Source: Chryseobacterium daecheongense (GTDB taxonomy: Bacteria > Bacteroidota > Bacteroidia > Flavobacteriales > Weeksellaceae). From it: a stretch of 64,000 bases of DNA. The DNA is taken from the NCBI RefSeq assembly GCF_003729955.1, contig NZ_RJTX01000001.1, positions 682,001-746,000 on the forward strand, in the 5' to 3' direction. The position numbers and the translations under genes are program-made. This document shows, piece by piece, positions 1 through 64,000 of the stretch; position 1 is the first letter of the stretch; each line of letters starts with the position of its first letter. The notes under the pieces are model-generated. The model was given only the letters and a program-made list of their open reading frames with translations. It was not told the DNA's origin and did no database searches.

Positions 1-913
1 CCAAAGTAGGACGGATGGAAGTTCTTTCTAATGTTGTATATCCTTTTTCGCCTTCTACTCCATTTAATCCGATAGATTTCTTGAATTCTTCAGGATTATC
101 CTTTAGCTTGTTCATTTCTGCTCTTTCCTCCTCTGATACCACGTCTACATTATCGTAGAATCCATCAATGGTAATATGTCCATCTTCATCAATTAATTTT
201 GCGATCATTCTTGAAAGAACGTGAATCGGATTGGGAACTGCACCACCATAAAGCCCTGAATGTAAATCTCTGTTCGGACCTTCCACTTCTACTTCCACAT
301 AGCTTAGACCTCTTAAACCAGTAGTAACGGTTGGCTGTTCATTGCTATAAATATGAGTATCGGAGATCAGGATACAATCACAAGCTAATTTCTCTTTATT
401 TTCATTCACCCAGTCTCCTAAGCTTACTGAACCTACTTCTTCTTCTCCTTCTAAAATAAATTTAACATTGCAAGGAAGAGCATTGGTTTTCATCATCGCT
501 TCAAATGCCTTTAAATGCATAAAGAACTGCCCCTTATCGTCTGCTGAACCTCTTGCGAAGATGGCTCCTTCCGGATGAAGTTCCGTTTTTTCAATATAAG
601 GTTCAAAAGGCGGTTTTTTCCATAAATCCAAAGGATCGGCAGGCTGAACGTCATAATGACCGTAAACCAATACTGTAGGTAAGCTTTTATCTAATATTTT
701 TTCTCCAAAAACAATAGGATATCCTTTTGTCTGGCAAACTTCAACATGGTCAGCACCTGCATTTTTAAGGTGTTCTGCACAAACATCCGCACATTTCAAT
801 ACGTCATCTTTATATGCAGGATCGGCAGAAATAGAAGGAATTCTCAATAGTTCAAATAATTCATCTACGAAACGTTGCTTGTTTTCGTTAATGTAATTTA
901 ATGTCTCTTGCAT
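1..913 (-). CDS. M20 family dipeptidase, N-terminal part (runs off the window)
   Basis: This reading frame is open to the window edge and gives the first 304 residues of a metallopeptidase of about 460. It belongs to the M20 dipeptidase/carboxypeptidase family, cytosolic zinc enzymes that cleave dipeptides. Zinc-site signatures are visible: YGHYDVQ with H86 and D88, the bridging aspartate in GSADDKG (about 125), and the catalytic glutamates in EGEEEVGS (about 156-162). LHSGLYGG, where the lid/dimerisation domain begins, follows. There is no signal peptide. The start is the ATG at 911-913, followed by MQETLNYI. The C-terminal zinc ligand lies outside the window. Family assignment is firm; substrate is not known. 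Confidence 0.9.
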   Translation of the reverse strand, partial: MQETLNYINENKQRFVDELFELLRIPSISADPAYKDDVLKCADVCAEHLKNAGADHVEVCQTKGYPIVFGEKILDKSLPTVLVYGHYDVQPADPLDLWKKPPFEPYIEKTELHPEGAIFARGSADDKGQFFMHLKAFEAMMKTNALPCNVKFILEGEEEVGSVSLGDWVNENKEKLACDCILISDTHIYSNEQPTVTTGLRGLSYVEVEVEGPNRDLHSGLYGGAVPNPIHVLSRMIAKLIDEDGHITIDGFYDNVDVVSEEERAEMNKLKDNPEEFKKSIGLNGVEGEKGYTTLERTSIRPTL

Positions 914-1033
914 TGTAAAATTTTGTTTTGTTAAAAGTAAAAAATTTGCCCTGCAGGAACAAACAAAAAGGATCTTTTTTCCCAGGATTTATTAATTGAT
1001 GATAATTATTATGTCATTACCAGTGAAGTAAAC

Positions 1034-1070
1034 AAAAAATGTCCTGCGGAAATGGCAGGACATTTTTATA
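1034..1070 (-). terminator. Rho-independent terminator of the His-rich lipoprotein gene
   Basis: A perfect 7-bp stem, GTCCTGC (1041-1047) with GCAGGAC (1055-1061), is flanked by A/T runs on both sides. On the minus strand it is followed by ATTTTTTG, just after the lipoprotein stop codon. Confidence 0.85.
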
Positions 1071-1084
1071 TTGTAAACTAATAA

Positions 1085-1366
1085 TTAGTGTTCAGCTTTT
1101 GGTGCTTTTTCAGCTTCAGCAGGTTTTGCAGCAGTACTGTCTGTTTTGGCAGCTTCAGTTTCATGCTTTTCAGCAGTAGCTTCTTCTTTGTGCTCTGCAG
1201 CAGCTTCATGACCATGTCCGTGAGCTTCTCCGCCACCTTGTGGATCATCAGAATATCTTTCTACTCCTTCTTCAAGTTTAAGAGCATTCTTATTTCCACC
1301 AGCTTGTATTTTCTTACAGCTTACAGCTACAGTTGCAACAGCTAAACATATAATTAATTTTTTCAT
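1085..1366 (-). CDS. Small His/Ala/Glu-rich lipoprotein
   Basis: The product has 93 residues. It begins with a lipoprotein signal ending in the lipobox VAVSC (Cys17), so it should be lipid-anchored after signal peptidase II cleavage. The mature part is low in complexity and charged: HGHGHE at about residues 49-54, then repeats of Ala, Glu, Lys and His. It looks disordered and could bind divalent metal, although no enzyme domain is visible. No surface-export signal of the Capnocytophaga type is evident after the cysteine, so a periplasmic face is more likely. It stands alone with its own terminator. Function unknown. Confidence 0.75.
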   Translation of the reverse strand: MKKLIICLAVATVAVSCKKIQAGGNKNALKLEEGVERYSDDPQGGGEAHGHGHEAAAEHKEEATAEKHETEAAKTDSTAAKPAEAEKAPKAEH

Positions 1367-1506
1367 ATGTAAAATTTATTTTTTAAAGGTCATATGGAAC
1401 CGCACTTATTTAGTTTATTCTAATATTATCTAAACAGCAGCGATTTCATGCTTAAATATTTGAATTGCGCAAAATTAAGAAATCTTGCATTTGTCGGCAA
1501 CATTTT

Positions 1507-2658
1507 TCAGATTGATTTTAAAATAATTTTTCCTTTTTTGGATTGTGTAAAAATAAGATAGCTGTTTCCACCATCTTTAAGGTGATATTTCTTTTTGATT
1601 TCCTCTGGTTTCAAAGGGTAATTTTTAGAAATAATATTGAATTGGCTTTTCTTTTTAATCTGTTTGTTATCAACAATTTCCATCTCAATTATTCTTCCCG
1701 GAAAATCTATTTTCTTTTCCTGCGATGTATATAAGTGGGTATTGGGATGAAGCTTTTTTAAATTGAAGCTTTTAGCAATTACATTAAATATACCTGCTTT
1801 TAAAATGGAATTATTAGGAATATAAATGTATTTTTCCGGCTCAGAATATTCTGCAAGAGCATCTTCTTCGGCTCCAAACGGAAACGTGAATGTATTTTCA
1901 TCGTTCTCCAAATTCACACAATTACAGGTGATTGCTAAGGTTTTTTCTTTTGATAGAAAAGCAACGATTTCTTTTACATCATTTTTAAGAGCAATAATAT
2001 CGATACGAAAAATACCAGGAAGTACGGAAACAAGATATTTAAGATCTATTAAAGGGGACAGTTTAATGATCACCTGTTCCGACATAGAAAGCAATTTCTC
2101 CTGAATTTCCAGAATATTAGGTGATAAGTCTTCTAACAAAAATACTTTATTTTTCTGATCATCACGTCTTGCCGGATCTAAATAGACAACATCAAAGAAC
2201 TCCTGATTCTGATCAAGAAATTCCTCCAATTTTTGACTGATAAATGTTGCTTTTTTCCCAAGAATGTTCCAGTTGTGTTCTACAATTTCCAGTAGATCCG
2301 AATTTTGCTCAATCAGAGTAATTTGTTCAAAGTTTTGAGAAAGGTAATAGGCGTCTATTCCGAAACCACTTGTAAGATCTATGATTTTTTTTCCTTTTAT
2401 TAAGCCTGATTTATAAGCAGCTGTTTTCTCAGAAGAGGATTGTTCAAGATTAAGCTGTGGAGGAAAGATAATACCTTCTTTCAACAAAAACGGAAACTTT
2501 TTCTGAGCTACCTGTCTCCCTTTGATCTGTTGAACGATTTCCTGCATAGAGACTCCAGAGAAAGGCGATTTTTTCAATAATAATCTATGCAAATCTGTAT
2601 TAAGATTAGCATTGATATAGTCTTGAACCGTCTGGGTTAAAATATTTGTATTCAACAC
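1507..2658 (-). CDS. Class I SAM-dependent methyltransferase with THUMP-like C-terminal domain
   Basis: A 383-residue cytosolic protein of the PG_1098 type, widespread in Bacteroidota. An N-terminal domain (1-85) precedes a Rossmann methyltransferase core with motif I DLTSGFGIDAYYLS (about 94-107), an acidic motif II (LIEQNS) and the motif IV-like DPARRD (161-166). The last 100 residues correspond to the THUMP-like domain of this family. DPAR is not the NPPY of adenine-N6 enzymes, and the THUMP-like part suggests an RNA substrate; the family is experimentally uncharacterised as far as I know. The gene follows the DinB gene by 5 bases and probably shares its transcript. Confidence 0.85.
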   Translation of the reverse strand: MLNTNILTQTVQDYINANLNTDLHRLLLKKSPFSGVSMQEIVQQIKGRQVAQKKFPFLLKEGIIFPPQLNLEQSSSEKTAAYKSGLIKGKKIIDLTSGFGIDAYYLSQNFEQITLIEQNSDLLEIVEHNWNILGKKATFISQKLEEFLDQNQEFFDVVYLDPARRDDQKNKVFLLEDLSPNILEIQEKLLSMSEQVIIKLSPLIDLKYLVSVLPGIFRIDIIALKNDVKEIVAFLSKEKTLAITCNCVNLENDENTFTFPFGAEEDALAEYSEPEKYIYIPNNSILKAGIFNVIAKSFNLKKLHPNTHLYTSQEKKIDFPGRIIEMEIVDNKQIKKKSQFNIISKNYPLKPEEIKKKYHLKDGGNSYLIFTQSKKGKIILKSI

Positions 2659-2663
2659 CGGAA

Positions 2664-3104
2664 CTATCTTTTATAAAAGATATAATCAGTTAATATAGGC
2701 TCAATACCGTCCTGTTTCAATAATGAATTGATCTGTCCTCTATGATAGGTAGAATGATTAATTGCCTGAAAAAGCATTTCGAAGATACTGTTCTCAAATT
2801 TTGCCCCTCTTGAGTTCTGATACTCTATTATTGTATCTACATCGAAATTTTTGATGATTTCAATGCTTTTCAGATAATTTTGATGATTGATATCGTTTAG
2901 CTCTTCAAAAGGATTGATCTGCCATACTTCAAAAGATTTTTCTCCTAAAATCCTTGAATTCCAGATTTGCTGTGCATTAAGGGTATGATTAATTAAACTA
3001 ATAGTCTTATCATTCACTTTTGGGAGATTCCAAGAGATGATCTTAATCATTTCTTTATTAAAATGATAAGTATAATCAAAAAGATCAATCAGCTTTTCTT
3101 TCAT
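2664..3104 (-). CDS. DinB-like (DUF1569/DinB superfamily) four-helix protein
   Basis: A 146-residue protein with the DinB/YfiT four-helix pattern. The metal-binding histidines characteristic of the superfamily are present: H40 in NHTLNAQQIW, and the HxxxH of NHSTYHRGQI near residues 117-121. Members are stress-inducible or act as thiol-dependent metalloenzymes; the substrate here is unknown. Its start lies 20 bases inside the 3' end of the upstream secreted-protein gene, so translation is probably coupled. It is co-directional with the methyltransferase downstream. Confidence 0.85.
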   Translation of the reverse strand: MKEKLIDLFDYTYHFNKEMIKIISWNLPKVNDKTISLINHTLNAQQIWNSRILGEKSFEVWQINPFEELNDINHQNYLKSIEIIKNFDVDTIIEYQNSRGAKFENSIFEMLFQAINHSTYHRGQINSLLKQDGIEPILTDYIFYKR

Positions 3105-3558
3105 CTTTAAAACTAAAGTCTCTATGTAATGAGATTGTATTAGGTGATAATGGATCTATGGTTGTAAGATTTTCATTTTCAAAATCTAAATGGAATAGCA
3201 ATTCATCTTTACCAACAAATTCAATAAGTCCGTTCAGAAATTTATTTTCTTCCAGTTTCCCTTCCTGATTATTATACTGAGCAATTAGTTTCACTTTATA
3301 GGGCTTTTCGGAAAAGTCTACAGAATATTTTACTTTCCCTATTTTTCCCTCATTCGGACCACTCGGAATCACAAAATTTCTGCCATCTATAATCAATCCT
3401 TCAAACTCTAAAGCTGCATAACCATCAGAGAAAAAGGTAAAACTTCCTTTTTTATTTCCTTCATCTGCTCCTGACCATTTTCCATGTAGATCTTTTATTG
3501 ATTGTGAAAAACACATTCCAAAAATCATCAGGAAAAAAAGCAATAAATTTTTCTTCAT
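3085..3558 (-). CDS. Secreted lipocalin-like hypothetical protein
   Basis: A 157-residue protein with an N-terminal signal peptide (residues 1-18, ending CFSQ), so it is probably periplasmic. The start of the mature part, IKDLHGKWSG, resembles the N-terminus of lipocalin-like domains, and the rest alternates in short beta-strand-like stretches (GSFTFFSDGYAALEFEG). I do not recognise a specific family. It follows mutA by 8 bases and overlaps the DinB gene by 20 bases, so it probably belongs to the transcript that starts upstream of udk. Confidence 0.7.
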   Translation of the reverse strand: MKKNLLLFFLMIFGMCFSQSIKDLHGKWSGADEGNKKGSFTFFSDGYAALEFEGLIIDGRNFVIPSGPNEGKIGKVKYSVDFSEKPYKVKLIAQYNNQEGKLEENKFLNGLIEFVGKDELLFHLDFENENLTTIDPLSPNTISLHRDFSFKDERKAD

Positions 3559-3566
3559 TTCTCTAA

Positions 3567-4730
3567 TTATTCAAACATTTCAGACCAGCGAACCGCTTTT
3601 ATTTCCTTTTCGTTATATAAATCTTCAATAGATTTTTTGACTTCAAGTTTTGGATAAAGGTTCACCCCGATCAGCTTTATTTTACCTTCTTTTACCCATT
3701 TTTGCTCTTCAACGGCATGATCAAAGATCTTTTTCTGAATTATTCCTTCTTTTAAAAGCTTTAAGTATCCTCCTGCTTCTTCAATTTCTATCAACAAGGT
3801 CCAGGATTTCCCTGCAATCTGCTGGGTAATATCTTCTACATAATAGCTTCCGTTAGAAGCATCTTCAAAAACGTTGATGATACTTTCATAAGCCAACACA
3901 ATCTGCTGTTTGAAAGAGATTTCTTCTGAATTTTCTGTACTGTTGCTAACCAGATAATTATTGCTATAAACTGCATCTGCACCTCCTATCATCGCTGAAG
4001 CCAGCTCCAATGTAGAACGGATAAGGTTGTTTTCATTATCGGAAACAGCTTTATTTCTTGATGAAGTTTCCGCAAAAATATAAGGAATCTCATTCAATCC
4101 GTACTCTTTTGAGAATTGGTTGAAAACAAGCTTAAATGCTCTTAATTTAGCCATTTCAAAGAAGTAATTCCCTCCTACTGCTATTCTGAAAATAAGTTTG
4201 TTTAAAATATCTTCTCCATAAGCTTCTACAAGCTCTTTTGCTTTTGCCAACGCTATTCCTAGCTGCTGATAGATCGCTGCGCCTGCATTCTGATGAAGAG
4301 AAACATCAACACAGATATTTCTTTTGAAATCCTTGGCTAATAATTCTTTGGCTAACTGGTCATTAATAGTTCCTTCCTTTTCATCAAAAACGTCAATCAG
4401 TGAAAAATACTGATCTTCATCTTCCGGACGAATATGTTCTGCCAAATCTTTATTATTGATAAATATGGCTTTTTCAATCAGATTTTCAACATTCTGATCT
4501 AACAGGAATGCAAAAACATCACTTTCCAGGCTCTCATGATAAGGTGCCACTAAATGAGTACTTTCTTCTACTTTTGGTAAGTTTGTCAATGGTTTTTGAA
4601 CCGTATCATAGAAGGGCTTAACTTCTATTCCTTCCAGATTTTCCTTTTTCAGGATGGTATAGATATCTTCTGTTTTCAGCTGTTTTTGTACTAATTTTTC
4701 CCAGTCCGGAAGTGTATGTGTATCTGACAT
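3567..4730 (-). CDS. mutA: Methylmalonyl-CoA mutase small subunit-like protein
   Basis: A 387-residue protein matching the TIM-barrel domain of the small (beta) subunit of adenosylcobalamin-dependent methylmalonyl-CoA mutase, which interconverts succinyl-CoA and methylmalonyl-CoA as a heterodimer. Recognisable parts are DWEKLVQKQLK at the N-terminus, the SLHQNAGAA segment, and FAETSSRNKAVSDNENN. It ends shortly after the barrel and lacks the C-terminal cobalamin-binding domain found in longer members. The small subunit is not catalytic in the enzyme as known. The large subunit gene often follows directly in related genomes, but here a secreted-protein gene and DinB follow instead. Confidence 0.85.
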   Translation of the reverse strand: MSDTHTLPDWEKLVQKQLKTEDIYTILKKENLEGIEVKPFYDTVQKPLTNLPKVEESTHLVAPYHESLESDVFAFLLDQNVENLIEKAIFINNKDLAEHIRPEDEDQYFSLIDVFDEKEGTINDQLAKELLAKDFKRNICVDVSLHQNAGAAIYQQLGIALAKAKELVEAYGEDILNKLIFRIAVGGNYFFEMAKLRAFKLVFNQFSKEYGLNEIPYIFAETSSRNKAVSDNENNLIRSTLELASAMIGGADAVYSNNYLVSNSTENSEEISFKQQIVLAYESIINVFEDASNGSYYVEDITQQIAGKSWTLLIEIEEAGGYLKLLKEGIIQKKIFDHAVEEQKWVKEGKIKLIGVNLYPKLEVKKSIEDLYNEKEIKAVRWSEMFE

Positions 4731-4819
4731 TCAGTTGTAAATTATAAATTATGAGTTGTAAGTTATGAGTGTGAATGTATATTATAGATAACTATTGATC
4801 ATTCACTATTGACAGCTTA
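4731..4819. repeat. Low-complexity intergenic spacer of degenerate TTGATNATT/AAATTAT units
   Basis: The spacer between mutA and ftsB consists almost entirely of short repeated units (AAATTATAAATTATGAGTTG, then TATTGATCATTCACTATTGACAG). Similar tracts occur at 13258-13343, 53122-53190, 56940-56976 and 62560-62600. I see no gene or conserved promoter element in it. Confidence 0.5.
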
Positions 4820-5176
4820 TTACTTTTTAGCAATATTGGTACTATCAACAACAAGAATAAAGATTTCTTCATTCGGTTTTTTCATAAAATAATTTTCTCT
4901 GGCGTATTTTTCTTTTTCAGATTTGTTGTTCATCAGTTTTTTATAAAACGCATCGTTCTTTTCGTATTCGGTTTTATAATACTGTAACTGTTCTTCATAT
5001 TTATTGATCTCATCATTCAGCTCATTGATTACGAGAAATGATGTTTTATCAAAGAAGACCATCCAAACAAGGAAAAGAAATATGGTGATGAAATATTTAT
5101 TCAGGACATATTTTTGGATAAGCTTGAATGTTTCAGATTTTGGCTTGATATCTTTTATCAATTTTTTTTCTGCCAT
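4820..5176 (-). CDS. FtsB/DivIC-type septum formation initiator
   Basis: A 118-residue single-pass membrane protein: a basic cytoplasmic N-terminus (1-28), one transmembrane segment (about 29-46, FITIFLFLVWMVFF), then a periplasmic coiled coil (about 50-90) rich in Glu, Lys and Tyr. This is the architecture of FtsB/DivIC, which in the divisome pairs with FtsL and FtsQ to activate septal peptidoglycan synthesis. ENYFMKKPNEE near residue 95 matches the conserved tail of the family. It starts 5 bases after the udk stop and is evidently co-transcribed with it. Confidence 0.88.
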   Translation of the reverse strand: MAEKKLIKDIKPKSETFKLIQKYVLNKYFITIFLFLVWMVFFDKTSFLVINELNDEINKYEEQLQYYKTEYEKNDAFYKKLMNNKSEKEKYARENYFMKKPNEEIFILVVDSTNIAKK

Positions 5177-5181
5177 TGATC

Positions 5182-5796
5182 TTAGTGTTTTTTCAATGAG
5201 TTTTTAATAACGGTAGTTAAAAAATCAATTGCCACGGAATTCTGTCTCATATTCGGGATAATAAGATCGGCATCATTTTTAGATGGCTCAATGAATTCCT
5301 GATGCATAGGTTTCAGAGTGGTCTGATAGCGGTGTAATACTTCGCTCAGATCCCTTCCTCTTTCCTGAGTGTCTCTTCTGATCCTTCTGATCAGCCTTTC
5401 GTCAGAATCTGCATGAACAAAAACCTTCAGGTCAAATTCTTTTAATAATTCTTTATTGGTAAGTACCAGAATTCCTTCTACTACCAATACATTTTTAGGT
5501 TCTACAGTAACGTGGTCTCCAGTTCTGGAATGAGTTACAAAACTGTAAATCGGCTGTTCAATGGATTCATTGTTTTTCAGCGCTTTTACATGTTTAATCA
5601 ATAAATCAAAATCAATGGATTTAGGATGGTCATAATTTAAAGCCTCCCTCTCCGTTAATGTAAGATTCTGATTATCATGATAATAGTTATCCTGTGAAAG
5701 GATGTTCATTCCTTCAATATCAAGTTGCTGAAGTATCTTATCAACAACCGTAGTTTTGCCGGACCCTGTACCTCCTGCAATTCCTATTACAAGCAT
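5182..5796 (-). CDS. udk: Uridine kinase
   Basis: A 204-residue cytosolic enzyme that phosphorylates uridine and cytidine in pyrimidine salvage. The Walker A loop GGTGSGKT is at residues 8-15. The uridine-kinase signatures DNYYHD and NYDHPKSIDFD (nucleoside binding) and the basic lid segment RLIRRIRRDTQERGR all follow in order. Length is normal for bacterial Udk. It is the first gene of a transcript continuing into ftsB, mutA and probably further; a -7 element lies 26 bases upstream of the ATG. Confidence 0.95.
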   Translation of the reverse strand: MLVIGIAGGTGSGKTTVVDKILQQLDIEGMNILSQDNYYHDNQNLTLTEREALNYDHPKSIDFDLLIKHVKALKNNESIEQPIYSFVTHSRTGDHVTVEPKNVLVVEGILVLTNKELLKEFDLKVFVHADSDERLIRRIRRDTQERGRDLSEVLHRYQTTLKPMHQEFIEPSKNDADLIIPNMRQNSVAIDFLTTVIKNSLKKH

Positions 5797-5821
5797 TCTT
5801 ATTGTTTCTTATAGTTTGGTA

Positions 5822-5848
5822 CAAATATACTATTTTAGTTGAATGCAA
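5822..5848 (-). promoter_or_regulatory. Promoter of the udk-ftsB-mutA transcript
   Basis: On the minus strand, TATATTTG (complement of 5822-5829) matches the Bacteroidota -7 element TAnnTTTG, and TTG (complement of 5846-5848) lies 16 bases upstream as a -33 element. Confidence 0.65.
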
Positions 5849-5875
5849 ATAAATAATGTACAGGGATTTTATTGT

Positions 5876-5903
5876 ACAAAAAATCCGGTGCTGAAACACC
5901 GGA
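5876..5903 (-). terminator. Rho-independent terminator of the metalloprotease gene
   Basis: A 7-bp stem, TCCGGTG (5884-5890) with CACCGGA (5897-5903), is followed on the minus strand by TTTTTTG. It lies 25 bases past the stop codon. Confidence 0.88.
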
Positions 5904-5928
5904 CTTAGGGTTAAAAATTGTTATATCC

Positions 5929-7785
5929 TTATTTTTTTACAAATTTGCTTGATACATTGATTCCTTTTATAGACAGAATATAATTTCCTGTCGGAAGATT
6001 AGTCACATTGACTGTATTTTTACCTTTACCAATAGTAGTTTCCAGTACTTTTCTTCCTTCCATATTATAGATTTCCACTTTTTCGTCTTTGCTGATTTTC
6101 ACAGAAATATTCAGTATATCTGAAACGGGATTGGGGTAAATGGCAATAAGATCTTTTTTAGAAGTTTCATTTACGCTTAATTCACAATTATATGCTGGCA
6201 AAACATATCCTGTATTGGTAAATTCCTGTGTAATGATGGCTATATCTCCACAAGTAAATCCGAATTGTCCAAGCATATCGATAGCTGCTTGTCTGAAGGC
6301 AATAGCTGCATTTTGCTGATTGGTATTGGACGTTGTCAAAGATAACCCTTCCAGAAAAGCTCTGTCTGTTTTCTCTCTACCGATCTGATTATATATTCTC
6401 ATTAAAGCAGAAGCCCAGATTTGTCCGTCTGTATGAATACTTCCCGTTAATCCACCTGGATATGTTGCTGTATAATTTGTGATTCTTCCTGCCCAGAACG
6501 AATTATGTCCGTCCCAATTGAACATCCAGTTGTAAGCGGCATCTCCTGATTGCCATTGGTTCAAACTTCTGCTGTAAGATTGTGCCCAATAGTCACCACA
6601 GCCTTCACTTAGGCCGTTCACCTGAGATAGATTCCCATTGGTTAACCAGTCATGAATTCCATGTCCTAATTCGTGCAAAACAACATCCGCATCTTCTGCA
6701 TCATCTACTCCTCCTTCACCAAAAGCCAATATTTGAGTGGATCCCACATAATGAGAGTTATCTGAACCGTTGAAACCATGTGCATCAAATCTCAAAACGC
6801 CTCCATTCTGGGTTGGCTTACATAAAATACCGAGTGTTGCATTAATGTATCTTAAACTATTGTCGAGATGCCAATATCCATTCACTGCTTCAAACCCATC
6901 ATCATTTCTGTTAAACAAAAACTGGTTGCTTGCCTGAGTAAATAATCCTTTAGCCGGAGCCTCTAATTCTGCAATTTCTACATAGGTTCCCTTCAGTTTA
7001 TAAACTCCTGCTGCTAATTCTAATTCGGGAATGGTAACCAATGTTCTTGCAGCATCTAAACTGGCATTAGTAGCATCACTACCATCCACATATTGCCCTC
7101 CGTAAGCCACCTGCATTTTAGAAAGCGGATCTGGATTGAAAATATATCCGGAACCTGTTGCTAAAGCAGTTTTCTTAGTTTCTGCTTCTTTTTTATTTTT
7201 TTTTACAGGTTCTTTTTCGTGATCTTTATCCTTATGTTTGAAAGACACGTCTTTTACACTGATTACTTCTCCGGTTTGGGCATCGATAATGGTTTCCCAA
7301 TCTCCCGGATTTTCAAATGAATTCGTTATGACACGATATACCAGTTTCGTATCTCCTTGTTCCGTAATATAGACATAAAGCTTATTTTCTTCATGAGTAA
7401 TAGCTCCTTTAGATTTTGATGCTATATGAGCTTTTTTTAATGCTTCTGAAGAAGAAAATGATGGTACTGTACTGATCTCTTTAACTTCTTTTTTAAAGCT
7501 TTCTGTACCTGTATAGGTAATTCTGCCTGCTTTATTGAAGTGTATAACGATCTCAGACTGATAAACAGGGACATCTTTAATCATTTGCTGAAAACGTAGG
7601 GTTTCTCCCGAGTTTCCTTTCCTTACAAAATTTAATTTTAGTTCGCTGAAGTTTTGAATTCCCAGGTTTCGGGAGTTTTCACTGATCCATCTTTTTGCCG
7701 GAGTTTCTAAAGAAGATTCCTGAGCAAGGAGCCCTGAACATGAGAGCACTGCACCCAGAATCAAGGTGTTAATTTTTAATTTCAT
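5929..7785 (-). CDS. Secreted M36-like zinc metalloprotease with T9SS sorting domain
   Basis: A 618-residue secreted protease. In order: signal peptide (1-21), an FTP/propeptide-like region (about 30-180, with DVPVYQSEIVIHF), a Lys/Glu-rich linker (183-205), the catalytic domain (about 210-530) and a type A C-terminal sorting domain (about 540-618, starting near IYPNPVSD). The gluzincin site is complete: HELGH at 371-375 supplies two zinc histidines and the catalytic glutamate, and E394 in GLSEGCGDYW is the third ligand. The FTP-like prodomain and the conserved SIHTDGQIWASAL point to M36 (fungalysin) rather than M4. Export by Sec, then T9SS to the cell surface or medium, is expected. Confidence 0.92.
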   Translation of the reverse strand: MKLKINTLILGAVLSCSGLLAQESSLETPAKRWISENSRNLGIQNFSELKLNFVRKGNSGETLRFQQMIKDVPVYQSEIVIHFNKAGRITYTGTESFKKEVKEISTVPSFSSSEALKKAHIASKSKGAITHEENKLYVYITEQGDTKLVYRVITNSFENPGDWETIIDAQTGEVISVKDVSFKHKDKDHEKEPVKKNKKEAETKKTALATGSGYIFNPDPLSKMQVAYGGQYVDGSDATNASLDAARTLVTIPELELAAGVYKLKGTYVEIAELEAPAKGLFTQASNQFLFNRNDDGFEAVNGYWHLDNSLRYINATLGILCKPTQNGGVLRFDAHGFNGSDNSHYVGSTQILAFGEGGVDDAEDADVVLHELGHGIHDWLTNGNLSQVNGLSEGCGDYWAQSYSRSLNQWQSGDAAYNWMFNWDGHNSFWAGRITNYTATYPGGLTGSIHTDGQIWASALMRIYNQIGREKTDRAFLEGLSLTTSNTNQQNAAIAFRQAAIDMLGQFGFTCGDIAIITQEFTNTGYVLPAYNCELSVNETSKKDLIAIYPNPVSDILNISVKISKDEKVEIYNMEGRKVLETTIGKGKNTVNVTNLPTGNYILSIKGINVSSKFVKK

Positions 7786-7896
7786 ATAATGTTTTTCAAT
7801 AATGTGTGAGCTAATATATGAAAAATATTATGGAACCAACCTGTTTATTGCATTTTTAACAAAAAAATATCAGATACGCTATGCATATCAGAAAAA

Positions 7897-7924
7897 ACAA
7901 AAAAGCTCTGATTGATCTCAGAGC
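7897..7924 (-). terminator. Terminator of the CNNM transporter-clpS transcript
   Basis: Stem GCTCTGA (7905-7911) with TCAGAGC (7918-7924) and a 6-base loop. On the minus strand it is followed by TTTTTGTTTTTTC, 7 bases past the clpS stop. Confidence 0.88.
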
Positions 7925-7930
7925 TTTATA

Positions 7931-8236
7931 TTATACGATTTCGCTTGTTAATTCCCTCGAAAGCAGTTTTTCATGCATTGGTTTCAACAGCTCCATTGAG
8001 CCTGTTTTCACCGTACATTTACCTTTATAATGAACTAATATGGTACATTGTTCGGCCTGTTCCAAAGTATGCTTACAAATTTCTATCAGACAATCGATTA
8101 CATAATCAAATGTATGAACATCATCGTTATGCAGGATCAATTTGTATACTTCATCTGTATCATCCAAAACCAATACTTCTTCTTCATACTGACGTTTTGG
8201 ATCTTCATAATCTTTTATGCTGTTATAAAAAATCAT
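7931..8236 (-). CDS. clpS: ATP-dependent Clp protease adaptor ClpS
   Basis: A 101-residue cytosolic adaptor that delivers N-degron substrates to ClpAP-type proteases. The signature LILHNDDVHTFDYVI (about 33-47) holds the substrate-pocket residues (the Asn-Asp-Asp region and the following hydrophobic helix), and the conserved His of the pocket region is probably that in CKHTLEQAEQC. The charged N-terminal extension (1-25) is typical of the motif that enters the Clp ATPase. It starts 12 bases after the CNNM-type gene and shares its terminator. Confidence 0.93.
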   Translation of the reverse strand: MIFYNSIKDYEDPKRQYEEEVLVLDDTDEVYKLILHNDDVHTFDYVIDCLIEICKHTLEQAEQCTILVHYKGKCTVKTGSMELLKPMHEKLLSRELTSEIV

Positions 8237-8248
8237 TGTTCTTATTAT

Positions 8249-9607
8249 TTAAACTTCTCCGATTTTATCGACAAGATCATTGACAATATTAGGTTCTTCA
8301 TATACCAGTTCCACCAACTCCACACTTTTATTATTCATTTTGAGAATTTTAAAATGATAATTCTCAAGATCGAATTCCTGGTTTTCTTCCGGTATATCTT
8401 CTAATTCATGCAGAATGAAACCTGCTAAAGTATTGTATTCACTTTCTTCGGAAAGCGGTAATTTTTTAGGTAAGAATTCATTGATCTCATCCAGTGGCTG
8501 TGTTGCCTGTACCCAATAGGTATTATCAGCAATTTTATCCACCAGCTTATCTTCGTCATCCTCCTCATCCTGGATTTCTCCTACTAATTCTTCCAAAATA
8601 TCTTCCAAGGTAATAATTCCTTCCGTACCACCGAATTCATCAATAACAATTGCCAAATGCTGTTTCTTTTGTTGGAATGTCTTCAATAAATCCGATATTT
8701 TTTTACTCCCTACCACAAAGAACGATTCACGCATTAAATCTTTAAGATCATCATGATTAAGCTCTCCTTTTCTCTTGATAAACTCTCTTATGATCTCCTT
8801 GGTATAGAAAACCCCGATAATGTTGTCAATAGAATTATGATAAACAGGAATTCTAGAATACCCGCTTTCCATGATTTTATCAATAATGGCATTGATATCT
8901 TCTTCAATGTCAATAGAAGTAATATTCTGACGGGGAACCATGATCTGCTTGGCGGAATGATCTGTAAAATCAAATGCATTTTTAATGATCTCATAGTTCT
9001 CTTCTTCAATTTCACCGCTGTCTGCACTCTGCTTTACCAAAAGCTGCAGCTCCTCTGTAGAGTGAATCTCCTGTTCCGAAGCAGGGTGAATCTTAACAAT
9101 TCGAAGAAAAGCATTGGACATGGAGTTCATCAACCAAATAAACGGTTTGAAAACTGTATAGAATATCCTCAACGGAACCGCTGTAAACATAGTGGTAGCC
9201 TCCGACTTTCTGATCGCAATAGACTTAGGAATAAGCTCACCGAAAACAATGTGCATGATGGTGATCAATACAAAGCTTATGATCAATGAAACAGAAGTTA
9301 TAGAAGCTTCACTCAGATCTATGTTCACATAATGGAAGATATTTCCAACGATATGGTGCAGTGCACTTTCCCCTACCCAACCTAAGGCAAGAGAAGCCAA
9401 TGTAATTCCTAACTGTGTTGCAGAAAGATATTCATCAAGATGCTTGATGATATGCTCCGCCTGCTTAGCCATAGAATTTCCTTCTGCGGCTTTTAATTGG
9501 ATTTGTGAATAACGAACTTTAACAATTGAAAATTCTGCGGCTACGAAAAAGCCATTGAGTAATACAAGAAATAAGGCCAGCAAAAGCCTGACTATGTCCG
9601 AGTCCAT
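8249..9607 (-). CDS. CNNM/CorC (hemolysin C)-family membrane protein
   Basis: A 452-residue inner-membrane protein. It has an N-terminal DUF21/CNNM transmembrane domain (about 1-190, opening IVRLLLALFLVLLNGFFVAAE), two CBS domains (about 210-335, with MVPRQNITSIDIEEDI and HLAIVIDEFGGTEGIITLEDI), and a C-terminal CorC_HlyC domain (about 350-440, ending in the NTLAGFILHELEDIPEE region). The family takes part in Mg2+/Co2+ efflux; the older hemolysin name is misleading. It is first in a two-gene transcript with clpS. A -7-like element TATCTTTG lies on the minus strand at 9634-9641. Confidence 0.92.
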   Translation of the reverse strand: MDSDIVRLLLALFLVLLNGFFVAAEFSIVKVRYSQIQLKAAEGNSMAKQAEHIIKHLDEYLSATQLGITLASLALGWVGESALHHIVGNIFHYVNIDLSEASITSVSLIISFVLITIMHIVFGELIPKSIAIRKSEATTMFTAVPLRIFYTVFKPFIWLMNSMSNAFLRIVKIHPASEQEIHSTEELQLLVKQSADSGEIEEENYEIIKNAFDFTDHSAKQIMVPRQNITSIDIEEDINAIIDKIMESGYSRIPVYHNSIDNIIGVFYTKEIIREFIKRKGELNHDDLKDLMRESFFVVGSKKISDLLKTFQQKKQHLAIVIDEFGGTEGIITLEDILEELVGEIQDEEDDEDKLVDKIADNTYWVQATQPLDEINEFLPKKLPLSEESEYNTLAGFILHELEDIPEENQEFDLENYHFKILKMNNKSVELVELVYEEPNIVNDLVDKIGEV

Positions 9608-9765
9608 TTAAAAATTATATAAAATTTATGATACAAAGATATATAAAATAAAATAATTAAAATTCCTATCTGTGACAATAAACATAATTAACGCTTTAAT
9701 TAATAGAAATATAATTATAAAATGATCCAATGATTTAAATGATATAAAATAATGATTCCCATAAC

Positions 9766-9796
9766 AAAAAACCAGCTACTTTATCTTTGTAGCTGG
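9766..9796 (-). terminator. Terminator of the repeat-protein transcript
   Basis: An 8-bp stem, CCAGCTAC (9772-9779) with GTAGCTGG (9789-9796), is followed on the minus strand by TTTTTTG. Confidence 0.88.
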
Positions 9797-9819
9797 CTTA
9801 TTTATGATGAAGAAAGAAG

Positions 9820-11745
9820 TTATTTTTCTACATTTTCTTTTTTAATGATGACTCCTGCCACTTCATCTTTATTTTGCTGGTTTTGAACCTGTTTTACTTC
9901 TTTATTATCCGTTTTGATATCTTTTTGGATTTCAGAAGTATTTTTAGGACGGGTATATTCATCAATTCCTAAACTTCTGGATTTACCCATTTCTACAGGA
10001 TGTAAGTATCTGCCTTTCATTTCAGGCTCTTTTTCCACTTCAGGGATAACGCGGTGAGCATTGGCATAGTTGTCTTTACGTATACCAGTAACCTGCCAGC
10101 TTACTTTTACGGAAGGTTTATCTGTTTTTATTTCAAACGTATTATTTTTCACTTCCTGGGAAACTATGGCATTGGCAAAAGTTCCGATTACGGTTAGCTG
10201 ATAACGAAAATCTTTATTGAGCGCACTGAAATATTCCGGTAGTTTCACAATGGCATTTCCATTAGCATCGGTAGTAATGTTTCCATTATAGATATTCATC
10301 ATATCCGGGCTTTCGACAAAACTGTGGTATAAGTATTTATTCTCCGGATCTAACGGGTGATCTATTTTAAACGTACCACTTCCTTTGGCAATAGATCCGG
10401 TAATCTGAACATTTCCGGAAAAATATCCTGCATAATTGGTAGTTGCACCGGAAGCAAAACCGTAAACTCCATAGCGAACATTAGGAACCGTTGCCCCACC
10501 TACAGTTTGTGCATTTCCATACACCCCATAAGTATTCCCGATTCCCGTAGTTGCAGCGAAAGAAGCATTTTTATTATATCCCACAACTCCTATTCCTCCA
10601 ATAGAAGCTCCCATCACTCCTGCAGTATTTGCAGATCCGTATACTCCTAAGTCTTGATTTCCTACCCCGAAAGTAGTATTGGCATCCGTATTATTTACAC
10701 CATTATAACCAGTTCCTTGTAAACCCGTTCCGTAATTGCTCCCGTTATAATATCCATAAACACCTCCTTTAAGTGCTCCTTGTACAGTATAGGAATAGCC
10801 CGATATAGCAGGATAATCATCTAACCCCGCCACAGGAGTTGCCGGCTGCATAACTGTAAGTCTTCCTGTTGGAGTACTTGTTCCTATTCCCGAAGCACCG
10901 TTGGATACTATAATTCCACGTCCGGTAGTTCCTCCGTCGAAAAATCCGGCTACCCCTGCTCCTGTTGCTACTCCCCAGATACCATTCCCCGTACCTGTAC
11001 TTACTCCAACTGTTCCACCTAAGGTTCCTGTAGATAAACCATAGACTCCATTTTGAGAGCCACTTACACCAATCACTCCGATTCCTGTGGTTGATTCTCC
11101 ATAAATAGAACCCGCAGTTGCAATTGCGGTAGCAGGAGTACCTATCAACATTCCTCGGATGGTATTGCCTCCCGTAGTAGCATTGACCTGGAATTTTATA
11201 TTATTGTTTAAGGTTCCAACATTTACCCCCACGCTTGTTCCATCATCTGTCATTTGTGAATTTCCTATAACATTGGCAGCAGTAAATTTAGGAACAGAAT
11301 TGGCCGTTCCGCTAATTCCTGATGTAGATTTAGAATATAGTGCGTAAGGTACACTTAAAAGCTGAGAGTCTGAGATCAGTGAATAACTTGTTCCTCCAGC
11401 GGGATCTATCTCTACCTTAACAAAATAAGGCCCTGATGACCAATCGATGGCAGCAAAAGTACCGTTTACCGGTGTTCCGGAACCAATTTCCAATGTTAAA
11501 AGCCCGTTTGAACTTGTTGTTGGATTAGGATTAAAGACTTCTTTATACATTTCAGTACCACCGGGTGATGTTTTCATAATGCTTATTCTTACTCCGATAG
11601 CCTGGTTAGCTACCAAAGCATTACTTGCGTTTCTAATGACAGCCTGATAGCTCATTTTTTCAGGAGCTTGAGCCTCAATATTTTGAAATAATAATAGCAA
11701 GGTAGCTATTACAGCTAATTTCATTAAGTGAGAAATTTTTTTCAT
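9820..11745 (-). CDS. Secreted Gly-rich repeat protein (tail-fibre-like)
   Basis: A 641-residue secreted protein: signal peptide (1-25), a conserved N-terminal domain (about 28-140, MSYQAVIRNASNALVANQ, ending SVPYALYSK), a long Gly/Thr/Asn-rich middle (about 145-460) with irregular GVYG, GVIG, GIWG and GVGV motifs, and a conserved beta-rich C-terminal domain (about 465-585, NGNITTDANGNAIVKLPEYF). A basic/acidic tail follows, with no T9SS domain. The layout resembles trimeric fibres or tail spikes, but there are no phage genes nearby. It starts 17 bases after the T9SS-domain gene and pairs with it in one transcript. Function unknown; a surface or matrix structural role is a guess. Confidence 0.8.
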   Translation of the reverse strand: MKKISHLMKLAVIATLLLLFQNIEAQAPEKMSYQAVIRNASNALVANQAIGVRISIMKTSPGGTEMYKEVFNPNPTTSSNGLLTLEIGSGTPVNGTFAAIDWSSGPYFVKVEIDPAGGTSYSLISDSQLLSVPYALYSKSTSGISGTANSVPKFTAANVIGNSQMTDDGTSVGVNVGTLNNNIKFQVNATTGGNTIRGMLIGTPATAIATAGSIYGESTTGIGVIGVSGSQNGVYGLSTGTLGGTVGVSTGTGNGIWGVATGAGVAGFFDGGTTGRGIIVSNGASGIGTSTPTGRLTVMQPATPVAGLDDYPAISGYSYTVQGALKGGVYGYYNGSNYGTGLQGTGYNGVNNTDANTTFGVGNQDLGVYGSANTAGVMGASIGGIGVVGYNKNASFAATTGIGNTYGVYGNAQTVGGATVPNVRYGVYGFASGATTNYAGYFSGNVQITGSIAKGSGTFKIDHPLDPENKYLYHSFVESPDMMNIYNGNITTDANGNAIVKLPEYFSALNKDFRYQLTVIGTFANAIVSQEVKNNTFEIKTDKPSVKVSWQVTGIRKDNYANAHRVIPEVEKEPEMKGRYLHPVEMGKSRSLGIDEYTRPKNTSEIQKDIKTDNKEVKQVQNQQNKDEVAGVIIKKENVEK

Positions 11746-11762
11746 GGTATTTTATTTTTGTA

Positions 11763-12239
11763 TTAGTTTTTAATGACTTTGAATGTTTTAATGATACTAT
11801 CTGATCTTAAAACACTTAAAATATAGACTCCGGAAGGTTTAGAAGCCAGATCAATAGAAGTCTCCGTCTGCTGTATCCTATCTTGGAAGATTATTCTTCC
11901 TGAAGAATCAAACAGACGGTAGTTTAAGTTTTGGAGAGGGAGATTTTCGATTTTAAGAAAAAGCAATGAAGCAGTCGGGTTTGGATAAACCTTGATCTCG
12001 AGCTGAATTCCCGGATACTCATTGGTTCCTAATGTAGTTACTTCATAAGGTTGCTGAACACCTTCTATAAGTACAATCCCGCCACCATTTGTCTGGTGAT
12101 AGAAAGACTGTCCTATTGAATACGAAACAGAATTGTTAGCATTCGCTGCTTTTCCGCCTGAAGCATTCACAGACTGCTGGGCAAAGCTTGCGAAAGAAAA
12201 CAATAACAGAAGAAATGAAAGGTATTGCTTTGTTTTCAT
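11763..12239 (-). CDS. Small secreted protein with type A T9SS sorting domain
   Basis: A 158-residue protein: signal peptide (1-20, ending FAQ), a short mature region (21-80) with the conserved segments SYSIGQSFYHQTN and EGVQQPYEV, and a type A C-terminal sorting domain (about 83-158, with IKVYPNPTASLL and PSGVYILSV). Almost half of it is sorting signal, so it should be carried to the cell surface by T9SS. It is the first gene of the transcript with the 641-residue repeat protein and may be its anchor or partner (inference from pairing). A -7 element, TAAATTTG, lies on the minus strand at 12273-12280. Confidence 0.85.
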   Translation of the reverse strand: MKTKQYLSFLLLLFSFASFAQQSVNASGGKAANANNSVSYSIGQSFYHQTNGGGIVLIEGVQQPYEVTTLGTNEYPGIQLEIKVYPNPTASLLFLKIENLPLQNLNYRLFDSSGRIIFQDRIQQTETSIDLASKPSGVYILSVLRSDSIIKTFKVIKN

Positions 12240-12272
12240 GGATACAATAATTTTTTGTTAGTTTTTATGCAA

Positions 12273-12280
12273 CAAATTTA
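12273..12280 (-). promoter_or_regulatory. -7 promoter element of the T9SS/repeat-protein operon
   Basis: TAAATTTG on the minus strand, 33 bases upstream of the ATG, matches TAnnTTTG. A well-spaced -33 TTG is not evident. Confidence 0.5.
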
Positions 12281-12343
12281 TTTTATCCAATACAACTTAG
12301 TATCCGTTAAAACCCTATTTCTTGTCAGTGAATTTCCTGAAAT

Positions 12344-12370
12344 AAAAAAGCACCGAATAATTTCGATGCT
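12344..12370 (-). terminator. Terminator of the ATP synthase operon
   Basis: Stem AGCACCGA (12349-12356) with TCGATGCT (12363-12370), with one G-U pair in the minus-strand RNA, followed there by TTTTTTATTT. It lies 27 bases past the atpG stop. Confidence 0.8.
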
Positions 12371-12396
12371 TATATAATAATAAATAATTTTTTTTA

Positions 12397-13257
12397 TTAA
12401 TTTTTCAAGGCTTCTGCTCCTGAAACGATCTCCAGTATCTCGTTTGTAATAGCTGCCTGTCTTGCTTTGTTGTAGAAGATTACTAATTCATTCTTCAAAG
12501 CCTGAGCATTGTCTGTTGCTTTATGCATTGCCGTCATTCTCGCTCCGTGCTCAGATGCTACTGAATCCAAAATAGCTTTGAAGACCTGAGTTTTGATAGA
12601 TTTTGGAATCAAATTATCAAGGATCTCATTTCTGTTCGGTTCAAAGATATAATCCGTTTCTACTTGAGGCTCGGTATTTTCAGGCATTGAAATCGGAAGA
12701 AGTTTTTCTGTATTCACTTCCTGAGTAGCTGCATTAACGAATTTATTATAGATTAAATAAACTTCATCAAATTTACCTTCTCTGAAGCTTGTCATTACCC
12801 CTTCAGTAACGTTAGAAACTACATCAAAGTTCAGGTTATCATAAACAGCACTTGAATTTCCATACACTGTACGGTTTCTTCTTACTGCATCATATACTTT
12901 TTTTCCAATAGTAAGAACTTCTACTTCATATTGAGAATTGTTCTGGAACTGGTTATTAAGCTCTTTTACGATAGAAGAGTTAAAAGCACCAGCCAAACCT
13001 CTGTTGGAAGTGATAGCAATAAAAAGAACTCTTTTCACAGTCCTTTTCTGAGCATAAATAGAAACCTGATCAGGATCTGAACTAGAATTTACATTCTGGA
13101 TAAGCTCCTGTAATTTTTCAGAATAAGGTCTTAACATTACGATGGCATCCTGTGCTTTTTTTAGTTTCGCAGCGGAAACCATTTTCATAGCACTTGTAAT
13201 TTGCATCGTAGATGAAATTGAACTGATTCTTCCTCGTATTTCTTTTAAGTTTGCCAT
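12397..13257 (-). CDS. atpG: F1 ATP synthase gamma subunit
   Basis: A 286-residue subunit forming the rotary shaft of F1. The N-terminal helix signature (ANLKEIRGRISSISSTMQIT) and the C-terminal helix (MTAMHKATDNAQALKNELVI, then QAAITNEILEIVSGAEAL) pair as the coiled coil inside the alpha3beta3 ring. The middle Rossmann-like domain carries the conserved ITSNRGLAGAFN. It is the last gene of atpBEFHAG. The 86-base gap to atpA is unusual for this operon and holds an imperfect inverted repeat. Confidence 0.97.
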   Translation of the reverse strand: MANLKEIRGRISSISSTMQITSAMKMVSAAKLKKAQDAIVMLRPYSEKLQELIQNVNSSSDPDQVSIYAQKRTVKRVLFIAITSNRGLAGAFNSSIVKELNNQFQNNSQYEVEVLTIGKKVYDAVRRNRTVYGNSSAVYDNLNFDVVSNVTEGVMTSFREGKFDEVYLIYNKFVNAATQEVNTEKLLPISMPENTEPQVETDYIFEPNRNEILDNLIPKSIKTQVFKAILDSVASEHGARMTAMHKATDNAQALKNELVIFYNKARQAAITNEILEIVSGAEALKN

Positions 13258-13343
13258 ATTTGGGTTAGTTGTTGGTTGTCGGTTGTTGGTTGCTAGTTTT
13301 AGAAAATTCTGTCAACTATCAACCAAAAACCATCAACTAATTT
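13258..13343 (-). repeat. Imperfect inverted repeat filling the atpA-atpG gap
   Basis: TTAGTTG (13265-13271) pairs with CAACTAA (13334-13340), TGGTT with AACCA inside it, and GGTTG (13281-13285) with CAACC (13320-13324). This gives a long, interrupted hairpin made of GGTTGTTGG-type units. It lacks a T-run on the minus strand and does not look like an intrinsic terminator. It could influence the relative yield of alpha and gamma. Confidence 0.6.
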
Positions 13344-14921
13344 TTAGTTATATTTAGAAGCTAAATCGTTAGCCGCTTGCTTAAGAACACCTGTGATGTT
13401 ATCATCGATTTTCCCAGCTTTGATTGCAGCCATTGTTTCAGGGTGCTTAGATCTTAGGAATTCAACATATTCTTTCTGGAATTCTTTTACTTTATTGATC
13501 GGAACGTTTCTTAATAAGTTCTCCGTTCCTGCATAGATCATAGCAACTTGGCTGTCTACCGGAAGTGGAGAGTTAACCGGCTGCTTAAGAATTTCCACGT
13601 TTCTTTCTCCTTTAGAGATTACTGCTAAAGTAGAAGCATCAAGGTCAGAACCGAATTTAGCAAACGCTTCTAATTCTTTATATTGAGCCTGGTCTAACTT
13701 AAGTGTACCAGAAACTTTTTTCATTGACTTGATCTGAGCATTACCTCCTACCCTTGATACAGAGATTCCCACGTTGATCGCCGGACGAACCCCTGAGTTG
13801 AATAGATCAGACTCCAAGAAGATCTGTCCGTCTGTAATAGAGATTACGTTGGTTGGGATATACGCAGAAACGTCACCTGCCTGAGTTTCGATAATTGGAA
13901 GTGCTGTTAATGAACCACCACCTTTTACGATTGGCTTTAAAGATTCTGGTAAATCGTTCATCTGGCTAGCGATATTATCGTCAGCGATTATTTTCGCAGC
14001 TCTTTCCAATAATCTTGAGTGAAGATAGAAAACGTCTCCAGGATAAGCTTCACGTCCCGGTGGTCTTCTCAATAGAAGAGAAAGCTCACGGTAAGCAACA
14101 GCTTGCTTCGATAAATCATCATAAACGATAAGCGCTGGTCTACCAGTATCTCTGAAGAACTCACCGATAGATGCACCTGCCATTGCAGAATATACCTGCA
14201 TTGGAACCGGATCTGAAGCGTTAGCAGCAACAATTACAGTATACGCTAAAGCACCTTTATCTGAAAGGGTTTTAACGATTTGAGCTACTGTAGAAGCTTT
14301 CTGCCCAATCGCTACATATATACAATATACAGGTTGTCCTGCATCATAAAATTCTTTTTGGTTGATGATCGTGTCAATCGCAACAGTAGTTTTACCTGTC
14401 TGTCTGTCACCAATGATAAGCTCTCTTTGTCCTCTTCCTACAGGAATCATAGAGTCGATAGCAACGATACCTGATTGTAATGGCTCGTTTACCGGTTGTC
14501 TATAGATAACTCCAGGAGCTTTTCTTTCCAATGGCATTTCGTATAAATCCCCAGTAATAGGACCTTTACCATCGATAGGGTTACCAAGAGTATCTACTAC
14601 TCTTCCTAACATACCTTCCCCTACTTTGATAGAAGAGATTCTGTTTGTTCTTTTTACAGTGTCTCCTTCTTTTACTAATTTACTTTCACCAAGTAGAGCA
14701 ACACCTACGTTGTCTTCTTCAAGGTTAAGTACAATACCTTCTACATCACTAGAAAATTTCACCAACTCTCCGTATTGTACGTTTTCTAACCCGTATACAC
14801 GAGCAATACCATCACCGATGGTTAAAACTGTACCTACTTCCTCAACATTAGATTGAGTATCGAAGTTGGCCAATTGCTGTTTTAAGATCGCAGATACTTC
14901 TGCCGGATTTATTTCTGCCAT
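13344..14921 (-). CDS. atpA: F1 ATP synthase alpha subunit
   Basis: A 525-residue subunit carrying the non-catalytic nucleotide sites of F1. The P-loop GDRQTGKT is at 171-178. The conserved catalytic-interface arginine region is in [35 protein letters not shown] (quoted here only for its end, [14 protein letters not shown]). The N-terminal beta-barrel domain (about 25-95) and C-terminal helical domain are present, and length is normal. It follows atpH by 18 bases. Identity is certain. Confidence 0.98.
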
Positions 14922-14939
14922 TGTATGGTTGTTTTTTTC

Positions 14940-15479
14940 TTAATTTAATTGAAAATCTTTTTTAACTTGATTAAGTTTGGTTTTTACAGATGCGTCTACC
15001 TGCTGGTCTCCAACTCTCAAAATATACCCTCCAAGGATTTCAGGCTTGATGTTTACCTTCAAATCAAAATTGGAGCTCACATTTACCATATTTGAAGATT
15101 TTAAAATCTCCTCGATATTTGCATTGGAAAGCTGAGTTGCTGTAGTTAGCACTACTCTCTGTATTCCATTGATATCCTCTACCTTATTGATATATTCCTG
15201 AGCGATATTTCTAAGCTGATTTTCACGACCTTGCTTAATCACCAATCGGATCAAATTCTGAGAAGAAAGGGATAAACCTTTGAAAATTTCGTTTGCTACT
15301 TCTATTTTCTTTTTAGCATCAATGTAAGGTGTCATGAAAAATTTGTTCAGATCCTTAGATTCGGACATAATTTTCGCAACATCTTTCATTTCAGAAAATA
15401 CAGTAGCTGTCTGACCTGATTCATTAGTGAAATCAAGCAAACCTTGTGCGTATCTTTTAGCTACTTTAGATGTAAGCAT
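14940..15479 (-). CDS. atpH: ATP synthase delta subunit
   Basis: A 179-residue peripheral-stalk subunit linking F1 alpha to the b dimer. The family N-terminus (VAKRYAQGLLDFTNESG) and the C-terminal GGYILRVGDQQVDASVKTKL signature are clear. It follows atpF by only 2 bases, consistent with coupled translation. Confidence 0.96.
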   Translation of the reverse strand: MLTSKVAKRYAQGLLDFTNESGQTATVFSEMKDVAKIMSESKDLNKFFMTPYIDAKKKIEVANEIFKGLSLSSQNLIRLVIKQGRENQLRNIAQEYINKVEDINGIQRVVLTTATQLSNANIEEILKSSNMVNVSSNFDLKVNIKPEILGGYILRVGDQQVDASVKTKLNQVKKDFQLN

Positions 15480-15481
15480 TC

Positions 15482-15976
15482 TTAGTTAAGGTTAGATTTG
15501 TTTAAATAATTTTGAACTAATTCATTTTGAGCTTCACTGTTATCTAGCTTTTGTTTCAAGATAGATTCAGCAATATTCACAGATAAAGTACCGATTTGAG
15601 TTTTGATATCTGCCATCGCTGCATTTTTCTCAGCCTGAATTGTTTGTCTGGCAGCGTCAATCATCTTGTCTCCTTCAGTTTTTGCTGCATCTTTAGCTTC
15701 CCCTACAATTCTGTCTTTGATTTCTCTTGCTTCTTTAAGGATAGCATCTCTTTCGATTTTAGCCTCACGAATGATTCTTTCATTGTCAGCTTTAAGATCT
15801 TCCATTTCTTTTTTAGCCAATTTAGCTTGGTTTAATGCATCAACAATAGATGCTTCTCTTTCGTTAACAGCATTAACGATTGGCTTCCAAGCGAATTTTG
15901 CCAAAAGAAACAACAGGATAACAAAAGTAAGCGTCATCCAAAACAAAAGTCCAATTCCAGGTTCAATAATTCCCAT
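15482..15976 (-). CDS. atpF: F0 ATP synthase b subunit
   Basis: A 164-residue subunit with one N-terminal membrane segment (about 8-27, GLLFWMTLTFVILLFLLAKF) followed by a long charged helix typical of the b-dimer stalk. The family signature AWKPIVNAVNEREASI follows the membrane segment. There is a single b gene, not the b/b' pair of photosynthetic bacteria. Confidence 0.96.
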   Translation of the reverse strand: MGIIEPGIGLLFWMTLTFVILLFLLAKFAWKPIVNAVNEREASIVDALNQAKLAKKEMEDLKADNERIIREAKIERDAILKEAREIKDRIVGEAKDAAKTEGDKMIDAARQTIQAEKNAAMADIKTQIGTLSVNIAESILKQKLDNSEAQNELVQNYLNKSNLN

Positions 15977-16074
15977 ATCTGTAAAATCTTTTTTAAATGT
16001 TATTTATGGATTGTTTTTAAAATTCTTAGCAGCAGCCAACCGCTTTACTGCTAAGAATGTTTTTTTGAGGATAA

Positions 16075-16293
16075 TTACTTGATGAAAGCACCAAAGATAA
16101 TCGCGATAAGACCAGCACCTTCAATAAGACCAGCAGCAATAAGCATTGCTCCTTGGATCTTACCAGCTTGTTCTGGTTGTCTAGCGATAGCATCCATTGC
16201 GTGACCTCCAATTTTACCAATACCTAGACCTACACCTAGTACTGCTAAACCGATACCTACGTAAATTAATCCTGCTCCAGTTGATAAATCCAT
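16075..16293 (-). CDS. atpE: F0 ATP synthase c subunit
   Basis: A 72-residue hairpin of two transmembrane helices forming the rotor ring. The first helix carries the Gly-rich packing motif (GVGLGIGKIGG, 20-30), the polar loop is ARQPEQ (37-42), and the ion-carrying carboxylate is E58 in GLIEGAG. The residue after the glutamate is Gly rather than the Ser/Thr of sodium-type rings, which suggests proton coupling (inference). It lies between atpB and atpF, with 55 bases on the atpB side and 98 on the atpF side. Confidence 0.96.
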   Translation of the reverse strand: MDLSTGAGLIYVGIGLAVLGVGLGIGKIGGHAMDAIARQPEQAGKIQGAMLIAAGLIEGAGLIAIIFGAFIK

Positions 16294-16348
16294 AATAAAT
16301 AAATTATATTAGTTAAAAATTATTTTAAATTTTATTTTTTAATTTTAA

Positions 16349-17476
16349 TTAGTGAGCATGTTCTTCATGACCATGTTCGTGATCGTGATCTGCTACTGCG
16401 ATACCAATAAATAATGCTGACAATACAGTAAAGATATACGCCTGTAATGCTGCAACTAATAATTCCAATACCGATACAAATAATGCTAATGGTACTGATG
16501 CAAAACCTAAGAATGGAGACTTGAAGATGAAGATTAATGAAATAATCGCCAGAATCATAATGTGTCCCGCTGTTACGTTAGCGAAAAGTCGCATCATTAA
16601 TGCAAACGGCTTTGTAAAAATCCCAATGATCTCAATTGGAACCATGATCGGGTACAATAAGATAGGAACCGGCGGCATGAAGATGTGCTTCCAGTAATCT
16701 TTATTTGCACTAAATAAAGTGATCAGTAATGTAATAATAGCTAACACAGCAGTGATTGCAATATTACCAGTAAGGTTGGCTCCTCCAGGGAAGAAAGGGA
16801 TCAATCCGAAAAGGTTGTTAAACCAGATAAAGAAAAATGCTGTTAAAAGATAAGGCATATATCTTTTGTATTTCACTGATCCAATATTTGGAATAGCCAC
16901 TTCGTCTCTGATGAATACAATTACCGGCTCCATTACTTTTCCAAATCCTTTTGGAAGCTGTGACTTTTTATAATTTCTTGCCATTCCTATGAAAACAACC
17001 GCCATAAAAATTACTGACAAAAACATTGAAGCTGTATTCTTCGTAATTGATAAATCAAAGAAAACCTCGTTTGATTTTTGTTTCCCGCTAATGATTGAGA
17101 ATAATGTTGCTTTTTCAATTCCTTTAGTAGAAACTACTTGTCCGTGCTCTAAAGTATAACCGTCATGCTCATGTCCATGGGCAATATCTTTAGAAAGGAA
17201 AGTATGCCACCCTTCATTATCTTTAATAATCACAGGCAAAGGAATAGAGATGTGATGTTCCTCACCGTTATCATCTTTTGTAGTCCATAAATGCCATTCG
17301 TTTGAATCACCAATGTGTTCCATGATCATCTTGGTAGCATTGAAGCCTTCTTCCGCTTCTTTGTGCTCTACTTTTTCAGCTGACTTTTCACCTTCAGATT
17401 CATGTTGTGCAGCAGCGAAACCACTGATAAACACAAATAAAAATGCGAAAAACAATGAAGAAATCTTTCTGTTCAT
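16349..17476 (-). CDS. atpB: F0 ATP synthase a subunit with Bacteroidota-type N-terminal extension
   Basis: A 375-residue subunit forming the proton half-channels. The essential arginine is R296 in ALMMRLFANVTAGH. It starts with a signal peptide-like sequence (1-24, ending FAAAQ) and then about 120 hydrophilic residues (25-145) before the first channel helix. Long N-terminal extensions are seen in Bacteroidota AtpB and should face the periplasm. The C-terminus ends in a histidine-rich tail (DHDHEHGHEEHAH, 363-375). A good promoter lies 21 bases upstream, so this is the first gene of atpBEFHAG. Confidence 0.95.
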   Translation of the reverse strand: MNRKISSLFFAFLFVFISGFAAAQHESEGEKSAEKVEHKEAEEGFNATKMIMEHIGDSNEWHLWTTKDDNGEEHHISIPLPVIIKDNEGWHTFLSKDIAHGHEHDGYTLEHGQVVSTKGIEKATLFSIISGKQKSNEVFFDLSITKNTASMFLSVIFMAVVFIGMARNYKKSQLPKGFGKVMEPVIVFIRDEVAIPNIGSVKYKRYMPYLLTAFFFIWFNNLFGLIPFFPGGANLTGNIAITAVLAIITLLITLFSANKDYWKHIFMPPVPILLYPIMVPIEIIGIFTKPFALMMRLFANVTAGHIMILAIISLIFIFKSPFLGFASVPLALFVSVLELLVAALQAYIFTVLSALFIGIAVADHDHEHGHEEHAH

Positions 17477-17496
17477 ATCTCTTTTTTAATCGTGTG

Positions 17497-17527
17497 CAAA
17501 TATATCGATTTTATTAAACTTTACCAA
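17497..17527 (-). promoter_or_regulatory. Promoter of the atpBEFHAG operon
   Basis: On the minus strand, TATATTTG (17497-17504) with TTG (17525-17527) 20 bases upstream matches the Bacteroidota -33/-7 consensus and its spacing. Confidence 0.75.
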
Positions 17528-17558
17528 TATTAAAAATTGATTTTTATCATCAAAAAAA

Positions 17559-17828
17559 TCAAGATTTGTTAATGTCTTTTATTATAGGTAAGTATATGAG
17601 AAAGGAAGCTATAATAAAACAGATCACAATAAATAGAAAACCCTCTCTTGTTTTATCAATAATTGATAAAGAGACAACAAGCCATACAATATCCTTAAAA
17701 ATATTGACAACAAGGAATTTCATTCCTGCGTTGGGTTTTCTGTATATATATTTTTTAAATATTATATAAACAATAACATTTAAAAGGAGTATTAAAAGTA
17801 TGACAAAGAAGCTATCTAAAAAATTCAT
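17559..17828 (-). CDS. Small membrane protein upstream of atpB
   Basis: An 89-residue protein with about three predicted transmembrane segments (about 5-25, 38-58 and 65-82) and short basic loops (KKYIYRKPNAG). In related genomes small AtpI/AtpZ-like proteins sit upstream of atpB, so this could be a divergent AtpI-like assembly factor. That is inferred from position only; I see no diagnostic motif. A separate promoter lies between it and atpB. It is transcribed away from ffh. Confidence 0.6.
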   Translation of the reverse strand: MNFLDSFFVILLILLLNVIVYIIFKKYIYRKPNAGMKFLVVNIFKDIVWLVVSLSIIDKTREGFLFIVICFIIASFLIYLPIIKDINKS

Positions 17829-17906
17829 GCTGCAAAAATAAGACTATAATTTATAAACAAAACAAATCTCCACCCCAGTGTATCATATATATTGTCAAAA
17901 ATTCCT

Positions 17907-17914
17907 TATTTTTG
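17907..17914 (+). promoter_or_regulatory. -7 promoter element of ffh
   Basis: TATTTTTG lies 20 bases upstream of the ATG. A TTG at 17892-17894 is only 12 bases upstream, closer than the usual spacing. Confidence 0.5.
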
Positions 17915-17934
17915 CAACCTATAATTGATAAAAT

Positions 17935-19296
17935 ATGTTTAATAGTTTACAGGATAAATTAGACAAAGCACTTCATAATATTTCCGGAAGAGGAAAAATT
18001 ACAGAAATCAATGTGGCGGAAACCGTAAAAGAAATCCGAAGAGCATTGGTGGACGCCGACGTTAACTATAAAGTGGCTAAAGATCTTACGAAAAGGGTTC
18101 AGGATAAAGCATTGGGACAAAATGTTCTTACTTCGCTTACTCCGGGACAATTGATGACGAAGATCGTTCATGATGAATTGGTAGATTTAATGGGAGGTTC
18201 TCAGGAAGGTATTAATCTTTCAGGGAAGCCATCTGTTATTCTTATTGCAGGTCTTCAAGGTTCGGGTAAAACTACTTTCTCAGGAAAGCTTGCTAATTAT
18301 TTAAAAACTAAAAGAAATAAAAAACCTCTATTGGTAGCTTGTGACGTATATCGTCCTGCTGCTATCGATCAGCTGAAAGTTTTAGGTGGGCAAATTGGGG
18401 TTCCTGTTTTCACGGAGGAAGGTTCTACAAACCCTTCTACCATTGCTGAAAACGCAATCAATTTCGCTAAATCAAACGGTCACGATGTAGTTATTGTGGA
18501 TACAGCAGGTCGTTTGGCAATTGATGAACAAATGATGAATGAAATTAAATCTGTTCATTATTTCATTAAACCGAACGAAACATTATTCGTTGTAGACTCC
18601 ATGACAGGTCAGGATGCTGTAAATACAGCAAAAGCATTCAACGATGCTTTGAATTTTGATGGTGTAGTTTTAACAAAATTAGATGGTGATACACGAGGTG
18701 GAGCCGCTTTGACGATCCGTTCCGTGGTTGAAAAACCAATTAAATTCATCTCTACCGGTGAAAAAATGGAAGCCTTAGATCTTTTCTACCCGGAAAGGAT
18801 GGCGGACAGAATTTTAGGAATGGGAGACGTTGTTTCCTTAGTAGAAAGAGCTCAGGAACAGTTTGATGAGGAAGAAGCTAAAAAACTTCACAAAAAGATC
18901 GCTAAAAATGAGTTTGGTTTTGATGATTTCTTAAAGCAGATCAATCAGATCAAGAAAATGGGTAATATGAAGGATTTGATGGGAATGATTCCGGGAGTAG
19001 GGAAAGCCATTAAAGATGTAGAGATCAGCGATGATGCTTTCAAACATATTGAAGCGATCATTTACTCTATGACTCCGGACGAAAGAAGGAGACCTTCTAT
19101 CATCAATACGCAGAGAAAACAAAGAATTGCAAAAGGAGCAGGAAGAAAGATTGAAGATGTAAACCAACTGATGAAGCAGTTTGATCAAATGGGGAAAATG
19201 ATGAAGATGATGCAGGGACCTCAGGGAAAACAGATGATGCAGATGATGAGCAAAATGCCGAATATGCCTGGAATGGGTGGAATGTTTGGAAAATAA
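17935..19296 (+). CDS. ffh: Signal recognition particle protein Ffh
   Basis: A 453-residue SRP GTPase that, with the SRP RNA, targets nascent membrane and secreted proteins to FtsY. N domain (1-95), G domain with P-loop GLQGSGKTT (near 106), the DTAGR segment and TKLDGD (G4), and a C-terminal methionine-rich M domain (from about 300; its tail from about 420 is packed with Met) that binds signal peptides and RNA. It has its own strong terminator. Confidence 0.98.
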   Translation: MFNSLQDKLDKALHNISGRGKITEINVAETVKEIRRALVDADVNYKVAKDLTKRVQDKALGQNVLTSLTPGQLMTKIVHDELVDLMGGSQEGINLSGKPSVILIAGLQGSGKTTFSGKLANYLKTKRNKKPLLVACDVYRPAAIDQLKVLGGQIGVPVFTEEGSTNPSTIAENAINFAKSNGHDVVIVDTAGRLAIDEQMMNEIKSVHYFIKPNETLFVVDSMTGQDAVNTAKAFNDALNFDGVVLTKLDGDTRGGAALTIRSVVEKPIKFISTGEKMEALDLFYPERMADRILGMGDVVSLVERAQEQFDEEEAKKLHKKIAKNEFGFDDFLKQINQIKKMGNMKDLMGMIPGVGKAIKDVEISDDAFKHIEAIIYSMTPDERRRPSIINTQRKQRIAKGAGRKIEDVNQLMKQFDQMGKMMKMMQGPQGKQMMQMMSKMPNMPGMGGMFGK

Positions 19297-19317
19297 AATT
19301 CAGAAATAAGGAAATAT

Positions 19318-19350
19318 AAAAAATCCGGTTCTTTCGAACCGGATTTTTTA
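19318..19350 (+). terminator. Strong terminator of ffh
   Basis: A perfect 11-bp stem, AAATCCGGTTC (19321-19331) with GAACCGGATTT (19336-19346), and a TTTC loop, followed by T residues. The A-run upstream means it could also work on the other strand. Confidence 0.92.
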
Positions 19351-19501
19351 TATTTCCTTCAAAAAGTTTAAGATTCCTGTTTCATTCAACCATCTTGTTT
19401 ACCGTACTGAAAACGTCTCAACAAAGTTTAGAGATCCCAACGAATGACCAATATAATGTCAAGATATTTATCAGACAAACTCATCACATTTAATTTTAAA
19501 C

Positions 19502-19528
19502 AAAAAGCCCTGAGTAAACTCAGGGCTT
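19502..19528 (-). terminator. Terminator of the first outer-membrane barrel gene
   Basis: A 10-bp stem, AAGCCCTGAG (19505-19514) with CTCAGGGCTT (19519-19528), and a TAAA loop, followed on the minus strand by TTTG. Confidence 0.88.
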
Positions 19529-19549
19529 CTATCTTCAATGTTTCGTTAA

Positions 19550-20212
19550 TTATTTACCGAAAACATATTTAACACCGATAGTTACAGATGATAAATTCAA
19601 ACCGAATTTATAATTGTTGATGCTTTTTGCACCGTCAACATCTAACTTAGAAGTGTTGTATCCAAACTCACCGATAGTAGCTTCGATAGTCCAGTTTTTG
19701 TTTAAGAAATAATCTAAACCTGGTTTGATGTTAACACCTACTGAAGTGTAGTTAGCTTCATCAGAAGTAGAAGTAGTTGTAATGTTTCCTCCTACGTTAG
19801 CAGTTGAAGTAGACTCTTCTTTCAATTTACCGAATTCCATTGGAACTTCTAATTGACCGAAGATATATAATTTATCACCTAAAGTCCAGTATTTTCTTAC
19901 GAAAGGAGCCACTACAAATGCAGACTGAGTAGATTTGTTTTCAGAAGTTACTACAGCAGATCCAACAGTATTTGTTGTAGATACAGTAACTTTATCATTT
20001 ACATATCCTACTCCTGTACCGATTGCTAAGTTAGGAGCAACGAAATAACCTACAGTAGGTACAATTCTGAAGCTTTCTACTTTAGAATCATTATTATTGT
20101 TTTCCTCCTGAGAGTATCCAACTTGTCCAGATACATAAACAGTTCCTTTAGAAATCTGTGCATTCGCTAAACCGAAAAGTGCAACTGCACTCGCTAATAA
20201 TAATTTTTTCAT
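19550..20212 (-). CDS. Outer-membrane beta-barrel protein
   Basis: A 220-residue protein from the ATG at 20210-20212, chosen because it begins directly with a signal peptide (MKKLLLASAVALFGLANAQ) and lies downstream of the -7 element at 20240-20247; an in-frame ATG 30 bases upstream would leave only 10 non-signal residues. The mature part alternates as in small barrels (VYVSGQVGYSQEE, WTIEATIGEFGY) and ends in FGLNLSSVTIGVKYVFGK with the terminal aromatic pattern of outer-membrane barrels. It matches the OMP_b-brl style (about eight strands). Ligand unknown. It is one of three consecutive similar genes. Confidence 0.8.
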   Translation of the reverse strand: MKKLLLASAVALFGLANAQISKGTVYVSGQVGYSQEENNNNDSKVESFRIVPTVGYFVAPNLAIGTGVGYVNDKVTVSTTNTVGSAVVTSENKSTQSAFVVAPFVRKYWTLGDKLYIFGQLEVPMEFGKLKEESTSTANVGGNITTTSTSDEANYTSVGVNIKPGLDYFLNKNWTIEATIGEFGYNTSKLDVDGAKSINNYKFGLNLSSVTIGVKYVFGK

Positions 20213-20239
20213 TTTAAAAAATTTTAATACTTTCTGGGG

Positions 20240-20247
20240 CAAATTTA
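20240..20247 (-). promoter_or_regulatory. -7 promoter element of the 220-residue barrel gene
   Basis: TAAATTTG on the minus strand, 27 bases upstream of the chosen ATG. No clear -33 TTG. Confidence 0.5.
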
Positions 20248-20369
20248 CAGTGAGCCTTGTTAATATTAAAATTTGTTAATGTGATTAATATCATTAATAA
20301 ATTTTAGCAATTTCCGATAATAAAACCTATAAATTATAGGGTTTTGCCTTTTTCACAATATTTTGAATA

Positions 20370-20395
20370 AAAAAACTCCAATTTTTCAATTGGAG
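20370..20395 (-). terminator. Terminator of the 165-residue barrel gene
   Basis: Stem CTCCAATT (20376-20383) with AATTGGAG (20388-20395), followed on the minus strand by TTTTTTTATTC. Confidence 0.82.
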
Positions 20396-20422
20396 CCTAA
20401 AAAATGTTCTTTTTTAATATCT

Positions 20423-20920
20423 TTATTTCAGGAAGAAATTGTATCCAATGTTCACTGCACCTACTGTCCAGCTGGCTGTATACCATCCCCAATCACGCTT
20501 ATTGCTGATAGATTGATATCCAATATACAATTCACCTTTAGACATTTGGTATCCGAACTTAGGATAAGCATAAAAACCGCCATCTACCCCATCTTTCGTA
20601 GAAATTCCATATCCAAGATCCAGCCCTACAAAGATAGGAGCTCCTGAGAATCTATACTTTCCTGAAACCGCAACCGGAATAAATCCAAAATCGTCGAAGT
20701 TATCTTCTCCGAAGAAATGAGAATATCCTGAAGCAACCCCCAAATCAAGGCCTTTCGTAATATTCCACATATAAGCTGCATCAATACCTAAAGTAAATGA
20801 TGAAGCATCACTTGCGTCTGCTACGGGAATACCGATATGGCCCCCTAATTTAAAACCTTCCTGCGCCTGAGCTATACCTCCTAAAAGCGCAAAAGCACCT
20901 AGTAATAATAGTTTTTTCAT
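20423..20920 (-). CDS. Outer-membrane beta-barrel protein
   Basis: A 165-residue protein with a signal peptide (MKKLLLLGAFALLGGIAQAQ) and a short barrel of about eight strands. Typical amphipathic strands are GFKLGGHIGIPVA, FTLGIDAAYMWNI and SWTVGAVNIGYNFFLK, the last with the C-terminal barrel signature. It lacks any plug or OmpA-type peptidoglycan-binding domain. Function unknown. It lies between the other two barrel genes with its own terminator and a -7 element, so the three are probably separately expressed. Confidence 0.8.
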   Translation of the reverse strand: MKKLLLLGAFALLGGIAQAQEGFKLGGHIGIPVADASDASSFTLGIDAAYMWNITKGLDLGVASGYSHFFGEDNFDDFGFIPVAVSGKYRFSGAPIFVGLDLGYGISTKDGVDGGFYAYPKFGYQMSKGELYIGYQSISNKRDWGWYTASWTVGAVNIGYNFFLK

Positions 20921-20948
20921 TGTATAATAGTTTAAATTGATGACGTTT

Positions 20949-20982
20949 CAAATTTAACAATTTATTTTCTATTAGATGGCAA
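20949..20982 (-). promoter_or_regulatory. Promoter of the 165-residue barrel gene
   Basis: TAAATTTG on the minus strand (20949-20956), with TTG (20980-20982) 23 bases upstream, at the long end of the usual spacing. Confidence 0.5.
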
Positions 20983-21002
20983 AAAGAAATATTATTATAA
21001 AC

Positions 21003-21030
21003 AAAAAAGCCGCTTTAAAGCGACTTTTTT
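21003..21030 (-). terminator. Terminator of the 219-residue barrel gene
   Basis: A nearly perfect palindrome, AAGCCGCTTTAAAGCGACTT (21007-21026), within A/T runs on both sides. On the minus strand it is followed by TTTTTTG. Confidence 0.78.
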
Positions 21031-21054
21031 AATTTTATGGTCTAAAAAATTATT

Positions 21055-21714
21055 TTAGTTACCTCCAAATTTGAAACCTACACCTACTTGCGCAAAGCTG
21101 TTAGTTATTTTCCCAGATCCTTCTTTAACAAGGTTGGATACACCATAATTATATCTTGCATCAAAGAATAACCCGTTTTCTAAAGCATATTCTACTCCTA
21201 CAAATGGAGCAATATTAAGAGATTTCACATCATCTTTAATATCAAACTCCCCGTCTTCTGCTTCAATTCCCACTCCTTCCGGGAAATTTCCGCTCACCTC
21301 TGTTTTCTGTTTTGCAGAAAGGATAAATCCAAAGCTAGCTCCCGCCGAAACAGAAAAATATTCCGTAATGAAATACTTAGCAGAAACAGGAACTAATAAT
21401 GTTCCGAATTTTACATCTGTTTTCTCAGAAAAAGAATATCCGCCTTCTGATACAGAAACATCTTCTTTCCCCCCTAGTGGAGAATATAAAACTTCTCCCT
21501 GAAGCCCGAATTTATCACTCAATTTATGCTCTACAAAAGCTCCTGCATAAAAAGTATGTTTAGGATCCATAGATCTGCTGTTAAGATCATCCTGATCATC
21601 ATCAATTTTGATAGTTGACATTGAGTAACCAGCTTTTACACCGAATCTTGTTTCCTGTGCATTGATGTTTGTTCCCACAAGAGCTAAAGCTCCAATCAAT
21701 AATAGTTTTTTCAT
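21055..21714 (-). CDS. Porin-family outer-membrane beta-barrel protein
   Basis: A 219-residue protein with a signal peptide (MKKLLLIGALALVGTNINAQ) and the RFGVKAGYSMSTIK opening common to the PorT/OMP_b-brl_2 group in Bacteroidota. It has about eight barrel strands (HKLSDKFGLQGEVLYSPLGG, KYFITEYFSVSAGASFGF, GVGFKFGGN at the end). It is most similar in style to the two following genes; all three signal peptides are nearly the same. Its ligand or role is unknown. Confidence 0.82.
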   Translation of the reverse strand: MKKLLLIGALALVGTNINAQETRFGVKAGYSMSTIKIDDDQDDLNSRSMDPKHTFYAGAFVEHKLSDKFGLQGEVLYSPLGGKEDVSVSEGGYSFSEKTDVKFGTLLVPVSAKYFITEYFSVSAGASFGFILSAKQKTEVSGNFPEGVGIEAEDGEFDIKDDVKSLNIAPFVGVEYALENGLFFDARYNYGVSNLVKEGSGKITNSFAQVGVGFKFGGN

Positions 21715-21833
21715 GGTTTATTATATATTATTATTCAGCCGGCTAAACTAATTATTATTTCTCAAATTAACAAATATTAACAGAAAATATTAACAAATTA
21801 TACAGTTTATAAATAATATTTTTAATTACTCTT

Positions 21834-22793
21834 TCAATCATTTCTTAATCTTTTCTCCTCATCATTATAAGCAAGGATAATCTTTTTAACTACAGGGTGA
21901 CGCACCACATCCTCTTCTGTAAGATGCACAAAACCAATCTCTTTCACATCTTTTAAAATTCTCATGGCTTCTTTCAATCCGGATTGCTGTTTAGGTGGTA
22001 AATCGACCTGGCTAGGATCTCCCGTGATAATAAATTTAGCATTCATCCCCATTCTGGTGAGGAACATTTTCATTTGAGAATGAGTGGTATTCTGGGCTTC
22101 ATCAAGTATCACAAAAGCATCATCCAATGTTCTCCCTCTCATAAAAGCCAATGGAGCTACTTCAATAACTTTTTTCTCCATAAAGCCCTCGAGCTTTTCA
22201 TGCGGAATCATGTCACGAAGCGCATCATATAAAGGCTGTAAATACGGATCAAGCTTTTCTTTAAGGTCCCCGGGTAAAAATCCTAAGCTCTCCCCTGCTT
22301 CCACAGCCGGCCTCGTCAGAATGATTCTTTTAACCTCCTTATCTCTTAAAGCCCTTGCAGCCAATGCAACACTCGTATAGGTTTTTCCGGTTCCGGCAGG
22401 TCCTATGGCGAAAACCATATCCTTTTTCTCCGTTTCCTTAACGAGCTTTTTAAGATTCGTGGTCTTAGCCTTGATGATCTTCCCATTTACTCCCTTCACA
22501 ATAATATCCTGATCAAAGATCAATTGCTTCTCATTTTCATCTTTGATATTGAGAATATTTTCAACGTCTTTGAGTTCGATAGAATTATTTTTAGAAATAA
22601 ATCTTACAATATCATCCAGTTTCTGTTTCAGTATATCCAGAGCCTCCTGATTTCCCATTGCGAAAATAAAATGGTCTCGTCCTGTAATTTTAAGAGTCGG
22701 AAAGCTTGATTTTATTAAGTTAAAATATTGGTTATTTACACCATAGAAGCTTTTTGCATCAATTCCCTCTAAATCATATGTTATTTCAAACAT
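21834..22793 (-). CDS. phoH: PhoH family ATPase
   Basis: A 319-residue protein from the ATG at 22791-22793 (MFEITYDLEGID). An in-frame ATG at 22838 would add 15 residues but overlaps the -7 element and so would precede the transcription start. An N-terminal KH-like/RNA-binding region (1-110) precedes the P-loop NTPase domain, with GPAGTGKT near 133 and the Walker B-like FVILDEAQN. PhoH/YbeZ proteins work with YbeY in rRNA and ribosome quality control; ybeY is not in the window. Confidence 0.93.
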   Translation of the reverse strand: MFEITYDLEGIDAKSFYGVNNQYFNLIKSSFPTLKITGRDHFIFAMGNQEALDILKQKLDDIVRFISKNNSIELKDVENILNIKDENEKQLIFDQDIIVKGVNGKIIKAKTTNLKKLVKETEKKDMVFAIGPAGTGKTYTSVALAARALRDKEVKRIILTRPAVEAGESLGFLPGDLKEKLDPYLQPLYDALRDMIPHEKLEGFMEKKVIEVAPLAFMRGRTLDDAFVILDEAQNTTHSQMKMFLTRMGMNAKFIITGDPSQVDLPPKQQSGLKEAMRILKDVKEIGFVHLTEEDVVRHPVVKKIILAYNDEEKRLRND

Positions 22794-22835
22794 GCAAATA
22801 TTTTTTATTTCGATTTTAAATTTAAAGTTTTTTTT

Positions 22836-22863
22836 CAAATTTATATTAAATTGTTATCCACAA
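22836..22863 (-). promoter_or_regulatory. Promoter of phoH
   Basis: TAAATTTG on the minus strand (22836-22843), with TTG (22861-22863) 17 bases upstream. It supports the internal phoH start at 22793. Confidence 0.7.
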
Positions 22864-22890
22864 TCTTTCGGGCTTTGTTTTATTTTTAGA

Positions 22891-22898
22891 TAAATTTG
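22891..22898 (+). promoter_or_regulatory. -7 promoter element of the SAM hydrolase-type gene
   Basis: TAAATTTG lies 20 bases upstream of the ATG, back to back with the phoH promoter. The nearest TTG (22875-22877) is 13 bases upstream, short of the usual spacing. Confidence 0.5.
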
Positions 22899-22918
22899 CA
22901 ATTCTATTCTTCAGCTAC

Positions 22919-23746
22919 ATGTCAATTATCACCCTTACTTCGGATTTCGGAAATTTAGATTACAGAGTTGCCGCTGTAAAAGGTAAAATCCTTTCTCTGA
23001 ACCCTGAAGTGAATATTATTGATATTACCCATGATATTCAGGCCTATAATCTGATACAAACCTCCTATATTGTAAGGAATGCTTACAAACATTTCCCGAA
23101 AGGCACTATTCATATCCTTTCCGTGGACAGTTTTTTTCATAAATCGAGGAAAAATATATTATATAAAGCAGACGGTTCCTATTTTCTGGCAGCAGATAAC
23201 GGATTATTGAGTCTTGTTTTTTTTGATATTAAACCTGAGGCCATTTATGAAATTACTTTAAACAACAGGTTTGATGATGTGGTGAATTTTACTTCAACAG
23301 ATGTTTTTGCTCCTGTGGCAGTACATTTAGCTAACGGTGGATTGCCTGAAGTGATCGGCAGAAAGATAAAATCCTCCAAACAGCTTCTCTTCCCAAAACC
23401 TGTTTATAACGAATCTGAAAAGATGATTATTGGCGAAGTCATGTACATTGATAATTTCGGAAATATAATTTCAAATATCAGCAAAGATTTTTATGAAAAT
23501 ATAGCAAAAGGATTTGAAAATTTCACGATTAAGTTCAGAAACCTATCCCTTTCTAAGATATTTTCCAGCCATAGCGAAGTGGTTTCCGACTGGGAAAGGG
23601 AAACAGAATTCCATGGACAGTCGGCTGCTATTTTCAATGACAGTCAGCTATTGGAACTTACCATCTATAAAGGCAGCAAAAAAAATGGAGCCAAAACTTT
23701 GTTTGGATTGAATGTGGGCGAGAATATTTACATCGAATTTTCCTAA
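22919..23746 (+). CDS. SAM hydrolase/hydroxide adenosyltransferase family protein (DUF62)
   Basis: A 275-residue cytosolic protein of the DUF62 family, which splits S-adenosylmethionine to adenosine and methionine using hydroxide. The signature ITLTSDFGNLDYRVAAVKG at the N-terminus and the ADNGLLSL and YIDNFGNIISN segments match. An all-around Asp/Arg/His site is expected; D8 of TSDFG and the Asn-Gly of ADNG are visible. It is divergent from phoH with a 125-base shared promoter region. Confidence 0.9.
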   Translation: MSIITLTSDFGNLDYRVAAVKGKILSLNPEVNIIDITHDIQAYNLIQTSYIVRNAYKHFPKGTIHILSVDSFFHKSRKNILYKADGSYFLAADNGLLSLVFFDIKPEAIYEITLNNRFDDVVNFTSTDVFAPVAVHLANGGLPEVIGRKIKSSKQLLFPKPVYNESEKMIIGEVMYIDNFGNIISNISKDFYENIAKGFENFTIKFRNLSLSKIFSSHSEVVSDWERETEFHGQSAAIFNDSQLLELTIYKGSKKNGAKTLFGLNVGENIYIEFS

Positions 23747-23781
23747 AATTATATTTTTCATAAAAAAACCGATTTTTTTTA

Positions 23782-23789
23782 TATATTTG
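23782..23789 (+). promoter_or_regulatory. -7 promoter element of the lipoyl E2 gene
   Basis: TATATTTG lies 20 bases upstream of the ATG. No -33 TTG is visible in the A/T-rich stretch upstream. Confidence 0.5.
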
Positions 23790-23809
23790 TCAAAATCTAA
23801 AAAATAAAA

Positions 23810-25126
23810 ATGGCAGAGTACAAATTATTGCTTCCTTCCATGGGAGAAGGTGTTATGGAAGCTACAATTATCACTTGGTTATTCAATGAAGGTGATACTG
23901 TTAAGGAAGACGATTCCGTAGTAGAAATTGCAACAGATAAGGTGGATTCGGATGTTCCGACACCAGTTTCGGGGAAAATCGTGAAGATCTTAAAACAGAA
24001 AGACGAAGTTGCAAAAGTTGGGGAAGCCATTGCTATTTTAGAAATTGAAGGAGAAGGCGGAAATACAGCTTCTGAAGAAGTGAAAACTGAAGCTCCTGCT
24101 GCAACTCCGGATGCAGAAACATTAAAAACAATTGAACAGCCTTTACAAGTAGCTGCTTCAACAGAATTTTCGGGTGATCTTTATCTATCCCCGCTTGTAA
24201 AATCTATCGCTCAACAGGAAAACATTTCCGAAGCTAAACTTAAAACCATCAAAGGAAGCGGTTTAGAAGGAAGAATTACTAAAGAAGATATCTTAACATA
24301 CGTTGCCAACAGAGGAAACCAACCGGCAGTTCAGCAAGCCGCTCCGGTACAACAGGCTGTTTCGGCTCCACAGCCAGTGGCAACATCAACTCCGGCTAGT
24401 ACCATTTCTGCAGGTGCAGGTGATGAAATCATTCCAATGGACAGAATGAGAAAGATCATCGCTGAAAACATGGTAAAAGCAAAACAGATTGCTCCACACG
24501 TTACCTCTTTCATCGAAACAGACGTTACCAATGTTGTAAAATGGAGAAATAAAAATAAGACAGCATTCGAAAAAAGAGAAGGTGAAAAGCTGACTTTCAT
24601 GCCGATTTTCGTAAGAGCGGTAGTAAAAGCTATCCAGGATTTCCCAATGATCAATGTTTCCGTAAATGGTGACAATATCATCAAGAAGAAGAATATCAAT
24701 ATTGGTATGGCAACTGCTTTACCAGATGGAAACCTTATTGTTCCTGTTATTAAAAATGCAGATCAGTTATCACTTTCAGGTCTTGCAAAAGCCATTAATG
24801 ATTTAGCTTACAGAGCCAGAAACAAAAAATTAAGACCTGAAGATACTCAGGGTGCCACTTATACCATTTCCAACGTAGGAAGCTTTGGAAACCTAATGGG
24901 AACTCCGATTATTCCTCAACCTCAGGTTGCGATCTTAGCAATCGGAGCTATTGTTAAAAAACCGGCAGTTCTTGAAACTCCGGATGGAGATGTGATTGCT
25001 ATCAGAAACTTAATGTTCATGTCTCACTCTTATGACCACAGAGTAGTAGACGGATCTTTAGGAGGAATGATGTTGAAGCATGTTCATGATTACCTGGAGA
25101 ACTGGGATCTGAATACAGAAATCTAA
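23810..25126 (+). CDS. 2-oxo acid dehydrogenase E2 (dihydrolipoyl acyltransferase)
   Basis: A 438-residue E2 core subunit. Lipoyl domain (1-80) with the lipoylated K44 in IATDKVDSD, an Ala/Pro/Gln linker, the peripheral subunit-binding domain (about 125-165, YLSPLVKSIAQQ...GSGLEGRITKEDI), a second linker, and the acyltransferase domain with the catalytic motif SYDHRVVDG (H410). It differs clearly from the window's SucB and stands alone, with no E1 beside it. The MGEGVMEATI lipoyl signature is typical of branched-chain-type E2s, so a branched-chain oxo acid role is likelier than pyruvate; this is inference. Confidence 0.92.
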   Translation: MAEYKLLLPSMGEGVMEATIITWLFNEGDTVKEDDSVVEIATDKVDSDVPTPVSGKIVKILKQKDEVAKVGEAIAILEIEGEGGNTASEEVKTEAPAATPDAETLKTIEQPLQVAASTEFSGDLYLSPLVKSIAQQENISEAKLKTIKGSGLEGRITKEDILTYVANRGNQPAVQQAAPVQQAVSAPQPVATSTPASTISAGAGDEIIPMDRMRKIIAENMVKAKQIAPHVTSFIETDVTNVVKWRNKNKTAFEKREGEKLTFMPIFVRAVVKAIQDFPMINVSVNGDNIIKKKNINIGMATALPDGNLIVPVIKNADQLSLSGLAKAINDLAYRARNKKLRPEDTQGATYTISNVGSFGNLMGTPIIPQPQVAILAIGAIVKKPAVLETPDGDVIAIRNLMFMSHSYDHRVVDGSLGGMMLKHVHDYLENWDLNTEI

Positions 25127-25153
25127 AATAAATGATCATTGTATCTTAAATAT

Positions 25154-25183
25154 AAACCTTCGGATTTTCCGGAGGTTTTTTTG
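25154..25183 (+). terminator. Terminator of the E2 gene
   Basis: Stem AACCTTCGG (25155-25163) with CCGGAGGTT (25169-25177), containing one G-U pair, followed by seven T residues. Confidence 0.88.
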
Positions 25184-25276
25184 TTGCCTGTACTTAAAAT
25201 TATCAATATCAAAATTTTCACATATCATTTACCTCAAAAATTTTCATTTTAATAAATAATAGCCTACATTTGAGGT

Positions 25277-26638
25277 ATGTTCAAAATTTTGCTTCAAATC
25301 CGTAAAGGCCTCAAAAAATCTTTTGACAATATCCGAAACGAACGGCTGAAACACAATCTGCTTCAGGCTATCCCTTTTTGGATTGGTTCGGTGATTACCG
25401 GTTTTTTCGCAGTGATGTATGCCAAAATTTTTGCATGGGGAGAAAAGCTCCTCAACCTTATCCTTGACTGGCACGACTGGATGATCTTCATTATAGCTCC
25501 TATTGGTTTTGTAATTTCATGGTGGCTCGTTAAAGAATTTGCGCCTAATGCCAAAGGAAGCGGGATTCCACAGGTAATGGCAGCTGTAGAATTAGCCAAT
25601 CCTAAAGAACATAAATATATCAGGAGCTTCTTAAGCCTGAAAATTATTGTTTTTAAAATTTTATCATCCGTTATTTTGGTGATTGGCGGTGGCGCTGTAG
25701 GCCGTGAAGGACCTACCATACAAATCGCGGGTTCCGTATTCAGGAAAGTTAATGAATATCTTCCTGACTGGTGGCCGAAGATTTCCAAGAAAAATATGAT
25801 CATGACAGGAGCTGCGGCAGGACTTGCAGCGGCTTTCAACACTCCACTCGGAGGAATTGTATTTGCCGTGGAAGAGCTTTCTAAAACGCATATTAATTAC
25901 TTTAAAACAGCCCTTTTCACTGCGGTGATCATAGCCGGTTTAACAGCACAGACACTAGCAGGTTCCTATTTATATCTTGGTTATCCGAAAACCAATGATG
26001 TTTCATTGATGGTAATGTTCCCTATTATTCTGGTCGCTGGAATTGCCGGGATTTTAGCCAGCCAGCTTTCCGTCACGATGCTCGCTATGAGTGACTGGAA
26101 AAAAAGAAAACTGAAAACACAAAAAGCGAATATTGCATTCCTTGTTTTGAGCGCCCTAATTATTGCTTCTATTGCCTTTTTCATCAACCGGGAAATTTTA
26201 GGTTCCGGAAAAGAGATCATGGAGCGTGTCCTTTTTACTTCAGACAAACATGAAGACTGGTATGTCCCTATTTTAAGAATGTTGGGTCCTGCTCTATCCT
26301 TTACTTCAGGAGGAGCCGGTGGAATTTTCGCTCCGGCACTCACAGCGGGCGCAAGTATCGGTTCTGTAATTTCAGGATTTATTCATCTAACACCTAATGA
26401 GACCAATGTGGTAATTTTAGCCGGAATGGTGGCCTTTCTCACGGGAATTACCAGAGCTCCATTTACCTCTGCCATTATCGTATTGGAAATGACAGACAGA
26501 CATTCTTTAATTTTTCATCTGATGTTGGCAGGAATGGTTTCCTCTATTGCGTCCATCCTAGTAAGCAGACATTCTTTATATGATGTGATTAAAGTGAACT
26601 TCCTGGAAGAAATTAGAAGTAAGAAGTTAGAAGGTTAG
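25277..26638 (+). CDS. ClC-family chloride channel/antiporter
   Basis: A 453-residue inner-membrane protein with the ClC fold (about 18 helices). Selectivity signatures are present: GSGIPQ (94-99), GREGP with the gating glutamate E144, and GGIFAPAL. An internal glutamate pair (E199/E200) sits where H+-coupled antiporters have their proton glutamate, and a late tyrosine (RHSLYDVI) fits the chloride-site tyrosine, so exchange of Cl- for H+ is more likely than a channel (inference). There are no CBS domains. The last seven residues (RSKKLEG) are coded by a low-complexity GAAATTAGAAGTAAGAAG tract, possibly an extended end. Confidence 0.92.
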   Translation: MFKILLQIRKGLKKSFDNIRNERLKHNLLQAIPFWIGSVITGFFAVMYAKIFAWGEKLLNLILDWHDWMIFIIAPIGFVISWWLVKEFAPNAKGSGIPQVMAAVELANPKEHKYIRSFLSLKIIVFKILSSVILVIGGGAVGREGPTIQIAGSVFRKVNEYLPDWWPKISKKNMIMTGAAAGLAAAFNTPLGGIVFAVEELSKTHINYFKTALFTAVIIAGLTAQTLAGSYLYLGYPKTNDVSLMVMFPIILVAGIAGILASQLSVTMLAMSDWKKRKLKTQKANIAFLVLSALIIASIAFFINREILGSGKEIMERVLFTSDKHEDWYVPILRMLGPALSFTSGGAGGIFAPALTAGASIGSVISGFIHLTPNETNVVILAGMVAFLTGITRAPFTSAIIVLEMTDRHSLIFHLMLAGMVSSIASILVSRHSLYDVIKVNFLEEIRSKKLEG

Positions 26639-26696
26639 TGAAATTAATGTTGAACATTAATAATTACTCTATTCCCACAAATATTCTACTTCCTTA

Positions 26697-26727
26697 TTGC
26701 ATATTACAAATATAATTTCTAATTTTG
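26697..26727 (+). promoter_or_regulatory. Promoter of rpsF-rpsR
   Basis: TTG (26697-26699), 20 bases, then TAATTTTG (26720-26727): a full Bacteroidota-type promoter 34 bases upstream of the ATG. Confidence 0.8.
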
Positions 26728-26761
26728 CACCTCGAAATAATTAACAAATTTATTTAACATT

Positions 26762-27103
26762 ATGAACAATTACGAAACTGTTTTCATTTTAACTCCCGTT
26801 CTATCTGATGCACAGGTGGAGGAAGCAGTGAACAAGTATGTAGATCTTTTAAAAGAAAAGAACTGCGAAATCGTTGCTAAAGAAAACTGGGGATTAAAAA
26901 AATTAGCTTATCCGATCCAATTGAAAAAGAACGGATTCTACACTTTGATCGAGTTTAAAGGTGAAGGTACTATCGTTGCTGATCTAGAATTAGCTTTCAA
27001 ACGTGACGAAAGAGTAATCCGTTACCTTACTACAAAACTAGACAAGCATGCTGTTGAGTACGCTGTAACTAGAAGAGCTAAAGTAAAAGCTGCTAAAGCT
27101 TAA
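26762..27103 (+). CDS. rpsF: 30S ribosomal protein S6
   Basis: A 113-residue S6, which binds S18 on the 30S platform. [20 protein letters not shown] is the family N-terminus, and the C-terminal basic tail ([10 protein letters not shown]) is typical. First gene of the S6-S18(-L9) group. Confidence 0.98.
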
Positions 27104-27135
27104 TTATTAACCCAATTTATTAAAACAGACAAGAC

Positions 27136-27438
27136 ATGGCAATAGATGAAATGGCTAAACAAGCCTCAGCTGGAGGAGAATCAGAAGTAAAATTCCTTAC
27201 TCCGCTTGATATCAATACAAAATCTGAAAAGAAATATTGTAGATTCAAAAAATACGGAATTAAGCACGTAGATTATAAAGATGCTGATTTCTTATTACAA
27301 TTCGTAAACGAACAAGGTAAAATCTTACCAAGAAGATACACTGGAACTTCTTTAAAATATCAAAGAAAAGTTTCTGCTGCTATCAAAAGAGCTAGACACT
27401 TAGCTTTATTACCATACGTAGCTGACTTATTAAAGTAA
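27136..27438 (+). CDS. rpsR: 30S ribosomal protein S18
   Basis: A 100-residue S18 with an N-terminal extension (1-30) before the core [20 protein letters not shown] and the [25 protein letters not shown]-binding segment (positions 57-77 approximately). The single cysteine in KYCRF does not form a zinc ribbon, so this is not the four-cysteine form. It follows rpsF by 32 bases. Confidence 0.98.
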
Positions 27439-27457
27439 GATATAAAGAAACAAGAAG

Positions 27458-27493
27458 AAAGAGAAAAGATTCCGGTCTTTTTCTCTTTTTTTA
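27458..27493 (+). terminator. Terminator or attenuator between rpsR and rplI
   Basis: A/G-rich arm AAAGAGAAAAGA (27458-27469) pairs with TCTTTTTCTCTTT (27476-27488, one bulged T) and runs into a T tract. I see no TAnnTTTG promoter between it and rplI, so partial read-through is likely. A second small GC-rich element, CCCGGAAACTCCGG, follows near 27535-27550. Confidence 0.7.
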
Positions 27494-27578
27494 AGTTGCT
27501 GAATTAATTAATAAATTCTAACGATGTGAAGAGAGCCCGGAAACTCCGGAACTCGGAACACTAAAACGGACAACAACA

Positions 27579-28082
27579 ATGGAAATTATCCTAAAAAAAG
27601 ACGTAGAAAACTTAGGACTTGAGTTTGATACAGTAAACGTAAAGCCAGGTTATGCTAGAAACTTCTTAATCCCTCAAGGATTTGCACTTTTAGCTACACC
27701 TAAAAACAAAGCTGCTTTAGAAGCTACATTAGAAGCTAGAAAAGAAGAAGAAGCTAAATTAATCGCTGCTGCTAACGCTGTAGTTGAGCAATTAAAGAAA
27801 ACTTCTATCACAATCCCTGCAAAAGTAGGTTCTGGTGACAAATTATTCGGATCTATCAACAATGCTGATCTTGCTGCTGCTCTAGAAAAAGCGGGTGTAT
27901 CTGTAGATAAAAAATACATCAAAATCCCTGGAAGCACTATTAAAAGAACAGGTAAATTCTCTGCTCTTGTTAGACTTCACAGAAATGTTGAGTACAACTA
28001 CGAGTTTGACATCGTTTCTGATGCTCCGGTTGAAGCTGCTCCTGCTGCTAAAAAAGAAGAGGCTAAATCTGAAGAAGCTTAA
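27579..28082 (+). CDS. rplI: 50S ribosomal protein L9
   Basis: A 167-residue L9 with the N-terminal signature MEIILKKDVENLGLEFDTVNVKPGYARNFL (quoted here as ILKKDVENLGLE and VKPGYARNFLIPQ), a central helix rich in Ala/Glu/Lys, and a C-terminal domain (VGSGDKLFGSINNADL). The last 20 residues are an Ala/Glu/Lys tail. It lies 140 bases after rpsR, separated by a hairpin. Confidence 0.97.
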   Translation: MEIILKKDVENLGLEFDTVNVKPGYARNFLIPQGFALLATPKNKAALEATLEARKEEEAKLIAAANAVVEQLKKTSITIPAKVGSGDKLFGSINNADLAAALEKAGVSVDKKYIKIPGSTIKRTGKFSALVRLHRNVEYNYEFDIVSDAPVEAAPAAKKEEAKSEEA

Positions 28083-28110
28083 TCAACAGACGAGATTTTC
28101 TCAAAATATG

Positions 28111-28139
28111 AAACCACTTCAATTGAAGTGGTTTTTTTG
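28111..28139 (+). terminator. Strong terminator of rplI
   Basis: AAACCACTTC (28111-28120) pairs with GAAGTGGTTT (28125-28134) around AATT, followed by seven T residues. Confidence 0.92.
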
Positions 28140-28168
28140 TTACCTGTTATAAAACGGAGTCCTTAAAA

Positions 28169-28193
28169 ATAAAAACCGGGAATTTTCCCGGTT
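28169..28193 (-). terminator. Terminator of the thioredoxin-family gene
   Basis: Stem AACCGGGAA (28174-28182) with TTCCCGGTT (28185-28193), followed on the minus strand by TTTATTTTTA. Confidence 0.8.
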
Positions 28194-28199
28194 ATGTTT

Positions 28200-28769
28200 T
28201 TATGATTTAGGAGTCCAGCTACTGAAAAACTCTTTTACTTTTTCCAGGCTATATCCTTTTCCTTCTTCCAACACATCACTTTGCTGTACGTGGATCATCT
28301 TTCCATCTTTATCCAGAACAATAAATACTGGATATCCGAATTTCTCTCCGGGATTGCCATACTGGGCAAAAATCTTTTCATTTTTATTATCAGGAGAATA
28401 ATTAAGATGATAATACAGATAGTTCTGATCTACAAGTTCCTTTAATTCCGGTGTTGTCTGTACAAACTGATTAAACCTCAGACACCAGATACACCAGTTC
28501 CCTCCTGCCTGGATCATAATGTTCTTCTTCTCTTTCTTAGCTTTCGCGATCAGCTGATTAATATCTTTCTGTGCATCCGCTTTAGGATCATAAGGCTTCG
28601 GAAGCCTGGCTTTTTCTTCTGCTGCTTTTTTCTTAGCCTCTAACTCAGCGTTATCCGGTTTTACCAAAAGAGCCTTTTCTCCTGAGTTTCGTTCAGGAGT
28701 ATTTTTAATTTCCTGGGAAAAAGCAACTGTGCTTAGTAACAGGAAAGCGAATAATGACAATTTTTTCAT
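28200..28769 (-). CDS. Secreted thioredoxin-family protein
   Basis: A 189-residue periplasmic thiol-disulfide protein. A signal peptide (1-18, ending VAFSQ) is followed by a charged, Ala/Lys/Glu-rich segment (25-80) and a thioredoxin fold with the redox motif WCIWC (C93, C96). The cis-proline region is GYPVFIVLD. WCxWC fits the DsbE/thioredoxin_7-like group of periplasmic reductants more than DsbA. No obvious partner is adjacent. It is divergent from the lipid A acyltransferase gene. Confidence 0.88.
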   Translation of the reverse strand: MKKLSLFAFLLLSTVAFSQEIKNTPERNSGEKALLVKPDNAELEAKKKAAEEKARLPKPYDPKADAQKDINQLIAKAKKEKKNIMIQAGGNWCIWCLRFNQFVQTTPELKELVDQNYLYYHLNYSPDNKNEKIFAQYGNPGEKFGYPVFIVLDKDGKMIHVQQSDVLEEGKGYSLEKVKEFFSSWTPKS

Positions 28770-28833
28770 GCTTTAAAAATAAAAAAAATAATACTTAACA
28801 TCAGCAAAAATGAAACCATAATCATATAATCAC

Positions 28834-28841
28834 TAAATTTG
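28834..28841 (+). promoter_or_regulatory. -7 element of the acyltransferase gene, next to its start codon
   Basis: TAAATTTG ends 8 bases before the ATG at 28850, so transcription would start at or near the start codon. Confidence 0.5.
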
Positions 28842-28849
28842 TACGTTTT

Positions 28850-29734
28850 ATGAATTTCTTAATAAAAATACTATATCTCATATCCAAGCTGCCGCTCAAA
28901 ATATTATATATTTTCTCGGATATTATATTTTTTCTGAATCATTATATTGTAGGATACAGAAAAAAAGTGATCACACAGAATATAAAGAACTCTTTCCCTA
29001 ATAAATCCGACGAGGAAATCAAAGAAATACGGAAAAAATTTTATCGCAATTTCTCTGATTACCTGGTGGAAACAGTAAAGTCATTCAGCATTTCCGAAAC
29101 CGAATCCAGGGTAAGGATGCAGCACATTAACCAGGATTTATTTCATGAAGCCAAGAAGGAAGGGAAAAACATTATTCTTTTGGCAGGACATGTCTTTAAC
29201 TGGGAATGGATCAATGCTTTGGCCAAAATCATTCCTCAAGACCACTGTCACCCGGTTTACAGAAAAGTAAACAGTGAATTTTGGGAGAATCAAATGAAAA
29301 AAGTCCGCAATAAGTTCGGAAATGAAGCATTAGAAGCCAATGAAGTTATCCTGAATATTTTCAGATCAAAAAACGATGGAAGTTCTGCTTATATGTTTGT
29401 GGCGGATCAAACTCCCCATTTCGCTCATATTACTTATGGCCTGGAATTTCTTAATCAAAGAACACCTGTTTTTACGGGATACGACAGATTGGCCACAAGG
29501 ATGGATCTTATTTTCATCTATTGTGAAATGAAGAAGGTAAAACGGGGATTCTATCAGGTAAATTATCATAGGATTTATCCGGATGGAGAAAAATTTGTAG
29601 AGCATGAAGTTGTGAAGAAATTCCATAAATTACTGGAAAACACCTTACACAAACGTCCTGACAATTATCTCTGGTCACATAGAAAATGGAAATATAAAGA
29701 CTCCATTAAAAACTTCGATTCTGAAAAAGTATAA
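28850..29734 (+). CDS. Lipid A biosynthesis acyltransferase (LpxL/HtrB family)
   Basis: A 294-residue membrane-associated acyltransferase that adds a secondary acyl chain to lipid A precursors. The catalytic H-x4-E motif is in AGHVFNWEW (H..E), and the family's SDYLVETVKSF, VADQTPHF and FTGYDRLATRM segments follow. An N-terminal hydrophobic anchor (about 1-30) precedes the catalytic domain. The glycosyltransferase follows after 3 bases, so the two are one transcript concerned with envelope lipids or glycans. Confidence 0.92.
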   Translation: MNFLIKILYLISKLPLKILYIFSDIIFFLNHYIVGYRKKVITQNIKNSFPNKSDEEIKEIRKKFYRNFSDYLVETVKSFSISETESRVRMQHINQDLFHEAKKEGKNIILLAGHVFNWEWINALAKIIPQDHCHPVYRKVNSEFWENQMKKVRNKFGNEALEANEVILNIFRSKNDGSSAYMFVADQTPHFAHITYGLEFLNQRTPVFTGYDRLATRMDLIFIYCEMKKVKRGFYQVNYHRIYPDGEKFVEHEVVKKFHKLLENTLHKRPDNYLWSHRKWKYKDSIKNFDSEKV

Positions 29735-29737
29735 ATC

Positions 29738-30706
29738 ATGTCTGAAAGATTAGCAATCGTCATATTAAACTGGAATGGTAAAACCTGGCTGGAAAAATTT
29801 TTGCCCAGTGTGATCCGTTTTTCAGAAAAAGCCAAAGTATATGTCATTGATAACCTTTCCACAGACGATTCAGTGCCTTATTTACAGGCTAACTTTCCGG
29901 ATGTAGGAATTGTTATCAACAATCAAAATTACGGCTTTGCAGGCGGTTATAATGAAGGTTTAAAGAAGATCAATGCTGAGTATTACTGTTTATTGAATTC
30001 CGATGTTGAAGTTACAGAAAACTGGACCAGTCCTGTATTAGGTTTATTTGAAAGAAACTCTGAAATTGCAGCAATACAGCCGAAAATTTTATCTTATCAA
30101 AATAAAAATTTCTTTGAATTTGCAGGAGCCGGAGGCGGCTTGATTGATAATTTAGGATACCCTTATTGCAGAGGACGTATTTTTGATGATCTGGAGGAAG
30201 ATAAAGGACAATATGATGATGAGACGGAAATTTTCTGGGCTTCAGGCTGTTGTTTATTTATCCGTTCTAAAGATTTCTGGGAACAGAATGGTTTTGATGC
30301 GAGATTTTTTGCTCATCAGGAAGAAATTGACCTCTGCTGGAGATTGATCAATACCGGGAAGAAAATATATTATACGGGAAAATCTAAAGTGTATCATGTA
30401 GGCGGCGGTACACTGAATAAACAGAATGCTCAAAAGACTTATTTAAATATCAGGAATAATCTTTCCATGATGTTGAAAAACCTGCCTTTTCCTCAATTGA
30501 TCTGGCTGATATTTTTCAGGCTTTGCTTAGATGGTGTTGCCGGGATTTATTTTGGGGTTAAAAACGGATTTCCTCATCTCTGGGCTGTGGTAAGAGCACA
30601 TTTCAGCTTTTATGGGCAGGCTGTCCAAACCTGGAAGCTTCGCCAGTCATCCCAAAAACATCAATTCTATCAGTCAAAGTGGCTGATTTTCAAACATTTT
30701 CTTTAG
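29738..30706 (+). CDS. Family 2 glycosyltransferase
   Basis: A 322-residue inverting GT2 (GT-A fold). The nucleotide-sugar site is visible as VIDNLSTDDSV near 35, the metal-binding motif as LNSDVEV, and FWASGCCLFIRSKDFWEQNG holds the acceptor-domain segment (with an ED-like pair later in HQEEIDLCWRL). The C-terminus has a hydrophobic segment (about 250-270, LIWLIFFRLCLDGVAGIY) that could associate with the membrane. Rhamnosyl/galactosyl transferases of this type work on LPS or surface glycans; the acceptor is unknown. Confidence 0.9.
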   Translation: MSERLAIVILNWNGKTWLEKFLPSVIRFSEKAKVYVIDNLSTDDSVPYLQANFPDVGIVINNQNYGFAGGYNEGLKKINAEYYCLLNSDVEVTENWTSPVLGLFERNSEIAAIQPKILSYQNKNFFEFAGAGGGLIDNLGYPYCRGRIFDDLEEDKGQYDDETEIFWASGCCLFIRSKDFWEQNGFDARFFAHQEEIDLCWRLINTGKKIYYTGKSKVYHVGGGTLNKQNAQKTYLNIRNNLSMMLKNLPFPQLIWLIFFRLCLDGVAGIYFGVKNGFPHLWAVVRAHFSFYGQAVQTWKLRQSSQKHQFYQSKWLIFKHFL

Positions 30707-30945
30707 TCCAGAATATCCATATAGGATGATGAATCTAATTTTTAAACTTTGGGTTTAAAAACCTACCGGTGTGTCTGTTATTTCTCATTTTTCACCTTGT
30801 GGTATAACTGCTCTATTTATGATAAAACATTGAAATATGAATATTTAACAATAAAATATTCACAAATAATTCAAAATAAATAATAAAAATTTTATATTTA
30901 CACCATAATAATAATTAATTTTTATTAAAAATAATCTAATAGTAA

Positions 30946-31776
30946 ATGTATACAATAACAGATCAGTTAAAAGATATGGGATTCAGTATCAACCCATTAG
31001 ATTATATCATAAAGAGAAACAACAATCACAGGCATTTTAATACGTTAGATTATTTCTGTATATTTATTGTATTGCAGGACCTGGATTTACTCGTTGAAAA
31101 CATTTTTCACAGCATAAAAGCAGGTAATATTGTTTTCATCGGTCCTCAGAAAAACATCACATTTGGAGAGAGTAAAGGTCCGGAAATTTACCTTATCGCT
31201 TTTTCCTCCTGTTTTTATGAAAGATCAACCAAAGACAGCCTTTTCCTTAATTCTCAGCTTTTCTTCAATTATTCTTCTGATATATTTGTTGCCCCTTTTC
31301 ACAACAAAGAAGAAATGAAGGTGGTTTTTATGGAAAGAATGAAAAGCTTTCAGGAAAAAGATCAAAGTCTGTATGTAGCTGCTGCTCACAATGCTATTGA
31401 AAGATTAATGCTGGATGCTTTTCTGCATATTCCTCCTGAAGAAATCAAAAAAGATTATAATTTCGAATACCTATATTACGTCAATAAGTTTAAAGTCATT
31501 TTGCAAAGGGATTATAAAAAGGCAAAGAAAGTATCTTATTATGCGAATGAACTTAATATAACTTCCAGGAAACTGACGGAAATGACGGAGTATATTTTCG
31601 GTAAAACTGCTAAGCAGCTTATTATTGAAAAGCTTATCACCGAGTTTGAAAAAGCCATCAATTTTTCCAATCATACCATTTCTGAAATCTCTTATGAGCT
31701 GGGATTCAGCGACGAAGGAAATTTCAGCAATTTTATAAAAAAACATGCTGGAAAATATCCCTCCGAAATGAAATAA
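30946..31776 (+). CDS. AraC-family transcriptional regulator of the fimbrial-like operon
   Basis: A 276-residue protein with a C-terminal AraC helix-turn-helix domain (about 180-276: YYANELNITSRKLTEMTEYIFGKTAKQLI and TISEISYELGFSDEGNFSNFIKKHAGKYPSEM, the second containing the conserved GFSDxxNFSxxFKKxxGxxPSEx pattern). The N-terminal 165 residues form a cupin-like sensing domain (VFIGPQKNITFG). It is 48 bases upstream of the first subunit-like gene in the same direction, so it is the likely activator of the operon, a common arrangement with fimbrial genes in other phyla. The gap to it shares a short motif with the region at 32381-32444. Confidence 0.88.
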   Translation: MYTITDQLKDMGFSINPLDYIIKRNNNHRHFNTLDYFCIFIVLQDLDLLVENIFHSIKAGNIVFIGPQKNITFGESKGPEIYLIAFSSCFYERSTKDSLFLNSQLFFNYSSDIFVAPFHNKEEMKVVFMERMKSFQEKDQSLYVAAAHNAIERLMLDAFLHIPPEEIKKDYNFEYLYYVNKFKVILQRDYKKAKKVSYYANELNITSRKLTEMTEYIFGKTAKQLIIEKLITEFEKAINFSNHTISEISYELGFSDEGNFSNFIKKHAGKYPSEMK

Positions 31777-31824
31777 ATTGTATATTTACCTAAGTAACCG
31801 TTTGGTGAAAAATCTTAGGGAAAT

Positions 31825-32229
31825 ATGCTTACCAGGTTTTTAATCATCACTTTCATGTTTGCTTTTGCTGCTATTTCCGCACAGGCAAATGATCGTTTGC
31901 AATTAAATATCCGCTTGCACCCTATCCAAACTCTTACTATTAGTGATACAGAATCCAATCCTGATAATAAAGAAATTCTGTCTCCTGAATATATTACGGT
32001 ATCCAGCGCATCTGCATTTCAGGTAAAGGTAAAGCGTGAAAGCTACAGCAATAAAAAAGAAGATACCAAAAAACATCATGTCCCTAATGAATATAATCTT
32101 ATCAGTCATTCAAAAGGCGTCATGCATAAAAAATATAATATAGATAAACCTATAGAAAATATCATAAAAGAAACAGAAAATACTACAACTGAGAATAATC
32201 TTTTAGTATTCACTATTATTTCGAAATAA
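31825..32229 (+). CDS. Secreted fimbrial-subunit-like protein, smaller paralogue
   Basis: A 134-residue exported protein with a signal peptide (1-20, ending ISAQ). It aligns with the next gene's product over most of its length: NIRLHPIQTL versus NVRLKPIQTL, SASAFQVKVKRES versus STGGFQVKVKSA, and LLVFTIISK versus ELTYTIVSQ at the end. The middle is shorter and charged (KKEDTKKHH). The pattern of two beta sheets with a terminal strand matches a single pilin-like domain. It may be a minor or anchor subunit, or a decayed copy; the charged middle favours divergence rather than recent duplication. Confidence 0.72.
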   Translation: MLTRFLIITFMFAFAAISAQANDRLQLNIRLHPIQTLTISDTESNPDNKEILSPEYITVSSASAFQVKVKRESYSNKKEDTKKHHVPNEYNLISHSKGVMHKKYNIDKPIENIIKETENTTTENNLLVFTIISK

Positions 32230-32542
32230 ATTTTCTGTTCAATTTGTAAAAAATAACTATGCTAAGAATAACAATATTGAATATTGTTCATTCACAACTT
32301 ATTATCAATTTCTTTTTATGGATAATATTATAGTATTTTTTATATTTTATCATTAAACTTATCATTTTCATATACCACATTTTGTCAATAATTCACAAAA
32401 TGAACCTATTTTTTACGGCCTTAATATTTGACAAAAATTACAAATTATAAGTATTTTTTCACAAAAGAGTATCTATTCTTTATCTCTACTTTTGCACCAT
32501 AAAAATTCAAATATACTTAACAAAAAAAAACATTATTTAACT
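32230..32542 (+). promoter_or_regulatory. Long AT-rich regulatory region ahead of the major subunit gene
   Basis: This 313-base gap has no gene. It holds a 9-bp palindrome, AACAATATTgAATATTGTT (32270-32288), two similar sites, TTTGTCAATAATTCACAAAA (32381-32400) and TTTGACAAAAATTACAAA (32427-32444), and a -7 element TACTTTTG (32487-32494) 48 bases before the ATG. No -33 TTG is evident, as expected for an activator-dependent promoter. Binding by the AraC protein is an inference. Confidence 0.5.
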
Positions 32543-33067
32543 ATGAAAAAATGTATTTTGGCTTCTTTTGCTCTAGTAGGATTCGTAACACTTAAAGCGC
32601 AACAAAACGTAACATTAAACGTAAGATTAAAACCAATCCAGACGCTTGTTGTAAATAACGCACAAAAAGTGGTTAATCTAGACTATGTAACAAAAGATGA
32701 TTATACTAATGGAGTAACTTCAGTAAACGCTGACCATTTAAGCATCTACAGTACAGGTGGATTCCAGGTAAAAGTAAAAAGTGCTAATGCAGCTTTACAA
32801 AACGGAAGTAAAAACATTCAGGCTAATACAATACAAATCAAAGCAACTGCTGGTTCTGATGCTGTAAACGGAGCTCAGTATGCACAAAATGTACAGCTAT
32901 CTGCTAACGAAACAACTTTAGTAACTTCCACTCACGGAGGTGTAGACAAAAAAATCAGCATTGAATATAAAGGTGCAGGAGCAAATGCTTATCTTGACAA
33001 TTATATTGCTGGACAGGATCCGACAGTATATACTACTGAATTAACCTATACTATTGTTTCTCAATAA
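32543..33067 (+). CDS. Secreted fimbrial-subunit-like protein, probable major subunit
   Basis: A 174-residue exported protein. The start at 32543 is chosen because it begins with the signal peptide MKKCILASFALVGFVTLKAQ; an ATG 51 bases upstream adds only a basic leader and precedes the likely RNA start region. The mature protein (from QQNVTLNVRLKPIQTLVV) is beta-rich with low-complexity Ala/Asn/Gln/Thr content, and ends in LTYTIVSQ, a possible donor strand. It aligns with the 134-residue protein and with the C-terminal half of the 339-residue protein. It has its own promoter element and is followed by a hairpin, both consistent with high expression. Confidence 0.78.
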   Translation: MKKCILASFALVGFVTLKAQQNVTLNVRLKPIQTLVVNNAQKVVNLDYVTKDDYTNGVTSVNADHLSIYSTGGFQVKVKSANAALQNGSKNIQANTIQIKATAGSDAVNGAQYAQNVQLSANETTLVTSTHGGVDKKISIEYKGAGANAYLDNYIAGQDPTVYTTELTYTIVSQ

Positions 33068-33093
33068 TATAACTCTAATATAGAAAAACTGAA

Positions 33094-33130
33094 AAGTGTT
33101 GTGATTATATTACAACACTTATCTTTTGTT
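33094..33130 (+). terminator. Hairpin between the major subunit and chaperone genes
   Basis: A perfect 9-bp stem, AAGTGTTGT (33094-33102) with ACAACACTT (33112-33120), followed by a T-rich tail (ATCTTTTGTTTTTT). It can act as a partial terminator or 3'-end stabiliser for the subunit mRNA, as in other fimbrial operons. The next ATG is only 30 bases further on. Confidence 0.75.
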
Positions 33131-33149
33131 TTTTACGATCAATTCTGTT

Positions 33150-33950
33150 ATGAAAAAACTGTTTTTGTCTTTTCTATATATAATCTGTGCCTATTTTTCA
33201 ACCGGATACGCGCAGACCGGAGTTTCCGTTTCTCCGCCAAGAGTGTATTTTGAGTCTGATCCAGGAAATAGTAATACCCAGAAAGTTACCGTTACTAACG
33301 TAAGCACAAAGAACTCTCTGGATTTCGCCGTAAGCCTGGGAGATTGGGAGTATGACCAGAAAGGGGAAAATGTAATGTATCCCGCCAATACCCTCCCAAC
33401 ATCATGCACAAGCTGGGTTACTATAAAAAAGGAGGATAATTATTTTACATTAGCCCCTGGTGAAAGAAGGGATATTGATATTACCATTACTGTTCCGAAT
33501 AAGCTAACAGATAAATCACCGGTATCTACTGCTGTTTTATATGTAAGTCAGATGAATCCTGTAGATGATGTAGACAGCAAAGGAGCCCATATAAAAGTAA
33601 GTATCCGTTCCGGGATAAAGCTTTTCCATAAATTGCCTTCCGCTAAAAACAAAAAGCTTGAGATTGAAAACCTGGTTTATAATCAGCCTAAAAATACGCT
33701 TGATCTGTTTTTTGAAAATCAGGGAGATGTATGGACAGACGGGAAAGTATACACAGACCTTGTTAATACACAGAACGGGAAAAAGACAACGCTAGAATCT
33801 GTTGTTTTTTATACAATGCCGGGAAATAAAAGAGAAATGAATATTTCTCTTCCTACCACACTTGAAAAAGGAAAATACACAGCTTCGATCATGCTTGATT
33901 ACGGAGATAACAACTTGGAAATGGGAGAATTAAATTTCACCTATGAGTAA
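33150..33950 (+). CDS. PapD-like periplasmic fimbrial chaperone
   Basis: A 266-residue exported protein (start 33150: MKKLFLSFLYIICAYFSTGYAQ is a signal peptide; an upstream ATG at 33126 would only lengthen it). The mature part has two Ig-like domains. Domain 1 opens VSVSPPRVYFE, with an Arg at the place of the subunit-anchoring arginine of PapD, then TQKVTVTNVS and SPVSTAVLYVSQM. The boundary strand SIRSGIKLFHK resembles the IKLFYRP signature of PapD-type chaperones. Domain 2 ends LDYGDNNLEMGELNFTYE. It stands between a subunit gene and the tip/usher genes, as in chaperone-usher operons. Family assignment is by motif and context, not search. Confidence 0.75.
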   Translation: MKKLFLSFLYIICAYFSTGYAQTGVSVSPPRVYFESDPGNSNTQKVTVTNVSTKNSLDFAVSLGDWEYDQKGENVMYPANTLPTSCTSWVTIKKEDNYFTLAPGERRDIDITITVPNKLTDKSPVSTAVLYVSQMNPVDDVDSKGAHIKVSIRSGIKLFHKLPSAKNKKLEIENLVYNQPKNTLDLFFENQGDVWTDGKVYTDLVNTQNGKKTTLESVVFYTMPGNKREMNISLPTTLEKGKYTASIMLDYGDNNLEMGELNFTYE

Positions 33951-34962
33951 GAAATTTGTCTTTATTTTACTGCTTCTTTCCGTTAATTGTTTCTCACAGG
34001 TGTATTACAGCTCATGGATCAACAGCTATTTACAGATCAATTCTTATAACGGAAACACTAATCCTGATGCATATACGCTTACTTTTGCGGGTAACGGAAA
34101 TATTAATGTTCCCTATTGGAGGCTGTCTGTAAAATTAAAACAGCCTATTACCTCCATTTTCGGAAATTATGTTATTCCGGCCAATAAAATTTCATTCCAG
34201 CCGGTTTCAACATCAGGTCAGGCTTATCCTAATCCTATCCCTTCCATTCCACAGATCGGAATGCCATTGAATGTTTTTTTACAGGAAGGTTCAGAAGTTT
34301 TCTTAGTACCACAATCCAATGCAGCATTGTACAACCATCCCGCAAGCCTACTCGGCTATTATAATTTTCAGCTGAAATACAGCATGAGTGTTGCAGGAGG
34401 AGCCTATTTGGGCAATTATCCTGCATGGACAGTCTTTACTGCTCCCCTACAGTTTACCGCATATGATCAGTATAACAATATTATTGGTAAAGCTGACCAT
34501 TATTTTCAGTTTCAGATCGGTACGCTTTCAGGAACACCGCCACCGGAAATGTCTTTGAAATTGAGTGCTAATGCCGTAAATGGAGCATTGGAATTTAAAA
34601 GTATGGGAGATTATGTCAACGGGGTAAGTGTAACGTATTCCAATGCATTGATTGTAAGCAGCAATACAAATTATCAGATTAAAATGAAATCTCTGCAGGG
34701 TCAATTTACCTCTGCCGCCGGGAATACGATTCCTCTGAATGCCGTCAAGCTGACTTTAAGCCCCACTTCGCAAAATAATGGAAATGTGTATCCGGTCTCA
34801 TTAAGTGCTTCGCCGCAGCTTATTGCTACCGGAAGCTCCACTCAGGGATCGAGTGTGTACTATGACATCAAATATTTTACGGGATCTAATGATGAAAGGC
34901 TTATTGATGCAAAATCCGAAGACTATTCTACTACTATTCAATACGAGATAACTCCCCAATAA
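33943..34962 (+). CDS. Two-domain secreted protein, probable fimbrial tip subunit
   Basis: A 339-residue exported protein (signal peptide 1-18, ending CFSQ). The N-terminal domain (about 20-200), with GNINVPYWRLSVKLKQP and SLLGYYNFQLKYSMSV, matches nothing I recognise. The C-terminal domain (about 205-339) aligns with the major subunit: DYVNGVSVTYSNALIVSSN versus DYTNGVTSVNADHLSIYS, NYQIKMKSLQGQF versus FQVKVKSANAAL, and TIQYEITPQ at the end. An unrelated N-terminal domain on a pilin domain is the layout of tip adhesins such as FimH and CooD. Its start overlaps the chaperone's end by 8 bases, so translation is coupled. Confidence 0.72.
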   Translation: MSKKFVFILLLLSVNCFSQVYYSSWINSYLQINSYNGNTNPDAYTLTFAGNGNINVPYWRLSVKLKQPITSIFGNYVIPANKISFQPVSTSGQAYPNPIPSIPQIGMPLNVFLQEGSEVFLVPQSNAALYNHPASLLGYYNFQLKYSMSVAGGAYLGNYPAWTVFTAPLQFTAYDQYNNIIGKADHYFQFQIGTLSGTPPPEMSLKLSANAVNGALEFKSMGDYVNGVSVTYSNALIVSSNTNYQIKMKSLQGQFTSAAGNTIPLNAVKLTLSPTSQNNGNVYPVSLSASPQLIATGSSTQGSSVYYDIKYFTGSNDERLIDAKSEDYSTTIQYEITPQ

Positions 34963-34969
34963 ATCTATA

Positions 34970-37771
34970 ATGCTACAAGATCTGCTCAAAAAAATAATTC
35001 TTGTTTTTTTGATTCCGTTATCAGCTATTCTGATTTCGGCGCAGGATCATTCCGGGATCAGCATGGAGGTCCGCAATGAATCCAAAGCAGATAAAAGCAA
35101 TATTGTAGATCTTATTGTAGTAGTAAAAAATGAAAATCCCAACACTTCTTTCAAAGGAAATATTACCATTGATGTTCCTACAGGTTTCAGAAGTATTTTG
35201 AACAATAGAATTGAAGTGGATCTGAAAGCCGGTGAAAATATCTTTTTACCCGTAAAAATACTGATCAATAATGATGCTCCTTATGGAGAGGCCAATCTTA
35301 AAATCAGCCTTACAGACCTTCAAAACCGTTCTGTTGCGCAAAAAGTATTGGTACACAATGTGGCAGAGAATAATATGTTGAGAATAGCCCCGGAAAATTC
35401 ACTGATTCACATCAATAACTCCAATGATTCCATTGAAGTACGGGCAAGGGTATCTAATATGGGCAATAAAAAACAAAATGTTACTGTAGTTTTTAAAATT
35501 CCTGAAGCCACCCAGGAAAACTTCTTTGTAGAGAAAAAAGGAAGTATCGGAGTGCACAGGGATTCGGTATTTGTTTTTCGTTTTATGCCATCAAACAAGA
35601 TCATTAAGAGTTCTCAGTTTGCCGTCAATATTGTAGGTTTCAGAGATCCTGACAAAGAAATATTCGGAAATGCTTCGGTTTCGGTACAGAACGTTTCGTC
35701 AGTGCAGCACTATCAGGATTTGCAGATCAACCCTTTTTCAAACTACACAAAAAACAGTATTACAGCCAGCTATAGAAGTATAGGCAGAGATATTGACATG
35801 TATCAGATTACTGGTTCTGGCGGATTCAATCTTCCTGCCGGATATGTTTTTATAAGGGGAAATATTTATACTGTCAATAATCAAAGGGATCCTATCGTTA
35901 ATAACACCTATGTTTCCTATCGCCGGGAAAACAATGAATTTACTGTAGGAAATATCAGTAAGCTACTGGAATTATCTTTATTCGGAAGAGGTGCAGAATA
36001 TGCATTTACATCATCTGATAGAGATAAAAAGCTGGAGGTGGGATTTGTTGACCAAAGTTTTAGCCTTATTGAAAGAAATTCATTTTTGAAAAACGGTTAT
36101 GGCTTTTATGCAAGAGGAATAATAGGTGCTCAAAACGCTTCTAAAAATATGGCCGGAACCTATATTTTCAGGGATGATCCTTATGACAAGGCAAAGCATC
36201 ATGTATTCGGAACAGATTTGACGCACACTTTTAATGAAAACTGGAAATTAAATACTAAACTATACGGCGGACTCAGCTTTTATGAGAGCATCAATAAAGT
36301 AAAGCCTTCATTGGCTATAGAATCTCAATATTCAGGCCTTATTGATAAGACTAACCTTAACGGAAATTATTTTTACAGCACAGATTATTATCCGGGAAAC
36401 CGAAGAGGGATACTTCAGATCCAACAGAATTTCTCAAGGAATATTTTTAGAGATTATTATCTGTATGCCAATATAACGGTGTCTAATTTTTCACCTAAAT
36501 TCTATTTTTATAATACCGATTTAAAATCCAACAGTACCCGACTGGATTTCGGACTGAACTTTCCTAAAAAAGGTAATTTGAGTTTCGGGATGGGCTATCA
36601 GTATCAGGAAGAGCGTTCCAATACTTATAATACTTTTTTTAATATTGCCGGAACCCAGGAATCAAAACAGCTAAAAGCTCAGCGATTAACAGAATATACG
36701 GCCTGGATAAGCCCTGACAGAAAGCACTCTTCCATGCTGAGTATCGAAGCAGGATTTGTTCGTTACCCGGATTTTAGCAGTCCGGAATATCAAATGAAGA
36801 TAAGCGGTAATTATAATTATAAGTGGTTCAATCTAAGCTATATTTATCAGTATGGCAGTTATTTTCTTTCGGAATACGCTTTTTCCAAAATGCTTAATGA
36901 GAACTCACCATACAAGAAATTATCTGTGTCAGCTTTCTTTAATAAAGGCTTTTTTAAAGAAAAGATCAATCTCACCTCCGGTTTAGCTTATACGGACGAC
37001 GCTTTATATGGAAGATCACCTTCAGGATTTGTCAACCTTAAATACACAAAGGAACGATATGGCATTTTCCTGAACTCTTCATGGTATCATTATTCTTTAA
37101 ATAATTTAAAAAACAATCTTTTTACCATTGAAGCCGGTTTCACTTTCAACCTTCAGCCCAAAACACTGGATCCGGGAAAAAAATCAAATATAAAAGCATT
37201 TGCTTATTATGACAGGAACAATAACAATGTATATGATGAAGGCGATCAGGCAGCCGAGGATTATTTGGTAATGATCAATAACATCTCTTTTAAAACCGAT
37301 CATGAAGGAAATATCATCTACACAAGAATTCCTTACGGAAAATATACTTTAAAACAAGTTATCCAGCAGGGATGGTATTATGATGATATGGAGTTTGAAG
37401 TAAGCAGTCATCAGCATTATTTGGAAATTCCTCTTCATCAAAACGGAACTGTACATGGAAAAGTGACCTATGAATTCAATGCAAAAACAGCTTTAGATTT
37501 TGAGCCTAAAATTGAAGGAATTGTTTTTAATATTTATCAGCAGGATAAGCTTATACAACATTTGTTTACAGATGATAATGGTGAATTTATTTCTTTTTTG
37601 CCTTCCGGAAGCTACAGAATCAGCATTAATGCCAATTCACTGCCTTTAAATACCTTTTGTGAACAAGCGTATACAGATGTGGACATTCAGGCAGGAAAGA
37701 TAACACAAGCCCAGCCTTTTATTATTAAAGTAAAAGAAAAAAATATCCGAGTTAAAAAATTTGGGAATTGA
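34970..37771 (+). CDS. Usher-like outer-membrane barrel protein with C-terminal Ig-like domains
   Basis: A 933-residue exported protein (signal peptide about 1-25). Residues about 28-245 form Ig-like beta sandwiches (DLIVVVKNENPNTSF, EVRARVSNMGNKKQNVTVVF). About 250-720 is a repeated Tyr/Asn-rich amphipathic beta pattern typical of a large outer-membrane barrel (ITASYRSIGRDIDMYQITGS, FEAGFTFNLQPKTLD region at the end). About 728-800 is an SdrD-B-like domain (YYDRNNNNVYDEGDQAAE) and about 815-933 a carboxypeptidase-regulatory-like Ig domain. A periplasmic N-domain, barrel and two C-terminal Ig domains match the plan of fimbrial ushers, although sequence similarity to FimD/PapC is not apparent. 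It follows the tip gene by 7 bases. Confidence 0.7.
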   Translation: MLQDLLKKIILVFLIPLSAILISAQDHSGISMEVRNESKADKSNIVDLIVVVKNENPNTSFKGNITIDVPTGFRSILNNRIEVDLKAGENIFLPVKILINNDAPYGEANLKISLTDLQNRSVAQKVLVHNVAENNMLRIAPENSLIHINNSNDSIEVRARVSNMGNKKQNVTVVFKIPEATQENFFVEKKGSIGVHRDSVFVFRFMPSNKIIKSSQFAVNIVGFRDPDKEIFGNASVSVQNVSSVQHYQDLQINPFSNYTKNSITASYRSIGRDIDMYQITGSGGFNLPAGYVFIRGNIYTVNNQRDPIVNNTYVSYRRENNEFTVGNISKLLELSLFGRGAEYAFTSSDRDKKLEVGFVDQSFSLIERNSFLKNGYGFYARGIIGAQNASKNMAGTYIFRDDPYDKAKHHVFGTDLTHTFNENWKLNTKLYGGLSFYESINKVKPSLAIESQYSGLIDKTNLNGNYFYSTDYYPGNRRGILQIQQNFSRNIFRDYYLYANITVSNFSPKFYFYNTDLKSNSTRLDFGLNFPKKGNLSFGMGYQYQEERSNTYNTFFNIAGTQESKQLKAQRLTEYTAWISPDRKHSSMLSIEAGFVRYPDFSSPEYQMKISGNYNYKWFNLSYIYQYGSYFLSEYAFSKMLNENSPYKKLSVSAFFNKGFFKEKINLTSGLAYTDDALYGRSPSGFVNLKYTKERYGIFLNSSWYHYSLNNLKNNLFTIEAGFTFNLQPKTLDPGKKSNIKAFAYYDRNNNNVYDEGDQAAEDYLVMINNISFKTDHEGNIIYTRIPYGKYTLKQVIQQGWYYDDMEFEVSSHQHYLEIPLHQNGTVHGKVTYEFNAKTALDFEPKIEGIVFNIYQQDKLIQHLFTDDNGEFISFLPSGSYRISINANSLPLNTFCEQAYTDVDIQAGKITQAQPFIIKVKEKNIRVKKFGN

Positions 37772-37817
37772 CCTGTTTTTAGTTTGTATCCTATAAAAAA
37801 ATATTGGAAATTAAGGG

Positions 37818-37825
37818 TAAATTTG
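37818..37825 (+). promoter_or_regulatory. -7 promoter element of the exonuclease gene
   Basis: TAAATTTG lies 28 bases upstream of the ATG. No well-spaced TTG. Confidence 0.45.
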
Positions 37826-37853
37826 TACATTTAATCTTTAATAACCTTTAATA

Positions 37854-38408
37854 ATGGATTTCTGTGCAATAGATTTTGAAACCGCCACTCATGAGAGAAG
37901 TTCTGCTTGTGAATTGGGTATATGCATTGTACAGGATTCAAAGATCATAGAAACCAAAACATGGCTGATCAAGCCGCCAAGCTTTCCGTATTTTAACCCT
38001 TATAATGTAGATATCCATGGGATCACTCCGGATGATGTAAGAGACTCTCCTACTTTTGATGAAATCTGGTATGAAGTGGAAGAAATGATGTACGGAACGT
38101 TAATGATTGCCCACAATGCGAGTTTTGATGCTGGAGTTCTGAGAGGATGCCTTAATCATTACGGAATGTTCACCCCGAAGCTCAATTACCTTTGCAGCAT
38201 TCAGCTTGCCAAGAAATCATGGAATTATCTTCCGCGCTACGGTTTAAAGCATCTGGCTGAATATCATCAGATAGAATTCAAGCATCACAGAGCCGGAGAT
38301 GACGCCGAAGCATGTGCTAAAATTTCCTTACTGGCTTTTGAAAAGCTCTTACTTCTAAGCAATGAGGAAATACATGATCATATGAAGCTTAAGATTAAAA
38401 AGCTGTAA
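37854..38408 (+). CDS. DEDDh 3'-5' exonuclease (DnaQ/DNA Pol III epsilon-like)
   Basis: A 184-residue protein with the three exonuclease motifs: AIDFETA (D7, E9), HNASFD in the middle, and HHRAGDDAEA near the end, supplying the histidine and fourth aspartate of a DEDDh site. It lacks the polymerase-binding C-terminus of true epsilon subunits, so it is a free-standing exonuclease of RNase T/DnaQ type. Polarity and substrate are inferred from the family. Short promoter region upstream. Confidence 0.9.
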   Translation: MDFCAIDFETATHERSSACELGICIVQDSKIIETKTWLIKPPSFPYFNPYNVDIHGITPDDVRDSPTFDEIWYEVEEMMYGTLMIAHNASFDAGVLRGCLNHYGMFTPKLNYLCSIQLAKKSWNYLPRYGLKHLAEYHQIEFKHHRAGDDAEACAKISLLAFEKLLLLSNEEIHDHMKLKIKKL

Positions 38409-38478
38409 TTCTCACTTATGCCAATGACTATGTAATCTTACCAGAATGTAAAGTTACTTCATGCCATTAATCTTGACT

Positions 38479-38865
38479 TTAATTGCTTAAAACTTCTGAC
38501 AGCAGGTTGAATTTTGGAATATCGATCTCAAAATTCTCCTGGGTCTTCATGTTTTTCACCAAATATTTACCACTCATATTCCCCACTCCCGAACGTAGCA
38601 TGACGTTGGAAAAATAGGCAAAATTATCATTGGCCGGTATTTCAGGAGTTAAACCGATCACACCATCACCGATAATTTCTGTGTATCCGAAACCAACATC
38701 AAAAATCAGCCACTTTCTTTTCAATATTTTTATAGGGAAATCACCTTCGTTTTCTATAGTGATATTGTATTTGAAAACGTATCGATTTTCAGAAGGGTAA
38801 CTATTCTTGCTATCATATTCAGGAATTACTGAAACTTTGATATTTGAAGTTATTTTTGAAAACAT
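38479..38865 (-). CDS. apaG: ApaG domain protein
   Basis: A 128-residue protein from the ATG at 38863-38865 (MFSKITSNIKVSVIPEYDS). Adjacent in-frame ATGs upstream would add one to eight residues. The ApaG fold is a fibronectin-type sandwich; NRYVFKYNITIENEGD and VLKRKWLIFD-like ILKRKWLIFDVGFGYTE and GVIGLTPEIPANDNFAYFS match the family (the usual xGVVGExPxIxPG motif is partly altered here). ApaG is linked to Co2+/Mg2+ tolerance in enterobacteria; its biochemistry is poorly known. It faces the exonuclease gene tail to tail, with 70 bases between. Confidence 0.88.
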   Translation of the reverse strand: MFSKITSNIKVSVIPEYDSKNSYPSENRYVFKYNITIENEGDFPIKILKRKWLIFDVGFGYTEIIGDGVIGLTPEIPANDNFAYFSNVMLRSGVGNMSGKYLVKNMKTQENFEIDIPKFNLLSEVLSN

Positions 38866-38891
38866 CATTTTAGTATTTATCAAATACATAC

Positions 38892-38920
38892 AAAAATCTC
38901 GCCTTTTTTGAGGCGAGATT
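38892..38920 (-). terminator. Terminator of sucAB
   Basis: Stem AATCTCGCC (38895-38903) with GGCGAGATT (38912-38920), followed on the minus strand by TTTTTG. It overlaps the upstream region of apaG. Confidence 0.88.
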
Positions 38921-38947
38921 TATAATTTATCATTATAATTTCATTAA

Positions 38948-40204
38948 TTATAATTCAAGAGCTTTTCTTTCGTCACCTCCCATTAATACTTCAACAGGGT
39001 TATCAATACCTTCTTTTACCGCTACCAGGAATCCTACAGATTCTCTACCATCGATAATTCTGTGGTCATAAGACATCGCTACATACATCATTGGACGAAT
39101 TACCACTTGTCCATCAACAGCAACTGGTCTTTGAATGATATTGTGCATTCCTAAGATTGCAGATTGAGGAGGGTTGATGATTGGTGTAGATAACATAGAT
39201 CCGAATACACCACCATTGGTAATTGTAAATGTACCACCAGTCATTTCGTCAACCGTAATTTTACCGTCTCTTACTCTGTCAGCAAGATTTTTAATATTTG
39301 CTTCCACTCCTCTGAAAGACATTCCTTCAGCATTTCTCAATACCGGAACCATTAATCCTTTAGGACCTGAAACCGCAATGGAGATATCGCAGAAATCGTA
39401 GTTGATTTTGAAATCACCGTCGATAGATGCATTTACATCAGGGTACATTTGTAATGCTCTGGTAACAGCTTTCGTGAAGAAAGACATGAAACCAAGACCA
39501 ATCCCGTGCTTTTGAGCAAATTCATCTTTATATTGTTTTCTGATTCTGAAGATTTCAGACATGTCTACTTCATTGAAAGTAGTTAACATCGCTGTTTCAT
39601 TCTTCACAGAAACTAATCTTGCAGCTAATTTTCTTCTAAGAACAGAAAGTTTAGTTGTAGTTGTAGACCTTGAACCAGTAGCCGTTAATGAGCTACCTCC
39701 CATTGCAGGAACAGCAGCTAACTCAGCATCAGTTTTAGTGATTCTGCCGTCTCTTCCGCTTCCTGAAACCTGTCCTGCATCAATTCCTTTTTCGTCAAGG
39801 ATTTTCTTTGCAGCAGGAGATGGAGCTCCGGTTGCATAAGTCTGAGCAGCAGCCGGTTGAGCCGCAGGTTTTGGAGCTTCTTGCTTAACTGGTTCAGCCG
39901 CTTTTGGAGCCTCCTCTTGTTTCGGAGCTTCAGCAGCTGGAGCAGCAGCGCCTTCCGGCTTAGCAGCATCCATATCAATTAAACAAACTACCTGACCTAC
40001 TTGTACCACATCACCTTCTTCAGCTTTTAAAGTAATAACACCACTTTGTTCAGCAGGCAATTCCAGCGTTGCTTTGTCTGAGTCTACCTCAGCGATAGGT
40101 TGATCTTTTTCTACATAATCACCATCTTTTACAAGCCAAGTTGCAATTTCAACTTCTGTAATTGATTCGCCCGGTGAAGGAACTTTCATTTCTAAAACTG
40201 ACAT
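38948..40204 (-). CDS. sucB: 2-oxoglutarate dehydrogenase E2 (dihydrolipoyl succinyltransferase)
   Basis: A 418-residue E2 core of the oxoglutarate dehydrogenase complex of the TCA cycle. Lipoyl domain (1-78) with K44 in [10 protein letters not shown], an Ala/Pro/Lys/Glu linker (85-130), the subunit-binding domain (about 128-165, [16 protein letters not shown]), and the catalytic domain with [13 protein letters not shown] (H381). DSDKATLE and the DHRIIDGRE motif are characteristic of SucB as opposed to the E2 at 23.8 kb. It follows sucA by 41 bases. Confidence 0.97.
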
Positions 40205-40245
40205 ATTGAGTATTTTTTTTATTTTTTAATTGATTATTATTTTTA

Positions 40246-43059
40246 TTAAGCTGTTACCGGTCTTTTTACAGGAGCATCGTTTCTGTCGAATACTCTGTTG
40301 ATCACCGCATTTTGGTTTTTCTCAAACATTTTGTGGCTACCTGGAGCTGGTGCACCGCTAGGTACAGGAGCAATTACCTGGATTCCCGTATCTCTGAAGT
40401 TTCTCAGGATATAAGACCAAGCCCCCATATTTTCCGGTTCTTCCTGAGCCCAAACCAATTCTTTTCTATTTTCGTATTTATTGAAGATCGCTTCAATAGC
40501 ATCTGCCTGAAGCGGATACAACTGCTCAAATCTTACTAACGCAATATTATCAGCATTCAATTCTTCTTTCTTCGCTAGTAATTCGAAATATAACTTACCT
40601 GAACAAAGAACCAATTTTTCCACTTTTTTAGGATCAGCAGTCGGATCGTCTAATACTGGCTGGAATGAACCATTGGCAAAATCTTCCAGTGGAGAAACTA
40701 CTTTCGGGTGTCTCAACAGAGATTTCGGGCTCATTACTATTAATGGCTTTCTGAATGCCCACTTCAATTGTCTTCTTAATAAGTGGAAATAGTTAGCAGG
40801 AGATGTAATATTCGCTACCACCATGTTTTCGTTGGCACAAAGTGTCAGGAATCTCTCCAATCTTGCAGAAGAGTGTTCAGCACCCTGTCCTTCTGAACCG
40901 TGAGGCAATAACATCACCAATCCGTCCTGGATTTTCCATTTTTCCTCAGCAGCAGCCAAATACTGGTCAACAATAATCTGCGCTCCATTCACAAAATCCC
41001 CGAACTGAGCTTCCCAGATAGTTAATGTATTCGGAGAAGCCATTGCATATCCGTAATCGAATCCTAACACCCCATATTCTGAAAGGTGTGAGTTGTACAC
41101 ATCGAATCTGTTTTCAGAAACATGTCTTAACGGGATATATTCTTCTTCTGTATCTTCTGTTTTCACCACTGCATGTCTGTGAGAGAAAGTCCCTCTTTCC
41201 ACATCTTCTCCGGAAATTCTTACGTTATGTCCTTCAGTAAGTAATGTAGCATATGCTAACCATTCTCCTAAAGCCCAGTCTAAAGAATTTCCTTCAATAG
41301 CTTTGATACGGTTTTCGAATAGTCTTGTAATTTTATTGATGAACTTTTTATCAGCCGGAAGTGTAGACATTTTAATCGCCAGTTCTTTCAGCTTAGCTAA
41401 GTCATATTTTGTATCAACTGTTTCCTGAACAGCTCCTCTTTTAGCAATTGGGTAGTTCGTCCAGTCTTCAGCCATAAACACGTCCATTACGTTCTTCTCG
41501 ATCTCTTTGGATGCATCAAAGTCTTTATCTAAAAGTCCTTTGAAATCTGCTTCCATTTTAGCGATCACGTCATTGGAAGTAACGCTGTCCTTCAATAATT
41601 TATCTTTATAAATTTCTCTTGGGTTAGGATGTTTTGAAATAGTTTTATATAAATTAGGCTGTGTGAATCTTGGCTCATCCCCTTCGTTATGACCATATTT
41701 TCTATACCCTAATAAGTCGATGTATACATCTTTACCGAATTTAGCTCTGAAATCGGCAGCAAAGTGCATTGCATGAACTACTGCTTCAGCATCATCTGCA
41801 TTCACATGCATTACAGGAGATTCTGTAACTTTTGCAATATCTGTACAATAGGTTGATGATCTTGCGTCAATATAGTTGGTGGTGAACGATACCTGGTTGT
41901 TAACAACAATATGAACCGTTCCTCCTGTTCTGTATCCTTCCAGTGTCATCATCTGAGCCACTTCGTAAGCGATTCCCTGACCAGCAATCGCACCATCACC
42001 GTGGATAATGATTGGCAATACTTTAGAGTAATCTTTGTATTTATCATCTACTTTTGCACGGCAGATTCCTTCTACAAGAGCTGCTACGGTTTCAAGGTGA
42101 GACGGGTTTGGAGTAAGGTTGATAGAAACTTCTTCTCCTGAAGCTGTTTTGATCTTTTTAGATGATCCTAAGTGATATTTAACGTCTCCTGAGAATACAT
42201 CTTCTTCAAATTCTTTTCCTTCAAATTCTGAGAAGATTTGTTTGTAAGACTTTCCGAAGATATTGGATAATACGTTCAATCTTCCTCTGTGAGCCATCCC
42301 TAACACAACCTCATCTACTCCTAATTGAGAAGATCTTGAGATCAATTGGTCCAATGCAGGAATCAACGTTTCTCCTCCTTCCAACGAGAATCTTTTTTGT
42401 CCTACGAATTTGGTGTGAAGATAGTTTTCAAAAGCAACAGCCTGATTTAATTTTAATAAGATCTCAGTTTTTTCATTGGCTGAAAGATTGGGATGGTTTT
42501 CGTTTACCTGTAACCATTTTTTGATATAATCTTTCTCCTCAACATTGTTAATGTGCATATATTCCACCCCGATAGAATCACAGTAAATGTTTTCTAAGTG
42601 AGTGATAAGATCTTTCAATGTTGCAGGCTCTTTCATTCCTGTTTCTACCGCACAACTGAATTTTGTATTCAGGTCTTCTTTAGACAATCCGAAATTTTCG
42701 ATGTCTAAAGTAGGGGTATAATGTCTTCTTTCTCTAACCGGGTTAGTTTTGGTAAACAAGTGACCTCTTGTTCTGTATGCTTCGATAAGGTTTACAACCT
42801 TGAATTCTTTTTTGATCTGTTCAGGAACTTCTCCGTTGGAAACTGCCTGAGAAATTTGTTGTGCTACAGGAGCAGCATTAGCCGAAGCCTGAGTATATTG
42901 AATGCTATCGTCATCGCTATAGTTCTCTAAAGCAAAATCAAAGCCTTGAAAGAAAGCTTTCCATGATGGTTCTAAAGAGTCCGGGAATTTTAAATACTGT
43001 TGGTATAAGTCCTCAATTAACTGAGAATGAGCTGCGTTTAGGAATGAAAATCTGTCCAT
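40246..43059 (-). CDS. sucA: 2-oxoglutarate dehydrogenase E1
   Basis: A 937-residue thiamine diphosphate-dependent decarboxylase. RFSFLNAAHSQLIEDLYQQY matches the E1o N-terminal E2-binding segment. VVLGMAHRGRLNVLSN, IIHGDGAIAGQGIAYEV (the thiamine diphosphate-binding GDG motif) and YIDLLGYRKYGHNEGDEP are diagnostic, and the C-terminal domain carries QEEPENMGAWSYI. Length is normal for SucA. First gene of sucAB; a -7 element lies 46 bases upstream. Confidence 0.98.
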   Translation of the reverse strand: MDRFSFLNAAHSQLIEDLYQQYLKFPDSLEPSWKAFFQGFDFALENYSDDDSIQYTQASANAAPVAQQISQAVSNGEVPEQIKKEFKVVNLIEAYRTRGHLFTKTNPVRERRHYTPTLDIENFGLSKEDLNTKFSCAVETGMKEPATLKDLITHLENIYCDSIGVEYMHINNVEEKDYIKKWLQVNENHPNLSANEKTEILLKLNQAVAFENYLHTKFVGQKRFSLEGGETLIPALDQLISRSSQLGVDEVVLGMAHRGRLNVLSNIFGKSYKQIFSEFEGKEFEEDVFSGDVKYHLGSSKKIKTASGEEVSINLTPNPSHLETVAALVEGICRAKVDDKYKDYSKVLPIIIHGDGAIAGQGIAYEVAQMMTLEGYRTGGTVHIVVNNQVSFTTNYIDARSSTYCTDIAKVTESPVMHVNADDAEAVVHAMHFAADFRAKFGKDVYIDLLGYRKYGHNEGDEPRFTQPNLYKTISKHPNPREIYKDKLLKDSVTSNDVIAKMEADFKGLLDKDFDASKEIEKNVMDVFMAEDWTNYPIAKRGAVQETVDTKYDLAKLKELAIKMSTLPADKKFINKITRLFENRIKAIEGNSLDWALGEWLAYATLLTEGHNVRISGEDVERGTFSHRHAVVKTEDTEEEYIPLRHVSENRFDVYNSHLSEYGVLGFDYGYAMASPNTLTIWEAQFGDFVNGAQIIVDQYLAAAEEKWKIQDGLVMLLPHGSEGQGAEHSSARLERFLTLCANENMVVANITSPANYFHLLRRQLKWAFRKPLIVMSPKSLLRHPKVVSPLEDFANGSFQPVLDDPTADPKKVEKLVLCSGKLYFELLAKKEELNADNIALVRFEQLYPLQADAIEAIFNKYENRKELVWAQEEPENMGAWSYILRNFRDTGIQVIAPVPSGAPAPGSHKMFEKNQNAVINRVFDRNDAPVKRPVTA

Positions 43060-43104
43060 TATTACAGTGTATCTATTATTAAAATTTGTTTGTAGAATTA
43101 ATCT

Positions 43105-43112
43105 TCAAATTT
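43105..43112 (-). promoter_or_regulatory. -7 promoter element of sucAB
   Basis: TAAATTTG on the minus strand. The nearest TTG (43141-43143) is 28 bases upstream, further than usual. Confidence 0.45.
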
Positions 43113-43182
43113 AATAAAAAAAACCGACTTGGGATAGCTTCAAACCGTTAAAAAAAACATAAACGCGATAAATATCAGGAAT

Positions 43183-44223
43183 TTACTTAAACACCGTTAA
43201 AGAGAGCTTTATGTTAACATCCTGATCTTCCATAGGACGCTCAATAAAGGTTTGTTGAACATCACCAAAACGCATTTCATCTTTTTTAGCTTTTTGGATC
43301 AGCTGCTGAATCGCTTTGACTCTCCCGGCATAAGTTCCTTTGTAATACATGACGTAATTCTGGCTGGGATTTACCGTTCTGAAACTAAAGTTATTATCTG
43401 TAACTCCCATCTTCTTGGACAAAGGAATACCAATGAAATAGGAAATTTCTTTATCTTTATAATTATCTGCATCCGTCATCAGCATAGGGTACCCGAATTC
43501 ATCATCTTTTTTGCCTAAATCCATTGTCACATAGTTGTACACTTTGTTGTAGTTCATCACAATATTTCTGTACAACGCATCTTTTTTGTTGGAAGCACTT
43601 ACATTGATCCCCAACAATAGTTTTTCTTCCTCATTTTCCACCATCAGACTATCGTATTTTATGGCAGCCAGCTGATTGTCTTTTTCTACTTTATTTCCAA
43701 GCACATTCCTTAAGGTTGCCATGCTTTTATCAATATTTTCAACGAAACGATCCTCCGTCCAGAAGTTCTGTACTCTTCTGAACACCGAAAGCTTCGGCGT
43801 ATGGACATACCAGGTGATTTTAGTTTTATTCGCTGAAAGCGCTTTAAATTTCACATCTACAAGGGTAGGATTTTCATTCTTATCTTCAAAAAGCTGATAT
43901 CTTAATGTCTTATTGGGGTTTTCATACCGAATGAACATTTCTCCATCCGTATCATTTTTAGGGTCTGTATAACTGATGGCGCTTCCCTGCCCTTCATAAG
44001 GAGTATAATAATCAATATCAATAGACTGGGAACTTTTAAAAAAATTATTCCATCTCGTGAAATTCTGTAGATTATTAAATTGTGAAAACACTTTATCTAC
44101 CGGATAATCTATTTCCTTTTCAATCTGAAAATTTTTGCTTTCATCCACAAAATAATACATGGAAAGCGCATAAGCACCTACCAGAAAAAGAATAATAACA
44201 GCTATGATTTTTATAAAACGCAT
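43183..44223 (-). CDS. Membrane-anchored SRPBCC/GyrI-like domain protein
   Basis: A 346-residue protein from the ATG at 44221-44223 (MRFIKIIAVIILFLVGAYAL); an ATG 18 bases upstream is possible but would start at or before the TAnnTTTG element. One N-terminal transmembrane anchor (about 4-24), then an SRPBCC/START-like domain (about 32-180, IDYPVDKVFSQFNNLQNF and TRWNNFF), then a GyrI-like C-terminal part (about 195-346, ISYFIGIPLSKK, MYYKGTYAGRVKAIQQL). Such fusions probably bind a small hydrophobic ligand. Ligand and role unknown. Confidence 0.78.
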   Translation of the reverse strand: MRFIKIIAVIILFLVGAYALSMYYFVDESKNFQIEKEIDYPVDKVFSQFNNLQNFTRWNNFFKSSQSIDIDYYTPYEGQGSAISYTDPKNDTDGEMFIRYENPNKTLRYQLFEDKNENPTLVDVKFKALSANKTKITWYVHTPKLSVFRRVQNFWTEDRFVENIDKSMATLRNVLGNKVEKDNQLAAIKYDSLMVENEEEKLLLGINVSASNKKDALYRNIVMNYNKVYNYVTMDLGKKDDEFGYPMLMTDADNYKDKEISYFIGIPLSKKMGVTDNNFSFRTVNPSQNYVMYYKGTYAGRVKAIQQLIQKAKKDEMRFGDVQQTFIERPMEDQDVNIKLSLTVFK

Positions 44224-44227
44224 CGCA

Positions 44228-44235
44228 CAAAAGTA
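44228..44235 (-). promoter_or_regulatory. -7-like element adjoining the SRPBCC gene start
   Basis: TACTTTTG on the minus strand ends 4 bases before the chosen ATG. Transcription would start within or at the codon, so a near-leaderless message is possible. No well-placed -33. Confidence 0.35.
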
Positions 44236-44368
44236 ATACAAATAAAAAAAGTGACCAATAAGTTGATCACTATAGTTGTATGTTAAAATTGTTTAAAATT
44301 ATTGAAGATGGAAGTTATTGAACTTATAATATTAAAACTTCCATCATCCGGCTTCAAACTCCCTACTT

Positions 44369-45637
44369 TTATCCGATATGAGTTCCCGGAGGAAGCACCG
44401 CTCCTTTTTTCACCACTACAATACCGTCCTGAACGGAGTGGGTACCGTAATCTCCATCTGGCAAGTGTTTCCCGCCTATGATTCTTACATTATCTCCAAT
44501 ATAGCAATTTTTATCAAGAATTGCCTTTTCAATATAGCAGTACTTCCCGATTCCCATATTAGGACGGCCTCCTCTGTCATTCATCACTATTTCAGCAGTA
44601 TTCTGATAGAAATCGGCTCCCATTACATAAGAATTAACGATCGTACTTCCTTTATCTATTCTCGTTCTGTTTCCTATCACCGAATTTTCGATTTTATCTG
44701 CCATAATAATGCATCCATCGCCAAAAACGGCTTTACTTACGTAGGAACCATTAATTTTGGATGGCGGAAGCATTCTCGCTCTTGTGTAAATAGGCGAAGA
44801 AGAAAAAAGGTTGAACTGTGGAAAATCCTGGCAAAGATCAAGATTAGCCTCATAGAATGACTCTATAGTTCCGATATCAGTCCAATATCCTTCATACTGA
44901 TAGCTTAATGTGGTATACTTCCCTATGGAGCTCGGAATAATATCTTTCCCAAAGTCGTCTCCCGCTCCTTCTTCAAACATCTTTTTGAGGATATTTTTAG
45001 TAAAGATATAGATTCCCATAGAAGCTAAATATTCTTTTCCTTTGTGTTTGTTCTCATCGGAAACCTCAGATTTCAGACCTTCCAACAGATCAAATCCCGG
45101 TTTTTCCACAAAAGAGGTGATATTCCCATCATCATCTGATTTCAAAATCCCAAAACCGGTAGCGTCCTTTGCATTCACCGGAATCGTAGCAATCGTTACA
45201 TCGCCTCCGTTTTCAATGTGAAAGTCCAGCATTTCCCTGAAATCCATCTGATACAACTGGTCTCCGGAAAGAATCAGGATATAATCGTAATCATATTTTT
45301 CAAGATGCTTCATCGACTGGCGAACTGCATCCGCCGTTCCCTGATACCAACTGTCGTTTTCCACATTCTGCTCCGCAGCAAGAATATCTACAAAACCTCT
45401 GCTGAAAATATCAAAATGATAAGAGTTTTTAATATGTGAGTTTAATGAAGCTGAATTAAACTGCGTCAAAACCAAAATTTTATTCAGTCCGGAATTCAGG
45501 CAATTTGAAATCGGAATATCTACCAAACGGTATTTTCCTGCAATCGGAACCGCAGGTTTAGACCTTGAATAGGTTAACGGAAAAAGCCTTGTTCCTCTAC
45601 CTCCTCCCAAAACAATGGAAATAACATTGTGTTTCAT
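44369..45637 (-). CDS. glgC: Glucose-1-phosphate adenylyltransferase
   Basis: A 422-residue enzyme making ADP-glucose from glucose-1-phosphate and ATP, the committed step in glycogen synthesis. The nucleotidyltransferase signature VLGGGRGTRLFPLT (9-22), the substrate segment YRLVDIPISNCLNSG and WYQGTADAVRQ follow, and a left-handed beta-helix C-terminal domain (about 300-422, ending PPGTHIG). Allosteric control is expected in the family. It is the last gene of glgB-glgA-glgC, 21 bases after glgA. Confidence 0.96.
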   Translation of the reverse strand: MKHNVISIVLGGGRGTRLFPLTYSRSKPAVPIAGKYRLVDIPISNCLNSGLNKILVLTQFNSASLNSHIKNSYHFDIFSRGFVDILAAEQNVENDSWYQGTADAVRQSMKHLEKYDYDYILILSGDQLYQMDFREMLDFHIENGGDVTIATIPVNAKDATGFGILKSDDDGNITSFVEKPGFDLLEGLKSEVSDENKHKGKEYLASMGIYIFTKNILKKMFEEGAGDDFGKDIIPSSIGKYTTLSYQYEGYWTDIGTIESFYEANLDLCQDFPQFNLFSSSPIYTRARMLPPSKINGSYVSKAVFGDGCIIMADKIENSVIGNRTRIDKGSTIVNSYVMGADFYQNTAEIVMNDRGGRPNMGIGKYCYIEKAILDKNCYIGDNVRIIGGKHLPDGDYGTHSVQDGIVVVKKGAVLPPGTHIG

Positions 45638-45658
45638 AATTATCTTGCGTTTTTATAT

Positions 45659-47065
45659 TTAGTTATTGTATAAAGCTATATATTTTTCTGCAGATTTCTC
45701 CCATGCGAAATCAAACTGCATATTCGCCTCAATCAGTTTTTCCATTGTGTCTTTTTTGTTGTAGAGAGTAATACCTCTGTTAATGGCATGGATCATATCA
45801 TCAACTCCGGGATAGGTAAAATTCAGTCCTGCTCCGCCAGTGGAAATATCAGCCACTGTATCTTTCAGCCCTCCGGTATATCTTACTACAGGAATCGTTC
45901 CATACCTCATGGAATACATTTGGTTCAGTCCGCATGGTTCTACTCTTGACGGCATTAGTAAAAAGTCCGCCGAAGCATATATTTTATGCGAAAGATGTTC
46001 CTTATATCCTAAATCCAAAGCAAAATTGCTGTATGTATAATCATATTCCTTCAGCTTATTTTCAATATAAGGGTTTCCGGACCCAAGTATCATAATATTC
46101 AAAGCCCCGTAACTCTGTTTTATACTTCTCCATACCATATCGGGAAGCAGATCCGCTCCTTTTTCTGTTGCAAACCTTCCGATGAAGGCAAACAAAGGAA
46201 GTTCCGGTTTCAAGCCATATTCTTTACAAAGCTTCTCTTTATTTTTCTTCTTTTGGGCAACCGCATTTTTAATACTATAATTAAAATCAAGCATCGGATC
46301 GGTTTCCGGATTCCATACTTCCGTATCAATTCCATTGATGATTCCGTAAGCTTTGCTGAACTCCTGACGCACCAGACTTTCCAACCCTCTGAATCCTATA
46401 TACAGCTCTTCCAAATAACCTTCGGAAACAGTGGTAAAAGCATGAGAACATTTGATCATTGAAGCTAATGGATTGATCAATCCGTTCCAGTCTAAAAATC
46501 CCCATTTCCAGGAATCGAAATAAGGCATATAATTAGCCATATTCCAGCTCATCATCCCCTGATATTCTCCGTTATGGATAGTTCCTATGGTTTTCACTCC
46601 TTTAAGGAATTCAAATTCGGGACAGTTTTCAATCATAAAAGGAACCAGTCCTGTATGATAATCGTGGCAGTGTAAAACATCCGGCCGAATCTGCATAGCA
46701 CTCAGCCAATGCAAGGCTCCATGCTGAAAGGCTAAAAACTGAAAGCTTTCATCCTGATATCCATAAGGATTATCGCGGTCCAAAAGCCCGGGAATTTTCA
46801 CCATGTACAATTCAAAACCTAGTACATTCGTTTTTTCCTTCATGACCTGAACCTGAAGCATATTCGGTCCCTGATGAATAAAACCATCAAAAACTATGTC
46901 AAACTCATGATCATAAAAAAAAGATTTATTGTACCAAGGCATTACGACTTTAGCATCAACCCCTTTTATTTTATTTTGGTATTTAGGCAACGCTCCTACT
47001 ACATCTGCCAAACCTCCGACTTTTGCCACCGGATAACATTCCGTACTAAGGTGATAAACAACCAT
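45659..47065 (-). CDS. glgA: Glycogen synthase (ADP-glucose)
   Basis: A 468-residue GT5 enzyme that extends alpha-1,4-glucan. The ADP-glucose-binding KVGGL motif is at residues 15-19 (VAKVGGLADVVGALP). The C-terminal GT-B domain carries FIGRFATEKGADLLPDM, MPSRVEPCGLNQMYSMRYGT and RYTGGLKDTV. It starts 1 base after the glgB stop, so translation is coupled. Highly conserved. Confidence 0.97.
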   Translation of the reverse strand: MVVYHLSTECYPVAKVGGLADVVGALPKYQNKIKGVDAKVVMPWYNKSFFYDHEFDIVFDGFIHQGPNMLQVQVMKEKTNVLGFELYMVKIPGLLDRDNPYGYQDESFQFLAFQHGALHWLSAMQIRPDVLHCHDYHTGLVPFMIENCPEFEFLKGVKTIGTIHNGEYQGMMSWNMANYMPYFDSWKWGFLDWNGLINPLASMIKCSHAFTTVSEGYLEELYIGFRGLESLVRQEFSKAYGIINGIDTEVWNPETDPMLDFNYSIKNAVAQKKKNKEKLCKEYGLKPELPLFAFIGRFATEKGADLLPDMVWRSIKQSYGALNIMILGSGNPYIENKLKEYDYTYSNFALDLGYKEHLSHKIYASADFLLMPSRVEPCGLNQMYSMRYGTIPVVRYTGGLKDTVADISTGGAGLNFTYPGVDDMIHAINRGITLYNKKDTMEKLIEANMQFDFAWEKSAEKYIALYNN

Positions 47066-47066
47066 T

Positions 47067-49019
47067 CTACTTTTTATGTAATTTAATTCTGTGTAATTTA
47101 TATTTTTTGTCTTTTCTCTGTCTTAAGATCACTCCGGCCAAAGGCGGTAATTTCAGGGTAATAGATTTCGGGTGATTCATCCATTCTTCATATTCTTCTC
47201 TGATCACTTCCGGCTTCACTCCGCTTCCGCTATATCGTTCATCATCGGAATTGAAAATAACTTCCCAATGAGTACCACTATTCACTCCTATTTTATAATC
47301 CATAACCTGAGGCGTAAGATTTAACACCACCATAAAAACATCTTCTCTTTTTTTGCCTTTCCTCAGATATACATAAACGGAATTGTTCTCATCATTGGCT
47401 TCAACCCATTCAAAACCATTGGGATTGAATTGATTTTCATAAAAAGCGGGTTCAGATCGGTAAATATGATTCAGATCTTTCACCACGTTCTGCACCCCTT
47501 GATGCACCGGATATTGCAATAAATGCCAATCTAAACTTTGGGTGAAGTTCCATTCGCTTGTCTGTCCAAATTCATCACCCATAAACAAGAGTTTTGCTCC
47601 GGGATGGGTATACATATACACGTATAAAGCCCGAAGATTAGCAAATTTCTGCCACTCGTCTCCCACCATTTTGTAAATCAGGCTTGCTTTTCCGTGTACT
47701 ACTTCATCATGAGACAAAGGCATCATATAATTTTCATTATACATGTACATGGAAGCAAAAGTTAGCTTATGATGATGATATTTTCTACTGCCCGGTTCTT
47801 CTTTAAAATAATCCAGTGTATCATGCATCCACCCCATCATCCATTTCATCCCGAATCCTACTCCGCCGTCATGTACCGGTTTGGTCAGCAGCGGAAAATC
47901 AGAGCTTTCTTCTGCAATGGTCATGATACTATTTCCAAATTCTTTATAAACAGCAGTATTAAAATCCTGTAAAAAGGCTTTCGCTTCAAGGTTTACATTT
48001 CCTCCATGTATATTAGGCTCCCATTCCCCCTCATTCCTGGAATAATCCAGATGCAGCATGGAAGTCACCGCATCTACCCGTAATCCATCTGCATGATAAC
48101 GCTCCAGCCAGAACATCGCATTGGAAATAAGAAAAGATTTCACTTCATTCCTTCCATAGTTGAAAATGTGTGATTTCCAGTCCGGATGAAAACCTTTTCG
48201 GGGGTCCTCATGCTCATATAAAAAAGAACCGTCAAAACGGTGCAGTCCATTAGCATCTCCCGGAAAATGAGATGGTACCCAATCCAAAATAACTCCGATA
48301 TCATTTTTATGAAGCTCATCAATCAGATACATCAGATCCTGCGGAGAACCGAAGCGAGACGTTGCAGCATAAAAACCTGTGATCTGATATCCCCAGCTTG
48401 GGTCATACGGATATTCCATAACGGGCATAAACTCCACATGAGTAAAACCCATTTCTTTAATATAAGGAACAAGCTTTTTAGCAATATCCCTGTAATTCAA
48501 AAATCTGTCGGGAGCATCTCCATCTCTCACCCAGGACCCCAAGTGAAGCTCATAAACTGAAATAGGGGCCTCCAGATTATTTTTTTTCCATCGGTTTTGA
48601 ATCCATTCTTTATCCCCCCATTCGTACCAGGTCGTAGAAACCAATGAAGCAGCCTGAATATTCTGTTCCCAGCTTAATGCATAGGGATCACTTTTCTCCA
48701 GAATTTCCCCGTAAGCGGTTTCAATGGCGTATTTATATAAGGTTCCCCACGTTAATCCCGCAATAAAGCCTTCCCAAATTCCGGATTCATCCCAACGGGG
48801 ATATAAAATATGGTCTTTATGATTCCAGTGATTAAAGTTCCCGATCACGGAAACTTTTTTAGCATTCGGGGCCCAAACCGAAAAATATACCCCCTGAATT
48901 CCGTCTTTTTCTACAGAATGGGCTCCAAACTTATCATACAGCTTATAGTGCTTACCCTCCTTAAAAAGGTAAATATCATGCTCTGTGAAAAGCGTGTATG
49001 TTTTAACAGAATTCATCAA
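47067..49019 (-). CDS. glgB: 1,4-alpha-glucan branching enzyme
   Basis: A 650-residue GH13 enzyme that introduces alpha-1,6 branches. N-terminal CBM48 domain (about 30-120, VIGNFNHWNHKDHIL), then the barrel with GH13 motifs: VILDWVPSHF, DGLRVDAVTSMLHLDY (nucleophile Asp), MTIAEESSDFP (acid/base Glu) and PLSHDEVVHGK (transition-state Asp). Length is that of a short GlgB without an extra N-domain. It is the first gene of the glycogen operon and faces the CBM48 esterase gene across a 204-base gap. Confidence 0.97.
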   Translation of the reverse strand: MMNSVKTYTLFTEHDIYLFKEGKHYKLYDKFGAHSVEKDGIQGVYFSVWAPNAKKVSVIGNFNHWNHKDHILYPRWDESGIWEGFIAGLTWGTLYKYAIETAYGEILEKSDPYALSWEQNIQAASLVSTTWYEWGDKEWIQNRWKKNNLEAPISVYELHLGSWVRDGDAPDRFLNYRDIAKKLVPYIKEMGFTHVEFMPVMEYPYDPSWGYQITGFYAATSRFGSPQDLMYLIDELHKNDIGVILDWVPSHFPGDANGLHRFDGSFLYEHEDPRKGFHPDWKSHIFNYGRNEVKSFLISNAMFWLERYHADGLRVDAVTSMLHLDYSRNEGEWEPNIHGGNVNLEAKAFLQDFNTAVYKEFGNSIMTIAEESSDFPLLTKPVHDGGVGFGMKWMMGWMHDTLDYFKEEPGSRKYHHHKLTFASMYMYNENYMMPLSHDEVVHGKASLIYKMVGDEWQKFANLRALYVYMYTHPGAKLLFMGDEFGQTSEWNFTQSLDWHLLQYPVHQGVQNVVKDLNHIYRSEPAFYENQFNPNGFEWVEANDENNSVYVYLRKGKKREDVFMVVLNLTPQVMDYKIGVNSGTHWEVIFNSDDERYSGSGVKPEVIREEYEEWMNHPKSITLKLPPLAGVILRQRKDKKYKLHRIKLHKK

Positions 49020-49223
49020 GGCTGTTTTAATTTTATATTTTCATTGAAACTACAAAAAATATTAACAATAATCGTTACATATTATTGAAATAATTATTAT
49101 GTTAATTCCCTCTTTTACCCGTTTTCTCAAATATATCATTTTTTCAATCAACGTTTTTATGATTTCAAAATAATCTATAAAAAGATTTTTTATAAATTTA
49201 GTGTTTAATTTTTTTCAACACAT

Positions 49224-50348
49224 ATGATGAGGTTCGAACTTTATACGGAAGAAAACGATGACAGAACGGTTTATATCACAGGGAATTTCAACAATTGGAA
49301 CCCTAAAGATTATAATTACCAGCTTAAAGCGTCAAGTTCCGGGACTTATTTTATTGACATTGACGACGGTATCCTTCCGGACCATATTGAATACAAATTC
49401 ACCAAAGGAGGCTGGGAAAATGTAGAGCTGGATAAATATGGAAATATTACCCCTAACCGTAAAATTGAAAAATCAGCAGGAAAAATTTCGGATATTGTGG
49501 AAAAATGGAGGCTCAACTGGGGACCTTTCAAAAAGGAATTTTTCCCTATTGCTGAAATCATTTCGGAGGAATTTTATATTCCGCAGCTTGACCGTTACCG
49601 CAAAGTCTGGGCTCTTTTACCTTACGACTACTATGTTTCCGATAAAAGTTACCCTGTTTTATATCTTCAGGATGCACAGAACCTGTTCAATGAAGGGAGC
49701 GGTTACGGAAACTGGGAAATCGACAAAAAACTATCCATCCTTGCGGAATATGGCAGAGGGGATTTAATTATCATAGCCATAGAACACGGCAGCGAAGAAA
49801 GAATCAAAGAATATATATTCGATAATGATCATGTGGCCAATGGTTCCGAAGGGAAAAAATACATCCGTTTCATTACGGATACTTTGAAACCTTTTGTGGA
49901 TGAAAACTACAGGACCAAAAAAGACAGGGACAATACAGGTATCGGCGGAAGCTCTTTGGGGGCTTTAATCAGCATTTACAGTGGTTTTCTTTATCCTGAA
50001 GTCTATTCCAAATTATTGATCTTCTCCCCTTCTCTTTGGGTAGAGCCGAACAACAATTTCCCCATGATGAATTTCAGAGTTCCCTATAAAATGAAGATCT
50101 ATTTATACGGAGGCGAAAAAGAAGGCGCTAAAATGGTAAAAAGGATCCATCTTTTTGAAGAATACCTGCGAAGATGGGAAAAGAAAAACCTTTTTGATTT
50201 TGAATTCAGAACCAACATTAATCCGGAAGGAGAACACAGTGAATTTTATTGGTCTCAGGAATTTCCAAGAGCTATAGAATGGTTGTATTATGACAATAGT
50301 GAAAACCCTGTAGAAGTAAAACCACAACAGAAAAGCATCAAAAATTAA
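49224..50348 (+). CDS. Esterase with N-terminal CBM48-like domain
   Basis: A 374-residue protein of the putative esterase (EstD/IroE-type) alpha/beta-hydrolase family. Residues 1-95 carry a CBM48/E-set domain, VYITGNFNNWNPKDYNY, matching the glycogen-binding segment of GlgB in the neighbouring operon (VIGNFNHWNHKDHIL). The hydrolase domain (about 115-350) has the nucleophile elbow GGSSLGAL (S244) and a late histidine in GEHSEFYW (H338). No signal peptide is seen, so it is cytosolic. Attachment to glycogen or another alpha-glucan is inferred. It opens a run of co-directional ligase and hydrolase genes, ending 5 bases before the next. Confidence 0.85.
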   Translation: MMRFELYTEENDDRTVYITGNFNNWNPKDYNYQLKASSSGTYFIDIDDGILPDHIEYKFTKGGWENVELDKYGNITPNRKIEKSAGKISDIVEKWRLNWGPFKKEFFPIAEIISEEFYIPQLDRYRKVWALLPYDYYVSDKSYPVLYLQDAQNLFNEGSGYGNWEIDKKLSILAEYGRGDLIIIAIEHGSEERIKEYIFDNDHVANGSEGKKYIRFITDTLKPFVDENYRTKKDRDNTGIGGSSLGALISIYSGFLYPEVYSKLLIFSPSLWVEPNNNFPMMNFRVPYKMKIYLYGGEKEGAKMVKRIHLFEEYLRRWEKKNLFDFEFRTNINPEGEHSEFYWSQEFPRAIEWLYYDNSENPVEVKPQQKSIKN

Positions 50349-50353
50349 CAGGC

Positions 50354-51769
50354 ATGAAATTAATAAATAAAAGAAATAAACAATATACTCAGGTCTTTCA
50401 TCTGTTCACCGAAGAAGAATGGACTAAAACCAGCAAAAATTTCAATAAAAATATTTCCACGTTTTTCACGGGAAAGAAAAATGAAGTTTTCATCAATGCC
50501 CATGAAGAAGGCATTACCTATTTTATCGGTCTCGGAAAATCAACTTTAGCGGATTTTGAAATTCAGCAGGTGGCCAATAAATTCTCTCAAACACAAAAGA
50601 AAAATATCCGGACAGTTCCCACATTGTTTTTGGCTGATTTTTTCAATGAAAAACAGTTTGAAGAATTCATCAAAGGGCTTCTACTTGGAACTTATCATTA
50701 TCCGTTTGATAAAAGCCATCCTTTCTGGAATTCCAAATTTGAAATTCATGTTGAAAATTTAAGCCCTAAAAAATTAGATGCCATTCTTCAAAGATCGGAA
50801 GCTTTATGTAACGGACAAACTGCCTGTCAGGATTGGTTGAACAAACCAGCCAATCTTAAAAAACCTGATATTTTTAATGCTTATCTGAAAAATCTTGCTA
50901 AAAAATATCAACTAAAATATACAGCTTTTAACAGAAAAAAATGTGAAGAGCTGGGATTGGGAGCCTATCTTGCAGTGAATCAAGGAAGCGCTTATGACGC
51001 AGCTTTCACGATTTTAGAATATACTACAACCGTTAAAAAAGCTAAAACCATAGGTTTAGTCGGAAAATGTGTATTGTTTGATACCGGAGGGATTTCCCTG
51101 AAAAACCCAACCAATATGCATTATATGAAATCCGATATGGGTGGAGCTACTGCTGTTTTAGGGACATTGATCTATGCCTCGGAAATGAATCTTCCGGTAA
51201 ATATTATTGCCGTTTTGCCTATTACAGACAATGCAATTTCAGAAAGTGCATACCTTCCAAGCGATGTTATTACCGCCTACAATGGAAAGACCATAGAAGT
51301 TCTTGATACAGACGCCGAAGGAAGAATGACTTTAGCCGATGGACTCTCCTATCTTACTAAAAACTATAAAACAGATATTGTTATTGATTTGGCAACATTG
51401 ACAGGTAGTGCAGTAAGAATGTTTGGCGATACTTGCGGTGCGTTATTCTCCAATAATGAAGAATTGAAAAATCTTTTGATCAAAACCGGTGATGCTACCA
51501 ACCAAAGACTATGGAATCTTCCATTATGGGACGTTTGGAAAGATGATATCCAGTCTGATGTCGCCGATCTGAAAAACATTTCCATGAAGCCTATTGGAGA
51601 CTGTATTATTGCCGCCAAATTTCTGGAGCAATTCATTGAAAACCACCCTAAGTGGGCTCATTTGGACATTGCCGGGGTTGCTTTTGGAAACACCAATTAT
51701 TCTAAAGAAAAAGCAGCAACAGGATATGGGGTACAACTTTTATCACATTTAATTGAAAATTATCACTAA
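50354..51769 (+). CDS. M17 leucyl aminopeptidase
   Basis: A 471-residue cytosolic di-metal aminopeptidase. The metal ligands and catalytic residues of M17 are present: K238, D243 and K250 in VGKCVLFDTGGISLK, D261 in MKSDMGG, and D320, E322 and R324 in LDTDAEGRM. The N-terminal domain (1-165) is divergent and shorter than in PepA. M17 enzymes release N-terminal residues, often Leu, and some hydrolyse Cys-Gly or other dipeptides. Its place in this operon suggests processing of a peptide or an amide made here (inference). Separated from the esterase by 5 bases. Confidence 0.92.
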   Translation: MKLINKRNKQYTQVFHLFTEEEWTKTSKNFNKNISTFFTGKKNEVFINAHEEGITYFIGLGKSTLADFEIQQVANKFSQTQKKNIRTVPTLFLADFFNEKQFEEFIKGLLLGTYHYPFDKSHPFWNSKFEIHVENLSPKKLDAILQRSEALCNGQTACQDWLNKPANLKKPDIFNAYLKNLAKKYQLKYTAFNRKKCEELGLGAYLAVNQGSAYDAAFTILEYTTTVKKAKTIGLVGKCVLFDTGGISLKNPTNMHYMKSDMGGATAVLGTLIYASEMNLPVNIIAVLPITDNAISESAYLPSDVITAYNGKTIEVLDTDAEGRMTLADGLSYLTKNYKTDIVIDLATLTGSAVRMFGDTCGALFSNNEELKNLLIKTGDATNQRLWNLPLWDVWKDDIQSDVADLKNISMKPIGDCIIAAKFLEQFIENHPKWAHLDIAGVAFGNTNYSKEKAATGYGVQLLSHLIENYH

Positions 51770-51872
51770 AAATTAGTTTTTTACAAAATTTCTCTGTATA
51801 ATTGAGTTAGGATTTTCAAAAGCGCATCATATTTCGGATTTTGATATTAAATAATCAATAAAAAATTGCTTT

Positions 51873-51880
51873 TATTTTTG
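51873..51880 (+). promoter_or_regulatory. -7 promoter element ahead of the ATP-grasp gene at 51910
   Basis: TATTTTTG lies 29 bases upstream of the ATG. A proper -33 is not evident. It may give the following genes a promoter separate from the esterase-aminopeptidase pair. Confidence 0.5.
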
Positions 51881-51909
51881 AAAATCCATCAAATTTTAAA
51901 AAACATTAT

Positions 51910-53121
51910 ATGGAGGAGAAAACAATAGTATGTATTTCGTGCTATTACAAGGGCTATGATTTCATGGATGAAATGAAGAAGCTCGGTAATAAAATTATCT
52001 TAGTAACATCCGAAAATCTTAAAGAAAAAAACTGGCCATGGCATGCCATTGACGAGGTATTTTACATGCCCGAGCTGAAACCTTCTGTCTGGAATCTGGA
52101 TCATCTTATCCAAGGATTTTCTCATCTGATGCAAACAAGAAAAGTAAATGCTGTAGTTGCTTTGGATGATTATGATGTGGAAAAGGCCGCCCTGATCAGA
52201 GAGACCTTCCGAATTCCCGGGATGGGACAGACTACGCACCGTTATTTCAGAGATAAACTTGCCATGCGGCAAAAAGCTAAAGATTCAGGGATTAATGTAC
52301 CGGAATTTACTGCTGTTTTCAATAATGATGAGGTGAATCAATTTATAGAAAATATACCCGCTCCATGGGTTCTGAAACCCCGCTCAGAAGCATCTGCATC
52401 AGGAATTAAAAAATTAGCGACCAAAGAACAGCTTTGGGAAGCTTTAGATGCCCTTGGGGAAGAACGCCATCTGTTTTTATTAGAAAGCTTTAAACCTGGA
52501 GATGTGTATCATGTGGACAGCTTAACATTTAATAAAGAAATTGTTTTTACTTCCGCTTCCAAATACTTAGCCCCTCCTATGCAGGTTTCTCACGAAGGAG
52601 GTGTTTTCAGAAGTAAAACGCTGGGAAGGTATTCCGATGAATTCAAATCGCTGGAACAGGTAAATGCTAAAGTACTTTCCAGTTTTGGATTGCTGAATGG
52701 AGCTACCCATACGGAATTTATCCGTAGCAAGGAAGATGGGAAATGGTATTTCCTTGAAACCTCTTCCAGGGTTGGAGGAGCTCATATTCCTGATCTTGTG
52801 GAAGCTTCAAGCAATATCAATATATGGCGGGAATGGGCCAAAATTGAAGATGCCCTTTTAAGAGGCAAAAACTATGAAGTGGCTAAACCTACAGGATATT
52901 ATTCCGGGCTAATTGTTGCTTTAATCAAAGATAAAGAGCCGGATTACAATGAATTTGAATGTGATGAAGTAGTTAAATTCTTACCTATCGATTATCATGT
53001 GGGAATCGTTTATAAATCCAATGATTCCACTGTGGTACAGGAAAGACTCGACAGTGCTGCTGAAAAAATCCAGGCCGATATGCTGAACATCCTTCCACCG
53101 AAAGGGAAACCTACAAGTTAA
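51910..53121 (+). CDS. ATP-grasp ligase-like protein
   Basis: A 403-residue ATP-grasp protein of the carboxylate-amine/thiol ligase type, joining a carboxylate to an amine with ATP. The preATP-grasp domain is about 1-110, the ATP loop includes PWVLKPRSEASASGIKKL near 155-172, and EFIRSKEDGKWYFLETSSRVGGAH holds the metal-binding segment (FLETSSRVGGAH). The canonical E-x-N-x-R is changed to E-T-S-S-R, with Ser where the metal-binding Asn is expected. Many alterations of this kind are tolerated in the family, so I would not call it dead. Product unknown. Confidence 0.8.
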   Translation: MEEKTIVCISCYYKGYDFMDEMKKLGNKIILVTSENLKEKNWPWHAIDEVFYMPELKPSVWNLDHLIQGFSHLMQTRKVNAVVALDDYDVEKAALIRETFRIPGMGQTTHRYFRDKLAMRQKAKDSGINVPEFTAVFNNDEVNQFIENIPAPWVLKPRSEASASGIKKLATKEQLWEALDALGEERHLFLLESFKPGDVYHVDSLTFNKEIVFTSASKYLAPPMQVSHEGGVFRSKTLGRYSDEFKSLEQVNAKVLSSFGLLNGATHTEFIRSKEDGKWYFLETSSRVGGAHIPDLVEASSNINIWREWAKIEDALLRGKNYEVAKPTGYYSGLIVALIKDKEPDYNEFECDEVVKFLPIDYHVGIVYKSNDSTVVQERLDSAAEKIQADMLNILPPKGKPTS

Positions 53122-53201
53122 GAAGTTAGGCGAAATTATTATTGATAACTCATCACTATAAAAATTAATCATCACTAATCAATTATCATTTATATTAAAG
53201 C
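53122..53201. repeat. Low-complexity spacer between ATP-grasp and esterase genes
   Basis: TTGATAACTCATCACTATAAAAATTAATCATCACTAATCAATTATCATTT-type units, the same character as at 4731-4819 and 56940-56976. No gene or consensus promoter is evident. Confidence 0.45.
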
Positions 53202-53915
53202 ATGCCGCAAATAGAACATACCGACTATTATTCCCATATATTAGGAACCAGCCTTAAAGTAGAAGTAACCGGGCATTACGGATACCCGATTGTCATGTTT
53301 CCAACTTCCCAGGGACAATATACCCAAAACCACGATTTCCATCTCAATGGAAGTATCAATTGGTTCATTGAGCAGGGAAAAGTAAAGCTTTATAATATTC
53401 AGACTATTGACGCCTGGAGCTTTTACGATGAAAAAATATCTCCACAACAAAGAATCAAGAACTATGAATTATATGTACAGTTTTTAATCAAAGAATTTAT
53501 TCCTTATATCCAAAAACTTCATCAAACCCATCGCGTTGCGGTGGCGGGAGCCAGTTTTGGCGGATACCATGCAGCCAATTTTGCATTCAGGTTTCCTGAC
53601 GTGGTTTCTCACTTGTTCTGTCTTTCAGGAGCATTCAGCATCAGGAATTTTATGGATGGGTATTCCGATGAATTAGTCTACTTCAATTGCCCGAGAGAGT
53701 TTGTGAAAAATGATGAGGCATGGAAGTATAAACATATGCATATTGTGTTGAGTACTTCCGACCAGGATATCTGCAAAGACAAAAATCTGGAAATGGCAGA
53801 AATATTAAGTTCCAAAGGGATTGATTTCTGGTATGATGAACGAAAATGGATCAATCACGACTGGCCATTATGGAGAATGGTTTTCCCAACATTCATCGGG
53901 GCTTTCTTCTCCTGA
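53202..53915 (+). CDS. Esterase-like alpha/beta hydrolase
   Basis: A 237-residue cytosolic alpha/beta hydrolase of the putative-esterase family. The nucleophile elbow is AGASFGGYHA with S118; a catalytic histidine is likely H219 in WINHDWPLW; the acid is probably D188 or nearby (SDQDI). It lacks the CBM48 domain of the window's other esterase. Its role in the operon could be release of an acyl or ester-linked intermediate; the substrate is unknown. It is 48 bases upstream of the RimK-like gene. Confidence 0.82.
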   Translation: MPQIEHTDYYSHILGTSLKVEVTGHYGYPIVMFPTSQGQYTQNHDFHLNGSINWFIEQGKVKLYNIQTIDAWSFYDEKISPQQRIKNYELYVQFLIKEFIPYIQKLHQTHRVAVAGASFGGYHAANFAFRFPDVVSHLFCLSGAFSIRNFMDGYSDELVYFNCPREFVKNDEAWKYKHMHIVLSTSDQDICKDKNLEMAEILSSKGIDFWYDERKWINHDWPLWRMVFPTFIGAFFS

Positions 53916-53963
53916 AAACTGGTATTTGAAAAAAATTAGTATACAACATTAAAAACAACAATT

Positions 53964-54917
53964 ATGACAAAAAAAGTGGGAATTCTATTTGGAATGGAAG
54001 ATACATTTCCCTGGGCGTTTATAGAAAAGGTAAATGAGCTGGGTGGCGGAGAAATTATTGCAGAGCCTGTAAATATCGACAAACTGGAGCAAGGAGCAGA
54101 TTATGGTTATGCAGTAATTATTGACAGAATCTCGCAGGACGTTCCCTTTTACAGAGCTTATCTGAAGAATGCAGCATTGAATGGCACCTACGTGATTAAT
54201 AATCCATTCTGGTGGAGTGCCGATGAAAAATTCTTCAATAACGCTTTGATGACCAAACTGGGAATTCCACTTCCTAAAACAGTATTGCTTCCTTCTCATG
54301 AAAGGCCGACCAATACTTCGGAAACCTCATTCAGAAATTTAAAATTCCCTCATGACTGGGATTATATTTTCAACTATGTGGGCTTTCCTGCGTATATGAA
54401 GCCTCATGATGGTGGTGGCTGGAGAAATGTCTACAGGGTGGAAAATCCTGAAGATATGTGGAATAAACTAAGCGAAACGGAACAGCTAGTAATGATGGTT
54501 CAGGAAGAGATTATTTTCCAGGATTATTACAGGGTGTATTGCTTAGGGAAGAAATATGTTCACATCATGCCTTATGAGCCTAGAAACCCTCATCATTTAC
54601 GATATGCAACAACTCATCAAACACAGGGTGAAGAACTGGAAAAACTACTGAAAACTATTCATGATTATACGATCAAAATGAATGAAGCTTTAGGATATGA
54701 TTTCAATACTGTAGAATTTGCTGTAAGAGATGGCATTCCTTACGCTATTGATTTCTGCAACCCTGCACCGGATGCCGACAGAAATTCTGTAGGAGAAGAT
54801 AACTTCGCATGGATCGTAGAGCATGCCGCAAAGCTGGCTATTGAAAAAGCCAAAGAATATGTTCCTGGGAAACCTAATATCTCTTGGGGAACATTTGTAA
54901 AAGAATCAGCTAAATAA
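53964..54917 (+). CDS. RimK/D-Ala-D-Ala ligase-like ATP-grasp protein
   Basis: A 317-residue ATP-grasp protein. The N-terminal domain (about 1-95) is a small Rossmann-like region (KKVGILFGMEDTFPW). The ATP-binding part includes YMKPHDGGGWRNV (about 145-157) with the ATP-contacting lysine and the glycine-rich loop, and the metal site is probably in YAIDFCNPAPDAD (about 265-277). It would couple a carboxylate to an amine, for example adding an amino acid. The two ATP-grasp enzymes are not similar beyond the fold. Product unknown. Confidence 0.82.
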   Translation: MTKKVGILFGMEDTFPWAFIEKVNELGGGEIIAEPVNIDKLEQGADYGYAVIIDRISQDVPFYRAYLKNAALNGTYVINNPFWWSADEKFFNNALMTKLGIPLPKTVLLPSHERPTNTSETSFRNLKFPHDWDYIFNYVGFPAYMKPHDGGGWRNVYRVENPEDMWNKLSETEQLVMMVQEEIIFQDYYRVYCLGKKYVHIMPYEPRNPHHLRYATTHQTQGEELEKLLKTIHDYTIKMNEALGYDFNTVEFAVRDGIPYAIDFCNPAPDADRNSVGEDNFAWIVEHAAKLAIEKAKEYVPGKPNISWGTFVKESAK

Positions 54918-54948
54918 CCATTATTAAAAAATACAAACACAGAAAAAA

Positions 54949-56067
54949 ATGCATCAATTTACTATCGGAATCGAAGAAGAGTATCAGATCATTGATGTTG
55001 AGAGCAGGGATCTAGTTTCTCATGTTTCGAAAATTATTGAGGGCGGAAAGGCCGTTTTAAGTGAAAATTTAAAACACGAAATGCATGAATCCATGGTTGA
55101 AATGGAAACAGGCATCTGCCAGAATATCCAGGAAGCCAGAACAGAGCTTACCAACTTGAGAAGACACCTGATCAATATTGCCCATGAGCAAGGATTACGT
55201 GTTTCAGGAGGCGGAACCCACCCTTTTTCAAACTGGGAACATAATACCATTACGGATGGGGAACGCTACCACAAAATTGTAGACGACATGGGTGATGTAG
55301 CGCGAGGCAATCTTATTTTCGGGCTCCATGTTCATATCGGTATCCCGAATCGTGAAGAAGGAGTGCGGATTCAGAATGTCATGCGTTATTTCCTTCCTCA
55401 CGTCTATGCCCTTTCTACCAACTCTCCTTTCTGGATCGGAAGAAGTACTGGGTTCAAATCTTACCGACAGGAAATCTTCGTCAAATTCCCAAGAACAGGG
55501 ATTCCGAGTTATTTTAATTCATTGGCTGAGTTTGACAGCTATGTTGATCTGCTTGTGAAAACCGGAACCATTGATAATGCCAAGAAAATATGGTGGGATC
55601 TAAGAGTGCATCCATTCTACCCTACCATTGAGTTCAGGATTTGCGATATGCCGTTGAGAATTGACGAAACGGTATGTTTAGCCGCTATCATGCAAAGTCT
55701 GGTCGCTAAAATTTATAAACTTCACCAGCAAAATTTAAGCTTCAGGAGTTATAGAAGATTATTATTGAACGAAAATAAATGGCGGGCTTCCAAAAGTGGA
55801 ATTGAAGCCCATCTTATCGATTTTGGGAAAGAAGAATCTGTTCCTTATCCGGACCTTTTAAAAGAGCTTCTTGAGTTCATTGATGACGTGGTGGACGAAT
55901 TGGGATGCAGAAAAGAAGTGGAATATGCATGGACGATCTTACAAAATGGAACCGGTGCAGACAGACAGCTTAAAATTTTCAATGAGACCGGTGATCTTAC
56001 CAAAGTGGTGGACTATATGATCTCTGAAACAGAGTATGGCATAACACATGGCGAACCCGCTTCATAA
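54949..56067 (+). CDS. Carboxylate-amine ligase (YbdK/GCS2 family)
   Basis: A 372-residue member of the GCS2 family (glutamate-cysteine ligase-like). The N-terminal signature FTIGIEEEYQIID supplies acidic metal ligands, GGGTHPFSNWE and GNLIFGLHVHIGIPN follow, and FRICDMPLRIDET (near 240-252) is the substrate-loop segment. E. coli YbdK is a weak glutamate-cysteine ligase; in vivo substrates are generally unknown. It is 31 bases after the RimK-like gene and 34 before the amidotransferase gene, so the three are one transcript. Confidence 0.9.
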   Translation: MHQFTIGIEEEYQIIDVESRDLVSHVSKIIEGGKAVLSENLKHEMHESMVEMETGICQNIQEARTELTNLRRHLINIAHEQGLRVSGGGTHPFSNWEHNTITDGERYHKIVDDMGDVARGNLIFGLHVHIGIPNREEGVRIQNVMRYFLPHVYALSTNSPFWIGRSTGFKSYRQEIFVKFPRTGIPSYFNSLAEFDSYVDLLVKTGTIDNAKKIWWDLRVHPFYPTIEFRICDMPLRIDETVCLAAIMQSLVAKIYKLHQQNLSFRSYRRLLLNENKWRASKSGIEAHLIDFGKEESVPYPDLLKELLEFIDDVVDELGCRKEVEYAWTILQNGTGADRQLKIFNETGDLTKVVDYMISETEYGITHGEPAS

Positions 56068-56101
56068 TTTTTTGATAACTTTGCCAAAAATATGAAGTAG
56101 T

Positions 56102-56935
56102 ATGAAAGATATTCGAATGGCTTTGTTGGATTTAAACAACAACCATGTCAATCAGGGTTTTAGAAACATCAGAGAGATTTCTGAGGCATTCCAGCAAAGT
56201 TCGGAAGAAAACGTAAGTATACAGACCTTTGATGTGAGGTATAAAAATGAAATGCCGAACGTTGAAGATTTTGATATTTTCATTTCTTCAGGCGGGCCGG
56301 GAACTCCACATAAAGAAGGTTTTGAATGGGAAGAAAAGTATGGGAATTTCCTGGATGCTATTTATGAGCACAATCAATTCAACGAAAATAAAAAATACCT
56401 TTTCTTAATCTGCCATTCATTCCAACTGGCAAGTATTCACTGGGAACTGGGTAATATCTGCAAAAGAAAATCCTATTCTTTCGGAGTAATGCCGGTTCAT
56501 AAAACGGAAGAAGGTGAACAGGAATTTTTATTTAAAAATCTTCCGGATCCTTTCTATGCGGTGGATTCAAGAGCGTACCAGTTTATTGAGCCGAACCATG
56601 ACCGTTTTGAAGAATTAGGAATGCAAATCGTTGCCATTGAAAAATTCCGTCCTCATATCAATCTTGAAAGAGCTGTAATGGCGGTTCGTTTTTCAGAGGA
56701 GATCTTCGGCACCCAATTCCACCCTGAAGCTGATCCTGCCGGAATGATGGAAAACTTGAAAGACGAAAAGAATAAAGAAGCCATGATTGAAAACTTCGGA
56801 ATGGAGAAGTATCTTGAAACGCTGGACAGAATGGATGACGAGGATAAAATTGTGCTTACCAGAAGCCAGATCCTTCCAAGATTCCTGCAATTTGCCAAAA
56901 AAAGTATTTTGAAAGGTGTTGCTGTAATGGCATAA
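56102..56935 (+). CDS. Class I glutamine amidotransferase-like protein
   Basis: A 277-residue protein with a complete GATase1 triad: C104 in LICHSFQLA and H207/E209 in GTQFHPEAD. There is no fused synthetase domain. It resembles the stand-alone amidotransferase or gamma-glutamyl hydrolase group. It could supply ammonia to a neighbouring ligase, or remove a gamma-glutamyl group from an intermediate; the operon supports either. Between this stop and the next gene (57138) lies a 202-base gap with its own terminator. Confidence 0.85.
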   Translation: MKDIRMALLDLNNNHVNQGFRNIREISEAFQQSSEENVSIQTFDVRYKNEMPNVEDFDIFISSGGPGTPHKEGFEWEEKYGNFLDAIYEHNQFNENKKYLFLICHSFQLASIHWELGNICKRKSYSFGVMPVHKTEEGEQEFLFKNLPDPFYAVDSRAYQFIEPNHDRFEELGMQIVAIEKFRPHINLERAVMAVRFSEEIFGTQFHPEADPAGMMENLKDEKNKEAMIENFGMEKYLETLDRMDDEDKIVLTRSQILPRFLQFAKKSILKGVAVMA

Positions 56936-56939
56936 TGAA

Positions 56940-56976
56940 TAGTTGATGATTGATAAATGATAGTTGATGAATAATT
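56940..56976. repeat. Low-complexity spacer after the amidotransferase gene
   Basis: Degenerate repeats of AGTTGATGATTGATAAATGAT. The same kind of unit occurs in other gaps of this window. Confidence 0.4.
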
Positions 56977-57023
56977 ATATTTTTCATCTCAATTTAAAAT
57001 CTTTTTATAATTTTTAAGTTGTT

Positions 57024-57080
57024 ATGCTAAACACAAACTATAAGTTTACGAACGGAAGTTTACGAAGCATTTTAAAATAA
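57024..57080 (+). other. Possible 18-residue peptide-coding frame
   Basis: ATG at 57024, 18 codons, TAA at 57078-57080, followed 11 bases later by an intrinsic terminator. The peptide is basic (MLNTNYKFTNGSLRSILK). The DNA contains an 11-base direct repeat, AAGTTTACGAA, at 57042-57052 and 57056-57066. No promoter element is clear. This could be chance; it is noted only because it lies among ATP-grasp enzymes. Confidence 0.2.
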
Positions 57081-57091
57081 TAACCCCATAT

Positions 57092-57119
57092 AAATCGAGC
57101 AATACTGCTCGATTTTTTA
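57092..57119 (+). terminator. Terminator between the amidotransferase and permuted ATP-grasp genes
   Basis: A 10-bp stem, AAATCGAGCA (57092-57101) with TGCTCGATTT (57106-57115), followed by a T-run. The next gene starts 18 bases later, so it must have its own promoter or rely on read-through. Confidence 0.85.
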
Positions 57120-57137
57120 AAATCACAAAGAAAAAAT

Positions 57138-58322
57138 ATGATCCCAAAATACAGAGAACAATTCAACCAGGAATTTTCACAGGAAAAATACCAGCAGTTT
57201 AAGGAAATGCTAAAGCAAAAAAGTGGGATAGAACCTGGTTTCAGGATTTCTGAGAGCCCGATTTTTCTTACCAAAGAATTTGAACATCAACTTATTGATG
57301 TCTGCGAAAGCATTATAGACCAGATCAAGGCTTTACCATCTGAAACGCTGGAAAAAGCAATTCCTGAAAACTGTAAGGTTCCCAATGATACCAAGCAGCC
57401 TCATTTTCTGACGATAGATTTTGGGATCTGTAAAAATGACAATGGGGACATTGAGCCTCAATTGATAGAACTACAGGCTTTCCCTTCTTTATATGCCTTT
57501 CAGAAAATATTTGAAGAGACCTTTTGTGAAGTGTATCCTTTCTTACATGAAATCAGGAATAAGATGCCTCAAGAAGAGTTTAAGAACTATTTAAAGGAGG
57601 TTATTATAGGAGATGAAAACCCGGAGAATGTCATTTTGCTTGAAATTTATCCTGAGAAGCAAAAAACTGCTATTGATTTTGTTTTCACTGAAAAATTACT
57701 GGGAATAAAAACAGTTTGCTTGACCAAAGTAAAAAAAGAAGGCAGAAAATTATATTACGAAAATGACGGAAAGCTCATAGAGATTAAAAGAATCTACAAC
57801 CGTGTTATTTTTGATGAGCTGGACAGAATTCCTGATCTTATTACCGAGTTTGATTTCAGGGAAGATATTGATGTTAAATGGATCACACACCCTCACTGGT
57901 TCTTTAAGATTTCAAAATTCCTTTTACCTTTGCTGAAACATCAGTTCATTCCGAAAAGTTATTTCTTACATGAATTTCCGGAAGATGAACACCTGGAGAA
58001 CTTTGTTTTAAAACCATTATTTTCATTTGCAGGAAGCGGTGTTAATTTAAGCCCTACTAAAGAAGTCACAGCAGCCATTGAAGATAAAGAAAACTACATT
58101 CTGCAGAGAAAAGTAAACTATGAACCTATTTTCAAGGATATCAATGGTGAATTTTCAAAAGCGGAAATCCGTATGTTGTATGTTTGGAGAGAGAATGACG
58201 AGCGTCCTGTTCTATTGGAAAATCTGGGAAGAATGACCAAAGCAGCAATGGTAAATGTAGATTTTAATAAAAAGGATGCGATCTGGATCGGAAGTTCTAA
58301 TGCATTTTTTGGAGAAGAATAA
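57138..58322 (+). CDS. Probable circularly permuted ATP-grasp protein
   Basis: A 394-residue protein. A metal-site-like segment (LIELQAFPSL, near 111-120) precedes the ATP-binding lysine/glycine loop (NFVLKPLFSFAGSGVNLSP, near 288-306), which is the reverse of the usual order. The late segments ILQRKVNYEP and EIRMLYVW fit the rest of an ATP-grasp fold. The same order is found in glutathionylspermidine synthetase-like enzymes, but the match is weak and by motif only. It is 22 bases before a small membrane-protein gene. Product unknown. Confidence 0.65.
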   Translation: MIPKYREQFNQEFSQEKYQQFKEMLKQKSGIEPGFRISESPIFLTKEFEHQLIDVCESIIDQIKALPSETLEKAIPENCKVPNDTKQPHFLTIDFGICKNDNGDIEPQLIELQAFPSLYAFQKIFEETFCEVYPFLHEIRNKMPQEEFKNYLKEVIIGDENPENVILLEIYPEKQKTAIDFVFTEKLLGIKTVCLTKVKKEGRKLYYENDGKLIEIKRIYNRVIFDELDRIPDLITEFDFREDIDVKWITHPHWFFKISKFLLPLLKHQFIPKSYFLHEFPEDEHLENFVLKPLFSFAGSGVNLSPTKEVTAAIEDKENYILQRKVNYEPIFKDINGEFSKAEIRMLYVWRENDERPVLLENLGRMTKAAMVNVDFNKKDAIWIGSSNAFFGEE

Positions 58323-58344
58323 ATTAATTTGATATTTTTATAGC

Positions 58345-58806
58345 ATGGAAGAAAAATCTGCTTTTGACGAATTTGATACAAAAACCAACATTTTACGAAG
58401 AAGGGCTTTGCTACCTGTATGGGTAAAAATCTTTATATGGATATTTTTATTTATAGGATTGATCGCCGTACTAATATTGGCTTTTGGATTCTTCCTGAAT
58501 AATAATGCCAGACTTTCAGTTTATGGGTTGGAAACTACCTCTATTTACAGCCCTATCGGACTTATTATATTAAGCATTCTGATTTTCAAAGGCATAGTTT
58601 CCTATGGACTTTGGTTTGAGCAGGAATGGGGACCAAAAGCAGCTGTTATTGATGCTTTTTTGGGAATTTTTATATGTGGAATTACAATGCTTATTTTACC
58701 TTTTGTAACCAATGGTCATCATTTCACAATGAGATTTGAATTTCTTTTTTTGATTCCCTATTTAACGAAGATGCAGAAAATCCAGAAAACCTGGATCAAG
58801 CTATAA
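58345..58806 (+). CDS. Small four-helix membrane protein
   Basis: A 153-residue inner-membrane protein with four predicted transmembrane segments (about 24-48, 62-82, 100-118 and 128-142). An acidic N-terminus (MEEKSAFDEFD) and a short basic stretch (RRR) precede the first. Loops are short and there is no known domain. It follows the permuted ATP-grasp gene by 22 bases and ends in the shared terminator with cphA. Unknown function; a transporter-like or sensing role cannot be told. Confidence 0.7.
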   Translation: MEEKSAFDEFDTKTNILRRRALLPVWVKIFIWIFLFIGLIAVLILAFGFFLNNNARLSVYGLETTSIYSPIGLIILSILIFKGIVSYGLWFEQEWGPKAAVIDAFLGIFICGITMLILPFVTNGHHFTMRFEFLFLIPYLTKMQKIQKTWIKL

Positions 58807-58836
58807 TAAAAGCCTCCGATTTTCGGAGGCTTTTAT
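58806..58836. terminator. Bidirectional terminator between convergent operons
   Basis: A perfect 12-bp stem, AAAAGCCTCCGA (58808-58819) with TCGGAGGCTTTT (58823-58834), and a TTT loop. A-run upstream and T-run downstream suit both the membrane-protein gene and cphA. Confidence 0.92.
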
Positions 58837-58837
58837 T

Positions 58838-61465
58838 TTAAATTTTATCGTCTTCCTGCAGCTCTCTCGCCTGATATTCCTGAACCAGGTCAATTGCATT
58901 GGAGATCACATCACTTAAGGCCGTAATGAAGGTTCCCTCTTCCGCCATACTCATCGCATGTTTCAGTGCCTCTATTTCTTTCGGAATGATTTCATAACTC
59001 ACATCTCTTCCTGCTTCATTAATTCCGTCTATAATCAATCCGTTGATTTCCTCTTCAGTTCTTCCACGAAGATGCTTCTCATTTCTGATAATGATATAAT
59101 CAAACATTCGTCCTGCAATTTTTCCGCACAACTTAATGTCTTCATCCCTTCTATCTCCCACTCCCGAAATAATACCTATTTTCTTGGTAGCTTCCACATT
59201 TTTCAGATAATCCTCAATGGCTTCATATCCTGCAGGGTTATGAGCAAAGTCAATTAAGACCTTAAAGCTTTTAAATTTGAAAATATTCAGTCTTCCGGGT
59301 GTAAGCTGTGCACTTGGAATAAAGGTTCTCAGTGAATTAGAAATATCTTCAATACCAAAGCCATACAGATAGGAAGCTAAACTTGCGGCAAGAACATTCT
59401 GAATCATGAATTTAGCCTTCCCTTCCATAGTGATCGGGAAATCTTTTGCTTTACCGATTCTGATCTTCCAATCCCCTTTTTTGATGGTTACAAAACCTTC
59501 TTCGTATACACAGGTAATTTTGCCTTCTTTTGCAAATTTTTTGATGTGGGAATTATTTTCATCCATACTGAAAATAGCTACATTAGAATCTAAGTCATTA
59601 ACTATTTTCATAGAGTATTCATCATCAGCATTCATCACACTCCATCCACTCTTCTTTACACTGTCAAGAACTACTCTCTTTACTTTGGTAAGATCTTTCA
59701 GGTTGTGAATATCGTTCATTCCCAAATGGTCTTCTTTGATGTTCGTTAAAACACCGATATCACATTGTGAAAAACCTAATCCCGAACGAAGAATTCCCCC
59801 TCTTGCCGTTTCCAGCACGGCAAATTCTACCGTTGGATCTTTTAAGATAAATTCAGCGGAAAGAGGTCCGGTTGTATCACCTTTTGACAACATAGTATTT
59901 TGAATATAAATACCGTCAGAAGTAGTGAACCCTACTCTGTAGCCATTGCTTTTAACAATATGGGAAATCAGTCTTGTTGTGGTTGTTTTTCCGTTCGTTC
60001 CTGTAACAGCAATAATGGGAATAGTAAATGGTTTTCCTGGCGGATAAAGCATATCTACAACAGGAGCAGCTACGTTTCTGGGCAATCCTTCGCTCGGAGC
60101 CAAATGCATTCTGAATCCAGGGGCTGCATTGACTTCGATAATGGCTCCTCCACTCTCTTTTAAAGGTTGAGTAAGATTTTCTGCCATAATATCGATTCCG
60201 CAAACGTCTAATCCAATGATCTTGGAAATCCTTTCTGCCATTGTGATGTTCTCGGGATGGACCATATCTGTTACATCTATTGAAGTTCCCCCTGTTGAAA
60301 GGTTGGCTGTAGATTTTAAATAAACCACTTCTCCTTTTTGAGGAACCGTTTCCAGAGTGTATTGGAGTTTTTCAAGAAGTTCTGTGGTATCTTTATCCAC
60401 TTCTATTTCTGTCAGTACATTTTCGTGACCGTAACCTCTTCTTGGATCTTTGTTTTCCTTTTCGATCAGCTGTTGAATATTTAGTTCCCCGTCTCCTACT
60501 ACATGAGCAGGAACTCTTCTTGCAGCAGCCACCATTTTATTATTGATCACCAATACCCTGAAATCATATCCGGTGATATATTTTTCTACAATGACCTTTC
60601 TTGAATATTTCTGAGCGTGCTGCAGTCCTATTTTAGAAGCTTCCCAATCATTGACATTAATAGAAGTCCCTTTTCCGTGGTTTCCGTCCAAAGGTTTGAT
60701 CACAATAGGATACCCTATTTTTCTGATCACTCTGTCAAGATCTTCTTCATCAACCACTAATTCCCCTATAGGAACCGGAACGGCCGCATCATGAAGCATT
60801 TTTTTCGTTAATTCCTTATTACACGCAATATCAACGGCAATAGAACTCGTTTTTCCTGTAATGGTAGCCTGAAATCGTTGCTGATTGACTCCATATCCTA
60901 ACTGCACAAGGGAATTGCTTCCCAATCTGATCCAGGGAATTCTTCTGGAAACGGCTTCCTCTACAATACTTCCTGTAGAAGGACCTAAACGTACCCTTTC
61001 CCTGATCTCTTTCAGCCTCTGGATACAGGCATTCAGATCGTATTCTTTATTCTCAATTAAAGCTTCTGCAATTTTCACGGCCTGTTCGGCAGCATAAATT
61101 CCTGCGTTTTCTTCCAAATAATTAAATACCACATTATAAACACCGGGAGTTTTTGTTTCGCGGGTTCTTCCGAATCCGACATCCATTCCGGCTAATGTTT
61201 GTATTTCCAAAGCAATGTGTTCAATAACATGCCCCATCCATGTTCCGGTTTCCACCCTGTGAAAAAAACCGCCTTCTACTCCTTCTGAACATCTGTGGGT
61301 AATTAAAGAGGGAATCAATTGTTCTATCCTTTCTCTGAAACCTTCGATTTTATTGGTGGGGAAATTTTCCATTTCTTCAAGATCCAACCTCATCTGTATC
61401 AGCTTCTTTCTTCTTATGCTCCAAATATTCGGGCCGCGTAAAGCCTGTATCTTTTCAATTTTCAT
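58838..61465 (-). CDS. cphA: Cyanophycin synthetase
   Basis: An 875-residue enzyme building cyanophycin, a poly-aspartate backbone with arginine side chains, using ATP. Start at 61463-61465 (MKIEKIQALRGPNIWS), the family's usual start; an in-frame ATG at 61513 lies at the promoter element and is rejected. An N-terminal domain (1-160) is followed by an ATP-grasp domain (about 200-460, PIVIKPLDGNHGKGTSINV, IEVNAAPGF) and a Mur-ligase-like C-terminal domain with the P-loop GTNGKTTTT and the C-terminal FAHNPAGYEAI. Length equals cyanobacterial CphA1. It faces the cyanophycinase gene divergently. Confidence 0.96.
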   Translation of the reverse strand: MKIEKIQALRGPNIWSIRRKKLIQMRLDLEEMENFPTNKIEGFRERIEQLIPSLITHRCSEGVEGGFFHRVETGTWMGHVIEHIALEIQTLAGMDVGFGRTRETKTPGVYNVVFNYLEENAGIYAAEQAVKIAEALIENKEYDLNACIQRLKEIRERVRLGPSTGSIVEEAVSRRIPWIRLGSNSLVQLGYGVNQQRFQATITGKTSSIAVDIACNKELTKKMLHDAAVPVPIGELVVDEEDLDRVIRKIGYPIVIKPLDGNHGKGTSINVNDWEASKIGLQHAQKYSRKVIVEKYITGYDFRVLVINNKMVAAARRVPAHVVGDGELNIQQLIEKENKDPRRGYGHENVLTEIEVDKDTTELLEKLQYTLETVPQKGEVVYLKSTANLSTGGTSIDVTDMVHPENITMAERISKIIGLDVCGIDIMAENLTQPLKESGGAIIEVNAAPGFRMHLAPSEGLPRNVAAPVVDMLYPPGKPFTIPIIAVTGTNGKTTTTRLISHIVKSNGYRVGFTTSDGIYIQNTMLSKGDTTGPLSAEFILKDPTVEFAVLETARGGILRSGLGFSQCDIGVLTNIKEDHLGMNDIHNLKDLTKVKRVVLDSVKKSGWSVMNADDEYSMKIVNDLDSNVAIFSMDENNSHIKKFAKEGKITCVYEEGFVTIKKGDWKIRIGKAKDFPITMEGKAKFMIQNVLAASLASYLYGFGIEDISNSLRTFIPSAQLTPGRLNIFKFKSFKVLIDFAHNPAGYEAIEDYLKNVEATKKIGIISGVGDRRDEDIKLCGKIAGRMFDYIIIRNEKHLRGRTEEEINGLIIDGINEAGRDVSYEIIPKEIEALKHAMSMAEEGTFITALSDVISNAIDLVQEYQARELQEDDKI

Positions 61466-61510
61466 AGTCAATTTGCATTTTTCCTGATTAGTAATACTTT
61501 CTTCTAGAAT

Positions 61511-61518
61511 CAAATATA
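61511..61518 (-). promoter_or_regulatory. -7 promoter element of cphA
   Basis: TATATTTG on the minus strand, 45 bases upstream of the chosen ATG. It overlaps the alternative start at 61513 and so argues against it. Confidence 0.55.
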
Positions 61519-61624
61519 GTATAAAAGCTCAAAAAAAACTATAGACAGATTAAAGATTTCAAAAAAACAAAGAATTTTTATTACCAATTCTAAAATACTC
61601 AGAATCAATTTAAATACATTGAGA

Positions 61625-61657
61625 TTGGGTTCACAGTAAATTATTTTTTTAAATTTG
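61625..61657 (+). promoter_or_regulatory. Promoter of cyanophycinase, next to the start codon
   Basis: TTG (61625-61627), 22 bases, TAAATTTG (61650-61657). The element ends 6 bases before the ATG at 61664, so transcription may begin at the start codon. Confidence 0.65.
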
Positions 61658-61663
61658 CATACT

Positions 61664-62554
61664 ATGATGAAACCCGTTGGAAAATTAATTGTTATCGGAG
61701 GGGCTGTAAACAAAGGAAGCTTCACGGAAACCGATTTTGATCAGAACATTGAAAAAAATTTGAACTTCTTTGAAAGAGGTATTTTAAGAAAGATCATTAA
61801 CGAATCTAAACATAAGGAGAATTCCGTAATAGAAGTTGTTACAACCGCCTCACAAATCCCTCAAATAGTCGGCACAGAATATAAAAAAGCCTTTGAATTT
61901 CTTGGTGCTAAAAACGTCAATATCCTTGATATCCATAACCGCGAAGAAGCCAATTCTGATGCGATGGTGGCAAGAGCCAATGCTGCAGATGTAGTGATGT
62001 TCACTGGTGGAGACCAACTTAGGCTTACTTCCATCCTTGGGGGAACAAGATTTCATGATACTATTTTACTGAAATACCAGGAGCAGGATTTTATCTATTC
62101 CGGGACTTCTGCCGGAGCTGCCGCTGCTTCTGAAAATATGATTTACCAGGGGAGCAGCTCTGAAGCTTTGCTGAAAGGGGAAATCAAAACCACACAAGGT
62201 TTGGGTCTTATTGATAATGTGATCATTGATACCCATTTTGTACAAAGGGGAAGAATTGGACGTCTTTTCCAGGCTGTGGTGAACAATCCCAGAACATTAG
62301 GAATAGGATTAGGAGAAGATACTGGACTTTTTATTCATAATGATGTTATGACGGCGGTAGGTTCCGGGCTTGTGATCATTGTGGACGGAAGGTTTATTAA
62401 AGATACCAATCTAACGAACATTAACCTGGGAGAGCCAATTTCTATTGATAACTTAACGGTTCATGTGATGTCTATGAATGATCACTATGATCTTACTACG
62501 AGAGCATTAACTATCGAGAATTCACAGTTCAATCCTATTCCTCAAGACAAGTAA
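61664..62554 (+). CDS. cphB: Cyanophycinase
   Basis: A 296-residue serine peptidase of family S51 that splits cyanophycin into beta-Asp-Arg dipeptides. The nucleophile is S149 in YSGTSAGAAAAS, with GGDQLRLTSILGGT (about 115-128) and VIIDTHFVQRGRIGRL following. The ATG at 61664 is preferred to a TTG at 61655, which would add three residues and overlap the -7 element. Divergent from cphA with a 198-base gap. Not exported. Confidence 0.95.
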   Translation: MMKPVGKLIVIGGAVNKGSFTETDFDQNIEKNLNFFERGILRKIINESKHKENSVIEVVTTASQIPQIVGTEYKKAFEFLGAKNVNILDIHNREEANSDAMVARANAADVVMFTGGDQLRLTSILGGTRFHDTILLKYQEQDFIYSGTSAGAAAASENMIYQGSSSEALLKGEIKTTQGLGLIDNVIIDTHFVQRGRIGRLFQAVVNNPRTLGIGLGEDTGLFIHNDVMTAVGSGLVIIVDGRFIKDTNLTNINLGEPISIDNLTVHVMSMNDHYDLTTRALTIENSQFNPIPQDK

Positions 62555-62559
62555 AATAT

Positions 62560-62600
62560 AAATGATAAATTAAATATCATTTATCATTCATCAACTATAT
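62560..62600. repeat. Imperfect inverted repeat before the isoaspartyl peptidase gene
   Basis: AAATGATA and TATCATTT around AATTAAA, then TATCATTCATCAACTATA. It is like the window's other low-complexity spacers. It may only be neutral spacer DNA. Confidence 0.45.
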
Positions 62601-62605
62601 TATTT

Positions 62606-63448
62606 ATGAAAATAATCATCCACGGTGGCTTTTTCTCAGAAAGCGAACAAAGCAATGAAGTGAAAATTGCCAAGCAAAATTCTTTACAAAAAATAGCTTA
62701 TCAGGCTTTCGAATACCTTCAGTCTAATTCTGCCATTGATACGGTGGCTTATGCTGTATCTTTACTGGAAGATGATGAGCTGTATAATGCAGGAATAGGT
62801 TCCCAGATTCAAAGTGATGGTGTTATTCGTATGAGTGCGGCAATCATGGATGGGGAAACTCAGAAATTAAGTGGTGTGATTAATATACAGAATGTAAAAA
62901 ACCCCGTTTTTGTCGCTAAAGAGCTGATAAAAGAAGATGACAGGGTTCTTGGCGGAAGCGGAGCTAAAAAATATGCTTCAGAACATGGCTTTGAAGATTT
63001 TTCAACAGAAATACCTCAGCGGAGAAAGGAATATGAAGCTAAGCTAAATAATGGCGGAAAAGGAACTGTAGGCTGTGTTGCAATCGATAAAAACGGAAAG
63101 TTAGCCGTTGCTACTTCCACCGGGGGAAAAGGTTTTGAAATCCCGGGAAGAATTTCAGATTCTGCCACGGTTGCAGGAAATTATGCCAATTCTTTTTGTG
63201 CAGTAAGCTGTACCGGTGTTGGTGAAGACATTGTAAGCAATGCTACCGCTACGAAGATTGTGACTAGAGTGACAGATGGAATGAGCCTGGAAAATGCTTT
63301 TAATAAAACTTTTGAAGAACTGAAAACCATTGACGGATTTGCCGGAGCAATTGCCATTGACAAGGACGGAAATGTATACCATAAGGACTCCTATCCTACC
63401 ATGGTTTTTGCCAGCTTCGACGGGAAAACCTTCGAAGTATTCCAATAA
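62606..63448 (+). CDS. Isoaspartyl peptidase/L-asparaginase (Ntn hydrolase)
   Basis: A 280-residue precursor of the N-terminal nucleophile family. The self-cleavage site and nucleophile are T154 in NGGKGTVGCVAID; the substrate region is around GRISDSATVAGNYAN (the later SDSATVAGNYA matches the family). It hydrolyses beta-aspartyl dipeptides, so it completes cyanophycin breakdown to Asp and Arg after cyanophycinase. It follows cphB by 51 bases with no clear promoter, so probably one transcript. It is slightly shorter than the usual 310-320 residues. Confidence 0.93.
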   Translation: MKIIIHGGFFSESEQSNEVKIAKQNSLQKIAYQAFEYLQSNSAIDTVAYAVSLLEDDELYNAGIGSQIQSDGVIRMSAAIMDGETQKLSGVINIQNVKNPVFVAKELIKEDDRVLGGSGAKKYASEHGFEDFSTEIPQRRKEYEAKLNNGGKGTVGCVAIDKNGKLAVATSTGGKGFEIPGRISDSATVAGNYANSFCAVSCTGVGEDIVSNATATKIVTRVTDGMSLENAFNKTFEELKTIDGFAGAIAIDKDGNVYHKDSYPTMVFASFDGKTFEVFQ

Positions 63449-63481
63449 TTTTAACAATATTTTATAATTCGGTTTATTTTT

Positions 63482-63498
63482 TTGGCACGTATTTTACA
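63482..63498 (+). promoter_or_regulatory. Candidate sigma-54 promoter of the YtxH-like gene
   Basis: TTGGCACG (63482-63489) then TTACA (63494-63498), spaced TGGCAC-N5-TTACA as in the -24/-12 consensus TGGCAC-N5-TTGCA. One mismatch, A for G in the -12 GC. No TAnnTTTG is seen in the gap. Confidence 0.5.
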
Positions 63499-63546
63499 TG
63501 ATACTCTATAACAAATTTTAATATTATTAACTAAAAATTGGAAATC

Positions 63547-63783
63547 ATGGGAAATAAAACAAATGGCTTATTGGCTTTATTAGGTTTAGGTGCATTAGCA
63601 TACTGGAAATATAAAAAATCAACTCCTGAACAGCAACAGGCGGTAAAAGACAAGATCAATACGGCAAAAGACAATATTAACAAATGGGGAAATGATCTTA
63701 AAAGCAAAGCCAATGAAGTAGCTTCTCAGGTTCAGAACAAAGTTGATGAGGTAAAAACAAAGACCGAGGATTCTATCAATTAA
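63547..63783 (+). CDS. YtxH-like small stress protein
   Basis: A 78-residue protein from the ATG at 63547 (MGNKTNGLLALLGLGALAYW); a TTG nine bases upstream is rejected. One N-terminal transmembrane helix (about 6-22, GLLALLGLGALAYWKY), then a charged helical tail with coiled-coil-like repeats (KDKINTAKDNINKWGNDLK, VASQVQNKVDEVKTKTED). YtxH-like proteins are general-stress membrane proteins of unknown mechanism. It is monocistronic with a strong terminator and a probable sigma-54 promoter. Confidence 0.8.
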   Translation: MGNKTNGLLALLGLGALAYWKYKKSTPEQQQAVKDKINTAKDNINKWGNDLKSKANEVASQVQNKVDEVKTKTEDSIN

Positions 63784-63814
63784 GATTTAGTTTTTTTTAA
63801 CATTCATATATTAA

Positions 63815-63848
63815 AAAAGTCATCATAATGTTTATGATGACTTTTTTT
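63815..63848. terminator. Bidirectional terminator between the YtxH-like gene and the methyltransferase
   Basis: A 14-bp stem, AAAAGTCATCATAA (63815-63828) with TTATGATGACTTTT (63832-63845). It runs into the last codons of the methyltransferase gene. Confidence 0.88.
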
Positions 63849-64000
63849 GTGCCGTTAATGCATAGACCAACGGTATTTTATTTCCGAACTGCGGTATTCT
63901 CCATTTTCCTTTCTCAAATTCTTCCACATGTTTAAAACAAGGATAAGGAGACCAGTCTAATTCCTGGAATTCCTTTAATACTAAACCACCATTAAGCAAA
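63832..64000 (-). CDS. C-terminal end of a class I SAM-dependent methyltransferase
   Basis: Only the last 55 codons are present. The peptide is LLNGGLVLKEFQELDWSPYP followed by CFKHVEEFEKGKWRIPQFGN and KIPLVYALTAQKKSS, read from the complement, ending with TAA at 63832-63834. SPYPCF and KIPLVYALTA resemble the C-terminus of YcgJ/UbiE-like methyltransferases common in Bacteroidota. The catalytic core lies outside the window, so the substrate cannot be told. The stop overlaps the shared terminator. Confidence 0.6.
   Translation of the reverse strand, partial: LLNGGLVLKEFQELDWSPYPCFKHVEEFEKGKWRIPQFGNKIPLVYALTAQKKSS

Follow-up and report, generated by a model that had tools for sequence, protein, structure and literature searches.

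The operon at positions 30946 to 37771 of the window (the whole 64,000-nucleotide stretch of Chryseobacterium daecheongense DNA that was analyzed) probably encodes a chaperone-usher-like system for the assembly of fibres. Six open reading frames are present, all on the plus strand, in the order AraC-type regulator, short pilin-like subunit (SubA), major pilin-like subunit (SubB), periplasmic chaperone (Chap), two-domain protein (Tip), and usher-like outer-membrane protein (Ush), confirming the six-gene set with an AraC regulator described in the initial annotation. The regulator (30946..31776, plus strand, 276 aa) matched HTH_18 (PF12833) at 47.4 bits, above the cut-off of 33.6, and is the probable regulator of the operon; in 49 of 80 related loci, a relative of it was the next gene ahead of SubA or SubB. 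The chaperone and Tip genes share an 8-base overlap, which is found in 66 of the 80 loci, and Tip and Ush are separated by a gap of 7 bases, in agreement with the 7-8 base overlaps or gaps previously noted among the last three genes. Co-occurrence of the genes in other genomes had been named as a check and was observed, since the order Sub-Chap-Tip-Ush is kept in 76 of the 80 loci, and the arrangement is therefore not attributable to chance. Three of the exceptions (L009, L013, and L018) end at a contig edge, while the fourth (L074) has no SubB match and carries a split barrel gene. Furthermore, as had been stated, no lipobox was seen by eye in the proteins of the operon and no T9SS sorting domain occurred among their NCBIfam matches; signal peptides were assessed by eye only.

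Two DNA elements accompany the SubB gene. A TAnnTTTG box (TACTTTTG; 32487..32494, plus strand), located 56 nt ahead of the ATG of SubB, is a candidate for the -7 element of the Bacteroidota housekeeping promoter. In 65 of 79 cases (78 loci plus the window, mostly from one genus and including two with less than 20 nt of upstream sequence) the 120 nt before SubB contained such a box, versus 6% in mononucleotide shuffles. In the interval between SubB and the chaperone gene, an inverted repeat forms a hairpin followed by a T-run (33079..33135, plus strand; RNA fold -16.7 kcal/mol, z -3.9), and a perfect stem of 7 or more with a T tail occurs in this interval in 19 of 79 cases. This hairpin is a candidate leaky terminator, which would yield an excess of pilin. 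An inverted-repeat search for an invertible promoter returned nothing convincing.

Chap (33150..33950, plus strand, 266 aa from the ATG) is a periplasmic chaperone of PapD/WxLIP-like type with two Ig domains. Alignment established its homology to FimC and PapD-family chaperones and, together with the fold search, bore out the PapD-like character of the 266-residue protein, which had been set as a check. Arg31 (column R32 of alignment A1; codon 33240..33242, plus strand) aligned with the Arg of FimC ATRVIY and was R in all type A (81/81) and type B (7/7) chaperones, and Lys157 (column K158 of A1; codon 33618..33620, plus strand), aligned with the Lys of FimC SRIKLYYRP, was K in 81/81 type A and H in 7/7 type B chaperones. 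These residues presumably correspond to R8 and K112 of PapD, the anchors of the subunit C-terminus. The nearest fold was that of WxLIP; in the model a strand (residues 257-266), and no membrane helix, forms the C-terminal end. Among WxLIP Pfam families, the window chaperone matched PF06030 only at an E-value of 0.017, with PF11797 absent from the list; the chaperone of a sister cluster matched the WxLIP families and passed the PF11797 cut-off. When the chaperone and barrel profiles were run against solved structures, only chance-level matches were obtained, and neither protein had a match in PHROGs.

SubB (32543..33067, plus strand, 174 aa from the ATG; family alignment A3) had no Pfam family over the cut-off. 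Its codons 22-31 (NVTLNVRLKP; 32606..32635, plus strand) encode alternating hydrophobic and polar residues, and across all 87 aligned sequences residue 23 was V, A, or I, residue 25 was L, V, or I, residue 27 was V, I, or L, and residue 29 was L or F. This segment, a candidate N-terminal donor strand that we infer to be donated to a neighbouring subunit, lies outside the stretch held in common with the Tip domain by hhalign. Tip (33943..34962, plus strand, 339 aa) comprises an N-terminal domain (residues ~20-200) and a C-terminal pilin domain (~201-339), and SubB aligned with Tip columns 207-345 at an hhalign E-value of 2.7e-17, upholding the earlier reading of the C-terminal part of the 339-aa protein as a subunit domain. 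The Tip pilin domain is without the donor-strand segment, as the alignment begins at SubB column 36, past the segment. In type B, which has tandem pilins, the stretch ahead of the pilin domain of the tip is again alternating, and thus the contrast between SubB and Tip is clearest in type A. SubA (31825..32229, plus strand, 134 aa), a candidate minor subunit, is homologous to the SubB family (hhalign E-value of 6.5e-28), as proposed earlier for the two small proteins; it retains the strand motif of the SubB N-terminus as well as the C-terminal strand, with much of the middle missing. SubA was present in 40 of the 80 loci, all labelled Chryseobacterium or Weeksellaceae. Pfam and NCBIfam scans yielded no family for SubB, SubA, Tip, or the barrel core. 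When solved structures were searched, the Tip profile gave chance-level matches only and single pilin sequences returned nothing useful. The SubB profile matched the filament chains TLP-2 (E-value of 0.15) and TLP-1 (E-value of 0.42), a sequence resemblance in the N-terminal region that is suggestive and not significant; a literature search found no explanation of these names.

Ush (34970..37771, plus strand, 933 aa) was modelled with two N-terminal Ig-like domains (residues 30-241), 26 long strands (263-727) as an usher-sized barrel, and prealbumin-like C-terminal domains (738-921). The C-terminus matched SpaA (PF17802) above the cut-off and SdrD_B and CarboxypepD_reg below it. The large barrel protein of the initial annotation thus stood, but its C-terminal Ig domains did not, the Ig-like domains being the N-terminal pair. 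Similarly, a barrel with a central plug had been set as a check, and of these only the barrel was recovered: the longest loop between barrel strands was ~20 residues with no plug seen, and no barrel insert longer than 27 residues was found in 90 aligned type A, type B, and divergent ushers (for the family alignments, type A proteins below 85%, or ~77% for SubB, of the length of the window protein were dropped before counts). FimD and PapC were at the top of the Foldseek results for the Ush model, and VIA placed FimD first, tied with a porin. The usher family PF00577 had no match in Ush and was above the cut-off in none of the 395 genomes sampled from the phylum.

On this basis, an assembly route for the fibre can be proposed. 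SubB, SubA, and Tip would cross into the periplasm by way of their signal peptides, where the two-domain chaperone would complete the fold of each subunit with one of its own strands and so keep the subunit soluble. The chaperone-Tip complex would arrive at the barrel first, followed by SubB, and there the next SubB may displace the chaperone strand with its own N-terminal strand (VTLNVRLKP) by donor-strand exchange. The fibre would then grow out through the pore with SubB as the shaft and Tip, possibly adhesive, at the far end. SubA, in which the strand motif is kept and the body shortened, may be a minor subunit, one that terminates the fibre, or one that anchors it. Because no plug domain was seen, gating of the pore must differ from that of FimD.

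Three other readings of the locus were weighed. It is unlikely that the operon serves for WxL-like display, in which the chaperone and subunits would form a fixed complex holding the two-domain protein at the surface, with no polymer and with the barrel acting only in secretion. The scanned subunits contained no WxL domain (among 22 SubB-type, 24 Tip, and 10 further pilin-like sequences, none matched a WxL family at an E-value of 1 or below), and the chaperone, as modelled, terminates in a strand, unlike WxLIP with its C-terminal membrane helix. Furthermore, both the conserved free segment of SubB, absent from the Tip pilin domain, and the tandem pilins of type B suit a polymer. That the barrel is some other exporter, LptD-like or for polysaccharide, in an incidental gene neighbourhood is very unlikely, since its gene lies with those for the chaperone, tip, and pilins in 76 of 80 loci, chaperone, barrel, and pilin genes are linked in types B, C, and D as well, and ushers head the Foldseek list. 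A type V (Mfa/FimA) pilus or a T9SS-dependent surface set with an unusual outer-membrane protein would fit the pili known from Bacteroidota, as far as the abstracts listed go. This reading is nevertheless extremely improbable, as the Pfam matches included neither a pilin nor an anchor family of type V, there was no lipobox by eye and no T9SS sorting domain, and type V systems are not known to have a PapD-like chaperone or usher-like barrel.

The window type or a near paralogue was found in 53 of 98 sampled members of the genus, and 55 of 60 had the type D barrel. One strain with the operon is Chryseobacterium defluvii DSM 14219, whose chaperone is 90% identical. Beyond the genus the distribution is patchy: of 119 genomes from the class, 27 matched the barrel profile, eight of them throughout or at both ends. 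Weak chaperone matches from the phylum-wide search in two genomes (G162 and G267) were discounted because each was a partial match within a long frame, and some weak matches to the type D barrel (G025, G002, and others; residues ~703-792) were set aside as having no more than a common domain with it; the two that were read lay near the start of 936-946-aa proteins with no chaperone or pilin neighbours. The claim of a separate, undescribed system held in part: the chaperone is already named 'fimbrial biogenesis chaperone' or 'P pilus assembly chaperone PapD' in databases, while entries for the barrel protein carry no functional name. No description of such a system, and no work joining WxLIP and PapD, was found among the literature matches listed.

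Tentatively, and with slightly less than even confidence, types A, B, and D may represent a broad unnamed Bacteroidota branch of strand-donating fibres, with plug-less barrels as a second kind of usher and chaperones linking PapD and WxLIP; chaperone-usher pili and WxL clusters would then share an ancestral chaperone-plus-subunit set, the pore having been later gained or lost. Bacteroidota figure prominently in the microbial communities of gut, soil, and water, and their best-studied pili are type V. A chaperone-usher-like system would mean a second route to surface fibres in this phylum, a plug-less usher would be a natural test of plug function, and a chain of sequences connecting WxLIP with PapD would unite two adhesion systems across the Gram divide.

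Among known systems, the type V pili (Mfa/FimA) of Bacteroidia are surface fibres of the same phylum, built from lipoprotein precursors by protease-triggered assembly. No family common to these pili and the window system was found, and the FimA/Mfa lipoprotein pilin families had no Pfam match in window proteins or scanned subunits. Gram-positive WxL-WxLIP clusters are similar in pairing a small and a large protein with a common C-terminal domain, and differ in the C-terminal membrane helix of WxLIP and the lack of an outer-membrane barrel. Type 1 pili of E. coli (FimC/FimD) have a homologous chaperone, and by Foldseek FimD is the barrel nearest to Ush; this system and the alpha/CS1 class (CFA/I: CfaA-B-C-E) belong to a different phylum, Proteobacteria being the main group from which chaperone-usher assembly is known. 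In contrast to both, the window barrel is without a plug and PF00577, Ush has a pair of Ig-like domains at its N-terminus and prealbumin-like ones at its C-terminus, and the pilins are not recognizable by sequence; the FimD barrel has 24 strands, compared with 26 predicted in Ush. Sub-threshold PF00577 matches in 4 of the 395 genomes led to the usher clusters of Balneolaceae (type C; L127 and L136-L139), which resemble the window system in a homologous chaperone, adjoining small secreted proteins, and a barrel with a related C-terminal module. The type C ushers differ in that they align with K-12 ushers, plug stretch included, and often contain SPOR domains.

The window lies on contig 2 of a 3.83 Mb genome. 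All six operon frames, encoding an AraC-type regulator, SubA, SubB, Chap, Tip and Ush, were recovered where the initial annotation had placed them, and the 8-base overlap of Chap with Tip and the 7-base gap between Tip and Ush were both as claimed. The immunoglobulin domains it had assigned to the C-terminus of the large protein were instead matches to prealbumin-like families (SpaA, above cut-off). The regulator carries an AraC-type helix-turn-helix, and the closest named relative of Chap was from Chryseobacterium defluvii (90%). The genes on either side of the operon, named by eye, are glycosyltransferase-like (29738-30706) and exonuclease-like (37854-38408).

In order to establish the conservation of the window type (type A), relatives were sought with the Chap profile using one genome per species, and the best 80 of the 97 places encoding a relative were kept. 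Genera represented among these best 80 include Chryseobacterium, Flavobacterium, Myroides, Mesonia, Arenibacter, Niabella, Leadbetterella, Dysgonomonas, Proteiniphilum and Parabacteroides. The order SubB-Chap-Tip-Ush was found on a single strand in 76 of the 80; three exceptions run off a contig end and the fourth, locus L074, has no SubB match and a split barrel gene. The Chap/Tip overlap was kept in 66 of the 80, SubA was present in 40, and the regulator was the next upstream gene in 49. A barrel match was found in 53 of 98 genomes of the genus Chryseobacterium, comprising 45 of the window type (by row count, three of them fragmented) and eight with only a divergent paralogue or partial match. 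Across the phylum the Chap profile matched 15 of 395 genomes, two of which were discounted, while the barrel profile matched 27 of 119 genomes of the class as delimited by the genome collection. Eight class genomes (the window's own, G000, with G009, G099, G512, G535, G548, G566 and G575) matched the barrel throughout or at both ends; the remaining matches covered one end domain only, in frames of 787-1587 codons, one with an internal stop. The distribution of the system is patchy. Broken or split barrel genes were observed at L074, G093:C1:192184-194945 and G059:C36:151160-153354, and systems may therefore decay in some lineages.

Profile comparison indicated that SubA and SubB are homologous. 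The final 139 columns of Tip align to SubB (E 2.7e-17), beginning past the first 35 SubB columns, and the SubB part ahead of this shared stretch comprises a signal peptide and a short segment, NVTLNVRLKP. In an alignment of 87 SubB sequences (from the window and from the loci, with paralogues), four positions were hydrophobic in all 87, namely 23 (V/A/I), 25 (L/V/I), 27 (V/I/L) and 29 (L/F); the intervening positions were mostly T, N, R/K and K, and position 31 was proline in 81. Judged from sequence, the segment has a donor-strand pattern. FimH-like adhesins have a two-domain tip whose pilin domain is without a donor strand, and the pilin domain of Tip likewise is without the donor-strand segment. 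In type B tips an alternating stretch does stand ahead of the pilin domain, so the contrast between SubB and Tip is clearest in type A. Mean identity was 63% for the N-terminal domain of Tip vs 59% for its pilin domain (n=80); the former is thus not the more variable, which counts against a fast-evolving adhesin. Tyr169, close to the SubB C-terminus, was invariant (87/87). None of the E. coli K-12 pilins matched the subunits, and a Pfam scan of SubB-type subunits gave no family above its cut-off. The roughly 65 N-terminal residues of the SubB profile weakly matched the PDB filament proteins TLP-1 (E 0.42) and TLP-2 (E 0.15).

A TAnnTTTG box lies 56 nt ahead of the SubB ATG in the window, and a hairpin with a T-run lies 3' of SubB (z -3.9). 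Such a box occurred within 120 nt before SubB in 65 of 79 cases (78 loci and the window) vs 6% in shuffles, and the strict hairpin form in 19 of 79, counts that are not independent because most loci belong to one genus. Box and hairpin would both be consistent with the main pilin being expressed strongly and separately.

Three related kinds of cluster were compared with the window type. Divergent full-length type B barrels, 22-24% identical to the window type, occur in at least 19 of the 98 genomes of the genus; this is a minimum because G002 and G009 have a type B chaperone yet gave no such barrel match. The seven type B clusters read (L098-L101, L126, L130, L131) contain one to five SubB-like genes, a chaperone, a barrel of 933-936 aa and, after it, a tip of 477-478 aa (the frame listed for L100 is longer). 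One type B chaperone narrowly passed the WxLIP_PGBD cut-off (27.9 vs 27.3 bits). In L098 (2918-6760) five pilin genes stand in tandem, at least two nearly identical, possibly a recombination reservoir.

A distantly related type D cluster lies outside the window in the same genome (G000:C5:163860-168657; L145:5860-10657), encoding a pilin, a WxLIP-family chaperone, a 912-aa barrel and a second pilin, the last present in 10 of 11 type D clusters read. The type D barrel was found in 55 of 60 genus members, once only in pieces with stops and once partially. Type D and window-type profiles matched for chaperones (3.4e-21 over 255 columns), barrels (2.7e-21 over 785 columns) and pilins (6e-9 and 1.4e-5). 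Ten of the 11 type D chaperones exceeded the Pfam WxLIP_HBD cut-off and all 11 matched WxLIP_PGBD, two above cut-off; the single member searched matched EfmWxLIP1 directly (E 0.0029). Type D chaperones gave no direct match to K-12 chaperones (E 0.019), so the link to PapD goes via types A and B. Proteins of 936-946 aa at L165:3835-6645 and L166:6329-9169 share with the type D barrel only a stretch like its residues 703-792, near their own start, with neither a chaperone nor a pilin seen in their surroundings.

Type C clusters, from Balneolaceae (L127, L136-L139), contain small secreted proteins, a chaperone related to Chap (2.7e-11) and an usher. One relative carries a precomputed PF00577 match, and one is called 'outer membrane usher protein FimD/PapC' by JGI. 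The type C ushers (994-1505 aa) align to K-12 ushers (3.6e-5) over profile columns 160-401, a region that takes in the position of the FimD plug, and a plug-like stretch of this kind is absent from types A and B. A scan of three of these ushers showed SPOR domains at the end of two and a weak TPR match in one. A gene resembling, by eye, part of pyruvate dehydrogenase lies close to three of the five clusters.

Among the matches listed from open PMC, none described a Bacteroidota chaperone-usher system or connected WxLIP with PapD, subscription papers and preprints lying outside the search. One survey leaves out chaperone-usher systems (PMC4793230). In another paper, a WxLIP hairpin strand is predicted to insert into WxL, and 'PapD', 'chaperone' and 'usher' are all absent from its main text (PMC10599100).

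Taken strictly, the operon belongs with chaperone-usher systems by its chaperone and not by the usher family, of which neither PF00577 nor the plug was found. The operon nevertheless likely works like a chaperone-usher system. More tentatively, chaperone-usher pili and WxL clusters could both derive from one ancestral set of chaperone plus subunit, a wider evolutionary reading to which we give somewhat less than an even chance.
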